Shown: positions 1 through 37,627 of the stretch, one piece after another | Position numbering within the stretch: the first letter of the stretch is position 1 | Layout: each line of letters opens with the position of its first letter | Assembly (NCBI GenBank): GCA_001771545.1 | Contig: MEUC01000035.1 | Coordinates: 1-37,627 of the forward strand | Direction of reading: 5' to 3' | Length of the DNA: 37,627 bases | Source: a candidate division WOR-1 bacterium RIFOXYB2_FULL_42_35 | GTDB taxonomy: Bacteria > Margulisbacteria > WOR-1 > O2-12-FULL-45-9 | Notes under the pieces: model-generated | What the model saw: only the letters and a program-made list of their open reading frames with translations | Told to the model about the DNA's origin: nothing | Databases searched by the model: none | Position numbers and translations under genes: made by a program

Positions 1-36
1 GTTTGGCCATTATTTGTCACACTCCTTTTTAAGAAA

Positions 37-82
37 TGTAACATTTCTACTTTGGCCATGTGTAACATTACTACTTTGGTGC
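37..82. repeat. Direct repeats upstream of abiE (candidate operator)
   Basis: Two near-identical 22-bp units start at 37 and 61 (TGTAACATT-T/A-CTACTTTGG), a 24-bp period, so both lie on about the same face of the helix. They end about 20 bp before the -35 box of the abiE promoter. AbiEi-family antitoxins autoregulate by binding repeats in their own promoter, so an operator is likely. The piece TTTGGCCAT also occurs at 3-11, so more of the array may lie left of the window. Confidence 0.5.
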
Positions 83-101
83 TACAAAAGGTTTAAGCCG
101 C

Positions 102-130
102 TTGACAAACTAAATTTGCCGCAATATACT
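102..130 (+). promoter_or_regulatory. Sigma-70 type promoter of abiEi-abiEii
   Basis: TTGACA at 102-107 and TATACT at 125-130 are separated by 17 bp. The start site is predicted near 137, giving a 26-nt AT-rich leader before the ATG at 163 with no obvious Shine-Dalgarno. The direct repeats at 37-82 lie just upstream. Confidence 0.7.
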
Positions 131-162
131 TATTTCAGTTTATTATTATTTATAATAAAAAA

Positions 163-762
163 ATGAAATACTTTGATTTTAAGAAAAAACTAGAAAAGCC
201 CCTTTTCACCACGCAAGATATCCGCCTTTTGGGTGACAAAGTATTTGCTTACCAGCTTTGTTTGTGGCAAAAACAAGGCTATATTATCAAATTAAAAAAT
301 GGTGTGTATGTTTTCACTGATGGGATTGGCCAGGTTAAGCCGGAAACAATTGCTGCCAATCTCTATGCCCCCAGTTATATCAGCCTGGAAAAGGCCTTGT
401 CCTTTTACGGGTTGATTCCTGAAATGGTTTACTCTATTACTTCGGTTACGCCTAAAACCACCCGCACTTTTAAAAACCGGCTGGGTAATTTTACCTACCA
501 GCACCTTAAACCCGCTTTATTTTGCGGGTATCGTGAAATAAAAGACGGGCCGGCCTCTTATCTCCTGGCCGAGCCGGAAAAAGCCCTTCTGGACTATTTA
601 TATTTGCACAAGATCAAAGACAAAAAAGATTGGCAAGGCCTGCGCCTTAACCAAAAGATTATCAACAACACATTTCGACCCAAACTTTTTGCTAATTATC
701 TTAGATTATTTGATAATAAAAAATTAACCGCACTGTGCTCAAAAAATCTGGAGCTAAAATAA
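163..762 (+). CDS. abiEi: AbiEi-family antitoxin / transcriptional regulator (type IV TA)
   Basis: A 199-residue protein with the architecture of AbiEi antitoxins. The N-terminal winged-helix part (about 1-55) contains the typical 'G.I.KLKNGVYVF' turn. It is followed by the AbiEi antitoxin domain with the signature 'PSYISLEKALSFYGLIPE' (about 70-87) and 'AEPEKALLDYLYL' (about 137-149). In this family the protein represses its own promoter through the N-terminal domain and neutralises the nucleotidyltransferase toxin without stable complex formation, by the C-terminal domain. The stop codon overlaps the ATG of abiEii as TAATG, so translation is probably coupled. The family call is strong; activity in this host is inferred. 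Confidence 0.85.
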   Translation: MKYFDFKKKLEKPLFTTQDIRLLGDKVFAYQLCLWQKQGYIIKLKNGVYVFTDGIGQVKPETIAANLYAPSYISLEKALSFYGLIPEMVYSITSVTPKTTRTFKNRLGNFTYQHLKPALFCGYREIKDGPASYLLAEPEKALLDYLYLHKIKDKKDWQGLRLNQKIINNTFRPKLFANYLRLFDNKKLTALCSKNLELK

Positions 763-1544
763 TGCTGGGTTGGGAACAAATTAAGGACTATTTCCCCCAA
801 GAATTAGCTAAACTAAATCCCAAAGGCATTTTAGTGGAATACCTGCAATATGAAATATTAGATTCTATTTTTAAACAAGCTGGTTCGGAAAAATTAAGTT
901 TTATTGGCGGCACCGCTATCCGCATCATCAATAACAGCCAGCGTTTTTCTGAAGACCTGGACTTTGACAATTTTGGGCTTAGCGCCAAAGGCTTTCATTT
1001 ATTGCTGGAAAAAGCCTGCGCTGAAATGAAGCTCAAGGGGTTTGAGTTGGAAAGGGAATTCGTCAGCCAGGCTCCGCATTACCATTGCTACATTAAATTC
1101 CCTGCCCTCCTTAACCAATTAAAAATATCCGGACATAAGGATGAAAAAATCCTGGTCAGCATAGACGCGGAAACAAAAAAGAAAATTTTTAAACCGGAGA
1201 TAAAGGCCTTAAATAAGTTTGGGGTCTTTAGGAATTTGCCCGTTAACCCCGCAACTGTTTTATTGGCACAAAAATTGTTGGCAATTTTATATAGAAAACG
1301 GGAAAAAGGCCGTGATTTTTATGATGCTTCTTTTCTTTGGGGCTTAGCAGAGCCGGATTATATCTACTTAAAAAAGCTTACAGATTTAGAGCCGGCAGGT
1401 TTCAAGCAAAAGCTCTTAAGCCGCTGCCAAAAGCTAAATTATAAAGCCCTGGCCAATGATGTGGCGCCCTTTCTTTTTAGCAGGGAACAAACCGAACGCG
1501 TCTTATCTTTTAAAAGCTTTATTGAAGAAAAAATAAAAGACTGA
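762..1544 (+). CDS. abiEii: AbiEii-family nucleotidyltransferase toxin (type IV TA)
   Basis: A 260-residue protein beginning MLGWEQIKDYF. The ATG at 762 overlaps the upstream stop codon; an in-frame GTG at 735 is possible but lies inside abiEi. The DNA-polymerase-beta-like active site is seen as GGTAIRI followed by RFSEDLDF (about 47-68), the AbiEii signature with catalytic Asp residues. Further conserved blocks are around 'VNPATVLLAQKLLAILYRKREKGRDFYDASFL', where the KxRxRDxYD-type motif is retained. AbiEii toxins transfer nucleotides to RNA and cause growth arrest; many AbiE pairs give phage abortive infection. No frameshift or missing motif is visible, so the module looks intact. The next gene is on the other strand. 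Confidence 0.87.
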   Translation: MLGWEQIKDYFPQELAKLNPKGILVEYLQYEILDSIFKQAGSEKLSFIGGTAIRIINNSQRFSEDLDFDNFGLSAKGFHLLLEKACAEMKLKGFELEREFVSQAPHYHCYIKFPALLNQLKISGHKDEKILVSIDAETKKKIFKPEIKALNKFGVFRNLPVNPATVLLAQKLLAILYRKREKGRDFYDASFLWGLAEPDYIYLKKLTDLEPAGFKQKLLSRCQKLNYKALANDVAPFLFSREQTERVLSFKSFIEEKIKD

Positions 1545-1597
1545 TCATATTAGCCTTAACCCCTTTGTCCCCTACTGGTACTGCGCCAAGGCTGATG

Positions 1598-1655
1598 AAA
1601 TGGGTAAATTTCCTAAGAGCCGACTGGTTCCACACCAAGAATTGCAAAAGGTTTA
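1598..1655. repeat. Dispersed direct repeat D, copy 1
   Basis: About 58 bp closely matching 2918-2977. Shared runs include AAGAGCCG and AAGAATTGCAAAAGGTTTA. The two copies are in the same orientation and bracket the ATPase gene. Read on the minus strand both encode the string KPFAIL followed by a P..GS pattern, so they may be remnants of the 3' end of a lost gene. A shorter relative (TTTGGTGC-TAC-AAAAGGTTTAA) is at 75-96 before abiE. Confidence 0.6.
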
Positions 1656-1696
1656 GCAGTTGCCTAGCTTACCAGTGGATGACTGAGAAACGTATA

Positions 1697-2827
1697 CTAG
1701 GTAATAAAGTCAAGATAGTTTTCCCTATTAATTACCTGGTATCTGGCATTAGGATATGTGTCGACCCAGTCTTTTATTACTTTAGGCTTCTTGGCTGACC
1801 ACTTAATCTCATAACCAAATAATTTCCCCTCACGCTCCTCAACCAGATCAATTTCTTTTTTATCGTAAGTCCGCCAAAAATAATTATTGGCTGACACCCC
1901 CAGGTAAGCTTGTTTTTTTAATCTTTCACTAACAAGGTAATTTTCCCATAACATCCCTACATCATCCCTGATTTTTAGGGGATTAAAATTATTGATCAAG
2001 GCGTTGCGAATGCCGACATCATAAAAGAAATAACGATGGTTTTTACTGATTTCCTTGCGCAGGTTGCGGCTAAAACCGCTTAAGCGATAAATAACAAAAG
2101 CTTTCTCCAGCAAATCCAGGTAACGCTCTACCGTATTTTTACTGATGCCCAGCTGTGTCCCTAATTCGCTATGGGATGCCTCCTGCCCAATTTGAAAAGC
2201 GAGCAGTTGCAAGAGACGCACAATTTTATCCGCGTGTTTTATCCCTTCTAATTCCAAGATATCTTTATACAAATAAGAACTGACAATCTCTTTTAAATAT
2301 CTTGCCCTTTCGGTATTATCTTTGATAATCACAACCTCCGGATAAGAGCCATAAATTAAACGGTTTTCCAGGTTGGCTTTTGTTTGACCCAGGGTTTCTG
2401 TAGCCATTATCTCCAGCTGGGCCAAAGGAAACATCTGTAAGGTGATTTTTCGGCCGGTCAAAGGCTCGCCAACATTACGGGCAAGATCAAAAGAGGATGA
2501 ACCAGTAGCAACGATAAAAAGATCCTTAAGATGGTCAACAATAAGTTTCAAATTTAAGCCGATATCCTTTATTTTTTGCGCTTCATCAATGACCAAAAGT
2601 TTATTATTACCAATAAAACCCTTCAACTTTTCAATTGACTGGCTGCCCAGGTATTCCTGGTTAATAATATCCTCTCCGCTTACAAACAGATATTTTTTCT
2701 TCTCGTCTTTAAGGAAATGCTCCAGCAAGGTTGTTTTGCCGCAGCGCCGCGGCCCGTAAATCACCATCACCTTGTTAGCTTTGAGAGTTTTCTTCAACCT
2801 TTTTAATTGCTTTTGCGGTATATACAT
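1697..2827 (-). CDS. AAA_14 / DUF4143 family ATP-binding protein
   Basis: A 376-residue P-loop ATPase of the AAA_14 + DUF4143 family. Walker A is GPRRCGKTTLLEHFL (about 26-40), the Walker-B-like strand is 'LLVIDEAQKI' and sensor-like 'VATGSSSFDL' follows. The C-terminal half carries the DUF4143 region with a predicted winged helix ('LGTQLGISKNTVERYLDLLEKA') and the nuclease-fold-like 'KEIDLVEE......YEIKWS'. The family is common in anaerobes and archaea, often in mobile or defence-like settings; its function is not established. The ATG at 2827 is chosen because AGGAGG precedes it by 4 nt; a longer TTG start at 2863 would lie in the promoter. It sits alone between two repeat D copies, with its own promoter. 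Confidence 0.8.
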   Translation of the reverse strand: MYIPQKQLKRLKKTLKANKVMVIYGPRRCGKTTLLEHFLKDEKKKYLFVSGEDIINQEYLGSQSIEKLKGFIGNNKLLVIDEAQKIKDIGLNLKLIVDHLKDLFIVATGSSSFDLARNVGEPLTGRKITLQMFPLAQLEIMATETLGQTKANLENRLIYGSYPEVVIIKDNTERARYLKEIVSSYLYKDILELEGIKHADKIVRLLQLLAFQIGQEASHSELGTQLGISKNTVERYLDLLEKAFVIYRLSGFSRNLRKEISKNHRYFFYDVGIRNALINNFNPLKIRDDVGMLWENYLVSERLKKQAYLGVSANNYFWRTYDKKEIDLVEEREGKLFGYEIKWSAKKPKVIKDWVDTYPNARYQVINRENYLDFIT

Positions 2828-2848
2828 ACATCCTCCTATAATACCGTC

Positions 2849-2891
2849 AGTCAACTGACCCAATTATGCCAAATACAGTCAGTTGAGTCAA
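2849..2891 (-). promoter_or_regulatory. Promoter with flanking inverted-repeat operator for the AAA_14 gene
   Basis: On the minus strand TTGACT (2886-2891) and CATAAT (2863-2868) are spaced by 17 bp. The arms AGTCAACTGAC (2849-2859) and GTCAGTTGAGT (2878-2888) form an inverted repeat matching at 10 of 11 positions, with the -10 box between them. This fits repression of this single-gene unit by a dimeric regulator, which is not identified. Confidence 0.65.
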
Positions 2892-2917
2892 GTAAAATTT
2901 GCCCTGCCACGGCTTAT

Positions 2918-2977
2918 AAAACGGGTAAGTTCCCCCAAGAGCCGCTTGGTGCCACAGCAAGAATTGCAAAAGGTTTA
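2918..2977. repeat. Dispersed direct repeat D, copy 2
   Basis: This copy matches 1598-1655 over nearly its whole length with scattered substitutions, in the same orientation. It lies between the AAA_14 promoter and the HEPN gene. The rest of 2892-3064 holds no gene that I can support. Confidence 0.6.
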
Positions 2978-3064
2978 ATTGGAATAATTCGCGATAAATT
3001 GCGCAGATGACACAGCAGCTGCTTTAAATTGTTTGGCTGGAACTGATCCTGCCTGACCGTTCTT

Positions 3065-3457
3065 TTATTGTAATGTCTTGACCCAGGAAAAGATCTCCTT
3101 GGCAATAACAAGACACCTTTCAGCTTGCTCTCTAGTTATTTTGTCTCCAGTAGGATACCTTAATCGGGGATATAAAAAATTAACATAAGAAATCTTATCA
3201 AAAAGGTCCGCGCAGTTTTTTGCTTCGGGCAACTGTTTAAAAAGTGAGTTTATGTCATGAATAAACTTAAAGGCTTGCGCACACTTCAACAACCGGAACT
3301 TGATTATTTTCTCAATTGCCTGATGGGCATGATAGGCTGAAATGTCATAATTGTCACTTTCCCGTAAAAGAATTTCTGCGGATTCCAGATCGTCAGCGGC
3401 TCTCTGTTCCCATTCCTTAAGGATGTCTGCTTTTTCCTTTTCAATCTCTGCGTTCAT
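3065..3457 (-). CDS. HEPN domain protein (partner of MNT)
   Basis: A 130-residue all-helical HEPN protein. Recognisable are 'WEQRAADDLESAEILLRE' at the N-terminus, 'HAHQAIEKIIKFRLL' in the second helix and 'YPRLRYPTGD' late in the domain, a block often conserved in HEPN proteins paired with minimal nucleotidyltransferases. HEPN/MNT pairs form type VII toxin-antitoxin systems in which the MNT modifies the HEPN toxin with AMP. A clear R-x4-6-H RNase motif is not obvious, so RNase activity is uncertain. The start overlaps the end of the MNT gene by 17 bp, as expected of a two-gene operon. Confidence 0.8.
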   Translation of the reverse strand: MNAEIEKEKADILKEWEQRAADDLESAEILLRESDNYDISAYHAHQAIEKIIKFRLLKCAQAFKFIHDINSLFKQLPEAKNCADLFDKISYVNFLYPRLRYPTGDKITREQAERCLVIAKEIFSWVKTLQ

Positions 3458-3755
3458 ACAAAACTTTTCCCTTTTTGTCTATTTCATACTGCACAGTACC
3501 CCAAATTTCTTTCCTTTTGTTAAATTCGTCTTTATTAAAAAGCAATAAATCGATCGGCTGGATGAAATCACCCAAAATTTTGCGTATTTTAATAAAATCT
3601 TCACTTTTATCCCTCATATTGTCATTGATTATGCATAAATCAATATCGCTATTAGGAGTGGTTCTGCCCCCCGCACGGGAACCAAATAACACCAGCCGAA
3701 GCGGATTAACATTTTTTGCTATTTTTTCAGTAATATTTTTAATATCTTCATCCAT
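3441..3755 (-). CDS. Minimal nucleotidyltransferase (MNT) antitoxin
   Basis: A 104-residue protein with the MNT signature LVLFGSRAGGRTTPNSDIDLCI (about 20-41), the GSx10DxD nucleotide-transfer motif, and a third acidic position in 'QPIDLLLF'. In MNT/HEPN type VII systems this enzyme neutralises the HEPN toxin by adenylylation. It is the first gene of the pair. Its -10 box is only about 11 bp from the ATG, so the mRNA may be nearly leaderless. Confidence 0.82.
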   Translation of the reverse strand: MDEDIKNITEKIAKNVNPLRLVLFGSRAGGRTTPNSDIDLCIINDNMRDKSEDFIKIRKILGDFIQPIDLLLFNKDEFNKRKEIWGTVQYEIDKKGKVLYERRD

Positions 3756-3765
3756 TACAGCTTTA

Positions 3766-3794
3766 ATTATACAAGGGGGAACAACAACTGTCTA
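3766..3794 (-). promoter_or_regulatory. Promoter of the MNT/HEPN pair
   Basis: On the minus strand TAGACA (3789-3794) and TATAAT (3766-3771) have 17-bp spacing. The predicted start near 3759 leaves about 4 nt before the ATG at 3755. Confidence 0.55.
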
Positions 3795-3858
3795 TGCAAA
3801 TTTGGCGCCCGCCCAACGGGCTTCAGTGGACAGATCAAGCTTCAAAAACATGAAACAC

Positions 3859-3906
3859 CACTCCTTCATCCGCCTTAACCAGTTTAAAACCCCCAACAGG
3901 ATTTAG
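3859..3906. repeat. Dispersed repeat C, copy 1
   Basis: Shares CACTCC and the core CCTTAACCAGTTTAA with copies at 4409-4459 and 5178-5235, all in the same orientation. The plus strand can be read as HSFIRLNQF and the minus strand as GFKLVKADEGV. Both frames are partly conserved between copies, so it could be a remnant of a coding end on either strand. It separates the MNT/HEPN pair from the small-peptide gene. Confidence 0.6.
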
Positions 3907-3934
3907 CACGCTTTTTGAATACCAAAAAAACCGC

Positions 3935-3989
3935 TTGACAAAATAATAAGATAAGATAAGATAGGATAGGATAGGATAGGATAGGATAA
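3935..3989 (+). promoter_or_regulatory. TTGACA box followed by GATAA/GATAG pentanucleotide microsatellite
   Basis: TTGACA (3935-3940) is followed at 3950-3989 by eight 5-bp units: GATAA twice, GATAG five times, GATAA once. A -10 element would have to lie inside the array (for example TAAGAT), about 50 bp before the ATG at 4019. Slippage in the array would change promoter spacing or leader length by 5 bp, so switching of the downstream peptide gene is possible. The array is seen; the switching is inferred. Confidence 0.5.
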
Positions 3990-4018
3990 GATGAAGTCAA
4001 AATAGAAGGAGTAAAAAT

Positions 4019-4288
4019 ATGGAAAAGCAAATAAAACGATTTGAATACAATTCTCCTAACTTTGTAAATCTAAGTTTTAGCAAATTTTCACATGGTGGTG
4101 GTTGTAATCCGGGCGGAGCCCCAAACGACTGCGGAGGAGGAGACACTCCCACAGATATCAACGATTGTAGCCGCGGGACGAGCGAAGCCACTAATCAGTG
4201 TTTCCCTGGCAACGTGGCTGGTTCAAATTGTGATGATGGTGGAGTCGCGGTAGGATCTTGTATCGCCGATGGAACAAGTGTCACCTAA
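4019..4288 (+). CDS. Small Cys/Gly-rich peptide, candidate RiPP precursor
   Basis: An 89-residue ORF with a good ribosome site (GAAGGAG at 4005-4011, 7 nt before ATG). The basic/aromatic N-terminus contains Y10-N-S-P13 followed by F-V-N-L, resembling the YxxPxL leader recognised by PqqD-like RRE domains in lasso and related RiPPs. Residues 26-28 are Gly-Gly-Gly, a possible leader/core junction. The rest (29-89) is rich in Gly, Asn, Asp, Thr and Ser, with six Cys at 29, 38, 50, 61, 71 and 81, spaced 9-12 residues. Most are followed by C-x-x-G (CNPG, CGGG, CSRG, CFPG, CDDG). I do not recognise a family. An ScmC/HPr-kinase-like gene and a peptidase gene lie 1.0-2.9 kb downstream; no maturase is adjacent. 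A small secreted or cell-surface protein is an alternative, but there is no signal peptide. Confidence 0.6.
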   Translation: MEKQIKRFEYNSPNFVNLSFSKFSHGGGCNPGGAPNDCGGGDTPTDINDCSRGTSEATNQCFPGNVAGSNCDDGGVAVGSCIADGTSVT

Positions 4289-4408
4289 TTAATCAAATTC
4301 GTATCCTTAATTTAATATCGAGATTAGTTTGGCAAAATTTGTTTTTATTAATTTTGGGGTTATTTTTTTTTGTTATTGCTTCGCTTGCACCTGTTTAGTC
4401 GCTTTAAT

Positions 4409-4459
4409 CACTCCACCAGCCTTAACCAGTTTAACCCCAACTTATGCGACGGGGTTTAG
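4409..4459. repeat. Dispersed repeat C, copy 2
   Basis: Closest to copy 3; they share CCAGTTTAACCCCAA-y-TTATGC-r-ACGGGGTTT. AACCCC and GGGGTT could pair around a 12-nt loop, but no T run follows, so it is not a convincing terminator. It lies in the 4289-4714 gap between the peptide gene and the second MNT. The rest of the gap holds the hairpins at 4529-4616 and a promoter, but no gene that I can support. Confidence 0.6.
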
Positions 4460-4528
4460 AATTCAATGATAGAGATCTTGCTCTTTTTTAAAAAATAAAG
4501 GCCGTCGAGTTTCTATCTTTAATTTTCT

Positions 4529-4616
4529 CACCAATGAACCCTACAGAGAAAATGTCGCCAAGCAAACCTTGGCAAAAAGTGCCTATTGGTGATAAGTGAA
4601 AGCCGAGTTTTCACTT
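4529..4616. other. Nested inverted repeats (possible structured RNA or small element)
   Basis: CACCAAT (4529-4535) pairs with ATTGGTG (4585-4591), enclosing a perfect 6-bp hairpin GCCAAG/CTTGGC (4557-4562, 4568-4573). Directly after comes AAGTGAAA/TTTCACTT (4594-4601, 4609-4616) with a GC-containing loop. No coding potential is evident. It could be the leader of the MNT transcript, an end of a vanished insertion, or chance in AT-rich DNA. Confidence 0.35.
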
Positions 4617-4632
4617 GACACCAGTAAAAAAA

Positions 4633-4661
4633 TTGCCTCAATACTTCTTTTCTAGTATAAT
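4633..4661 (+). promoter_or_regulatory. Promoter upstream of second MNT gene
   Basis: TTGCCT (4633-4638) and TATAAT (4656-4661) are spaced by 17 bp. The predicted start near 4668 gives a leader of about 47 nt to the ATG at 4715. Confidence 0.5.
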
Positions 4662-4714
4662 CAATTCCCAGCAGGTTATAGAAATTATGGTCAAGCCAAT
4701 AAGTGAGATCAGCA

Positions 4715-5047
4715 ATGATAGCAGATGAAAAAACCATTAAAAATTCCATTGAATTTATAAAAGACAAGATTTCACCGGAAAAAATATATCTATTTGGGTC
4801 TTATGCTAAAGGCAATCCCACTGCTGCCAGCGACCTGGACTTTTTGATCATAAAAACAACTACGTTACCAAAACACAAAAGAGCCTGGCCGCTATACTCT
4901 TTAGATAAAAGCAAAAAAATCGGTTTCCCTATTGGCATTGATTTTATTGTTTACACGCCGGAAGAATTTAATATACAAATAAATGAGCCAAATTCACTAG
5001 CTGGAGAAGTAGCTAGGACAGGCAAACTTTTATATGAAAGAAAATAA
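4715..5047 (+). CDS. Minimal nucleotidyltransferase (MNT) domain protein
   Basis: A 110-residue protein from the ATG at 4715 (MIADEKTIKNS); a GTG at 4703 is the other in-frame start. It carries the MNT motif 'KIYLFGSYAKGNPTAASDLDFLI' and the downstream acidic 'GIDFIV'. It resembles the MNT of type VII TA pairs but is distinct in sequence from the one at 3441-3755. Its stop region overlaps the ATG of a very short ORF resembling a truncated HEPN partner, so the pair is probably broken or minimal. No second active-site loss is seen. Confidence 0.75.
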   Translation: MIADEKTIKNSIEFIKDKISPEKIYLFGSYAKGNPTAASDLDFLIIKTTTLPKHKRAWPLYSLDKSKKIGFPIGIDFIVYTPEEFNIQINEPNSLAGEVARTGKLLYERK

Positions 5048-5159
5048 AAAACAAAGCAAAATCCTGAAATTAAAGGCTGAAGAAGACCTAAATTATGTCA
5101 ACCAAGCTGAACAGGCAACAAATTTTATTTTGGCTAAGGTTACCCAAGATCATAATTAA
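5034..5159 (+). pseudogene. Truncated HEPN-like remnant
   Basis: A 41-residue ORF overlapping the MNT gene by 14 bp in the arrangement normal for MNT-HEPN pairs. The only HEPN-like part is 'KLKAEEDLNYVNQAEQAT', similar to the first helix of HEPN proteins; the remaining helices are absent before the stop at 5157. About 20 bp further on repeat C copy 3 begins, so the 3' part may have been lost by recombination there. It may no longer be functional. Confidence 0.4.
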
Positions 5160-5177
5160 ATTCTTTTAATGATAACC

Positions 5178-5235
5178 CACTCCTCCCTCATCAGCCTCAA
5201 CCAGTTTAACCCCAATTTATGCAACGGGGTTTCTA
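5178..5235. repeat. Dispersed repeat C, copy 3
   Basis: Third copy of the repeat seen at 3859 and 4409, same orientation, lying between the MNT/HEPN remnant and the promoter of the ScmC-like operon. Each copy falls at a module boundary in this island. Confidence 0.6.
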
Positions 5236-5280
5236 ATACTATGTTTTGCCAAGAAGCCTTCGCCCGAGCCAAAGAATTCA

Positions 5281-5289
5281 TGCTATAAT
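5281..5289 (+). promoter_or_regulatory. Extended -10 promoter of the ScmC-like operon
   Basis: TGC followed by TATAAT (5284-5289) is an extended -10 element without a clear -35 box. The start is expected near 5296, only about 4 nt before the ATG at 5300, so the transcript would be almost leaderless. Confidence 0.55.
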
Positions 5290-5299
5290 TAAATTATTC

Positions 5300-6340
5300 A
5301 TGATCCCAAAAACTTCTACAAAACTTAAAGATGCCTACTGTTTGCGCCTAGCTAATGGCCAAGAATGGTCGCTAATCGCAACCAAGGGCCTAAACCCCTG
5401 GCTTACAGCTTTTGCTAAAATCCTTGAGCTGGAAAAATGCCAAGTAGATGACCAGCCAAAAATAATTTTCACCAAAGCACGCAAAAAGTTTACTGTACGG
5501 CCTAAACTTGACCTGCCGATTAAATATCCGGCTAAAGGCTGGCAAAGACAAAATATGGGCTCAATCCAGTTTTGGCAGCATGATAATTTAGAAGACATTA
5601 TCTGCGAAGTAAAACACTTAAAAAACGACACATTAAAGATAACCAACATGATGCAGGCTTTGCGTAGTATATACGATAAAATCGTTAAACAAGGCGGCTT
5701 CCCTTTTCACTGCGGTATGCTGGAAAAAGACGGACAAGCTGTGCTTATTTCTGCACCTGGCAGTACCGGCAAATCAACTTGCTGCCGCCGCGCACCCAAG
5801 CCCTGGACAGCTCATGCTGATGACGCAGCGGTTATTGTTAAACACAATGGCCAATATTTTGTCCACCCCTTCCCTACCTGGAGCGATTATTTAATTAGAA
5901 AGTCAAATAAAACCTGGAAAGTGGAAAAACATTTTCCACTTAAAGCCATTTTTTTTATTGAGCAAACTAAAGGTCAGGAAGAAGTAATCCCTATTTGGTC
6001 AGGTCAGGCCGTTATTTTAGTTAACCAGCAAATTACTCACACACATCGAGCCAGACACAGTAAACATAAAAAAGCTAAAGCTCTTGACACCACCAAGGCC
6101 ATGGAACATAAAAAACTTATTTTTGGCAATGCCTGCGAATTAGCCAAACATATCCCCTGCTATATTTTAAGGGTGCATATCACAGGCAAGTTTTGGCAGA
6201 AAATTGAAAAAGTTTTAGCCGGCAACCCAAAGCCCATGGAAAAACCAGTTAATGATAATTCTATTAAGCTTTATACACCCAAATTAGTGGCTAGTATAAA
6301 AAAAACAGCTTCAAGAAGAAGAACCCGACATGGAAAATAA
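5300..6340 (+). CDS. ScmC-like HPr-kinase-related protein
   Basis: A 346-residue protein from ATG 5300; a TTG at 5246 would place the promoter inside the gene. The C-terminal two thirds match the HPr kinase-like fold of the SynChlorMet cassette protein ScmC. Seen are 'FPFHCGMLEKDGQAVLISAPGS' leading into Walker A GSTGKSTCCRR (about 154-164), then 'HADDAAVIV', 'HPFPTWSDYLIRKSNKTW' and 'FFIEQ'. In SynChlorMet cassettes ScmC accompanies a PqqD-like protein and radical SAM enzymes. In paeninodin-type lasso clusters a related kinase phosphorylates the peptide. Here neither PqqD nor radical SAM genes are nearby. It is the first gene of a three-gene operon whose members overlap by 11 and 4 bp. Substrate is unknown; the Cys-rich peptide at 4019 is a candidate by proximity only. 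Confidence 0.75.
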   Translation: MIPKTSTKLKDAYCLRLANGQEWSLIATKGLNPWLTAFAKILELEKCQVDDQPKIIFTKARKKFTVRPKLDLPIKYPAKGWQRQNMGSIQFWQHDNLEDIICEVKHLKNDTLKITNMMQALRSIYDKIVKQGGFPFHCGMLEKDGQAVLISAPGSTGKSTCCRRAPKPWTAHADDAAVIVKHNGQYFVHPFPTWSDYLIRKSNKTWKVEKHFPLKAIFFIEQTKGQEEVIPIWSGQAVILVNQQITHTHRARHSKHKKAKALDTTKAMEHKKLIFGNACELAKHIPCYILRVHITGKFWQKIEKVLAGNPKPMEKPVNDNSIKLYTPKLVASIKKTASRRRTRHGK

Positions 6341-6959
6341 GCCTGCAGAATATTCTTTGCCTAATTTGCTTAAAAAAGAAAACTGCTATGTTTATATCGG
6401 TCCAAGCATGAACCCAACTTTAAAAGCCCCTGATATTTTGGAAGTAACACCTTATAAAGGCCAGCCAATTAAAGTTGGCGACGTTTTAACCTTTCCCCAT
6501 CCTGACGGCAGCAAGAATATTACTCATCGGGCAATTTACGTTGGCCCTGACGGCGTAAGAACTCGTGGAGACAACAACGGCAACACTGATCCCTGGTTAC
6601 TTAAACCGGAAAACATCACCGGCAGAGTTGATTGGGCTTTACGCGGCAAATGGAAACGATTTATCCATGGGGGCTTAGAAGGCCGGCTCTTTGAGGCCTA
6701 TGTTAGATCAAAACGTTTTATACGCAGGAAAATAACGTTGCTCGTTAGGCCAATTTATCGTTTCTTTGTTAAGAAACCATTATTAAAACAATGGTTTTCC
6801 GCTAAATTGAAGCCTAAGATTATTAATTATCAGAGGAAAGATTATTTTGAGCGCCAATTAGTCATTGGCAAATATGTAATTGGCCGGCGTTTCCCTGGCC
6901 GCCGCTGGAGAATTAACCCGCTTTTCAAACTATTGATTGATACAGGACAACTGAATTGA
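6330..6959 (+). CDS. S26-family (SipW-like) signal-peptidase-related protein
   Basis: A 209-residue protein. 'YIGPSMNPTL' (about 23-32) holds the nucleophile Ser. 'GDVLTF', 'ITHRAIYV' and 'TRGDNNGNTD' correspond to the His and Asp boxes of ER/archaeal (SipW-type) signal peptidases, which use His in place of the bacterial Lys. Residues about 115-209 are very basic (many KRF/RRK strings), with no obvious long N-terminal membrane anchor, unusual for a housekeeping leader peptidase. The start overlaps the ScmC-like gene by 11 bp. S24/S26-type peptidases are found with HPr-kinase-like and NTP_transf_5 proteins in peptide-modification neighbourhoods. It may cleave a specific precursor; this is inferred. 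Confidence 0.7.
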   Translation: MENKPAEYSLPNLLKKENCYVYIGPSMNPTLKAPDILEVTPYKGQPIKVGDVLTFPHPDGSKNITHRAIYVGPDGVRTRGDNNGNTDPWLLKPENITGRVDWALRGKWKRFIHGGLEGRLFEAYVRSKRFIRRKITLLVRPIYRFFVKKPLLKQWFSAKLKPKIINYQRKDYFERQLVIGKYVIGRRFPGRRWRINPLFKLLIDTGQLN

Positions 6960-8074
6960 TTGAAAAACTTCGTCAGAGACAAGAAGAGATTCTTTTACCC
7001 GAAAGCAACCCTCTATTACAAGCCAAAGAAAAAATTTTTGTTTATTTCCGCTCTCTTCTAAGGGACGAAGCAATTGTAGCCAAAGATTTTACTGCGCAAG
7101 ATTGGCAAGAATATATTTCTCTGGCCAGTAGTCAAGGATTGCTGCAGCTAACATATTGGAAAACCAAACACCTGCCAGAACCGTTTCACCCCCCCAAAGA
7201 AATCTTTGAGCAGTTGCGACAGGCCTTTATGGCCAACTACGTTAAATTCTTACAGACAGAACAACAATTAAAAGTTTTGTGTGGGGCATTTAATACGGCT
7301 GGAATTAAAGTTTTACTTTTAAAAGGACCTGCTTTTGCCCAATCAATTTACCCTCACCCAGCCCTGCGTTCTTTTAGTGATATCGATATTTTAGTGAACC
7401 CGGAAAATGTCACGAAAACCAAAGCGGTTTTACGACAGCTTGATTATCAAAGTCACACCCAAGAATTTGAACACTTTCAAGGATTGAGAAATGAAGAATC
7501 GTTTTCCAGCAAAGGGAAAACTCCCGCTTTAAAATCAATTGACTTACACTGGGACATACATTGTTTCTTCGGCATTTTAAAACATGTATCAGTCAAAGAT
7601 TACTTTGACAACAGCATTTCAATAACAACACCCCAACTTGCCTTTCTAACCCTTAATCCAGTCGATGCCTTGATTCACGCAGCAGTACATATGCGCATGA
7701 CCCATCATGGTTCTTTTCGGCTTAGTTGGGTGGCAGATATGGCTATGTTGATTAAACAACTTATAAGCCTTGATGATTGGCAACGGCTTAAAAGAAAGAG
7801 TCAAGACATTGGGGCCACGTTAGTTGTGGGAGAATCATTGAAGCTGGCAGAGTTTTTCTTTGGAACCGGATTGCCGGCAGACTTTATTAAGGCTGGTGGT
7901 TGGCCAAAAGCAACTAAGCGAGAATCAATTGATCTCAATCACGCTATCAGAAGGAATCAAAACAATCTCAGTTGGCTCTTAGCCCGCTGGCCAAGAAGAC
8001 TCCATCCGCTGAAACAAATTATTCTTTTTGGCAACTTATTGGCTGAGCGCTTAGGCCCCAAAATCCGCCGCTAA
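6956..8074 (+). CDS. NTP_transf_5 family nucleotidyltransferase
   Basis: A 372-residue protein with a TTG start overlapping the previous stop by 4 bp (ATTGA). The core block 'VLLLKGPAFAQSIYPHPALRSFSDIDILV' (about 119-147) is the signature of uncharacterised nucleotidyltransferase family PF14907, with the metal-binding D-x-D. Later conserved pieces are 'DLHWDIH' and 'LIHAAVHMRMTHHGSFRLSWVADMAML'. Members occur in lasso-peptide clusters with HPr-kinase-like enzymes, and beside PqqD-like proteins. Third gene of the ScmC-like/peptidase operon; role inferred to be peptide or cofactor modification. Confidence 0.75.
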   Translation: MIEKLRQRQEEILLPESNPLLQAKEKIFVYFRSLLRDEAIVAKDFTAQDWQEYISLASSQGLLQLTYWKTKHLPEPFHPPKEIFEQLRQAFMANYVKFLQTEQQLKVLCGAFNTAGIKVLLLKGPAFAQSIYPHPALRSFSDIDILVNPENVTKTKAVLRQLDYQSHTQEFEHFQGLRNEESFSSKGKTPALKSIDLHWDIHCFFGILKHVSVKDYFDNSISITTPQLAFLTLNPVDALIHAAVHMRMTHHGSFRLSWVADMAMLIKQLISLDDWQRLKRKSQDIGATLVVGESLKLAEFFFGTGLPADFIKAGGWPKATKRESIDLNHAIRRNQNNLSWLLARWPRRLHPLKQIILFGNLLAERLGPKIRR

Positions 8075-8075
8075 C

Positions 8076-8249
8076 TTACTGCGCGTCTTTGGGCCACTTA
8101 CTGATATCGTCTCCATATTTAGCCTTATTATCAGCCAATTTATTCTTAAGATTTGCAACGTTGGCTTGTAAACTGGCAATGGTACTTTCAAAATCATCAA
8201 TCTGCTTAACTAAATCATCAACACTCTTGGTCTTTTGTTCTTCGCTCAT
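8076..8249 (-). CDS. Small predicted coiled-coil protein, unknown function
   Basis: A 57-residue protein starting MSEEQKTKSV, preceded by AGGAGGT 7 nt before the ATG; a longer start at 8297 would run into the MITE-like element. Residues about 8-45 show heptad-like spacing (V..L..Q...F...I..L...V..L..K), giving a short coiled coil, and the tail is charged and ends KWPKDAQ. It is convergent with the nucleotidyltransferase gene, 1 bp apart. I do not recognise a family; the good ribosome site and composition make a real gene likely. Confidence 0.6.
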   Translation of the reverse strand: MSEEQKTKSVDDLVKQIDDFESTIASLQANVANLKNKLADNKAKYGDDISKWPKDAQ

Positions 8250-8280
8250 ATAGATACCTCCTTTTAGATTGGGCGCGAGA

Positions 8281-8378
8281 GGGATTTCCCGACGCACATA
8301 ATAATATATTAGTAATGGAATCGTCGGGATCCCGATGATTACATTATTATTGTATCATAATGTCCATCGGGAGAACCT
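8281..8378. mobile_element. MITE-like tandem-hairpin element, copy 1
   Basis: A 98-bp element bounded by GGGATTTCCCGA and TCGGGAGAACCT, imperfect terminal inverted repeats. Inside are two back-to-back hairpins: CCCGACG/CGTCGGG, then AT, then CCCGATG/CATCGGG, the second with an inner perfect ACATTAT/ATAATGT stem. A relative is at 32778-32873, where the stem sequences change on both sides so pairing is kept. Both copies lie just 3' of a minus-strand tRNA gene. Confidence 0.7.
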
Positions 8379-8392
8379 CCGCTCTATTAACC

Positions 8393-8466
8393 TGGGCGAT
8401 ACTGGACTCGAACCAGTGACCTCCTGCGTGTGAAGCAGGCGTTCTAACCAGCTGAACTAACCGCCC
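8393..8466 (-). tRNA. tRNA-Val (anticodon CAC)
   Basis: A 74-nt cloverleaf: acceptor GGGCGGT/ATCGCCC with one G-U pair, anticodon loop TTCACAC (anticodon CAC), T-arm with GGTTCGAGTCC. CCA is not encoded; GGT follows the discriminator A. Confidence 0.93.
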
Positions 8467-8476
8467 GAAAGTTCTA

Positions 8477-8553
8477 TGGTGGGCGGTGTAGGAGTCGAAC
8501 CTACGACCTCCTCGGTGTAAGCGAGGCATTCTAACCAGCTGAACTAACCGCCC
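8477..8553 (-). tRNA. tRNA-Val (anticodon UAC)
   Basis: A cloverleaf with acceptor GGGCGGT paired near the 3' end, anticodon loop CTTACAC (anticodon UAC) and GGTTCGACTCC in the T-arm. CCA is encoded (8477-8479), unlike in the adjacent CAC isoacceptor 10 bp away. Confidence 0.93.
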
Positions 8554-8618
8554 GTAACTCTATCTTATCATAGCTTGACTCATCGTCGCAATGTGGGATA
8601 AGATAATAAAAATCGTCC

Positions 8619-8654
8619 CTGATATCCTGATTCACTGATAATCTGATATTCTGA
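8619..8654. repeat. Short internal repeat before tRNA(CAU)
   Basis: CTGATATCCTGA and CTGATATTCTGA occur 24 bp apart with further CTGAT units between them. The rest of 8554-8657 shows no gene. The region may hold the promoter of the tRNA at 8658, but no clear boxes were assigned. Confidence 0.4.
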
Positions 8655-8657
8655 CCC

Positions 8658-8730
8658 GGGCCCATAGCTCAACGGTTAGAGCAATCGACTCATAATCGAT
8701 CGGTTCTAGGTTCAACTCCTAGTGGGCCCA
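8658..8730 (+). tRNA. tRNA with CAU anticodon (elongator Met or Ile2)
   Basis: A 73-nt cloverleaf: acceptor GGGCCCA/TGGGCCC, anticodon loop CTCATAA with anticodon CAU, T-arm GGTTCAACTCC. It lacks the C1 mismatch of initiators. Whether it is elongator Met or the lysidine-modified Ile2 cannot be told by anticodon alone; the GGGCCC acceptor slightly recalls Ile2. CCA is not encoded. Confidence 0.9.
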
Positions 8731-8735
8731 GTCTT

Positions 8736-8816
8736 GGTAATTAGTAGTTGGTACTTTGTAATTTGGGGGACAGAAACAAACTACCAAATACGATTGCAAA
8801 GTACAAATTACAAGCG
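8736..8816. repeat. Imperfect inverted repeat of GTAATTTG/GTACTTTG units
   Basis: The left part has TTGGTACTTTGTAATTTG and the right part CAAAGTACAAATTACAA, so the same 8-bp words recur inverted and in swapped order. The unit is the complement of the CAAATTA heptamer array at 22153-22180. No gene lies in 8731-8827. Confidence 0.45.
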
Positions 8817-8827
8817 CGGAGTTGTCA

Positions 8828-10021
8828 ATGAACTTTAATCCCTTTTCAGGAAAAAAGATCTTCTTTATCTTCTCGCTACTGGGACTGTTCCTGTTTTCCT
8901 TCACAAATTTAAGCTGGTCCGACCAAAAATACGAACCTCCCAAGGTTAAATACGAAAAAGCCAAAGTTGTCGAAGCAGAAAATATTTATCTGGATGACCA
9001 GCCTGAATCGCAATTAGCAGAAAAACGCCAACAAGTCACTATAAAAATTTTATCCGGTAAATTTAAGGGTAAAGTTCTCTCCTTGGATCATATTGCCTCT
9101 GGCGGCATGGCAGGAACAAAACTAAACTTAACCGCTGGAGATAAAATCTTGCTTTACGTCGAAGAAAATCCCGGCAAAGCAGAAAGCCCTGATGGCTCTC
9201 CTTTAATTAATGTTGACGGCTATCTTAGGAGCCAGGTGTTATTTTGGCTGGCCATACTTTATGCCCTAGTGCTGGTGGTAATCGGCGGCAAAAAAGGCGC
9301 TAAAGCCTTGCTTAGTTTAGTCTTAACCATGGCCACAGTTTTTTTTATCTTATTTCCCCTCATACTCTTGGGTTTTAATCCCCTGCTGGTTACTGTTGTT
9401 ATTTGCGGCTTTATCTCCCTGTTGGTTTTTCGCATTATCGCAGGTAAAACAGCCAAAGCTTTTAGCGCAGCAACCGGCACTTTAATTGGCGTGGCTATTG
9501 CCGGCATATTAGCCACACTGGCAGGAAATATTATCCATCTCTCCGGTTTAAGTTCAGAAGAGGCAAAAATACTTTTTTATTCATTAAACCTAAAAGCCAA
9601 TTTCCAGGGCTTGTTGTTCAGCGGGATCTTGATTGGCGCTTTAGGCGCAGTAATGGATGTAGGCATTTCCATTGCTTCTGCTATTGATGAAGTCAGAAAA
9701 GTCCATCCTGAAGCAAATTTTAGCAATTTATTTAAAGCCGGCATGAATGTTGGCCATGATATTATGGGCACCATGTCTAACACTTTAATTTTAGCTTATA
9801 CTGGTTCAGCCTTGCCCTTATTATTGCTTTTTAATGCTGGCAATATGCCCTTTGCCAAGATCATTAATATGGAACTGGTAGCTGAAGAAATTGTCAGGGC
9901 TTTAGCTGGCAGTATTGGCTTAGTTCTCTGTATTCCTGCTACTGCCCTGGTAGCTGCAGCTATGTACACAAGGAAGAAGTCTTCTAATTTGCCTAAAGGT
10001 TGGATAAGGAACAAGCTTTGA
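8828..10021 (+). CDS. YibE/F family membrane protein
   Basis: A 397-residue polytopic membrane protein. ATG at 8828 has GGAG 6 nt upstream; TTG at 8822 is the alternative. An N-terminal hydrophobic segment (about 10-27) is followed by an extracytoplasmic beta-rich region of about 100 residues ('QVTIKILSGKFKGKVL...' is typical of the family). Then come about seven membrane segments with 'GVAIAGILATLAG', 'GALGAVMDVGISIASAIDEV' and 'AGMNVGHDIMGTMSNTLILAYTGSALPLLLLF'. These match YibE/F proteins. Transport function is often proposed but not proven. It ends inside the convergent MBL gene by 29 bp. Confidence 0.85.
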   Translation: MNFNPFSGKKIFFIFSLLGLFLFSFTNLSWSDQKYEPPKVKYEKAKVVEAENIYLDDQPESQLAEKRQQVTIKILSGKFKGKVLSLDHIASGGMAGTKLNLTAGDKILLYVEENPGKAESPDGSPLINVDGYLRSQVLFWLAILYALVLVVIGGKKGAKALLSLVLTMATVFFILFPLILLGFNPLLVTVVICGFISLLVFRIIAGKTAKAFSAATGTLIGVAIAGILATLAGNIIHLSGLSSEEAKILFYSLNLKANFQGLLFSGILIGALGAVMDVGISIASAIDEVRKVHPEANFSNLFKAGMNVGHDIMGTMSNTLILAYTGSALPLLLLFNAGNMPFAKIINMELVAEEIVRALAGSIGLVLCIPATALVAAAMYTRKKSSNLPKGWIRNKL

Positions 10022-10694
10022 TTTCGACAAAATCATTATCAAACGCCTGCTGAAACAGTCGAATTGCTTTCTTTCCCGTGCAGTGGCATGGGGCAATTTT
10101 TTTGACTCCTAGACTCTTTAAGTCTTTAATAATCTGCCTGATTTGTAAAGCTGATGATTGGTATAAATGAAAACCGCCTAAAACGAGCCTGATTTTTTCC
10201 CCTAATTTCTGCTGGGCAAACCTAACTATGTTAACAATCCCAGGATGAGAACAACCGGTTACAATGACCAAACCTTTGCCAGAATCTATAATCAAAGATT
10301 GTTCCTCAACCTTTCCGGGCAAAGCTCCTGTTGTATAAACGTCAGGCATAATTTTTTTAAATCTGACCACCTCAAAAAGCTTAGCGCCCCGCTTGGTAAC
10401 ATTTTTTTTAAACCTATCGGGAAAGGATTTTAACAAATAAGCTCTGTGTTTTGGCAGTAAAACAGAAGATAAGCCGGCAATGTGGTCCCAGTGTTTATGG
10501 GAAATAGAAATAAAATCTAGCTCTGCTGGTTTTATGCCTAACTGTCGAAGATTATTGGTAAAGATCTCTTTGTCTCCACCAGCATCAAAAAGGATTTTCT
10601 TACCGTTAAATTCAATTAAAGCAGAAAAACCCCAGGCGGCTTTAAGGCCTCTACCCTTTAAATTATTTTCATAGATAACTTTAATTTTGGGCAT
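9993..10694 (-). CDS. MBL-fold metallo-hydrolase
   Basis: A 233-residue metallo-beta-lactamase fold protein. 'LFDAGG' and the metal motif SHKHWDHIAGL (H-x-H-x-D-H) are near residues 63-73; 'TGCSHPG' and 'PCHCTG' supply later metal ligands. The pattern matches the group of MBL proteins annotated as related to dihydropterin-ribofuranosylaminobenzene-phosphate synthase, common in anaerobes; the exact substrate is unknown. It is the last gene of the long minus-strand operon, 10 bp after the NifU-like gene, and its 3' end overlaps the convergent yibE/F gene. Confidence 0.82.
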   Translation of the reverse strand: MPKIKVIYENNLKGRGLKAAWGFSALIEFNGKKILFDAGGDKEIFTNNLRQLGIKPAELDFISISHKHWDHIAGLSSVLLPKHRAYLLKSFPDRFKKNVTKRGAKLFEVVRFKKIMPDVYTTGALPGKVEEQSLIIDSGKGLVIVTGCSHPGIVNIVRFAQQKLGEKIRLVLGGFHLYQSSALQIRQIIKDLKSLGVKKIAPCHCTGKKAIRLFQQAFDNDFVEIKACSLSNL

Positions 10695-10704
10695 AACTTT
10701 TACC

Positions 10705-11088
10705 CTAGGGCTTCAATAAATAATCGGCAATCGCCCGAAATAGTGTTGTGACTGCTAAAATGGAACAATGACTATGATCTAAAGGAAGCCCTGGCAGTTT
10801 GTCTTTAACTTGTTTAGGCGAAATTGCTAAGGCTTCGTCCAGGGTCTTCCCTTCAACTAAATCTGCTGTTGTCTCACCACAAACCAAAGTTGCCACACAA
10901 CCATTAGTATAGAATTTCACCTCTTCTATCATATTATTATTAATTATTAGATAAAACTCCATTTCATCACCACAGGGGCCTTTAACATAAGAAGACGCAT
11001 CCGGTCCATTCAGCCTGCCAAGATGTTGGGTATTTTTAGCAATTGTTAATATATGGCTTGGATAAATAGAATTGTCTTCTGCTGTCAC
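10705..11088 (-). CDS. NifU/IscU-like Fe-S cluster scaffold protein
   Basis: A 127-residue protein of the NifU N-terminal (IscU-like) family. The three scaffold cysteines are in 'GPCGDEMEF', 'NGCVATLVCGE' and 'DHSHCS', and 'LGRLNGPDA' lies near the N-terminus. Proteins of this divergent group are often encoded beside ferredoxin-MinD ATPases in anaerobes. It overlaps the MinD-like gene by 4 bp. A role in supplying or holding a cluster for the complex encoded by the operon is inferred; there is no IscS next to it. Confidence 0.8.
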   Translation of the reverse strand: MTAEDNSIYPSHILTIAKNTQHLGRLNGPDASSYVKGPCGDEMEFYLIINNNMIEEVKFYTNGCVATLVCGETTADLVEGKTLDEALAISPKQVKDKLPGLPLDHSHCSILAVTTLFRAIADYLLKP

Positions 11089-11936
11089 CGTATTTCACCC
11101 CAGAATTTTAAAATTTCAGCTGCAATGATTGATTTTGGAGCATATTCAATAACTGTTTTGGCTTCTCTCATGGCCTTGTTGACAATTTTATCATATGGCA
11201 GCTTGGCCACAACAGGCACAACCTGGGAAGTACAAAATTGTTCAATTTTTTTAGAATTTTCCAGATTAATATCATATTTATTGATAACTACAGCTGTTTT
11301 TATCTTAAAATGATTAGTCAGCTCAATTACCCTTTTTAAATCATGCCAGCCTGATAAAGTCGGCTCTGTCACAACCAGGACCAAATCTGTGCCTGTTATC
11401 GAAGCAATAACAGGACAGCCTATACCCGGAGAGCCATCAATTAAAATATAAGCACAAGAATTTTTTTGGGCAATCTCACGGGCTTTTTTCCGGATTAAAC
11501 TAACCAGCCTGCCCGAATTTTCTTCAGCAACCCCCAGCCTGGCATGTACCAATACCCCAAAACGGGTATCAGAAATAAAATATTGGCCGGAAACCTTTGC
11601 CTTAAAATCAATCGCGCCGTTCGGACAAAGCCTAAAACAGACACCACAACCCTCGCAAGAAACCGGATCAACTTTTGGCCCCTGCAAAATTGCTTCGAAG
11701 CGGCAAACTTCACGGCATTTGCCGCATTTTGTACACTTTTCCAGGTTAATTGAGGCAACTTTTGAGGCAATAAACTCGTGTTCCTCTTGCACTTCTGGAT
11801 TTAAAATTAAATGGAGGTCAGCCGCGTCAACATCACAATCCACGACAACTTTGTTTTTAACTAAACCTGCTAAAGCTGCCGTAATAGTTGTTTTCCCCGT
11901 TCCCCCCTTACCAGAAATAATTGCTATTTGCTTCAT
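11085..11936 (-). CDS. MinD-superfamily ATPase with inserted ferredoxin domain (paralogue 1)
   Basis: A 283-residue deviant P-loop ATPase: ISGKGGTGKTT (about 7-17) with the extra MinD/Mrp-type lysine, and 'VVDCDVDAADLHL'. A two-cluster ferredoxin insert is at about 60-110 (C-T-K-C-G-K-C-R-E-V-C and C-E-G-C-G-V-C-F-R-L-C, eight Cys). 'LIDGSPGIGCPV' and 'VTEPTLSGWHDL' follow. Such pairs form part of the anaerobe-specific ORP (orange protein) complex described in Desulfovibrio vulgaris, where they occur with NifX-like proteins. It overlaps the next gene by 4 bp in each direction. Probably involved in metal-cluster assembly or cell division-linked functions; the exact role is not known. Confidence 0.85.
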   Translation of the reverse strand: MKQIAIISGKGGTGKTTITAALAGLVKNKVVVDCDVDAADLHLILNPEVQEEHEFIASKVASINLEKCTKCGKCREVCRFEAILQGPKVDPVSCEGCGVCFRLCPNGAIDFKAKVSGQYFISDTRFGVLVHARLGVAEENSGRLVSLIRKKAREIAQKNSCAYILIDGSPGIGCPVIASITGTDLVLVVTEPTLSGWHDLKRVIELTNHFKIKTAVVINKYDINLENSKKIEQFCTSQVVPVVAKLPYDKIVNKAMREAKTVIEYAPKSIIAAEILKFWGEIR

Positions 11937-12772
11937 GACTTAATCCTCGATTCAATCAGTTTCATAACCTCCAAAAACTTTTCTTTATGTTCCGGGAAAA
12001 CTTCAACCAAGTTAAGCCCCTTTGAATACGCCTCAGCTATTTGGCGATCTTCTGGGATTTTTAACAAAATGGCTAGCTTTTCTTTTTGACAATAATCCTC
12101 AAGCTGAGTAAAGCTACTATCGTATTTATTAATCACCAAACCAGTAGGAATCCCCATCTTTTTGGTAACTTCATAAGCCAAACTAAGATCGTGCAACCCA
12201 AAGGGGGTTGACTCCGTAACTAGCAAACAAAAGTCAGAACCTTTAACGGCAGCAACCATGGGACAAGAAGTTCCTGGAGAAGCGTCGATTATAACGGTTT
12301 TTTGCCGGTTTATTTTATTCTTAACCGCAGAAATCACGGGAATAGCCATTGCCTCAGAAACATTTAGCACCCCAGAGATCAGCTCCACACCTTGTCTCTC
12401 CCCTGTTTCTATTTTACCAACTACTCTTCTTATTTCTGTAATAGCTTTCTGTGGGCAAAGCAATTTACAGCCTCCACAAGCGTGACAGAGATTATCGAAA
12501 ATCAAGACTTTTTTGTTAGCCACGGCTATAGCATTAAACTCGCAAACCCCAGAACACTTACCACAATAATTACATAGAGTCTCATCAACCCTGGGAACTA
12601 AAACAAAAACCTGTTCGGTCTTAACATTCTGAGGATTGATAAATATATGGGCATTGGGTTCTTCAACATCACAATCGAGCAGTTGAACGTTGTTGCCTAT
12701 AGCAAAAGCCAAAGATGTGGCAATAGTTGTTTTGCCGGTTCCACCTTTACCCGAGGCAACTGAGATAATCAC
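11933..12772 (-). CDS. MinD-superfamily ATPase with inserted ferredoxin domain (paralogue 2)
   Basis: A 279-residue paralogue of the downstream gene, with the same layout. SGKGGTGKTT lies at the N-terminus, followed by 'LLDCDVEEPNAHIF', eight Cys in two 4Fe-4S motifs (C-N-Y-C-G-K-C-S-G-V-C and C-H-A-C-G-G-C-K-L-L-C), 'IIDASPGTSCPMV' and 'VTESTPFGLHDL'. The two ATPases most likely act together as a heterodimer, as tandem pairs of this type usually occur. Start and stop overlap neighbours by 1 and 4 bp, so the whole stretch is translationally coupled. Confidence 0.85.
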   Translation of the reverse strand: MIISVASGKGGTGKTTIATSLAFAIGNNVQLLDCDVEEPNAHIFINPQNVKTEQVFVLVPRVDETLCNYCGKCSGVCEFNAIAVANKKVLIFDNLCHACGGCKLLCPQKAITEIRRVVGKIETGERQGVELISGVLNVSEAMAIPVISAVKNKINRQKTVIIDASPGTSCPMVAAVKGSDFCLLVTESTPFGLHDLSLAYEVTKKMGIPTGLVINKYDSSFTQLEDYCQKEKLAILLKIPEDRQIAEAYSKGLNLVEVFPEHKEKFLEVMKLIESRIKS

Positions 12773-13532
12773 TATACTAATACCGGCCTTCTTCTTTTCG
12801 TTGCCTCTTCATCCAAAGCCTTTATTACCGGACACTGGACATCATAGACAGAATAAACTTTTAGTGGTCTAAAAAACTCTTTTATCTCTGCTAATTCATC
12901 TACAGAGAGTGGTTTGACAAGAGAAAACCGTAAAGGGGTATTAATTTGGACCTCAACAGGATTCAGTTCTTTGGCTAAATTAGCTAACTCTTTGGCCTGT
13001 TCTTTATTTTGTGGCACAAACATGATTTGCAAAGCCAATTTGCCAGGGTACTCTTGATCAAAGGTTTTTATACTATTAATAACCATCTCCAAACTAAAAC
13101 CCTCCGTTGGTCGATTGATTGATCTAAAAAGATCTTCACTTGCTACATCCAGCTTAGCTACAACTAAATCTGCCAGACTAAGCTCCCACCTAACCTGAGG
13201 ATCGTGCATCAGAGAAGAATTAGTTAGTACTGCTACCGGCTTATTAAATCTATTTTTGATTTCTGCAATCACTTCCCCAAGATTAGCAGCTAGAGTTGGC
13301 TCACCAGTTCCGGACAAAGTTATGTAATCAAGCTCTAGATCCGGCAAGCTTTCTAATTCTTCAATAATTGCATTGGTTGGCACAAAAATCTCTCGCCGGA
13401 TGATATGACGGTAGGTTTTCCCTAACTGGCAATAGATGCAATCAAAAGTGCAATTTTTTTTCCTGAAATCAGGTCAACCCCCAAAGATCTGCGCAGTCTC
13501 CAACTTGGTACCGGACCATAAATATACTTCAT
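12772..13532 (-). pseudogene. Radical SAM protein gene with a -1 frameshift in an A8 run
   Basis: The intact start is ATG at 13532 with AAGGAG upstream (MKYIYGPVPSWRLRRSL...). After about 25 codons a run of eight A on the coding strand (plus-strand T at 13454-13461) shifts the frame to a stop. One extra A would give 'NCTFDCIYCQLGKTY', the CxxxCxxC cluster motif of radical SAM enzymes, and continue directly into the long open part ('DYITLSGTGEPTLAANLGEV', 'VAVLTNSSLM'). The protein would be about 253 residues and of the COG0731-like radical SAM group. Causes may be sequencing or assembly error, a true mutation, or transcriptional slippage on A8. All other operon members are intact, so error or slippage is plausible. 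Confidence 0.75.
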
Positions 13533-13554
13533 TTTAATTCTCCTTACTTTCCGA

Positions 13555-14904
13555 CTAAATTTTTCCTACCACATCCTGGGCAGCTAAAACCAAGGGATAC
13601 ATAGTTGGTGGAGCTGTAAGATGAGGATGCGTTGCCATTTGCAAGGTTTCCAGCTCTGTTGCGGACACTCTTTTTTGTATCGCCAAACCAATAATATTAA
13701 TAATTTCTCCAGCCGAAATTCCACCAACAACCTGTCCTCCCATAAGTATCCCGGACTGCTTAGAAAAAATAAGCTTAACTTTTGTTTTTACTGTTCCTGG
13801 TAACGTAGCCGGATGCTTACTGGGTGCTTCTGCCTGGCCGATTTCAATCTCAAAGCCTTCGGCCTTAGCAGATGCTTCAGTTAGTCCTGCCGAACCTAGA
13901 ACTAACCCGTCTACATAAGTAGAATAAATGGCAATGGTGCCCTTGTTTTCCCTCACAACTTTTAGTTTATACAAATTAGCTCCTGCCACCCTGGCTTCAG
14001 CAGTGGCGGTGGAAGCAAGCATTACAGGAAGATCTTTTCTGGTGAAGAAATCCCTTTTACCGACACAATCACCAATAGCAAAAATATCCGGATCTATGGT
14101 TCTCATATATTCATCTACCCAAATCCCTTTACCTTTGCCTAAATCCAAACCAGCCGCTTGAGCTAGCTTTGTGTTTGGGGAAGCCCCAATACCCAACACG
14201 ACCATGTCAGCAGGAATAGTTGTTCCATCAGAAAGGCGGACTTCTGAAACCTTATCTTGACCTAAAACCTCTGCTACTTTTGTGTTGAGCGATAGCTTAA
14301 CGCCTTTGGTCTCGAGTTTTTGTCGTACCAGTTCTCCAAAGTCAATATCAAAGGAGTTCATCAGAAGATAAGGAAATGCTTCGACAAGGGAGACATTTTT
14401 CCCTTTGATGCTAGAAAACTCATCGGCAAATTCAATACCGATAAAGCCACCGCCAATAATAACAATATTCTTGGCCGCGGCCAGCTTATCTTTTAAGCCT
14501 TTAAGGTAAGACATTTCCTTATATATCGGAAAAACATTTTCCTTATCCAAACCTTTGATCGGAGGCAAAATCGGGTTTGCCCCCATGGCCAGGATCAACT
14601 TTTCATAAATTAAAGTTTTTCCTGCCTTAGTTTTAACGCTTTTTTCCTGCCGCAGGATTTTTATAACCTCATCAACCATAAGGCCAACATTATTTTTTTC
14701 CAGCGGGGCATTGCCCATAGCATTTTCTTCTGGATTCTTTAGGGTTTCAAACATATAAGGGATACCACAGGGAATAACACCTTTTTCTATGTTTTTAATT
14801 AACAGGATCTTTTTGTCGGGATAATATTTGCGTGCAGTTGTAGCGCTAATTATTCCGGCTGGTCCTCCGCCAATTACAATCACATCATATTTTTGATTTT
14901 CCAT
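13555..14904 (-). CDS. FAD-dependent pyridine nucleotide-disulfide oxidoreductase (NADH oxidase / CoA-disulfide reductase-like)
   Basis: A 449-residue two-dinucleotide-binding flavoprotein. FAD motif GGGPAG lies at about 12-17 and a redox Cys is in 'VIPCGIPYMF' (about 46), the spacing found in NADH oxidases and CoA-disulfide reductases. A second Rossmann motif GGGFIGIEFA is near 160, and 'DIFAIGDCVGKRDFF' is the second FAD contact. The C-terminal dimerisation domain begins near 330 ('IYSTYVDGLVLGSAGLTEASA'). It likely transfers electrons from NAD(P)H to a disulfide, sulfur or oxygen; the substrate cannot be told. Its place inside the ORP-like operon suggests redox support for cluster chemistry. 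Confidence 0.82.
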   Translation of the reverse strand: MENQKYDVIVIGGGPAGIISATTARKYYPDKKILLIKNIEKGVIPCGIPYMFETLKNPEENAMGNAPLEKNNVGLMVDEVIKILRQEKSVKTKAGKTLIYEKLILAMGANPILPPIKGLDKENVFPIYKEMSYLKGLKDKLAAAKNIVIIGGGFIGIEFADEFSSIKGKNVSLVEAFPYLLMNSFDIDFGELVRQKLETKGVKLSLNTKVAEVLGQDKVSEVRLSDGTTIPADMVVLGIGASPNTKLAQAAGLDLGKGKGIWVDEYMRTIDPDIFAIGDCVGKRDFFTRKDLPVMLASTATAEARVAGANLYKLKVVRENKGTIAIYSTYVDGLVLGSAGLTEASAKAEGFEIEIGQAEAPSKHPATLPGTVKTKVKLIFSKQSGILMGGQVVGGISAGEIINIIGLAIQKRVSATELETLQMATHPHLTAPPTMYPLVLAAQDVVGKI

Positions 14905-14923
14905 TTTCTTTTTCCTTTCTTTT

Positions 14924-15637
14924 TTATGCGCCCCTGATCAAAGTCTTTGTTACATAAGGCTTGGCAACCTGCGCCATTTCCTCAAGTTTACTCCTTTCAT
15001 AAGCTTTAACGGAGCGCAGAGACTCAGCCCAGGTATGCTCCGGCACAAACTGCTGCAGCACAAATTTTTCTGCGCCGGCAATATGCCTGGCAATATCTTC
15101 AATGTCTCCTGTATCTAAAAGGCTGGCAACCACCGTAGTGCGGAACTCATAAGCAAGGCCGCTGGTCATTATAATTTCGATGCTTTGTTTGATTTTATGC
15201 AAATTAGTTTTTACCCCGGAAAGTTTATCGTACCTTTGGTCCAGCGGCCCTTTAATGTCCATGGCTATATAATCAATTAATTTTTGCTTTATTAAATCCT
15301 GGAGTGTTTCCGGGCTTGTCCCGTTGCTGTCAAATTTAACCAAAAAACCTAAGTTCTTAATGCGCTTAATAAACTCAAGAAGTCCTTTCTTGTTGTGCAA
15401 AGTTGGCTCCCCGCCGGTTAAACAAATCCCATCCATAAAGTCCTTATGTTTGAGGAGCAAATCTTCGATCTTTTCCAGGGGGATAATTTCGTGATGATCA
15501 GGATTTTCAATTAAGCCGGAATTATGGCAAAAGGGGCAACGGAAATTGCAGCGGGGGACATAAATGGTTGCAACTATCTTGCCATCCCAGTCTAAGAATG
15601 AAGTTTCAATTAACCCTCTTATCTCTAGATTTGTCAT
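14924..15637 (-). CDS. nrdG: NrdG2-type radical SAM activase (anaerobic RNR activating protein-like)
   Basis: A 237-residue protein starting MTNLEIRGLIETS; ATG 15637 is preceded by AAAGG, while an upstream start at 15673 would overlap the CGGC gene. The radical SAM cluster motif is PRCNFRCPFCHNSG (about 31-44), followed by 'LTGGEPTLH' and 'KFDSNGT'. The opening and motif order match the family annotated as anaerobic ribonucleoside-triphosphate reductase activating protein (TIGR02495 type). No nrdD is nearby, so another glycyl radical or cofactor target is possible. Confidence 0.78.
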   Translation of the reverse strand: MTNLEIRGLIETSFLDWDGKIVATIYVPRCNFRCPFCHNSGLIENPDHHEIIPLEKIEDLLLKHKDFMDGICLTGGEPTLHNKKGLLEFIKRIKNLGFLVKFDSNGTSPETLQDLIKQKLIDYIAMDIKGPLDQRYDKLSGVKTNLHKIKQSIEIIMTSGLAYEFRTTVVASLLDTGDIEDIARHIAGAEKFVLQQFVPEHTWAESLRSVKAYERSKLEEMAQVAKPYVTKTLIRGA

Positions 15638-15656
15638 TTTAAACCTTTCTTCTTGC

Positions 15657-15986
15657 TCAATGGGTCCAATCAATTATTTTTATGCCTGGTCCTACTCCTT
15701 TTGCGATGCTTTCTTTCATTTTTTCAAAGTGGGGACAGGGAACACCAATTGGATTCCCCCTGCTTATACATGACGCAATAACAACCGCTTCCGCTCCCCG
15801 CTGTACCAGCATTTTTGCCCGTGAAACAGCTCTTTTCCCCGGACAGCCGCCACAGGAAACAAAACCAACAATTTCGCACGGCCCTGTCTCGGCAAAGGCC
15901 ATTTTACCCTCGGAAGCAATCTTAAAATCCGTATTCCCCGGACACATGTCTTCAGTTTGCTGGCATCTAATAATACCAATCTTCAT
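15657..15986 (-). CDS. CGGC domain protein
   Basis: A 109-residue protein starting MKIGIIRCQQTED, with AAAGGAG 5 nt before the ATG at 15986. It carries the CGGC signature in 'VSCGGCPGKRAV' and further cysteines in 'RCQQTEDMCPG', 'ASCISRG' and 'PCPHF'. The family is small, Cys-rich and presumably metal-binding, frequent in anaerobes; function is not established. It lies between the methyltransferase and nrdG-like genes of the operon. Confidence 0.8.
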   Translation of the reverse strand: MKIGIIRCQQTEDMCPGNTDFKIASEGKMAFAETGPCEIVGFVSCGGCPGKRAVSRAKMLVQRGAEAVVIASCISRGNPIGVPCPHFEKMKESIAKGVGPGIKIIDWTH

Positions 15987-15987
15987 G

Positions 15988-16659
15988 CTAGCTCCTTTCA
16001 TTTTTTGCCCTTACTATAATCCCAACAAACGCGCCATAAGGCAATTTTAGCCTGGAAAACAACCTCTCTAACCATAACCTGAAGTTAAATAAAAAACCAT
16101 TATTAATTAAAGGGAGATACAAAACCGCTCTCCATTTAATTTCCCTTTCTTGGCCTAAAAAACTAAATATTTCTTTTAAAGTATAAGAATGTGCCTCTTG
16201 CCAGATTTTTTTGTCGCTTTTTTTTCTTCTCCAGGCCAGATAACTATTTTTATTAAGTATCCCCAGGAAAACTTTATCCTTGCTTACTCTAAAAGCTTCT
16301 CGCAAAGCCTGTTTGGGGTTAGCAATAAATTCCAAAACCGTTATCATGGCAACCAAATCAAAGCTACGATCGGCAAAAGGCAATTTATACGCGTCACCGG
16401 CTTTAAAATCAACTTGGAGATTGCCATATTTTTCTCTAGCCAAATGTAGCATATCAGGGGAAGTGTCTAAGGCGGTAACTTCTGCTCGCAATTTACTAAA
16501 ATAAGCAGAAAAATGGCCTGTGCCACACCCAATCTCCAAAACCTTATCTCCTGGCAGGATATTACAGAGTTCAGAGATTACTTCTTTCTCGAGAACATCC
16601 ACAAATTCACCCTTGGGGGTTGTGTACCAAGCTTCATATTCTTTTGTGTTAATTTCCAT
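15988..16659 (-). CDS. Class I SAM-dependent methyltransferase
   Basis: A 223-residue protein from ATG 16659 (MEINTKEYEAWYTTP), which overlaps the stop of the J-domain gene as TAATG; a start at 16713 would lie within that gene. Motif I is 'VLEIGCGTGHFSAYF' (about 39-53), followed by 'ALDTSPDML' and 'FDLVAMITVLEFI'. Substrate is unknown. It resembles the UbiE/COQ5-like broad group. Operon position suggests a link to metal or cofactor chemistry, but it may be a small-molecule thiol or metalloid methyltransferase. Confidence 0.75.
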   Translation of the reverse strand: MEINTKEYEAWYTTPKGEFVDVLEKEVISELCNILPGDKVLEIGCGTGHFSAYFSKLRAEVTALDTSPDMLHLAREKYGNLQVDFKAGDAYKLPFADRSFDLVAMITVLEFIANPKQALREAFRVSKDKVFLGILNKNSYLAWRRKKSDKKIWQEAHSYTLKEIFSFLGQEREIKWRAVLYLPLINNGFLFNFRLWLERLFSRLKLPYGAFVGIIVRAKNERS

Positions 16660-16979
16660 TAACTTTCCCACCCTAACCCCCAAGTAGGATCCTTGCCAAA
16701 GCGCGACATCCAAAACTCCCTTTGATCATCATCGGGTGTTTTTTGCTTGGTAAAAGAATAACAATACCCATCAACAAACCTTAAAACAACCTCGTAGGCA
16801 CTATTAATTTCTTTCATCTTTTCATGACAAATATTTTGATCTTTTTTCTTGCATTTATCAGGATGCCACTTTTTGCTCAAATTCCGATAAGCCACTTTTA
16901 TCTCTCTTAATGTGGCCTCTTCTTCCAGTTCTAGAATCTTTCTAGCTCGATCTATATCATCAAAACTTAGACTAGTCAT
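16659..16979 (-). CDS. Small J-domain (DnaJ-like) protein
   Basis: A 106-residue protein consisting almost only of a J domain. 'DRARKILELEEEATLREIKVAYRNLSKKWHPDKCK' contains the invariant HPD, and 'MKEINSAYEVVLRFV' forms the fourth helix. No Gly/Phe or zinc region follows, and the tail is short (YSFTKQKTPDDDQREFW). It would recruit an Hsp70 to a specific client, perhaps the cluster-scaffold proteins of the operon, as with HscB for IscU; that is inference. Confidence 0.82.
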   Translation of the reverse strand: MTSLSFDDIDRARKILELEEEATLREIKVAYRNLSKKWHPDKCKKKDQNICHEKMKEINSAYEVVLRFVDGYCYSFTKQKTPDDDQREFWMSRFGKDPTWGLGWES

Positions 16980-16981
16980 AC

Positions 16982-17356
16982 TTATTTGCTTTCACCTGTA
17001 CCAAAATGATTATCTACTGACGGACTACCGGTTTCTTTTAATTTCCCTTCTTTGTAAAGCTCTAGGGCTTCCTTTACCGTTCCACTAACTCCAGTAAAAA
17101 CCTTGAGCCCCAGCGAAGATAAGGTTTGAAAGGCATTGGGTCCAACATTACCGGTTAAAATAGCCTTTGCTCCCTCACTGGCCACAAGCTGGCCAGATTG
17201 AATTCCAGCGCCACCGCTACTATCAATATTTGGATTTGGGATAGACTTGAATTCTAAAGTTTCCGGATCAACAATTATAAAATTCTGGCAACGGCCAAAA
17301 CGCGGATCAATAACTGAGTCCAAATTATTACCACTCGCTGTAATACACACTTTCAT
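16982..17356 (-). CDS. NifX/NifB-type dinitrogenase Fe-Mo-cofactor domain protein (ORP-like) 1
   Basis: A 124-residue protein from ATG 17356, preceded by AAAGGAG. Single domain of the dinitrogenase iron-molybdenum cofactor family. 'ASGNNLDSVIDPRFGRCQNFIIVD' at the N-terminus, 'GAGIQSGQLVASEGAKAILTGNVGPNAF' and 'GVSGTVKEALELYKEGKL' follow the MTH1175/orange-protein pattern. Such proteins bind Mo-Cu, Fe-S or related clusters. Two tandem homologues here suggest different cluster partners. It is encoded two bp after its paralogue. Confidence 0.85.
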   Translation of the reverse strand: MKVCITASGNNLDSVIDPRFGRCQNFIIVDPETLEFKSIPNPNIDSSGGAGIQSGQLVASEGAKAILTGNVGPNAFQTLSSLGLKVFTGVSGTVKEALELYKEGKLKETGSPSVDNHFGTGESK

Positions 17357-17358
17357 TG

Positions 17359-17751
17359 CTAGCACTCCTTTTGCTCGGGATGATCGCAAATGGTTTTGTC
17401 AAAACCGTAACCTTTGCCCGCCCCTGGCTGACAGAGAGAAACTCCCCCCTCAAGTTCGCCCTTAACTAATTTATTAACAACTTCCTCAATACTTCCACTG
17501 ATTCCCATAATGGTTTCAATCTTTTGTTCGGCAAAAAGCATTGCAGCCCGTTGTCCCATTCCACCAGCAATAATTTTGGTCACGCCTTGCTCATGCAAAA
17601 ATTTGGGTAAGAAGCCTGGGTGGTGCCCTGGGTTTTGGATAACTTCTTTCGTCTTAACATTGCCATTTTCAACCTCAACAAGTGTAAACTCAGGGCACCG
17701 GCCGAAATGGGCCGATACCTGACCGCTATCGGTTGATATCGCTACCTTCAT
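17359..17751 (-). CDS. NifX/NifB-type dinitrogenase Fe-Mo-cofactor domain protein (ORP-like) 2
   Basis: A 130-residue paralogue starting MKVAISTDSGQVSAHFGRC (ATG 17751, with AAGGAG upstream; an upstream start at 17802 lies inside the DUF5320 gene). Family blocks are 'HFGRCPEFTLVEVENG', 'GVTKIIAGGMGQRAAMLFAEQKIETIMG' and 'SGSIEEVVNKLVKGEL'. It has a C-terminal extension with three Cys (SLCQPGAGKGYGF, ICDHPEQKEC) that the first copy lacks, a possible extra metal site. Confidence 0.85.
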   Translation of the reverse strand: MKVAISTDSGQVSAHFGRCPEFTLVEVENGNVKTKEVIQNPGHHPGFLPKFLHEQGVTKIIAGGMGQRAAMLFAEQKIETIMGISGSIEEVVNKLVKGELEGGVSLCQPGAGKGYGFDKTICDHPEQKEC

Positions 17752-17752
17752 T

Positions 17753-18025
17753 TTACTTTTTCTCCTTTTCCATTTCTGCAATCCGGCTATTGATCTCTTC
17801 ACGCTCTGCTTTAAGGCCTTCTAATTCTTCCTTGGCGCTTGAGTGAGCGAAAAAATTACCTACTGCCCCAAAAGCCCGACCTAAACCCCTGCCCATTCCC
17901 CTACCCCAACCACGGCCAAAACCTCCAGCAACTCGCCGACCACGACCACGCGGCACACAACCACCAACTCCCCAACCAGTTCCTGCTCCTTCTCCTCTTG
18001 GACCGGTTCCATCTCCTCCTGGCAT
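17753..18025 (-). CDS. DUF5320 family protein
   Basis: A 90-residue protein starting MPGGDGTGPRGEG, preceded by AAAGGAGGTGA. The Gly/Arg-rich N-terminal half (a single Cys in GVGGC) is followed by a helical, coiled-coil-like tail (KEELEGLKAEREEINSRIAEMEKE). This arrangement is typical of DUF5320 proteins, which commonly sit beside NifX-like and ferredoxin-MinD genes in anaerobes. Function is unknown. Confidence 0.8.
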   Translation of the reverse strand: MPGGDGTGPRGEGAGTGWGVGGCVPRGRGRRVAGGFGRGWGRGMGRGLGRAFGAVGNFFAHSSAKEELEGLKAEREEINSRIAEMEKEKK

Positions 18026-18026
18026 A

Positions 18027-18674
18027 CTACTCACCTCCTTTAGTCTTTATTTTTTCTGCCACGTAAACCAGCTGACAGTAATCGTCAAATTTTTTAACAG
18101 AAAACCCTTGCTCTTTAAGGTAGACACCAACAATGCCAAAATCACCCTGATGCTCTTCGTGCTGATGACCCTCAGCTTGATGAATTTTTCTAACAATCTC
18201 AAAGCCCTGTCTGTTAAAGTCGGCTATGACCAACTTTTTCTTACAGATGCGCATCATTTCGGCTACAACTGCAAAAGGAGCTTCAAAATGATGAAAAGCA
18301 TTAACTGAAATTACCAATTCAAAACTATTATCAGGATAAGGTAGTTTGGCTGCATCACAAACTAGAAATCCGACTTGTTCTAAACCGCTTTCAGCGGCAA
18401 TATTTAAAACAGCCAACCTTTGCTCTTCTTTGGATATATCAACAGTGAGAAGGCTCGGTGCCTTTTTGGCTAATTGCGCGGCCATATAACCTTTGCCTGT
18501 ACCAATTTCTAAGACCGGGCCTTTTATTGGGCCAACTTTTTTTATCAGGAAAGCTTGGCTTTTGTGACGATCGTACCCATAACTTTTGAATAAAGAAAAC
18601 CGCTCTTCAGCTTTTTTCTTATTCTCCTCAATTTCCGCTGGATCTAATTTTAAATCCTTCCCCTTGATCTCCAT
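18027..18674 (-). CDS. Class I SAM-dependent methyltransferase
   Basis: A 215-residue protein. Motif I is 'VLEIGTGKGYMAAQLAKK' (about 54-71), 'LLTVDIS' binds the ribose and 'FELVISVNAFHHFEAP' is motif IV-like. A His-rich stretch 'HQAEGHQHEEHQG' near 165-178 could bind metal. Overlaps the DUF134 gene by 25 bp. Substrate unknown. A family of such methyltransferases is often encoded with DUF134 and DUF5320 genes. Confidence 0.76.
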   Translation of the reverse strand: MEIKGKDLKLDPAEIEENKKKAEERFSLFKSYGYDRHKSQAFLIKKVGPIKGPVLEIGTGKGYMAAQLAKKAPSLLTVDISKEEQRLAVLNIAAESGLEQVGFLVCDAAKLPYPDNSFELVISVNAFHHFEAPFAVVAEMMRICKKKLVIADFNRQGFEIVRKIHQAEGHQHEEHQGDFGIVGVYLKEQGFSVKKFDDYCQLVYVAEKIKTKGGE

Positions 18675-19000
18675 CTTCTACTCCTCCCTGGCGAACAACG
18701 CGGCGGTGGAACAATATGTTCCCCACCAATAATTTTTAAGGCCTTAGCATTGGTAATTACATCAATGATTTTTTTCCTGCCCGAATAAAGCAACCGCTGA
18801 ATTGTTCCTCTAGAAATATTCATCTTTTGGGCAGCCTGCTCCTGATCCAACTCCTCAAAATCACATAAGCGCATGGCTTCCAGTTCATCCTGCCCAAGGT
18901 CAACTATTTCTAAGGCCGCCAACGGCACAGCCCTGGGCTTATAAAAAGTATCTCCGGAAAAGGGCTGACAACACCGGCCTTTTCTTAGTCTTGGCGTCAT
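18650..19000 (-). CDS. DUF134 helix-turn-helix regulator
   Basis: A 116-residue protein of the DUF134 family. Blocks are 'RKGRCCQPF' at the N-terminus, 'YKPRAVPLAALEIVDLGQDELEAMRLCDFEELDQEQAAQKMNIS' and the recognition helix 'SRGTIQRLLYSGRKKI'. It is sigma-region-4-like. The Arg-rich tail (PPPRCSPGRSRRWRSRGRI) is unusual. As first gene of the operon, directly behind a perfect palindrome on its promoter, it most likely autoregulates the whole ORP-like gene set. A metal or redox signal may act through CxC-type residues, which is speculative. Confidence 0.85.
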   Translation of the reverse strand: MTPRLRKGRCCQPFSGDTFYKPRAVPLAALEIVDLGQDELEAMRLCDFEELDQEQAAQKMNISRGTIQRLLYSGRKKIIDVITNAKALKIIGGEHIVPPPRCSPGRSRRWRSRGRI

Positions 19001-19024
19001 ACCAATATTTTCCTATCATTTGAA

Positions 19025-19067
19025 ATGTGCATATGCACATAATAGCCCTTGGGAATATCTTTGTCAA
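19025..19067 (-). promoter_or_regulatory. Promoter plus 16-bp palindromic operator of the ORP-like operon
   Basis: On the minus strand TTGACA (19062-19067) and TATTAT (19039-19044) are 17 bp apart. The perfect palindrome ATGTGCATATGCACAT (19025-19040) overlaps the end of the -10 box and the start site, ideal for repression. DUF134 (start 19000) is the obvious candidate binder. Confidence 0.8.
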
Positions 19068-19104
19068 GCCTAAATTAACAGGAAAAAACTAAGGCGCGGA
19101 GCGG

Positions 19105-19842
19105 TTAACTGCTTCTTACCTCCGCTTGTGCCGTCTCGTCAAAGGGGTTAGTTCTCATCGCCAAAGAAAACAAATAGGGATAAGCTGTTTTTAAATGTTT
19201 CATGTAAGCTGCCCATTGCCAGGCCAGGTTAAGGTAAATTCTTTTTAAATCAAGCGCCAAGTGCGCCAAATCAGGCTCTGATACTTTTTTTAAGTCTTTA
19301 CGCGAAGACAACTCGTCCGCCAAATGAAAAGTTGCCCATAATAAGTTGGTAAAAGTCTCATGCTCCAATACATTTTGGTTTTCCAATAAACGGATTAAAA
19401 AATCCCTTTTGGGCAAAAGCAGCTGTTTTAAAGCCAAAAGATCAATTTTTTTGGCTTCAACATGATAATGATGTTTTTTTAAGTCTTTTTGTAATTGCTT
19501 AAATTGCTTGTCAGTCCAATCGCCTTGAACCACTAATTCTTGCTTAATCTTAGCCAATTCCGGATCATAATCAGATAAAACAGTTAATAAACTTGTCCCA
19601 ACTTCACTGAAAAATGTGCCAATAATCATGTTGAGTTTTTCAAATTTAGATTTTTTCTCCCTGTTTTCCAGCAGCTGATGAATAATAACCGTAACCAGCA
19701 AAACTTCTATCGGAATAAAGGCAATATCCCCTATCAAATAAAGAAAAATATGGTGCGCATCATGAAAAATTAAAAAATGAGTAAAATAAAGCAACGCAGA
19801 TAAAGCCAGCAAGCCAAAACCAAACAATATTTGCCAGAGCAT
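19105..19842 (-). CDS. Membrane protein of unknown function
   Basis: A 245-residue protein. Two or three membrane segments fall within about residues 1-60 ('ILFGFGLLALSALLYFTHFLI', 'IFLYLIGDIAFIPIEVLLVTVII'), with a HDAHH cluster between them. A long soluble, helical and charged C-terminal region (about 65-245) follows. I do not recognise a family. It is the last gene of the cbiM-PDGLE-ZIP operon, 6 bp after ZIP, hence perhaps NikR-controlled; the His cluster is compatible with metal handling but proves nothing. Confidence 0.6.
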   Translation of the reverse strand: MLWQILFGFGLLALSALLYFTHFLIFHDAHHIFLYLIGDIAFIPIEVLLVTVIIHQLLENREKKSKFEKLNMIIGTFFSEVGTSLLTVLSDYDPELAKIKQELVVQGDWTDKQFKQLQKDLKKHHYHVEAKKIDLLALKQLLLPKRDFLIRLLENQNVLEHETFTNLLWATFHLADELSSRKDLKKVSEPDLAHLALDLKRIYLNLAWQWAAYMKHLKTAYPYLFSLAMRTNPFDETAQAEVRSS

Positions 19843-19848
19843 AAATTA

Positions 19849-20595
19849 CTACCCAATCCCCAACTGCTTAATCCCCCACATAAAAATGATCCCGAGGATA
19901 AAAAGAACAAAGGCCAGGTTAGCTTTAAGTAAATTGGTCTCTTTGTGAAGCTCCGGAATCAGATCAGAAGCAGCAATATAGATAAAACCGCCGGCAGTCA
20001 AAGGTAACAGGGCTGGCGCAAAGCCGGCAATAGCTGAAGATAAATAATAGCCAATTATCCCGCCAAGAACTGCTGTTAAAGCCGACAATAAATTATAAGC
20101 CAGCGCTTTATACTTAGAAAACCCACCATAAATCAAAACAGCAAAATCACCAATTTCCTGAGGGATTTCATGTAAAGCAACTGCCAGGCTAGTCGCAATA
20201 CCCAAAGGAATGCTGATAACAAAACTACCAGCAATTACTAGACCATCAATAAAATTATGCAAGCCGTCACCATAAAGATTAAGATAGGTAAAAGCATGAA
20301 CGTCACAATGCCCCTCATGACAATGGCGCCAGTGTAAAATTCGCTCCAAGAGAAAAAAGAGGGTGAAGCCTAACAGGGTGTAAAGAAATGTATCAGCAGC
20401 TGTTAATTTTTCCAGGGCTTCAGGGAGAAGATGCAAAAAAGCGCCGCCAGCCAAGGCACCAGCCGAAAAACCGACTAAAAGCAGCAAGATTTTATTAAGA
20501 AAGCTCTCCTTAATTGCCAGAGTGACTACCCCGATCAGGGAAAAAAGGCTAATTACTAACGTACTTAAGATAATCCAAACAAGAATCATAATCAT
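19849..20595 (-). CDS. ZIP family metal transporter
   Basis: A 248-residue, eight-helix-type ZIP protein (GufA-like). The TM4/TM5 metal site is visible as 'HNFIDGLVIAGSF' and 'HEIPQEIGDFAVLIYGG', and the inter-helix loop is His-rich ('HWRHCHEGHCDVH'). ZIPs import divalent cations such as Zn, Fe, Mn, Ni or Co. It is 21 bp from the PDGLE gene, occupying the place where CbiQ/CbiO would be expected. Either ATG 20595 or ATG 20589 could be the start. Confidence 0.85.
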   Translation of the reverse strand: MIMILVWIILSTLVISLFSLIGVVTLAIKESFLNKILLLLVGFSAGALAGGAFLHLLPEALEKLTAADTFLYTLLGFTLFFLLERILHWRHCHEGHCDVHAFTYLNLYGDGLHNFIDGLVIAGSFVISIPLGIATSLAVALHEIPQEIGDFAVLIYGGFSKYKALAYNLLSALTAVLGGIIGYYLSSAIAGFAPALLPLTAGGFIYIAASDLIPELHKETNLLKANLAFVLFILGIIFMWGIKQLGIG

Positions 20596-20616
20596 ATGAT
20601 AACATATTTACAAAAT

Positions 20617-20901
20617 TTAGACCTTATTGATAATTGGGGAGCTTTTCTTCTTTAAAACATAAGCAGTCAAGAAAAAAGCTGCTAAAATAATTACAATACC
20701 CGCTAAGCCGGCCAAAGAAGTGGAAGTTCCACCTTCCGTCAAAAATGGCACCGCATAATTAGGCATTGGAGAAATATGATCCAGCCCTTTTTCAGCAAAG
20801 CCGAATTGTTCGGAGACAAAGTCCAAGCCATCAGGATGAGTAGAAGCAAAAAACGCTGCCGCAATAGCAATAATAACTGCTACAAAAAATAGCTTTTTCA
20901 T
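20617..20901 (-). CDS. PDGLE domain protein (CbiN-like)
   Basis: A 94-residue protein: N-terminal membrane segment, 'HPDGLDFVSEQFGFAE' (the PDGLE signature, about 22-37), 'MPNYAVPF' and a second membrane helix near the end. These two-helix proteins replace or resemble CbiN, the accessory subunit of Ni/Co ECF transporters. It lies 6 bp after cbiM. Confidence 0.82.
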   Translation of the reverse strand: MKKLFFVAVIIAIAAAFFASTHPDGLDFVSEQFGFAEKGLDHISPMPNYAVPFLTEGGTSTSLAGLAGIVIILAAFFLTAYVLKKKSSPIINKV

Positions 20902-20907
20902 AAATGC

Positions 20908-21606
20908 CTATTCCTCCCCTTTTAACATGGTTCTAAAAATATTAACCAAAACCACCGTAATTAAGGCTTCGGCAATTCCAATTATCATATGAACTTTAAC
21001 CATGGCAGGAATCACCACAGCAAAAGGAATAGTCCCGGATATTCTCAGAGCCAAGGCACAAACAAAAGAAGCTAAGACAACCGATATCCAGGCAGCCAAG
21101 GAAATAGCCAACCATTCCAAGACATATCTTTTTAGCCAACTATATATATAGTAGCAGCCAAAAGAGGCAAAAACTGCCATGTTGACAACATTTGCTCCCA
21201 AAGCCAGCAAGCCACCATCGCCAAAGAACAAAGATTGAACAATTAAAACCGCGGCAATCACAATCGTACCGGCAAAAGGACCAAGTACAACCGCGGCAAA
21301 TACTCCACCAATCAAATGCCCGGAAGTGCCGTTGCTGATCGGGAAGTTAAACATTTGCGCTGCAAAGACCAGCGCAGCCACCATCCCCATTTTATAAATC
21401 AAACGCTCGCCCTCTCCAGTTAAAACTCGGCGAAAACCACTACTTAAACTTTTCATCCCCTTACCTGCCGCAGCAAAAGCCTCGGCAGGAACAAGAGCAG
21501 TTACCACTTCTCTAACTTTAGCTAGACTAAAAGATAAAGCAACAGCTGCAGCACCCATTAATCCGGCAGCAATTTTGGGATCAAGAAACCCGTCTGGAAT
21601 ATGCAT
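20908..21606 (-). CDS. cbiM: CbiM/NikM-type substrate-specific ECF component for Co/Ni
   Basis: A 232-residue membrane protein with N-terminus [10 protein letters not shown]. The free N-terminal Met-His-Ile motif forms the Co/Ni site in CbiM/NikM. Later '[24 protein letters not shown]' is the family's conserved helix pair. Regulation by NikR nearby favours nickel. Neither the ATPase (CbiO/NikO) nor CbiQ/NikQ is present in the window. CbiMN alone is known to give basal transport in some species. AAAGGAG precedes the start. Confidence 0.85.
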
Positions 21607-21633
21607 AGCACCTTTTCTCCTTTCGTGTTACTC

Positions 21634-21670
21634 TTGAATGATTTTATCATCTACTTTATAATATTGTCAA
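21634..21670. promoter_or_regulatory. Overlapping divergent promoters of nikR and cbiM with palindromic operator
   Basis: nikR (plus): TTGAAT 21634-21639 and TATAAT 21657-21662, 17-bp spacer. cbiM (minus): TTGACA 21665-21670 and TAAAAT 21641-21646, 18-bp spacer. The palindrome ATGAT-TTT-ATCAT (21638-21650) covers the spacer of one and the -10 of the other, so one bound regulator would block both. nikR start is about 7 bp after its -10, so its mRNA is probably leaderless. Confidence 0.7.
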
Positions 21671-22083
21671 TGACAAAACGATTTGGCGTCTCTCTCCCAG
21701 ATGAACTCTTACAAAAGCTCGATAAATTAGCCAAGAAAAAAGGCTATGACAACCGCTCGGAAGCAATTAGGGACTTGATCCGCGACAAGTTTGTGGAGGA
21801 AGAATGGTCCCAAGATAGCGCTGAAGTAGTAGGAACAGTTACCTTGGTTTACAACCACCACTCACATGATTTATCAGACAAATTAGCTGATCTGCAGCAT
21901 TCTCATTTTAAAAATATTATCTCTACTACCCATATTCACCTAGACCAACATAATTGCTTAGAAGTCTTGGTAGTACGAGGAAAAAGCAGCAAAGTTAAAG
22001 AAATATCAGATCAACTCATTGCCACCAAAGGCGTTAAACACGGTAAACTAGTGATGACGTCAACTGGCAAGAAGTTGGTTTAA
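21670..22083 (+). CDS. nikR: NikR nickel-responsive ribbon-helix-helix regulator
   Basis: A 137-residue protein starting [26 protein letters not shown], the ribbon-helix-helix domain. The ACT-like nickel-binding domain has '[10 protein letters not shown]', '[28 protein letters not shown]' with the H-x-H...C ligands. It represses nickel uptake in response to nickel. The ATG at 21670 is chosen because the family begins at this point; an upstream ATG at 21601 lies in cbiM. Divergent to cbiM. Confidence 0.9.
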
Positions 22084-22148
22084 TTAAAGACAAACAAGAT
22101 AGCGGTCATGCCCTACTCCGGTCAGCGGAAACCCAGACCTCAGATATA

Positions 22149-23444
22149 ATGTCAAATTACAAATTACAAATTACAAATTACAATATTACACCTGTAGACA
22201 TCTTCGAAAGGCTCTATACCGGTTCAGGCTGCTTTCTTTTAGAAAGCCCCACTGGTCAGGGAAAACTAGAACACTATTCATTTATCGGGCTTAACCCAAC
22301 TAAAACCATCACTAACTTTGAAACATTAGAAAAAACCGACCTAAAAAACGGTGCTTTTGGTTTTCTCGGCTATGACTTTGCCTGGGAGATTGAAAAATTG
22401 CCCAACCTAGCTAAAGATGACCTTAAAACCCCAAAAGTAATGTTTATTATTCCTGAAACCCTGATTATTTTTGATCATATTAACGAAACCCTTGAGATAA
22501 TTAGTGAAAATAGAAGTAGGGTTAAGGGTTTGGAAGCCAGTATAGAAAAAGGAAATTGGAAAAAGGAAGTTGGACTGGTCCAAGATCAAGCTTCCACTTC
22601 TAGCCTCCATACCGGCATCCACCCCCAACACCTAACTTCAAACTTCAGCCAGTCAAATTTCATGAACATAGTCAGAAAGGCCAAGAAACATATAGCCGCC
22701 GGCGACATCTATCAAGTTAATCTCTCACAAAGGTTTAAGACGCAAACAACTGAACCACCGTTCGAGATATATAAACGTTTGAGACGTATTAACCCCTCCC
22801 CTTTTGCTTCTTATTTCGACTTCGGCGATCTAAAGATTGTCAGCTGCTCACCAGAAAGGTTGGTCAAGCTAGAAAATGGTCTGGCAGAAAGCCGGCCAAT
22901 TGCAGGAACACGACCAATTACCGCCACCGCAAACGAGCTCTTACTTGATCCCAAAGAACGGGCCGAACATATTATGTTGGTTGATCTGGAGAGAAACGAC
23001 TTAGGTAGGGTTTGCGAATACAACTCTGTCCACGTTGACGAAACCATGATTACAGAGAAATATTCTCACGTTATCCATATCGTTTCCAATGTCACCGGCA
23101 AACTGAGAAAAGATAAGACAAAATTTGACCTGATCAAAGCCATGTTTCCTGGAGGAACCATCACAGGCTGTCCCAAAATTAGGTCCATGGAAATAATTGA
23201 AGAACTGGAGCCTGTTAAACGAGGACTTTACACTGGCTCAATTGGCTATATCATGCCAAACAAAATGGACCTAAACATTGCCATTCGCACTATAATAATG
23301 AAAGGTGATTCTGCCTATATTCAAGTTGGGGCTGGCATTGTGGCTGATTCTGATCCAGAGAGGGAATATTATGAAACACTACACAAGGCTCAAGCAATGT
23401 TTGAGTCTTTATGCATACATGATCGGCGGTTCATCACCAGGTAG
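22149..23444 (+). CDS. Chorismate-utilising enzyme, TrpE/PabB family
   Basis: A 431-residue anthranilate synthase/aminodeoxychorismate synthase component I. An N-terminal 'CFLLESPTG' recalls the TrpE feedback site; the C-terminal chorismate-binding domain shows '[10 protein letters not shown]', '[25 protein letters not shown]', '[20 protein letters not shown]' and '[19 protein letters not shown]'. TrpE versus PabB cannot be settled; no trpG, trpD or pabA neighbour exists in the window, and the length nears PabB. The start is uncertain: the ATG at 22149 overlaps a TATAAT, no SD is seen and the first codons are repeat. The end overlaps lon by 36 bp. Confidence 0.82.
22153..22180. repeat. Heptamer array CAAATTA x4 at the start of the chorismate enzyme gene
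   Basis: Four perfect tandem copies of CAAATTA followed by a degenerate fifth. It encodes the first residues [11 protein letters not shown] of the annotated protein. Related words occur inverted at 8736-8816. Confidence 0.7.
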
Positions 23445-25838
23445 AGTTGGTCGGGCTTTTCTAGCTTTTGCTTGCCCGGAAATCAGGGCAATATCCAAAA
23501 CTTCATCCATTTCTTTAACAAAATTAACTTTTAAATCTAGCGGCAATTCTTTTTTGATCTCATCATAATCTTTCTTGTTGTCATGGGGAATAACCACCTC
23601 GGCAATTCCCGCTCTTTTTGCGGCCAGAAGTTTTTCCTTCAGCCCGCCAATTGGTAAAACTCGTCCGCGCAAAGTTATTTCCCCGGTCATAGAAATATCA
23701 CGTCTAACCGGCACCTTAAGCAAAGCAGATGTTAGTGCCGTAGCCATAGTAATTCCCGCTGATGGACCATCTTTAGGAACCGCACCTTCAGGCACATGAA
23801 CATGCACATCGACCTTGCGGTAAAAATTACCGTCCAAGCCTAATTCTTTAGCCCGTGAACGAACATAGCTCATTGCAGCTTTCGCCGATTCCTGCATCAC
23901 ATCCCCCAGCATGCCAGTTAAAGTAAGATTACCCCTGCCTTCCATAATGGTAACCTCAACCGGCAATGTCTCCCCTCCCACTTCAGTCCAAGCCATCCCC
24001 ATAACCGTACCAATTTGGTCTTTTTCTTCTGCCAAACCAAAGTGAAACTTTGGCGCCCCAAGGTACTGCTCCACATCTTCCAGCTTAACAAACGTTTCTC
24101 CGGTTATTTTTTCCCTGACAACCTTAGTGGCAATTTTGCGTAAAACCGTGGCGATCTCTCGCTCCAAATTTCTCACCCCGGCTTCTTTGGTATACTGACG
24201 AATTATTAATTGCAGGGCTTTATCTTCGAACTTAACTTGCTCTTCTTTTAAACCATGCTTTTCAACACCGCGCTTCATCAAGTAACTTTTAGCAATGCCC
24301 ATTTTTTCTTCTTCGGTATAGCCGGACATCTCAATAACTTCCATGCGATCCAAGAGCGGCCTGGGGATCGGCCCCCTGGTATTAGCGGTGGTAATAAAGA
24401 AAACATCGGAGAGATTAAAAGGCAAATCAAGATAATGGTCAGCAAAATCCTTATTCATCTCCGGATCCAAAACCTCTAGCAAGGCAGAAGCCGGATCACC
24501 GCGAAAATCAGCGCCCAACTTATCAATTTCATCCAAAAGAAAAACAGGATTATTAACTTTAACTTTATGAATCGATTGAATAATCCGGCCAGGCAAAGAG
24601 CCAACATAGGTTCGGCGATGCCCCCGAATCTCGGCTTCATCACGCACACCTCCTAAAGCAACTCGAGTAAATTTTCTCCCCATTGCCTTGGCTATGGAAC
24701 GGCCAATTGAGGTCTTCCCGACCCCAGGAGGACCAACTAAGCAAAGAATACTACCACCAATCCGACCAGTAAGTTGTAGAACGGCAAAATACTCCAATAT
24801 CCGCTCTTTTACTTTCTCTAGTCCATAGTGATCTTCGTTTAAATTTTTCTCCACCTCGGCTATATCGAGCTTAGTTTTGCTTCTTTTTTTCCAGGGCAGC
24901 TCAACCACCCAGTCCAAGTAAGTGCGAATCACCGTGGCCTCAGCAACCATTGAAGGCATCTGGGCTAAACGTTCCAGCTCTTTGGTGGCTCTTTCCAGTA
25001 CTTCTTTCGGCAGATCAGCAGCCTTAATTTTTTTACGATACTCGGCAATCTCCGGCTGGGCAGCATCTTCTTCTTCGCCTAATTCTTCCTGGATGGCCCG
25101 CAGTTTTTCCTTTAAATAATATTCCTTTTGCACTCGCTCAACCTGTTTGCGCACTTTCCCTTGTAGATCTTTTTCCACCTTAAGAACTTCGATCTCTTTT
25201 TCTAATATCCCGCTCAAGGTTTGCAACCTCTTCTCGCTGGGGATCGCTTCCAGGATGGATTGTTTTTCTTCTGCTTTTAGGGATAAATAAGAAGATATCA
25301 AATCTGCCAGCTTGCCGGGGTTATCAACATTAACAATTGACATCAGCGTTTCAGAAGGGATGCGACGGTTAAGTTTGACATATTCTTCAAAAAGCCTGAT
25401 TACTGTTCGCACCAGAACCTCGGCCTCGATGGAAATTTCTTCCGGCTCTGGAATACGGAAAAACTCTACTTTAAAGAAAGGGTCTTCTTGTACATATTTA
25501 TCAATACGCACCCGGCAGAGTCCCTCAACCAAAATTTTTGTGGTGCCATCAGGCAAAGCCACCATTTGAACAATTTCCGCCAGCGTGCCAACCTTGCAAA
25601 TATCTTTGGGGGTAGGATCTTCAACTTCTTCACTCTTCTGCGCGGAGAAAATAATCATTTTTTCTTTGGCAACAGTAGTTTCCAGCGCTTTCACGGAGGG
25701 TGATCGACCAACAAAAAGCGGCACAATCATTTGAGGAAAAATAACAATATTACGCAGGGGAATTAAGGGTAGTTCTTCGCTTGAACTTGAACCCCTCTCA
25801 GGCTTACCTTGAGTAGGTTTTTTGGCTGCTTCGGCCAT
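23409..25838 (-). CDS. lon: ATP-dependent protease Lon
   Basis: An 809-residue LonA. The N-terminal LAN domain begins '[23 protein letters not shown]' (about 24-46). Walker [14 protein letters not shown] is near 365 and '[10 protein letters not shown]' is Walker B. The proteolytic domain has catalytic Ser in '[17 protein letters not shown]' and Lys in '[14 protein letters not shown]'. A low-complexity tail ends '[11 protein letters not shown]'. It follows clpP by 4 bp in the tig-clpP-lon operon and overlaps the convergent chorismate enzyme gene. Confidence 0.96.
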
Positions 25839-25842
25839 AATT

Positions 25843-26466
25843 TTATTTTGACTTTTTGTCGCTGCTCTTTAGCTTGGCGGAAACAATAACCTCATCGATA
25901 ATCCCATATTTCATGGCTTCATCGGCACCCATATAAAAATCACGATCTGTATCTTTCTCTACCTTGGCCAAAGGTTGCCCACTATGCTTAGCCAAAATTT
26001 CAGCTAAGAGCTTTTTAATGCGCAATATTTCATTGGTCTGGATTTCAATGTCCGTAGCCTGACCCTGCGCCCCACCAAGTGGTTGGTGAATCATAATCCT
26101 GGCATTAGGCAAAGCAAAGCGCTTGCCTTTTTCACCCGCAGCTAAAAGCAGCGCACCAAAACTAGCCGCTTGACCAATACATATAGTGGAAACCGGGGTC
26201 TTGATATATTGCATGGTGTCATAGATGGCTAAACCAGCCGTAACAACCCCACCTGGAGAATTGATATACATATAAGCCGGCTTGGTTGGATCATCAGCTT
26301 CTAAAAATAACAGCTGGGCAATAATGATATTAGCCACATGGTCATCAATGGCATCACCAACAAACATAATTCTCTCTTTAAGTAAACGAGAGTAGATATC
26401 ATAAGAGCGCTCTCCACGACCACTTTGCTCAACCACCATGGGAATCAGTTGTTGTCTTGTCTTCAT
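25843..26466 (-). CDS. clpP: ATP-dependent Clp protease proteolytic subunit ClpP
   Basis: A 207-residue ClpP. Catalytic Ser is in '[14 protein letters not shown]', where most family members have Met rather than Phe after the Ser; His is in 'IMIHQPLGG' and Asp in 'DTDRDFYM'. 'YINSPGG' forms the oxyanion region. The start overlaps the trigger factor stop as ATGA; an alternative start at [20 protein letters not shown] is closer to the usual length. There is no clpX in the operon; lon follows instead. Confidence 0.94.
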
Positions 26467-27524
26467 GCCTTTTCCTCCTTGCCCTGTGGCTCATCAAGGA
26501 TCGTTATTTTTGCTTTCTCAACCAAAAAATCCAAAGCTTTTTTTCTCAACAAATATTCTTCAATATATTCGCGAACACCATCATCCAAACGTTTTTTTAG
26601 CTCTTCAATCTTTTCGCCTGAAGCAGCTGCCATGCTCTGCAATTCAACCTCGACCTCTTCCTCTGAAACTGACATTTTTTCCTCTGCGGCAACAGCTTTT
26701 AAAACTATTTTACCCTTAACTCTTATTTCTGCGGATTTACGCATCTCTTCCCGCATAGCTTTTTCTTCTTTATTGACCCCTTTAAGATAATCATCGAGGG
26801 TTAAGCCACTTCTCATCAAGGTAGTGCGCAACTCATCCAGCATAATATTAATTTCTCTTTCGATCATGCCATTTGGCACATCTAACTCGGCATCATCAGA
26901 AGTAGCCGCCACTAATTTATCTTTAACGTCAGCCTCAACAGCGGCTTTTTTTTCATTTTGCATGGCTGAGCGAATCTCTGACCTTAACTCCGCTAAAGTT
27001 TGAAAACGACTGACCTTTTTAGCAAACTCATCATCCAAAGGCATTACTTCCCTATTGCCTTCAGCATCAGTTTTAGCGAAACGCTCTTGAAAATTACCCA
27101 AAGTCTTATCAATTTCTTCTTCAGCAATTTCTGCAGATTTTTTTTCAACTTTCAAACCTTTATATTTGCCTAATTTGACCTCAGGATAAACATCAACGGA
27201 AATCTTAAAAACAAAAGGCTGATCTTTTTTGCTCTCCACAATATCAATATTAGGATAATCAATTGGCTCAATCTTTGTCTCATCAATAACCAAGGGATAA
27301 AGGTCGGCAATAAGATCTTGAGCAGCTCGTGATTCGACATACTCTGGATTAATGGCCTGGCGGATCATATCCTTAGGAGCCTTCCCCTGTCTAAATCCTG
27401 GGATTTTAATTTCCCGGCCGGCAGCCAGCAACGACTTCTCTATTGCTTCAGCAAATTTCGAATATTCTTCTTCAACTTCCAAATGAACCGTGTTTTTTTT
27501 GCGTTTTTGTGAACGTATTTTCAT
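26463..27524 (-). CDS. tig: Trigger factor lacking the PPIase domain
   Basis: A 353-residue protein starting [11 protein letters not shown] (ATG 27524), shorter than the usual 430 or so. The ribosome-binding domain is intact with the signature [10 protein letters not shown] (about 44-53). After the linker strand '[29 protein letters not shown]' the sequence goes in about 20 residues to '[32 protein letters not shown]', the beginning of the C-terminal chaperone arms. The FKBP-type PPIase domain of roughly 90 residues normally between these is missing. Chaperone function should remain, since the PPIase head is dispensable in E. coli. First gene of the tig-clpP-lon operon. Confidence 0.9.
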
Positions 27525-27533
27525 AGTGAATAT

Positions 27534-27585
27534 ATTATACATTAATTATTAACAATTTTGCAACGACAGAGTTTTTTGCTATAAT
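27534..27585. promoter_or_regulatory. Divergent tig/pckG promoters sharing one self-complementary -35 hexamer
   Basis: TTGCAA at 27558-27563 is its own reverse complement. Rightward it pairs with TATAAT 27580-27585 (16-bp spacer, pckG); leftward with TATAAT on the minus strand (27534-27539, 18-bp spacer, tig). The tig start would be near 27527, 3 nt before its ATG at 27524. pckG has a 26-nt or longer leader with AAAGGAG. Confidence 0.65.
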
Positions 27586-27617
27586 ATCCATATTCCCACC
27601 AAAAAGGAGCACTAGAG

Positions 27618-29402
27618 ATGAACCGTAAGCACAAAGGCCTAAATAAATGGATTAAAGAGTGCGCCACACTGTGTCAGCCGGATAAAATTGTCTGGATTAA
27701 CGGGTCCGAAGAAGAAAAGAACCAACTAGAAAAAGAAGCTTTTAAAACAGGCGAATTAATTCAACTAAATCAGAAAAAAATGCCTGGCTGCGTTTATCAT
27801 AATACCGCTGTAAATGATGTTGCCAGAACAGAAAAACTAACCTTTATCTGCACCAAAAATAAAAGAGACGCCGGCCCTACCAACAACTGGATGACTCCCA
27901 AGGAAGGTTACAATAAAGCTGCCGAGATTTTTAAAGGCTCTATGAAAGGCCGCACCATGTACGTAATCCCCTTCTCCATGGGGCCAGTTGGTTCGCCCTT
28001 TTCTAAAATCGGCGTGGAGTTAACCGATAGCATCTATGTTGTGCTTAATATGAGAATCATGACCAGGATGGGCAAAGAGGTTTTGGATCGTTTAGAAAAA
28101 ACCAACGGAGATTTTACTAAATGCTTACACGGCAAAGCCGAACTGGATATTAACCGCCGCTTAATTCTCCACTTCCCTGAAGATAACACTATTTGGAGTG
28201 TTGGCTCTGGCTATGGTGGCAATGTTCTTTTGGGCAAGAAATGTCTGGCTCTAAGAATCGCTTCTGCCCTGGGAAAAAAAGAAGGCTGGATGGCAGAGCA
28301 CATGCTAATAATGGGAATTGAAGATCCTTCCGGCTACATTGGCTATATTGCAGCGGCCTTCCCTTCTGCCTGCGGCAAAACTAACCTAGCTATGCTAATT
28401 CCTCCAGAGGGCTTAAAGCGTAAAGGCTACCGAATTTGGACGGTTGGTGATGATATTGCCTGGATGAGAATTGATAGTGACGGGAAACTCTGGGCTATTA
28501 ATCCAGAAAATGGGCTCTTCGGTGTGGGGCCGGGAACCAACGCTAAAACCAACTTAAACATGATGGAGGCACTCAAAAAAGATACTATTTTCACCAACGT
28601 CTTACTCAAACCAGACAAAACTGTTTGGTGGGAAGGGGGCGATGGCTCTCAACCTAGATCTGGGATGGACTGGCAGGGTCGCCCCTGGAAGCCAGGCCAA
28701 GTGGATGAACATGGCCAGCCAGTAACCGGCGCACATCCCAATGCCCGCTTTACAGTGCCAATTAAAAACGTGCCATGTATTACCAATCGCTTAGATCATC
28801 ATCATGGCGTACCTATTTCTGCTATTGTTTTTGGTGGCCGTAGGGCTAAATTGGCTCCACTAGTTTATGAATCATTTGATTGGCAGCACGGTGTTTTTGT
28901 TGGCGCAACCATGGCATCGGAACGCACAGCCGCCCAATTTGGCAAAGTCGGTGAAGTTAGGCGTGACCCCATGGCCATGCTCCCATTTTGCGGTTACAAC
29001 ATGGGTGATTATTTCAAACACTGGCTCAAGAAGGGGAAAAAGATGTCGCCTGCTCCCAAAGTTTTTCATGTCAACTGGTTTAAAAAAGACGAAAACGATA
29101 AATTTATGTGGCCGGGATTTAGCGACAATTTAAGGGTTTTGGAGTGGATCATTGACCGTTGCCGCGATCAAGTTAGTGCCAAGAAAACGGCTATTGGCTA
29201 TATACCAAATGAAGGCGACCTTGATATGACCGGCCTAAAGCTACCCAAAGGTACCATGAAAAAGCTTTTTGCTATTAATAAAGCGGCCTGGCGGGATGAA
29301 CTCGTCAGCATTGCTGAATTTTTTAAGAAGTTTGGCCAAGACCTGCCCAAAGAACTGCGGGCTGAATATAAGGCTTTGGAAAAAAGAATTGCTAAGCTTT
29401 AG
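27618..29402 (+). CDS. pckG: Phosphoenolpyruvate carboxykinase (GTP)
   Basis: A 594-residue GTP-dependent PEPCK converting oxaloacetate and GTP to PEP, CO2 and GDP, or the reverse. 'FPSACGKTNLAML' is the P-loop with the reactive Cys, 'WTVGDDIAWM' supplies the metal ligands, 'GVGPGTN' and 'NWFKKDENDKFMWPGFSDNLRVLEWI' bind nucleotide. Length and order are normal. AAAGGAG lies 8 nt before the ATG. In an anaerobe it may run anaplerotically or gluconeogenically. Confidence 0.96.
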   Translation: MNRKHKGLNKWIKECATLCQPDKIVWINGSEEEKNQLEKEAFKTGELIQLNQKKMPGCVYHNTAVNDVARTEKLTFICTKNKRDAGPTNNWMTPKEGYNKAAEIFKGSMKGRTMYVIPFSMGPVGSPFSKIGVELTDSIYVVLNMRIMTRMGKEVLDRLEKTNGDFTKCLHGKAELDINRRLILHFPEDNTIWSVGSGYGGNVLLGKKCLALRIASALGKKEGWMAEHMLIMGIEDPSGYIGYIAAAFPSACGKTNLAMLIPPEGLKRKGYRIWTVGDDIAWMRIDSDGKLWAINPENGLFGVGPGTNAKTNLNMMEALKKDTIFTNVLLKPDKTVWWEGGDGSQPRSGMDWQGRPWKPGQVDEHGQPVTGAHPNARFTVPIKNVPCITNRLDHHHGVPISAIVFGGRRAKLAPLVYESFDWQHGVFVGATMASERTAAQFGKVGEVRRDPMAMLPFCGYNMGDYFKHWLKKGKKMSPAPKVFHVNWFKKDENDKFMWPGFSDNLRVLEWIIDRCRDQVSAKKTAIGYIPNEGDLDMTGLKLPKGTMKKLFAINKAAWRDELVSIAEFFKKFGQDLPKELRAEYKALEKRIAKL

Positions 29403-29429
29403 ACAAGAGATCTCAAGCCCTCTCCCGGC

Positions 29430-30047
29430 ATGATTAATAAATCAAATCGAGTGAGGGCTGTATTCTTTTTATTAGTTTATCTGTTATTGTTATCTTCGGT
29501 TTGGGCTTTAACCTCTGAAGTTGTAAAATCCCTATCTTCCCAAGTCCAAGGCTTGGGCCCCCTGCTTTACAACTACCGGATAATTGATAAAACTATCCAT
29601 GCTGGCGGACATCCTCTTAATCCGGTGAATAATTTTAAAAATTCTGACCAGCAAGTTTTGACAATTCTTAAACATTTAAAAGATCAAAGCGTAGAAGTAA
29701 TCATTGACCTGGAAAACACCCAAAGAATCCAAGCGCGCTATGCCCAGCTATTAAAACAAGCTGGGATCAGAAGAATCCATCTTCCCATGACTGAGTCTAA
29801 GGTCCCGACTGAAAAAGAATGGCTAATTATTAAAACCGCCATGCAAAAGCCGGTTTACATCCACTGCAAATGGGGCGCGGACAGAACCGGAGCAATCATT
29901 GGCCGGTATTTGGTAGAAGAAAAAGGCTATACGCCTCAAAAAGCCCTCAAAGCCGTACAAAGCAGCGGTTCACACGCGGGAAGATTGGGCGGGTTGAAAA
30001 ATTATAAGAAGTTGATTGGGTTTTTCTGGCCAGATTATCAGCCATAA
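29430..30047 (+). CDS. Dual-specificity/tyrosine phosphatase-like protein, membrane anchored or secreted
   Basis: A 205-residue protein. Residues about 8-28 (RVRAVFFLLVYLLLLSSVWA) form a signal peptide or anchor. The phosphatase loop is HCKWGADRTGAIIG (about 145-158), the C-x5-R signature with a preceding His, typical of DSP/cyanophycin-type and DUF442-like phosphatases. The general acid Asp may be in 'IDLENT'. It starts 27 bp after pckG without a clear ribosome site, so may be co-transcribed. Substrate unknown. Confidence 0.78.
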   Translation: MINKSNRVRAVFFLLVYLLLLSSVWALTSEVVKSLSSQVQGLGPLLYNYRIIDKTIHAGGHPLNPVNNFKNSDQQVLTILKHLKDQSVEVIIDLENTQRIQARYAQLLKQAGIRRIHLPMTESKVPTEKEWLIIKTAMQKPVYIHCKWGADRTGAIIGRYLVEEKGYTPQKALKAVQSSGSHAGRLGGLKNYKKLIGFFWPDYQP

Positions 30048-30139
30048 CGACGAATCATCACTTCAAGCCTAACTCCGAAAATAAACTATCTTCCGGGATA
30101 TTCACAAAAAGATAAAATTTTTTTCCAAGCTGGGTTGGG

Positions 30140-32656
30140 TTATTCCGCCAACAAAACGCTACAAAAACCGGCCAAGTCTGTTAAGTTCTGAATTTGGGTA
30201 AACGTGTCCAGATGTGGGAAACCCATTTCCTGCAGTTTAGAAAAAATTATGCGATTTTCCATCATAACCTGTGATTGATCGGATGCAATCAAAGCCATTT
30301 TAAGTCTGTATAAATTGTCCAAAACCATTAAATAATAAAACAACTTAGATTTTTCCGGCCCATCAACAAGTAAAGACGCTAATCTTTCTTTAAAATTCAA
30401 TAAAGAAGTATTTTCCCCATTGGGCTCTGCTTGTTTTAGTCCTGTTAGGAGAACTCTTAGCGCCGATTGAGCTAAGGCAAGCTCAGGTTTCCCTTCTGCC
30501 TCTACAGAAAGAAAACCTCTTAAATCAAAAACGGCTAAACTTTTTTCTACTGCACCGGAAAATCTAGGCAAGGTTGGAGTAATGGGCTTTGATGAATCCC
30601 AACCGAAAAAACCAGTATTTTCTTGTGGTTGACTTTCAGGTTCGACACGGCGGGGAACTTTTCTTTGCGGAGGCAGAACTGTTTTTTTCTTAACTACTGT
30701 CTGGCCAGTTACCAAGTAAGAATCTTTAATCTTTTTAAAACGCGCGGCTAAGGGGCTGCTCTCTAGGGCTAAGGGTGAGAGCCGCCAAGGATTAGCAGCT
30801 AAATCTAAAACAGCCTGCCGAAGCCGCCCCCTTCCCTTACCCCTAGCCTTAAACAGCACTTCAGCCACATCCAATTGCTCTATTGGCCTAAAAACTGTTA
30901 GGTCGGAAATTGCCACTAGGCCTGAGCTTTCTGCAGCAGCAAACAATAAGGCAGAGGTTTCGTTTAATAAGCTAAAATTTGCTCTTTCTAACGCTAAACG
31001 TCCGAGAATTCCAACAAATTTATAATGGCTGAGGTCTAAACCAAAAATTAAGCGGGCTTTTTCCATGGCCCGCAAGGAAAGCTCTACCCCTAAATAACCT
31101 TTGCTCAAAATTCTTTCAATGTCTTCTGCTGGCAGTTTAGAGCTGCTCCTAGCATAGGCTGAAAATTTTTGTCTGGCAGAAACTTCTATCGCTTTAGAAA
31201 AGATAAATGGAGTTGTACCAGGATCAAAAACCTTAGCAATGTAAAACATTAATTCTTCATCACTTAAACGCTCTCCTGGAACTGGGATTCCTCTCATCTC
31301 TCTCAATAATTCTAGTTTTAAGTTTTTAGCTTCCACGGCAACAAGTTGCTGATGTTTTCTTCTGAAAACCCCTACTTGAGCTAATTTGCCATTGGTGGGC
31401 TTAAGATAACCAAGCATAATCAAACCTTGCCTTCGCTGTGCTTCTAAGTTACTTTGATAAAAGTTTAGATAACGTTTCAAAATTACGGTCGTAAAGCCGG
31501 ACAGAGATAAACGTGGCTCTGGATGATCGGCATCTCCAACCAAACAAGCCCGATAGGCTTCTGCTGCTTCATCTTTAGCCTCGACATAACTATGCCCGTT
31601 GGCCATTGCTTCAGCCCGACACAAAACCAGCAAAGACTCTTTTTGTGCTAGATAACGTGCTTTGGTTCGACAAGATTTTTCTTCAAGGGTATCAGCTAAG
31701 ACCTGGGCTGCTGCTAAAACTTGCTGGGTATCAGGATAACTTCTGCGACACTGAAGGTTTTCCACCCCAAGACAATAATTAGCAGCATTTATATGTGCGG
31801 TTAGCAACGATTCAGGGTTTATTGTTTCCTGATGTTGGTCATAAGCCAGCCTAGGAGTAACAATAAAAATCTCGGGAGCAACAACAAATTTCCGATCAAT
31901 CCCTAGAATATTCTCTGCGGCTCTTTGAGGGCTAACCCTGGTTAATATCTCGTAGATTGTCTCATTAAGAACAAACGGCTTAAAGACAAGGCCTGCTCGA
32001 TTGGTTACCTCAATTGCCTTAAAAGCCGCCACCCTTTGCTCCAACTCCGTCTCCGTTAATAATAAGACCCGGCTTAGCTCACCATTAGGAAAGTGATGCA
32101 ATAAAATAGTTCTTTTTAGCCCGGTATAATCAGTAACTACCGCCCGTAAGCCCTCTTCCTGCTTTTGCTCACGCACATATCTAACCAAAGCGGCCATGAC
32201 AGGTTGAGCAATATTTCTTTTAGCTCGAGCCATTTCAGCTTTAACAATTTCTGCAACACGGCTTTTTTGATTGGAGAGAAAATCAACTTTAGACACAAAA
32301 TCAGCCATTAACTCAAAGTTCTCAACAATTTGTTCATTAAAACTTCTTCCGTTCAGAAGCTGTAAGGCTTGGACTTCAATCTCTTTGGAGGTAAAGCCTA
32401 GGGTTTCTAATGATAATTGATATCTTCTATAACGCTGCTCCAGCTGACACAACTGTTGCTCAAACCTTGGCGATGGTGCATCTGCAAAAAGCACTTGCCC
32501 ATAACCAGCAGCAAAAGCAAATAATAAAGGACTAACATTAACTCGCCCTATCCTTTTGCCGACTTCAGATTGAGTATGCCTGCGGCGCGCTCGCATGATC
32601 AGAGTAGTATTTGCTTCCATGCTTAGACTAGGTGTTTTAGAAACCTCAAAACTCAT
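30140..32656 (-). CDS. Large protein of unknown function (838 residues)
   Basis: A single continuous ORF with normal codon use for the window. It begins MSFEVSKTPSLSMEANTTL; MEANTTLIMRARRR is another possible start. Residues about 1-640 are predominantly alpha-helical with many Leu/Ala/Arg, no signal peptide and few Cys. A Pro/Lys-rich hinge (about 665-705, KKKTVLPPQRKVPRRVEPE) joins a second helical domain of about 130 residues. No recognisable motif (P-loop, HTH, DxD) was found. It stands alone, neighbours being a phosphatase and a tRNA. Lineage-restricted proteins of this kind are common in candidate phyla; a scaffold role is only a guess. The 92-bp gap 30048-30139 shows nothing. Confidence 0.7.
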   Translation of the reverse strand: MSFEVSKTPSLSMEANTTLIMRARRRHTQSEVGKRIGRVNVSPLLFAFAAGYGQVLFADAPSPRFEQQLCQLEQRYRRYQLSLETLGFTSKEIEVQALQLLNGRSFNEQIVENFELMADFVSKVDFLSNQKSRVAEIVKAEMARAKRNIAQPVMAALVRYVREQKQEEGLRAVVTDYTGLKRTILLHHFPNGELSRVLLLTETELEQRVAAFKAIEVTNRAGLVFKPFVLNETIYEILTRVSPQRAAENILGIDRKFVVAPEIFIVTPRLAYDQHQETINPESLLTAHINAANYCLGVENLQCRRSYPDTQQVLAAAQVLADTLEEKSCRTKARYLAQKESLLVLCRAEAMANGHSYVEAKDEAAEAYRACLVGDADHPEPRLSLSGFTTVILKRYLNFYQSNLEAQRRQGLIMLGYLKPTNGKLAQVGVFRRKHQQLVAVEAKNLKLELLREMRGIPVPGERLSDEELMFYIAKVFDPGTTPFIFSKAIEVSARQKFSAYARSSSKLPAEDIERILSKGYLGVELSLRAMEKARLIFGLDLSHYKFVGILGRLALERANFSLLNETSALLFAAAESSGLVAISDLTVFRPIEQLDVAEVLFKARGKGRGRLRQAVLDLAANPWRLSPLALESSPLAARFKKIKDSYLVTGQTVVKKKTVLPPQRKVPRRVEPESQPQENTGFFGWDSSKPITPTLPRFSGAVEKSLAVFDLRGFLSVEAEGKPELALAQSALRVLLTGLKQAEPNGENTSLLNFKERLASLLVDGPEKSKLFYYLMVLDNLYRLKMALIASDQSQVMMENRIIFSKLQEMGFPHLDTFTQIQNLTDLAGFCSVLLAE

Positions 32657-32734
32657 AGTGTATTTTCGCTAATTTTGAGGCAGAATTTCAGTAAAAATGA
32701 GGAAGTTGAGCAAAAATAAGAACTAGGACAAGGA

Positions 32735-32767
32735 GATAAAAATCATTATTTTGACCGGATTTTTATC
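32735..32767. other. Perfect 10-bp inverted repeat (hairpin)
   Basis: GATAAAAATC (32735-32744) and GATTTTTATC (32758-32767) form a perfect 10-bp stem with a 13-nt loop. It ends exactly where the 17-bp tRNA-derived repeat begins. AT-rich, so not a typical terminator; possibly part of the inserted element's outer boundary. Nothing else is in 32657-32767. Confidence 0.45.
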
Positions 32768-32784
32768 TAGCGGGGGTGGGATTT
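32768..32784. repeat. att-like duplication of the tRNA-fMet 3' end
   Basis: TAGCGGGGGTGGGATTT occurs at 32768-32784 and again at 32884-32900, where it is the 3' end of the tRNA (acceptor plus T-arm). A full tRNA on one side and a 3' fragment on the other is the footprint left by tRNA-directed site-specific integration. The repeat reaches 7 bp into the MITE-like element. Confidence 0.6.
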
Positions 32785-32873
32785 TCCCGATGGTCACTAT
32801 ACTAAAATAATAATGGAATCATCGGGATCCCGACATTTCATTATTCTATGTATTAATGTTGTCGGGAGAACCT
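32778..32873. mobile_element. MITE-like tandem-hairpin element, copy 2
   Basis: A 96-bp relative of 8281-8378. It starts GGGATTTTCCCGATGG and ends TCGGGAGAACCT, with hairpins CCCGATG/CATCGGG and CCCGACA/TGTCGGG around the same central TCGGGATCCCGA. The shared TAATGGAATC lies before the first stem's 3' half. It is flanked by 17-bp direct repeats, one being the 3' end of tRNA-fMet. Confidence 0.7.
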
Positions 32874-32883
32874 TTATAGAAAG

Positions 32884-32957
32884 TAGCGGGGGTGGGATTT
32901 GAACCCACGGCCTTCAGGTTATGAGCCTGACGAGCTACCAGGCTGCTCCACCCCGCG
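32884..32957 (-). tRNA. Initiator tRNA-fMet (anticodon CAU)
   Basis: A cloverleaf beginning CGCGGGGTGGAGCAG, with C1 unpaired with T72, the initiator hallmark. The anticodon loop is CTCATAA. The G-C pairs below it (TCAGG/CCTGA) are fewer than the usual three consecutive GC pairs of initiators. The T-arm is GGTTCAAATCC. CCA is not encoded. The rpoN start codon lies 23 bp beyond its 5' end on the other strand. Confidence 0.9.
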
Positions 32958-32967
32958 TCGATTATGT

Positions 32968-33000
32968 TATAATTGTAGCATGATCGGGATAAGCCTTCAA
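32968..33000. promoter_or_regulatory. Divergent promoters of tRNA-fMet and rpoN
   Basis: Minus strand: TTGAAG (32995-33000) and TACAAT (32972-32977), 17-bp spacer, start about 8 nt before the tRNA. Plus strand: TGT-TATAAT extended -10 (32965-32973) with no -35; start near 32980, which is the A of the rpoN ATG. The two -10 boxes overlap, so the promoters should compete. Confidence 0.6.
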
Positions 33001-34320
33001 CCAGAGCTGCGACAGACGCTGGAACTCATCCTCTCCCCCCGGATGCTGCAAACCCTAAAAATTTTGAACCTCCCCTACATGGAACTGGTCGAAAACATCA
33101 ATCAAGCTGCCGAAGAAAATGTCATGATTGAGGTAGAACGGTATGACGAATACATTGAATTCGTTAAATATCTCAATTCGGACAGAAAAATCAAAAAAGA
33201 GGCTGATTTTACCGAGCTTCCCGGCCTAAAAAATATCAGCAATGTCAGCAAAACCCTGGAGCAACACCTCTTCGAACAGCTGGAATTGGAAGATTTAGAA
33301 GAAGATTATTACGAGATCGCTAAATTGATCATTGAAAATATCGATGATTTTGGTTATGTGATCGCTTATACCCGTTTACGCGAAAAGATCATGGCAGAAT
33401 TTTCTGTCTCCCGGCCAACTGTTGATAAGATCTTAAAAATCATCCAAACCTTTGAGCCGGAAGGGGTTGGCGCCAGAGACGAAAAAGAATGCTTACTGAT
33501 CCAAATCAACGAATACAATTTTGACAACGAAGAGTTGAAAACAATATTAACAAAAGTGGTGGAGAAGCATCTAAAAGATCTTGCCGAACAAAACTACCCG
33601 GCAATTGCCCAGGCCCTGGGTCTTCCCGAAAGCGGCGTGGTAGAAGTCGCTAATTTTATTAAGAGCAACCTCAACCCCAATCCTGGCGCGGCTTTTGGCG
33701 GGGAAATACTTCATATTATCCCCTCTTTTGCGGTAGAAGAAACAAAAGACGGCCTTAACATAGTTAATTTGGAAACTCGCTATGGCCCCAGCATTAACAT
33801 CTCCCCACAATATTTAAAAATGATGGAAGATCCCAAAGCAGACGCCAAGACCAAAGAATTCTTGCAAGAGAAGCTCAAAGCCGCCAAGAATTTAATTGAA
33901 GATTTTTGCAAAAGAACTGCAACTTTAGAGAAAATTGTTCGAAGGATAATTGAAACCCAGGAAGCTTTTTTTAAAAAAGGAGCCAATGGTTTGCGGCCTT
34001 TGTCGCAGAAAAGCCTGGCTGATGAGTTTGGCCTGCATCCGTCAACTATCTCAAGGAGTGTGGCGGCCAAATATATTCAGACACCACAGGGCATGTTTCC
34101 CTTAAAACTGCTCTGTCCCAGGGGGCCTAAGGGGGTAACCGTTAATAGGATTAAAGCTATTCTGGCTGGTCTAGTCGAGAAAGAAGACAAAAGCAACCCT
34201 TTGTCAGATAGTCAGATAGCCAAGCAGATGGAAAAGGATGGCCTTAAAATTGACCGACGCACGATTGCTTATTATCGCAAAGAGTTAAAGATTGGTACAA
34301 CAGAAGAGAGAAAAAAATAA
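32980..34320 (+). CDS. rpoN: RNA polymerase sigma-54 factor RpoN
   Basis: A 446-residue protein starting MIGISLQPELRQTLELILSPRMLQ, the Gln/Leu-rich region I that interacts with activators. A start at 32899 would translate the antisense of tRNA-fMet and is rejected. The core-binding region has 'DDFGYVIAYT' and 'GVGARDEKECLLIQI'. The DNA-binding part has the HTH 'ARRTVAKYR'-equivalent box DRRTIAYYRK near the C-terminus and the -12 HTH 'SQKSLADEFGLHPSTISRSVAAKYIQTPQG'. The stop overlaps the NtrC start as TAATG. It should serve the sigma-54 promoter at 35765. Confidence 0.95.
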   Translation: MIGISLQPELRQTLELILSPRMLQTLKILNLPYMELVENINQAAEENVMIEVERYDEYIEFVKYLNSDRKIKKEADFTELPGLKNISNVSKTLEQHLFEQLELEDLEEDYYEIAKLIIENIDDFGYVIAYTRLREKIMAEFSVSRPTVDKILKIIQTFEPEGVGARDEKECLLIQINEYNFDNEELKTILTKVVEKHLKDLAEQNYPAIAQALGLPESGVVEVANFIKSNLNPNPGAAFGGEILHIIPSFAVEETKDGLNIVNLETRYGPSINISPQYLKMMEDPKADAKTKEFLQEKLKAAKNLIEDFCKRTATLEKIVRRIIETQEAFFKKGANGLRPLSQKSLADEFGLHPSTISRSVAAKYIQTPQGMFPLKLLCPRGPKGVTVNRIKAILAGLVEKEDKSNPLSDSQIAKQMEKDGLKIDRRTIAYYRKELKIGTTEERKK

Positions 34321-35705
34321 TGGCCAGAAAAAAAACGGAAAAAATTAATAAAGCCAAAATCCTGATCGTGGATGACGAAAAAAGCCTGCGCGACTCCATG
34401 CAAATGCTCTTGCAAGAAAAATACGATGTTTTCGTGGCTAAAACCGGCAAACAAGCCATTGAGATCGTTAAAACCAAACCCATTGATCTTGTCCTTCTAG
34501 ATATCCGCATGCCGGAAATTGACGGCATTGAAGTCTTAAAAATTATCAAGGGCATTAATGAATCGATTGAAGTTATCATGGTCACAGCTGTTATTATGGT
34601 TAAAAAAGCGGTTCAGGCTATTCGCTTGGGTGCCTACGACTACCTGGCTAAACCATTTGATATTGAGACCCTGCAAGAACAAGTAGCCAAAGCCCTGGAA
34701 AAGAAAAAATTGACCCAGGAAAATCTTTCCCTAAGGCTATTGATGGAAAAAGACAATCAATTTGAGAAGATCGTTGGTAAGAGCAAAGAAATTAGGGCAA
34801 TTTTTAAGATTATCGACGATGTGGCCAAAAGCAATGCCACCGTTTTGATCACCGGCGAATCAGGCACTGGTAAAGAATTGGTGGCTCGAGCCATCCACAA
34901 CCGTAGCCCCAGAAAAGACAAGCTTTTTGTCCCGGTTAATTGCGCGGCCATCCCTGAAACCTTATTGGAATCCGAATTGTTTGGCCACGAGAGGGGCTCT
35001 TTCACCGGCGCCACAACCAGACAGATTGGCAAATTTGAGATTGCCAATGGCGGCACTCTCCTACTGGACGAAATTGGCTCCATGCCAATAATCATGCAGG
35101 CCAAATTGCTGCGCACTATTCAGGAAAGGGAAATTGAACGCATTGGCTCCGGTTATGCCACTCCTGTTGATGTCAGGATTATTTCGGCCACCAACTCAAA
35201 TTTGCGTCAGGAAATAAAAAATTATAAATTCCGGGAGGATCTTTTTTATCGTTTAAATGTTATTCCTATCCACATCCCTCCCCTAAGAGAAAGGCGCGAA
35301 GATATTCCTATCTTAGTCAATCATTTTCTACAAAGATACAGTCGTGAGTTCGGCAAAAAAATCAAGGGGATGAAAAAATCAGCCCTAGATTTATTGACTG
35401 AGTATGATTGGCCTGGTAATATCCGTGAACTGGAAAATTTAATTGAAAGGTTAGTCGTGCTAACCAAAGAAGAACTGATTGGCACAGAACACCTGCCCGT
35501 GGAAATAAGTGGTCAATCTCAAACAGAAACAGACCTGAATAACGGTAACTTTTTTGAAGCAGTACGTAAATTTGAGGCCAAGTTTATTCAAAAGGCCCTG
35601 CAAAAGAGCAGCGGCAAAAAGAGCCAGGCAGCCAAGCTGCTCGGCATCCACCGTAACACTCTCAGCAACCTGGAAAAGAAACTTAGCTTGGAAGATCGCA
35701 CATGA
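34320..35705 (+). CDS. NtrC-family sigma-54-dependent response regulator (intact)
   Basis: A 461-residue activator. Receiver domain: 'ILIVDDEKSLR' acidic pocket and phosphoacceptor Asp in 'LVLLDIRMPEIDG'. AAA+ domain: Walker A GESGTGKELVARAIH, GSFTGA loop (consensus GAFTGA, first Ala to Ser) in 'FGHERGSFTGATTRQIG', Walker B 'GTLLLDEIGSM', arginine region 'FREDLFYRLNVIPIHIPPLRERR'. Fis-type HTH at the end (KSQAAKLLGIHRNTLSNLEKKL). No cognate histidine kinase is in the window. Coupled with rpoN by the 1-bp overlap. Likely activates the promoter immediately downstream. Confidence 0.93.
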   Translation: MARKKTEKINKAKILIVDDEKSLRDSMQMLLQEKYDVFVAKTGKQAIEIVKTKPIDLVLLDIRMPEIDGIEVLKIIKGINESIEVIMVTAVIMVKKAVQAIRLGAYDYLAKPFDIETLQEQVAKALEKKKLTQENLSLRLLMEKDNQFEKIVGKSKEIRAIFKIIDDVAKSNATVLITGESGTGKELVARAIHNRSPRKDKLFVPVNCAAIPETLLESELFGHERGSFTGATTRQIGKFEIANGGTLLLDEIGSMPIIMQAKLLRTIQEREIERIGSGYATPVDVRIISATNSNLRQEIKNYKFREDLFYRLNVIPIHIPPLRERREDIPILVNHFLQRYSREFGKKIKGMKKSALDLLTEYDWPGNIRELENLIERLVVLTKEELIGTEHLPVEISGQSQTETDLNNGNFFEAVRKFEAKFIQKALQKSSGKKSQAAKLLGIHRNTLSNLEKKLSLEDRT

Positions 35706-35713
35706 ACTTGTGC
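35698..35713. promoter_or_regulatory. Candidate activator binding site (UAS)
   Basis: GCACA-TGAACT-TGTGC is an inverted repeat of 5-bp arms spanning the stop codon of the NtrC gene. It is centred about 85 bp before the predicted sigma-54 start, in the range for an upstream activator site. Only one dyad is clear; TTGTGC recurs near 35739. Confidence 0.4.
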
Positions 35714-35764
35714 AACCAAGCGTTGATTTGCCCTTAAGCTTGTGCTAAAGTGCCACTTTGACCC

Positions 35765-35781
35765 TGGTAATAACCTTGCTA
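35765..35781 (+). promoter_or_regulatory. Sigma-54 (-24/-12) promoter
   Basis: CTGG-TAATAACCTT-GCT has the invariant GG (35766-35767) and GC (35778-35779) separated by exactly 10 bp, and TTGCT at the -12. The start is near 35790; AAGGAGG (35810-35816) follows, then the ATG at 35825. Being directly behind rpoN and an NtrC activator supports it. Confidence 0.72.
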
Positions 35782-35824
35782 ATATAGTTATGTCGAAGAT
35801 CAAATTAGTAAGGAGGAAAAAACA

Positions 35825-36178
35825 ATGGATACTCAACTAAGCAAACAAAAAAGCACCTGGACCCCGGCCAAGGAATTTTTACCGATTATTTTAGGCAAAG
35901 AGATTGGTGATGAGCTGGAAGAAAAAGATTTGGTCAAGATTGAACTTTTTGAGAAGGGACTGGCTCAAGAGCTCAAGAAAGATGACACCATCAATCAGGC
36001 TATCAAGAAAATTGTTAAAATGGCTCTCGCAGCAGAATTTGGCCCTTCACTAGTAGCAGCTAAAGGCGCTCAAGGCATGATCGAAACCATCTGCCGGGGC
36101 ATTACCGGAGACGCAGAGCTACGCAAACAAGCCTTAATTATTATTGATCGCTTTGCTCAAGACCAAGCTAAAGTCTAA
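35825..36178 (+). CDS. Small helical protein of unknown function (117 residues)
   Basis: Starts MDTQLSKQKSTWTPAKEF with a strong SD (AAGGAGG). Acidic and basic residues alternate through 'IGDELEEKDLVKIELFEKGLAQELKKDD'; a moderately hydrophobic helix 'AIKKIVKMALAAEFGPSLVAAKGAQGMIETI' follows. No signal peptide and no family recognised. It is the first gene behind the sigma-54 promoter and 2 bp before the degenerate NtrC paralogue, so a shared regulatory or response role is inferred. Confidence 0.65.
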   Translation: MDTQLSKQKSTWTPAKEFLPIILGKEIGDELEEKDLVKIELFEKGLAQELKKDDTINQAIKKIVKMALAAEFGPSLVAAKGAQGMIETICRGITGDAELRKQALIIIDRFAQDQAKV

Positions 36179-36180
36179 TA

Positions 36181-37470
36181 ATGCAAACTATTTTAGTTGT
36201 TGACGACGAAGTTTCCATTCGCGAGTCCTTCTCGTTAATCCTGGAAGGACAATACAACCTACTCATGGCCGCTTCAGGGGAAACCGCTCTAAAAACCGTT
36301 ACCGACCAAAAAGTTGACCTGGCCTTTCTTGATGTACGCATGCCTGGCATGGATGGGATTGCCACTTTAAAAAGGCTAAAAGAAATTGATCCCAACCTTG
36401 AGGTTGTCATGGTGACCGCTGTTAATGACGTTAAGAATGCTTCAGAAGCTGTTAAGTTGGGGGCTTGTGATTACGCGGTCAAACCTTTCGATGTTCAGCG
36501 CATTCTTAAACTAGCCGAACAAATCTTAAGAAAAAAGAATATCCTAAAAGAGGGCGACCTGGCCAAACAAAAAGCTGGTCGTGATCTTTTTCGGTTAATT
36601 GGCAACAGCGAAAAGATTAAAACTATTGCCAGAACGATTGAATCAATTGAGGGGGATGAGCCGGTTTTGCTGGTTGGAGAACATGGCACAGAGAAAGAAT
36701 TAATTGCCAATCTGATCCATCAAAAAAGTAGCCGTGCCAAAACAAAACTGCAAAGCCTTAATCTCTCGCCTGCTCTTTCAACTCAGCAATTAAAAAGCTT
36801 GTTTTACGGCCGCACCTCCGGCTCCAGCACTGTTGATCTCCGGGCCAAGAATAGTCTCTTTGATGAAACCAAAGGAGGCACTTTATTTATTAACAATCTG
36901 GAATCACTCCCCGAAGAGATCGCCAAGGTTATTGCTGCCAAAGAATTTTCTCGCCTTGGCTCTAATCGTCAAGCAGCTACTCCGGTTAAAGTTAATATTA
37001 CTACCAGATTCATTGGTGGAGCAACCCAATCCCTGGCAGAAAAAAACCAAGCTATTTTTAATTTCTTTTCTACGGTACTAATTCAAATTCCGCCCCTACG
37101 AGAAAGGACTTCGGATATTCCGCTCTGGATTAACCATTGCTTAGAAAAATACAATCAACTCTACGCTAAAAAAATCAAGCTGGCTCCGGCCGCCTTGCAG
37201 GTATTATCCGACTATGACTGGCCAGGTAATGTTGACGAGTTGGAGGGCTTAATTGAACGCCTAGTCCTGACTTGTTCCGGCTTTTTAATCGAAGTTAACG
37301 ACTTGCCTTTTGAACTGGTTTTAAAAACTGGTAGTGAAGCCGGCAAAGATTATTTAAGTTTATTTGAAGCTGCTTACGTCCAAAAAGTTTTCAATATCAA
37401 CAAGCAGGACAAACAAAAAACCGCCAGCGACCTCGGCATTAACCACTTGGTTTTGGAGACGAAACTGTAG
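36181..37470 (+). CDS. NtrC-like response regulator with degenerate AAA+ domain
   Basis: A 429-residue paralogue of the upstream activator. The receiver domain looks intact (VVDDE, AFLDVRMPGMDG, VMVTAV). The AAA+ domain is damaged at all key sites: Walker A is GEHGTEKELIANLIH (G to E before Lys), the GAFTGA position reads GSSTVD, and Walker B reads GTLFINNLESL, with both acidic residues replaced by Asn. Arginine region is also changed. The C-terminal Fis-like HTH (KTASDLGINHLVLETKL) is short and ends abruptly. It should not hydrolyse ATP or remodel sigma-54 and may act as a modulator of the intact partner, or be a decaying gene. The frame is open throughout, which argues for selection. Confidence 0.85.
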   Translation: MQTILVVDDEVSIRESFSLILEGQYNLLMAASGETALKTVTDQKVDLAFLDVRMPGMDGIATLKRLKEIDPNLEVVMVTAVNDVKNASEAVKLGACDYAVKPFDVQRILKLAEQILRKKNILKEGDLAKQKAGRDLFRLIGNSEKIKTIARTIESIEGDEPVLLVGEHGTEKELIANLIHQKSSRAKTKLQSLNLSPALSTQQLKSLFYGRTSGSSTVDLRAKNSLFDETKGGTLFINNLESLPEEIAKVIAAKEFSRLGSNRQAATPVKVNITTRFIGGATQSLAEKNQAIFNFFSTVLIQIPPLRERTSDIPLWINHCLEKYNQLYAKKIKLAPAALQVLSDYDWPGNVDELEGLIERLVLTCSGFLIEVNDLPFELVLKTGSEAGKDYLSLFEAAYVQKVFNINKQDKQKTASDLGINHLVLETKL

Positions 37471-37478
37471 AGGGAATC

Positions 37479-37563
37479 TGCCGCGGGCCGGAATCGAACC
37501 GGCATGGCTTATTCAACCGAGGGATTTTAAGTCCCTTGCGTCTACCAATTCCGCCACCGCGGC
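37479..37563 (-). tRNA. tRNA-Leu (anticodon UAA)
   Basis: An 85-nt class II tRNA: acceptor GCCGCGG/CCGCGGC, D-arm GGCGGAATTGGTAGAC, anticodon loop CTTAAAA (anticodon UAA), extended variable arm, T-arm GGTTCGATTCC. CCA is not encoded. It lies 8 bp from the convergent NtrC-like gene. The final 64 bp hold nothing recognised. Confidence 0.93.
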
Positions 37564-37627
37564 ATCAACTAGCTTTATTTTACCAAAAGCCCTTTAATAA
37601 GTTCGCGACCAAACCCACTCTTAAAAT

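Follow-up and report, generated by a model that had tools for sequence, protein, structure and literature searches.

The SynChlorMet (Scm) cassette is represented in databases by family models (NCBIfam TIGR04248–TIGR04252). A literature search for the SynChlorMet and Scm names found no paper naming the cassette and no reported product. Pseudomycoidin provides a precedent for the tailoring of a RiPP by a kinase and a nucleotidyltransferase, PsmK and PsmN (PMC8498205, PMC9266682). Here we analysed a window of 37,627 nucleotides on one contig (C35) of candidate division WOR-1 bacterium RIFOXYB2_FULL_42_35. The locus is best explained as the downstream part of a SynChlorMet cassette, comprising a ScmA-superfamily precursor, ScmC, an S26 peptidase and an NTP_transf_5 enzyme, with ScmD, ScmE and ScmF immediately upstream on contig C12, and with one insertion sequence (IS) and inserted toxin–antitoxin genes in between (probability approximately 0.87). 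The ScmC, ScmD, ScmE and ScmF families, their physical linkage and co-occurrence, the conservation of the peptide leader and junction and of the S26 active-site residues, and the kinase-like fold were all determined computationally.

The precursor peptide and the overlapping genes

4004–4011, + strand: ribosome-binding site AGAAGGAG of the peptide gene, 7 nt before the ATG, graded good
4019–4288, + strand: ScmA-like precursor peptide ORF, 89 aa
5300–6340, + strand: ScmC, PEPCK/HPr-kinase-like P-loop kinase, ATG at 5300, matching TIGR04249
6330–6959, + strand: S26 signal-peptidase-like protease with invariant active-site residues, the proposed leader peptidase
6956–8074, + strand: NTP_transf_5 nucleotidyltransferase-fold enzyme (PF14907, 164.7 bits; cut-off 31.2)

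The initial annotation had described an 89-residue peptide with a YxxP leader, a GGG junction and six Cys, mostly as CxxG, and the ORF at 4019–4288 bears this out. The leader (M1–G26) contains Y10-x-x-P13, the GGG spans residues 26–28 and the junction reads S24-H25-G26. The core Cys are residues 29, 38, 50, 61, 71 and 81 (n = 6), five of them in C-x-x-G and the final one in C-x-x-x-G. The leader and junction were conserved across the peptides, with Ala, Ser or Thr at residue −3 of the junction in 34 of 51 peptides and at residue −2 in 7 of 51. Comparable ribosome-binding sites were found at 29 of 58 Saganbacteria peptide genes, versus 3 of 58 in the control.

The window peptide had no match in Pfam. 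With TIGR04252 (ScmA) it gave none at E ≤ 1 either, and the best score on this model among its relatives in Saganbacteria was 28.2 bits (curated cut-off 35). Since the TIGR04252 cut-off was not reached, we named the peptide ScmA-like, not ScmA. In a profile–profile comparison, the Saganbacteria peptides matched those of other phyla (98.6%, E = 1.2e-15), of which 7 of 15 matched the NCBIfam ScmA model (best 2.7e-19). As a single query of its own genome the window peptide retrieved only itself; a second precursor (C22:77633) was found with a 19-member peptide profile, bringing the total in this genome to two.

The overlaps reported among the three downstream genes were reproduced (ScmC/S26, 11 bp; S26/NTP_transf_5, 4 bp), and ScmC was upheld as a SynChlorMet protein with 272 bits on TIGR04249 (cut-off 125). 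A single-sequence search of genome contigs with ScmC gave no match, and an alignment query was required. The protein carries a P-loop (APGSTGKST, 152–160), a DD pair (174–175) and H137, with conserved core residues. The best Foldseek matches were PEPCK (4e-6) and HprK (8e-5) at a probability of 1.00, with low whole-model overlap (TM 0.2–0.48), and the predicted fold is that of a PEPCK/HprK-type kinase with P-loop and DD. At the sequence level ScmC lay outside the HPr-kinase families, with no Pfam HPr-kinase match and 18.5 of 200 bits on HprK_rel_A. The S26 protein matched signal-peptidase models below cut-off only (TIGR02228, 48.3 of 51.85 bits) and had no transmembrane-like stretch. Its Ser/His/Asp motifs, also noted initially, proved well founded: S26, H66, D81 and D87, together with G24, were invariant in 40 cassette homologues.

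ScmD, ScmE and ScmF and the probable join across an insertion sequence

The end of contig C12 of the same genome encoded ScmD, ScmE and ScmF, all past the curated cut-offs. ScmD, a PqqD-type RRE, scored 125.2 bits on TIGR04248 (cut-off 100), and ScmE and ScmF scored 564.7 and 578 bits on their radical SAM/SPASM models (cut-off 400 each), both with a C-x3-C-x2-C motif. An ABC exporter homologue was encoded at C12:21139. The initial statement that no PqqD or radical SAM gene is seen thus held for the window and failed for the genome, and the suggestion of modification without a classic maturase is not supported in view of the two radical SAM/SPASM enzymes.

A separate locus on contig C16 includes a PqqD, an S26 and several radical SAM genes, and the window peptide might be a substrate of that locus. 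We consider this highly improbable, as a different precursor pair (leader ...VLSRGSRQEAVLSGCK) is encoded on C16 itself and the PqqD of that contig reached only 33.5 of 100 on ScmD.

1–101, strand not assigned: end portion of an insertion sequence with which the contig begins, then a 15-bp target-site duplication AAAGGTTTAAGCCGC at 87–101
163–1544, + strand: AbiEi-like/AbiEii type IV toxin–antitoxin pair, an inserted module (AbiEii 65 bits, cut-off 22.5)
1564–1655, + strand: degenerate copy 1 of the ScmF 3' end (92% over 92 bp, E = 2.8e-33)
2906–2978, + strand: degenerate copy 2 of the ScmF 3' end (86% over 73 bp, 84.2 bits)
4414–4468, + strand: direct repeat of 55 nt left of the MNT/HEPN remnant, with a partial copy at 3856–3887
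4703–5160, + strand: MNT-type nucleotidyltransferase antitoxin (4703–5047) and truncated partner reading frame, inserted in the gap between peptide and ScmC
5189–5243, + strand: direct repeat right of the MNT/HEPN remnant, 85% identical to 4414–4468

The end of C12 and the start of C35 carried the two inverted ends of one IS, with the matching IS end and duplication at the C12 end directly after the ScmF stop codon. Among the 12 possible IS end pairings, C12–C35 shared a duplication of 15–18 bp; the only other long duplication matches were C23–C8 (16) and C4–C33 (16). Each of these was unique, which validated the end-pairing method. The C12–IS–C35 join was deduced from the contig ends because the IS sequence itself is unassembled. 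A cassette genuinely split over two contigs was rejected, since the IS ends and the target duplication indicate an assembly break.

Copy 1 of the ScmF 3' end still reads ...PYWYCAKADEMGKFPKSRLVPHQELQKV up to the stop and scored 135 bits, versus 28.3 bits for the best of 20 shuffles. It marks the original position downstream of ScmF. Copy 2 follows an inserted ATPase gene (1697–2863). From the IS ends, the unique 15-bp duplication and the ScmF 3'-end copies, we infer that the genes belong to one neighbourhood. The locus can therefore no longer be called an orphan, as it had been initially: ScmD, ScmE and ScmF belong directly upstream of C35, across one insertion sequence.

The AbiEi-like/AbiEii pair is an inserted module outside the peptide system; its AbiEi-like gene scored 11.9 bits on AbiEi_4, under the cut-off of 25. 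The truncated partner of the MNT gene is, by its position, a putative HEPN remnant. This remnant had been taken to weaken the link between the peptide and the three downstream genes, an objection that loses its force as it is one of several inserted modules and is flanked by 55-bp direct repeats. A reading of these repeats as integron-like recombination sites was set aside, as only three copies exist, all local. A link between the peptides and MNT/HEPN pairs (2/2 in this genome) was dropped: where peptides were retrieved from the other five genomes, their surroundings contained no such pair.

Transcription across the unit may have been interrupted by the IS and toxin–antitoxin insertions. It is conceivable, albeit unlikely, that the cassette has decayed, with the insertions uncoupling the unit and the window precursor no longer being matured. 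Between ScmF and the peptide lie the IS and foreign modules of 4 kb or more in total, and between the peptide and ScmC there is another module, MNT/HEPN. However, none of ScmC, ScmD, ScmE and ScmF is truncated or disrupted relative to its model, the S26 and NTP_transf_5 genes are open with their motifs kept, and the peptide retains its ribosome-binding site, leader, junction and six repeats. Operon linkage is also not needed, because in two relatives the precursors are typically dispersed, as described below.

Co-occurrence and dispersed precursors

The initial annotation placed the peptide in a RiPP-like system with ScmC, S26 and NTP_transf_5 and named co-occurrence in related genomes as the check, with its absence counting against the link. 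When this check was run, the peptide recurred beside ScmC across phyla, in support of the proposed system. A YxxP and CxxG-repeat peptide was present at 35 of 79 ScmC loci (37 before two were discarded as spurious), compared with 1 of 79 Markov-shuffled loci; the adjacency of peptide and ScmC therefore exceeds chance. At approximately half of the ScmC loci the regular expression caught no peptide. Such peptides adjoined ScmC in Deltaproteobacteria, Chlorobi, Aminicenantes and methanogens. At the 32 ScmC loci outside Saganbacteria that had 4 kb or more of flanking sequence on either side, we found ScmD (27), ScmF (24), ScmE (23), ABC (23), S26 (22), NTP_transf_5 (22) and the peptide (17). Joining C12 to C35 gives the order ScmD-E-F-peptide-ScmC-S26-NTP_transf_5, which is also the usual arrangement elsewhere.

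Of 57 genomes (Ca. Saganbacteria/Margulisbacteria), six had ScmC above cut-off and the same six had ScmE above cut-off, so that in none of the 57 did ScmC pass without ScmE. The peptide profile matched exactly these six genomes at E ≤ 0.01, with one additional match in genome G050 (E = 0.097). Its sensitivity was incomplete, as it missed a peptide on contig C7 of G019 and another beside a divergent cassette in G030.

These distributions bear on two further explanations. The peptide could be a small Cys/Gly-rich metal-binding or surface protein unrelated to the three genes and near them by chance, which would fit the lack of a Pfam match and the 1 kb and foreign module between it and ScmC. This is very hard to reconcile with profile matches confined to Scm-positive genomes at E ≤ 0.01, with direct adjacency to ScmC in many phyla, and with an RRE-type leader and a profile match to ScmA-hitting peptides. 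Scarcely more probable is an orphan locus whose peptide would undergo phosphorylation or nucleotidylation only, with no radical SAM maturase. Within the window no radical SAM or PqqD genes lie near the peptide, and three contigs of genome G029 (C11, C28 and C46) carry the peptide and ScmC with no ScmE or ScmF nearby; against this, ScmC above cut-off was always accompanied by ScmE above cut-off in the 57 genomes, and ScmD, ScmE and ScmF are present in this genome and belong just upstream.

Scattered precursors numbered approximately 27 in G029 and 17 in G002 by two methods, with one ScmE each, so that many unlinked precursors per maturase, and dispersal as the norm, were observed in these two relatives; the genome of the window had only two precursors. 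We lean towards a trans-acting system in Ca. Saganbacteria, a radical-SAM equivalent of the prochlorosins: the SynChlorMet cassette would process a library of CxxG-repeat precursors spread over the whole genome, and individual ScmC kinases and glycosyltransferases would be dedicated to certain of them.

Proposed maturation and comparison with known systems

Every enzymatic step outlined here, and the product of the cassette, is our proposal. ScmD would bind and present the YxxPxLIxL leader, and ScmE and ScmF would modify the C-x-x-G(-x-x-A) repeats, most plausibly with one crosslink per repeat. The S26 peptidase would cut after the [AST]-x-G preceding the first Cys, which is S-H-G in the window peptide. 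ScmC might then phosphorylate a hydroxyl residue, and NTP_transf_5 might add a nucleotide or sugar to the phosphate placed by ScmC. An ABC exporter without a peptidase domain would export the product.

The analysis ties the SynChlorMet cassette to a large CxxG-repeat precursor family across bacteria and archaea, names S26 as the probable leader peptidase from the signal-peptidase-like junction motif, and documents dispersed precursor sets in a candidate phylum. It offers radical SAM enzymology and peptide engineering testable enzyme–substrate pairs with natural substrate diversity. It also illustrates that an ordinary cassette can look like an orphan when a contig breaks off at an insertion sequence.

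Compared with the SynChlorMet cassette of the databases, the locus agrees in having ScmC, ScmD, ScmE and ScmF past the equivalog cut-offs and a peptide with the architecture of ScmA-hitting peptides. It differs in that the peptide falls short of the ScmA cut-off, an IS and toxin–antitoxin modules break up the unit, one further precursor is unlinked, and relatives hold large dispersed precursor sets. With the phosphorylated and glycosylated lasso peptides paeninodin and pseudomycoidin, it shares a YxxP-type leader, a PqqD-type RRE, an HPr-kinase-like enzyme and a nucleotidyltransferase. Unlike them, it has a Cys/Gly-repeat core and two radical SAM enzymes rather than a lasso core, an S26 peptidase replaces the lasso leader protease, and the C-terminal Ser is not conserved; neither a lasso cyclase nor a B2 leader peptidase was seen near the peptide. 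The prochlorosins (ProcM/SyncM) resemble G029 and G002 in combining one maturase set with many unlinked precursors that have a shared leader and variable cores, whereas the enzymes here are of the radical SAM/SPASM type instead of a LanM synthetase, and the leader is unrelated. Radical SAM sactipeptides and ranthipeptides, such as ruminococcin C, likewise pair a Cys-rich core with SPASM radical SAM enzymes, but the repeats here are C-x-x-G-x-x-A and ScmE and ScmF form families of their own.

The precursor gene and the genes 3' of it

The features in the window (contig C35), and a second precursor gene of the same genome, were:

4019–4288: precursor peptide ORF, product MEKQIKRFEYNSPNFVNLSFSKFSHGGGCNPGGAPNDCGGGDTPTDINDCSRGTSEATNQCFPGNVAGSNCDDGGVAVGSCIADGTSVT
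5300–6340: ScmC, TIGR04249 equivalog, 272 bits (cut-off 125)
6330–6959: S26 peptidase, signal peptidase models, 48.3 bits (under the cut-off of 51.85)
6956–8074: NTP_transf_5, PF14907, 164.7 bits
C22:77633–77941: second own-genome precursor

The peptide gene had a ribosome-binding site (AGAAGGAG) 7 nt upstream of its ATG, and the ScmC, S26 and NTP_transf_5 genes overlapped 3' of it. A tandem repeat run of the GATAA/GATAG type lay immediately 5' of the gene (3946–3993). The peptide contained six cysteines (spacings 9, 12, 11, 10 and 10), five of them in C-x-x-G. Since it alone did not match the ScmA precursor model (TIGR04252), we call it ScmA-like.

The best solved relatives of the predicted ScmC structure (pLDDT 88.3, pTM 0.87) were PEP carboxykinases and HPr kinases, with a loose global overlap; the P-loop residues, His137 and Asp174-175 were invariant. 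In S26, Gly24, Ser26, Met27, Gly50, Asp51, His66, Arg67, Gly80, Asp81 and Asp87 were invariant in 40/40 aligned cassette homologues, and no transmembrane-like stretch was found in the window protein.

Maturase genes and a putative contig join

The initial annotation had described an orphan system without PqqD or radical SAM genes. ScmD, ScmE and ScmF were, however, present in the same genome, and we attribute the orphan appearance to a contig boundary and inserted modules. A PqqD search of this genome returned two loci, one of which, at 57.5 kb on contig C12, was followed by two radical SAM genes. The C12 proteins exceeded the NCBIfam cut-offs (ScmD 125.2 bits, cut-off 100; ScmE 564.7 and ScmF 578 bits, cut-off 400 each), and both ScmE and ScmF had C-x3-C-x2-C and C-terminal Cys sets. 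C12:21139 encoded a homologue of the operon exporter of G002, another genome of the phylum (62% identical). A second, different PqqD/S26/radical SAM locus on contig C16 (L024, 4780–15084) contained two paralogous small peptides with the leader ...IVLSRGSRQEAVLSGCK and no Pfam or NCBIfam match.

Shortly past the ScmF stop, C12 ended in a repeat found again at other contig ends, with one terminus (TGTCAACCCAAGATAGAAATGTTACATT...) on four ends and the inverted other terminus (TGTAGCACCAAAGTAGTAATGTTACA...) on three, as expected for an insertion sequence (IS) collapsed in assembly. When the flanks of all 12 combinations of IS-bearing ends were compared, three gave long matches, each unique: C12–C35 (AAAGGTTTAAGCCGC, 15–18 bp), C23–C8 (16 bp) and C4–C33 (16 bp). 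We read these as target-site duplications, which suggest three joins among contigs C12, C23, C4, C20, C33, C8 and C35. Independent support for the C12–C35 link came from two copies of the ScmF 3' end in the window, at 1564–1655 (92% identity over 92 bp, still encoding the ScmF C-terminus to the stop) and 2906–2978 (86% over 73 bp), scoring 135 and 84 bits against 28 for the best of 20 shuffles. Together, contig ends and gene-end copies point to C12 and C35 belonging together. The resulting order, ScmD-ScmE-ScmF-peptide-ScmC-S26-NTP_transf_5 on one strand throughout, is the usual one in other phyla.

The ScmF copies flanked an inserted ATPase gene, and an AbiE pair was located past the IS, ahead of the first copy. 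It appears that both modules were integrated at the 3' terminus of ScmF and that each left behind a duplicate of this gene end, which is the behaviour of integrative elements at gene 3' ends. Imperfect direct repeats (3856–3887, 4414–4468, 5189–5243), for which the rest of the genome offered no convincing copy, bracketed the peptide and an MNT/HEPN remnant. MNT/HEPN toxin-antitoxin pairs adjoined both own-genome precursor genes (window 3065–3755 and 4703–5160; L197, 2377–3256) and were not found near peptides fetched from other genomes.

Distribution of cassettes and precursors

ScmC and ScmE exceeded their cut-offs in the same six of 57 genomes of the phylum (a chance of 1 in 3.6e7 that two independent sets of six would coincide). 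A ScmC-alignment scan of GTDB genomes found 79 loci, distributed over taxa that included Saganbacteria, Deltaproteobacteria, Chlorobi, Aminicenantes, Omnitrophota and Methanomicrobiales; 37 carried a YxxP and CxxG-repeat peptide (two seemingly spurious), compared with 1/79 Markov-shuffled loci. For the 32 loci outside Saganbacteria that had sufficient flanking sequence, profiles of our own making, with Saganbacteria sequences as seeds, found, at lenient thresholds, ScmD in 27, ScmF in 24, ScmE and ABC in 23 each, S26 and NTP_transf_5 in 22 each and the peptide in 17. The ScmA model matched 7/15 of the YxxP/CxxG peptides from other phyla (best 2.7e-19), and their profile matched the Saganbacteria peptide profile at 98.6%.

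A 19-peptide Saganbacteria profile had matches at E ≤ 0.01 in exactly the six ScmC/ScmE genomes, a result biased by seeding from five of them (G006 lay outside the seed). One further match (G050, E 0.097) fell in a 333-aa frame. The profile missed a similar CxxG-repeat peptide next to a divergent cassette of ScmE-like type in G030 (226 bits, cut-off 400; L120, contig C95, 2553–2744). Precursors backed by both profile and regular expression numbered, in our own count of the overlap, 27 in G029, 17 in G002, 4 in G019, 3 in G005, 2 in the window's genome and 1 in G006, each genome having one ScmE over cut-off. No Scm genes occurred near most G029 and G002 precursors within the fetched flanks (usually about 1.5 kb). 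RBS-like sites preceded 29/58 precursors versus 3/58 internal controls, and two tandem pairs had dN/dS of 0.36 and 0.32; both results support the precursors being genes. We propose, with a probability of roughly 0.6, that the Saganbacteria cassette acts in trans on this genome-wide precursor set, a reading that leans more on the relatives than on the window's own genome. In three Saganbacteria genomes, a group-1/family-4 glycosyltransferase near precursor and ScmC (L028, 9600–10712; L031, 2121–3332; L032, 2043–3260) suggested sugar tailoring of some precursors.

Proposed maturation and known systems

The leader consensus was Y-x-x-P-x-L-I-x-[LF], with about 18 residues from Tyr to the first Cys, which was directly preceded by Gly in 51/58 peptides. 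Ala/Ser/Thr stood two residues ahead of this Gly in 34/51 and at the residue between in 7/51 (p 6.5e-8); the other-phyla peptides gave 22/40 versus 4/40. Signal peptidase I follows a rule of small residues at −3 and −1. Because the junction fits this rule, the cassette peptidase is of that family and the ABC exporter aligned (from model positions) with peptidase-containing exporters outside the peptidase domain only, S26 would be the leader peptidase. Core cysteines (n = 332) were mostly in C-x-x-G (260) or C-x-x-x-G (64), often with Ala as the third residue past the repeat Gly, and the natural reading is that ScmE/ScmF would introduce one modification per repeat.

The SynChlorMet cassette is already known by name through its NCBIfam models, a name used in no paper in the literature searched; new are the interrupted architecture, the S26/NTP_transf_5 partners, the junction motif and the dispersed precursor sets. 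ScmC and NTP_transf_5 plausibly would fill the same two roles as the pseudomycoidin kinase PsmK and its nucleotidyltransferase partner PsmN (PMC8498205, PMC9266682).
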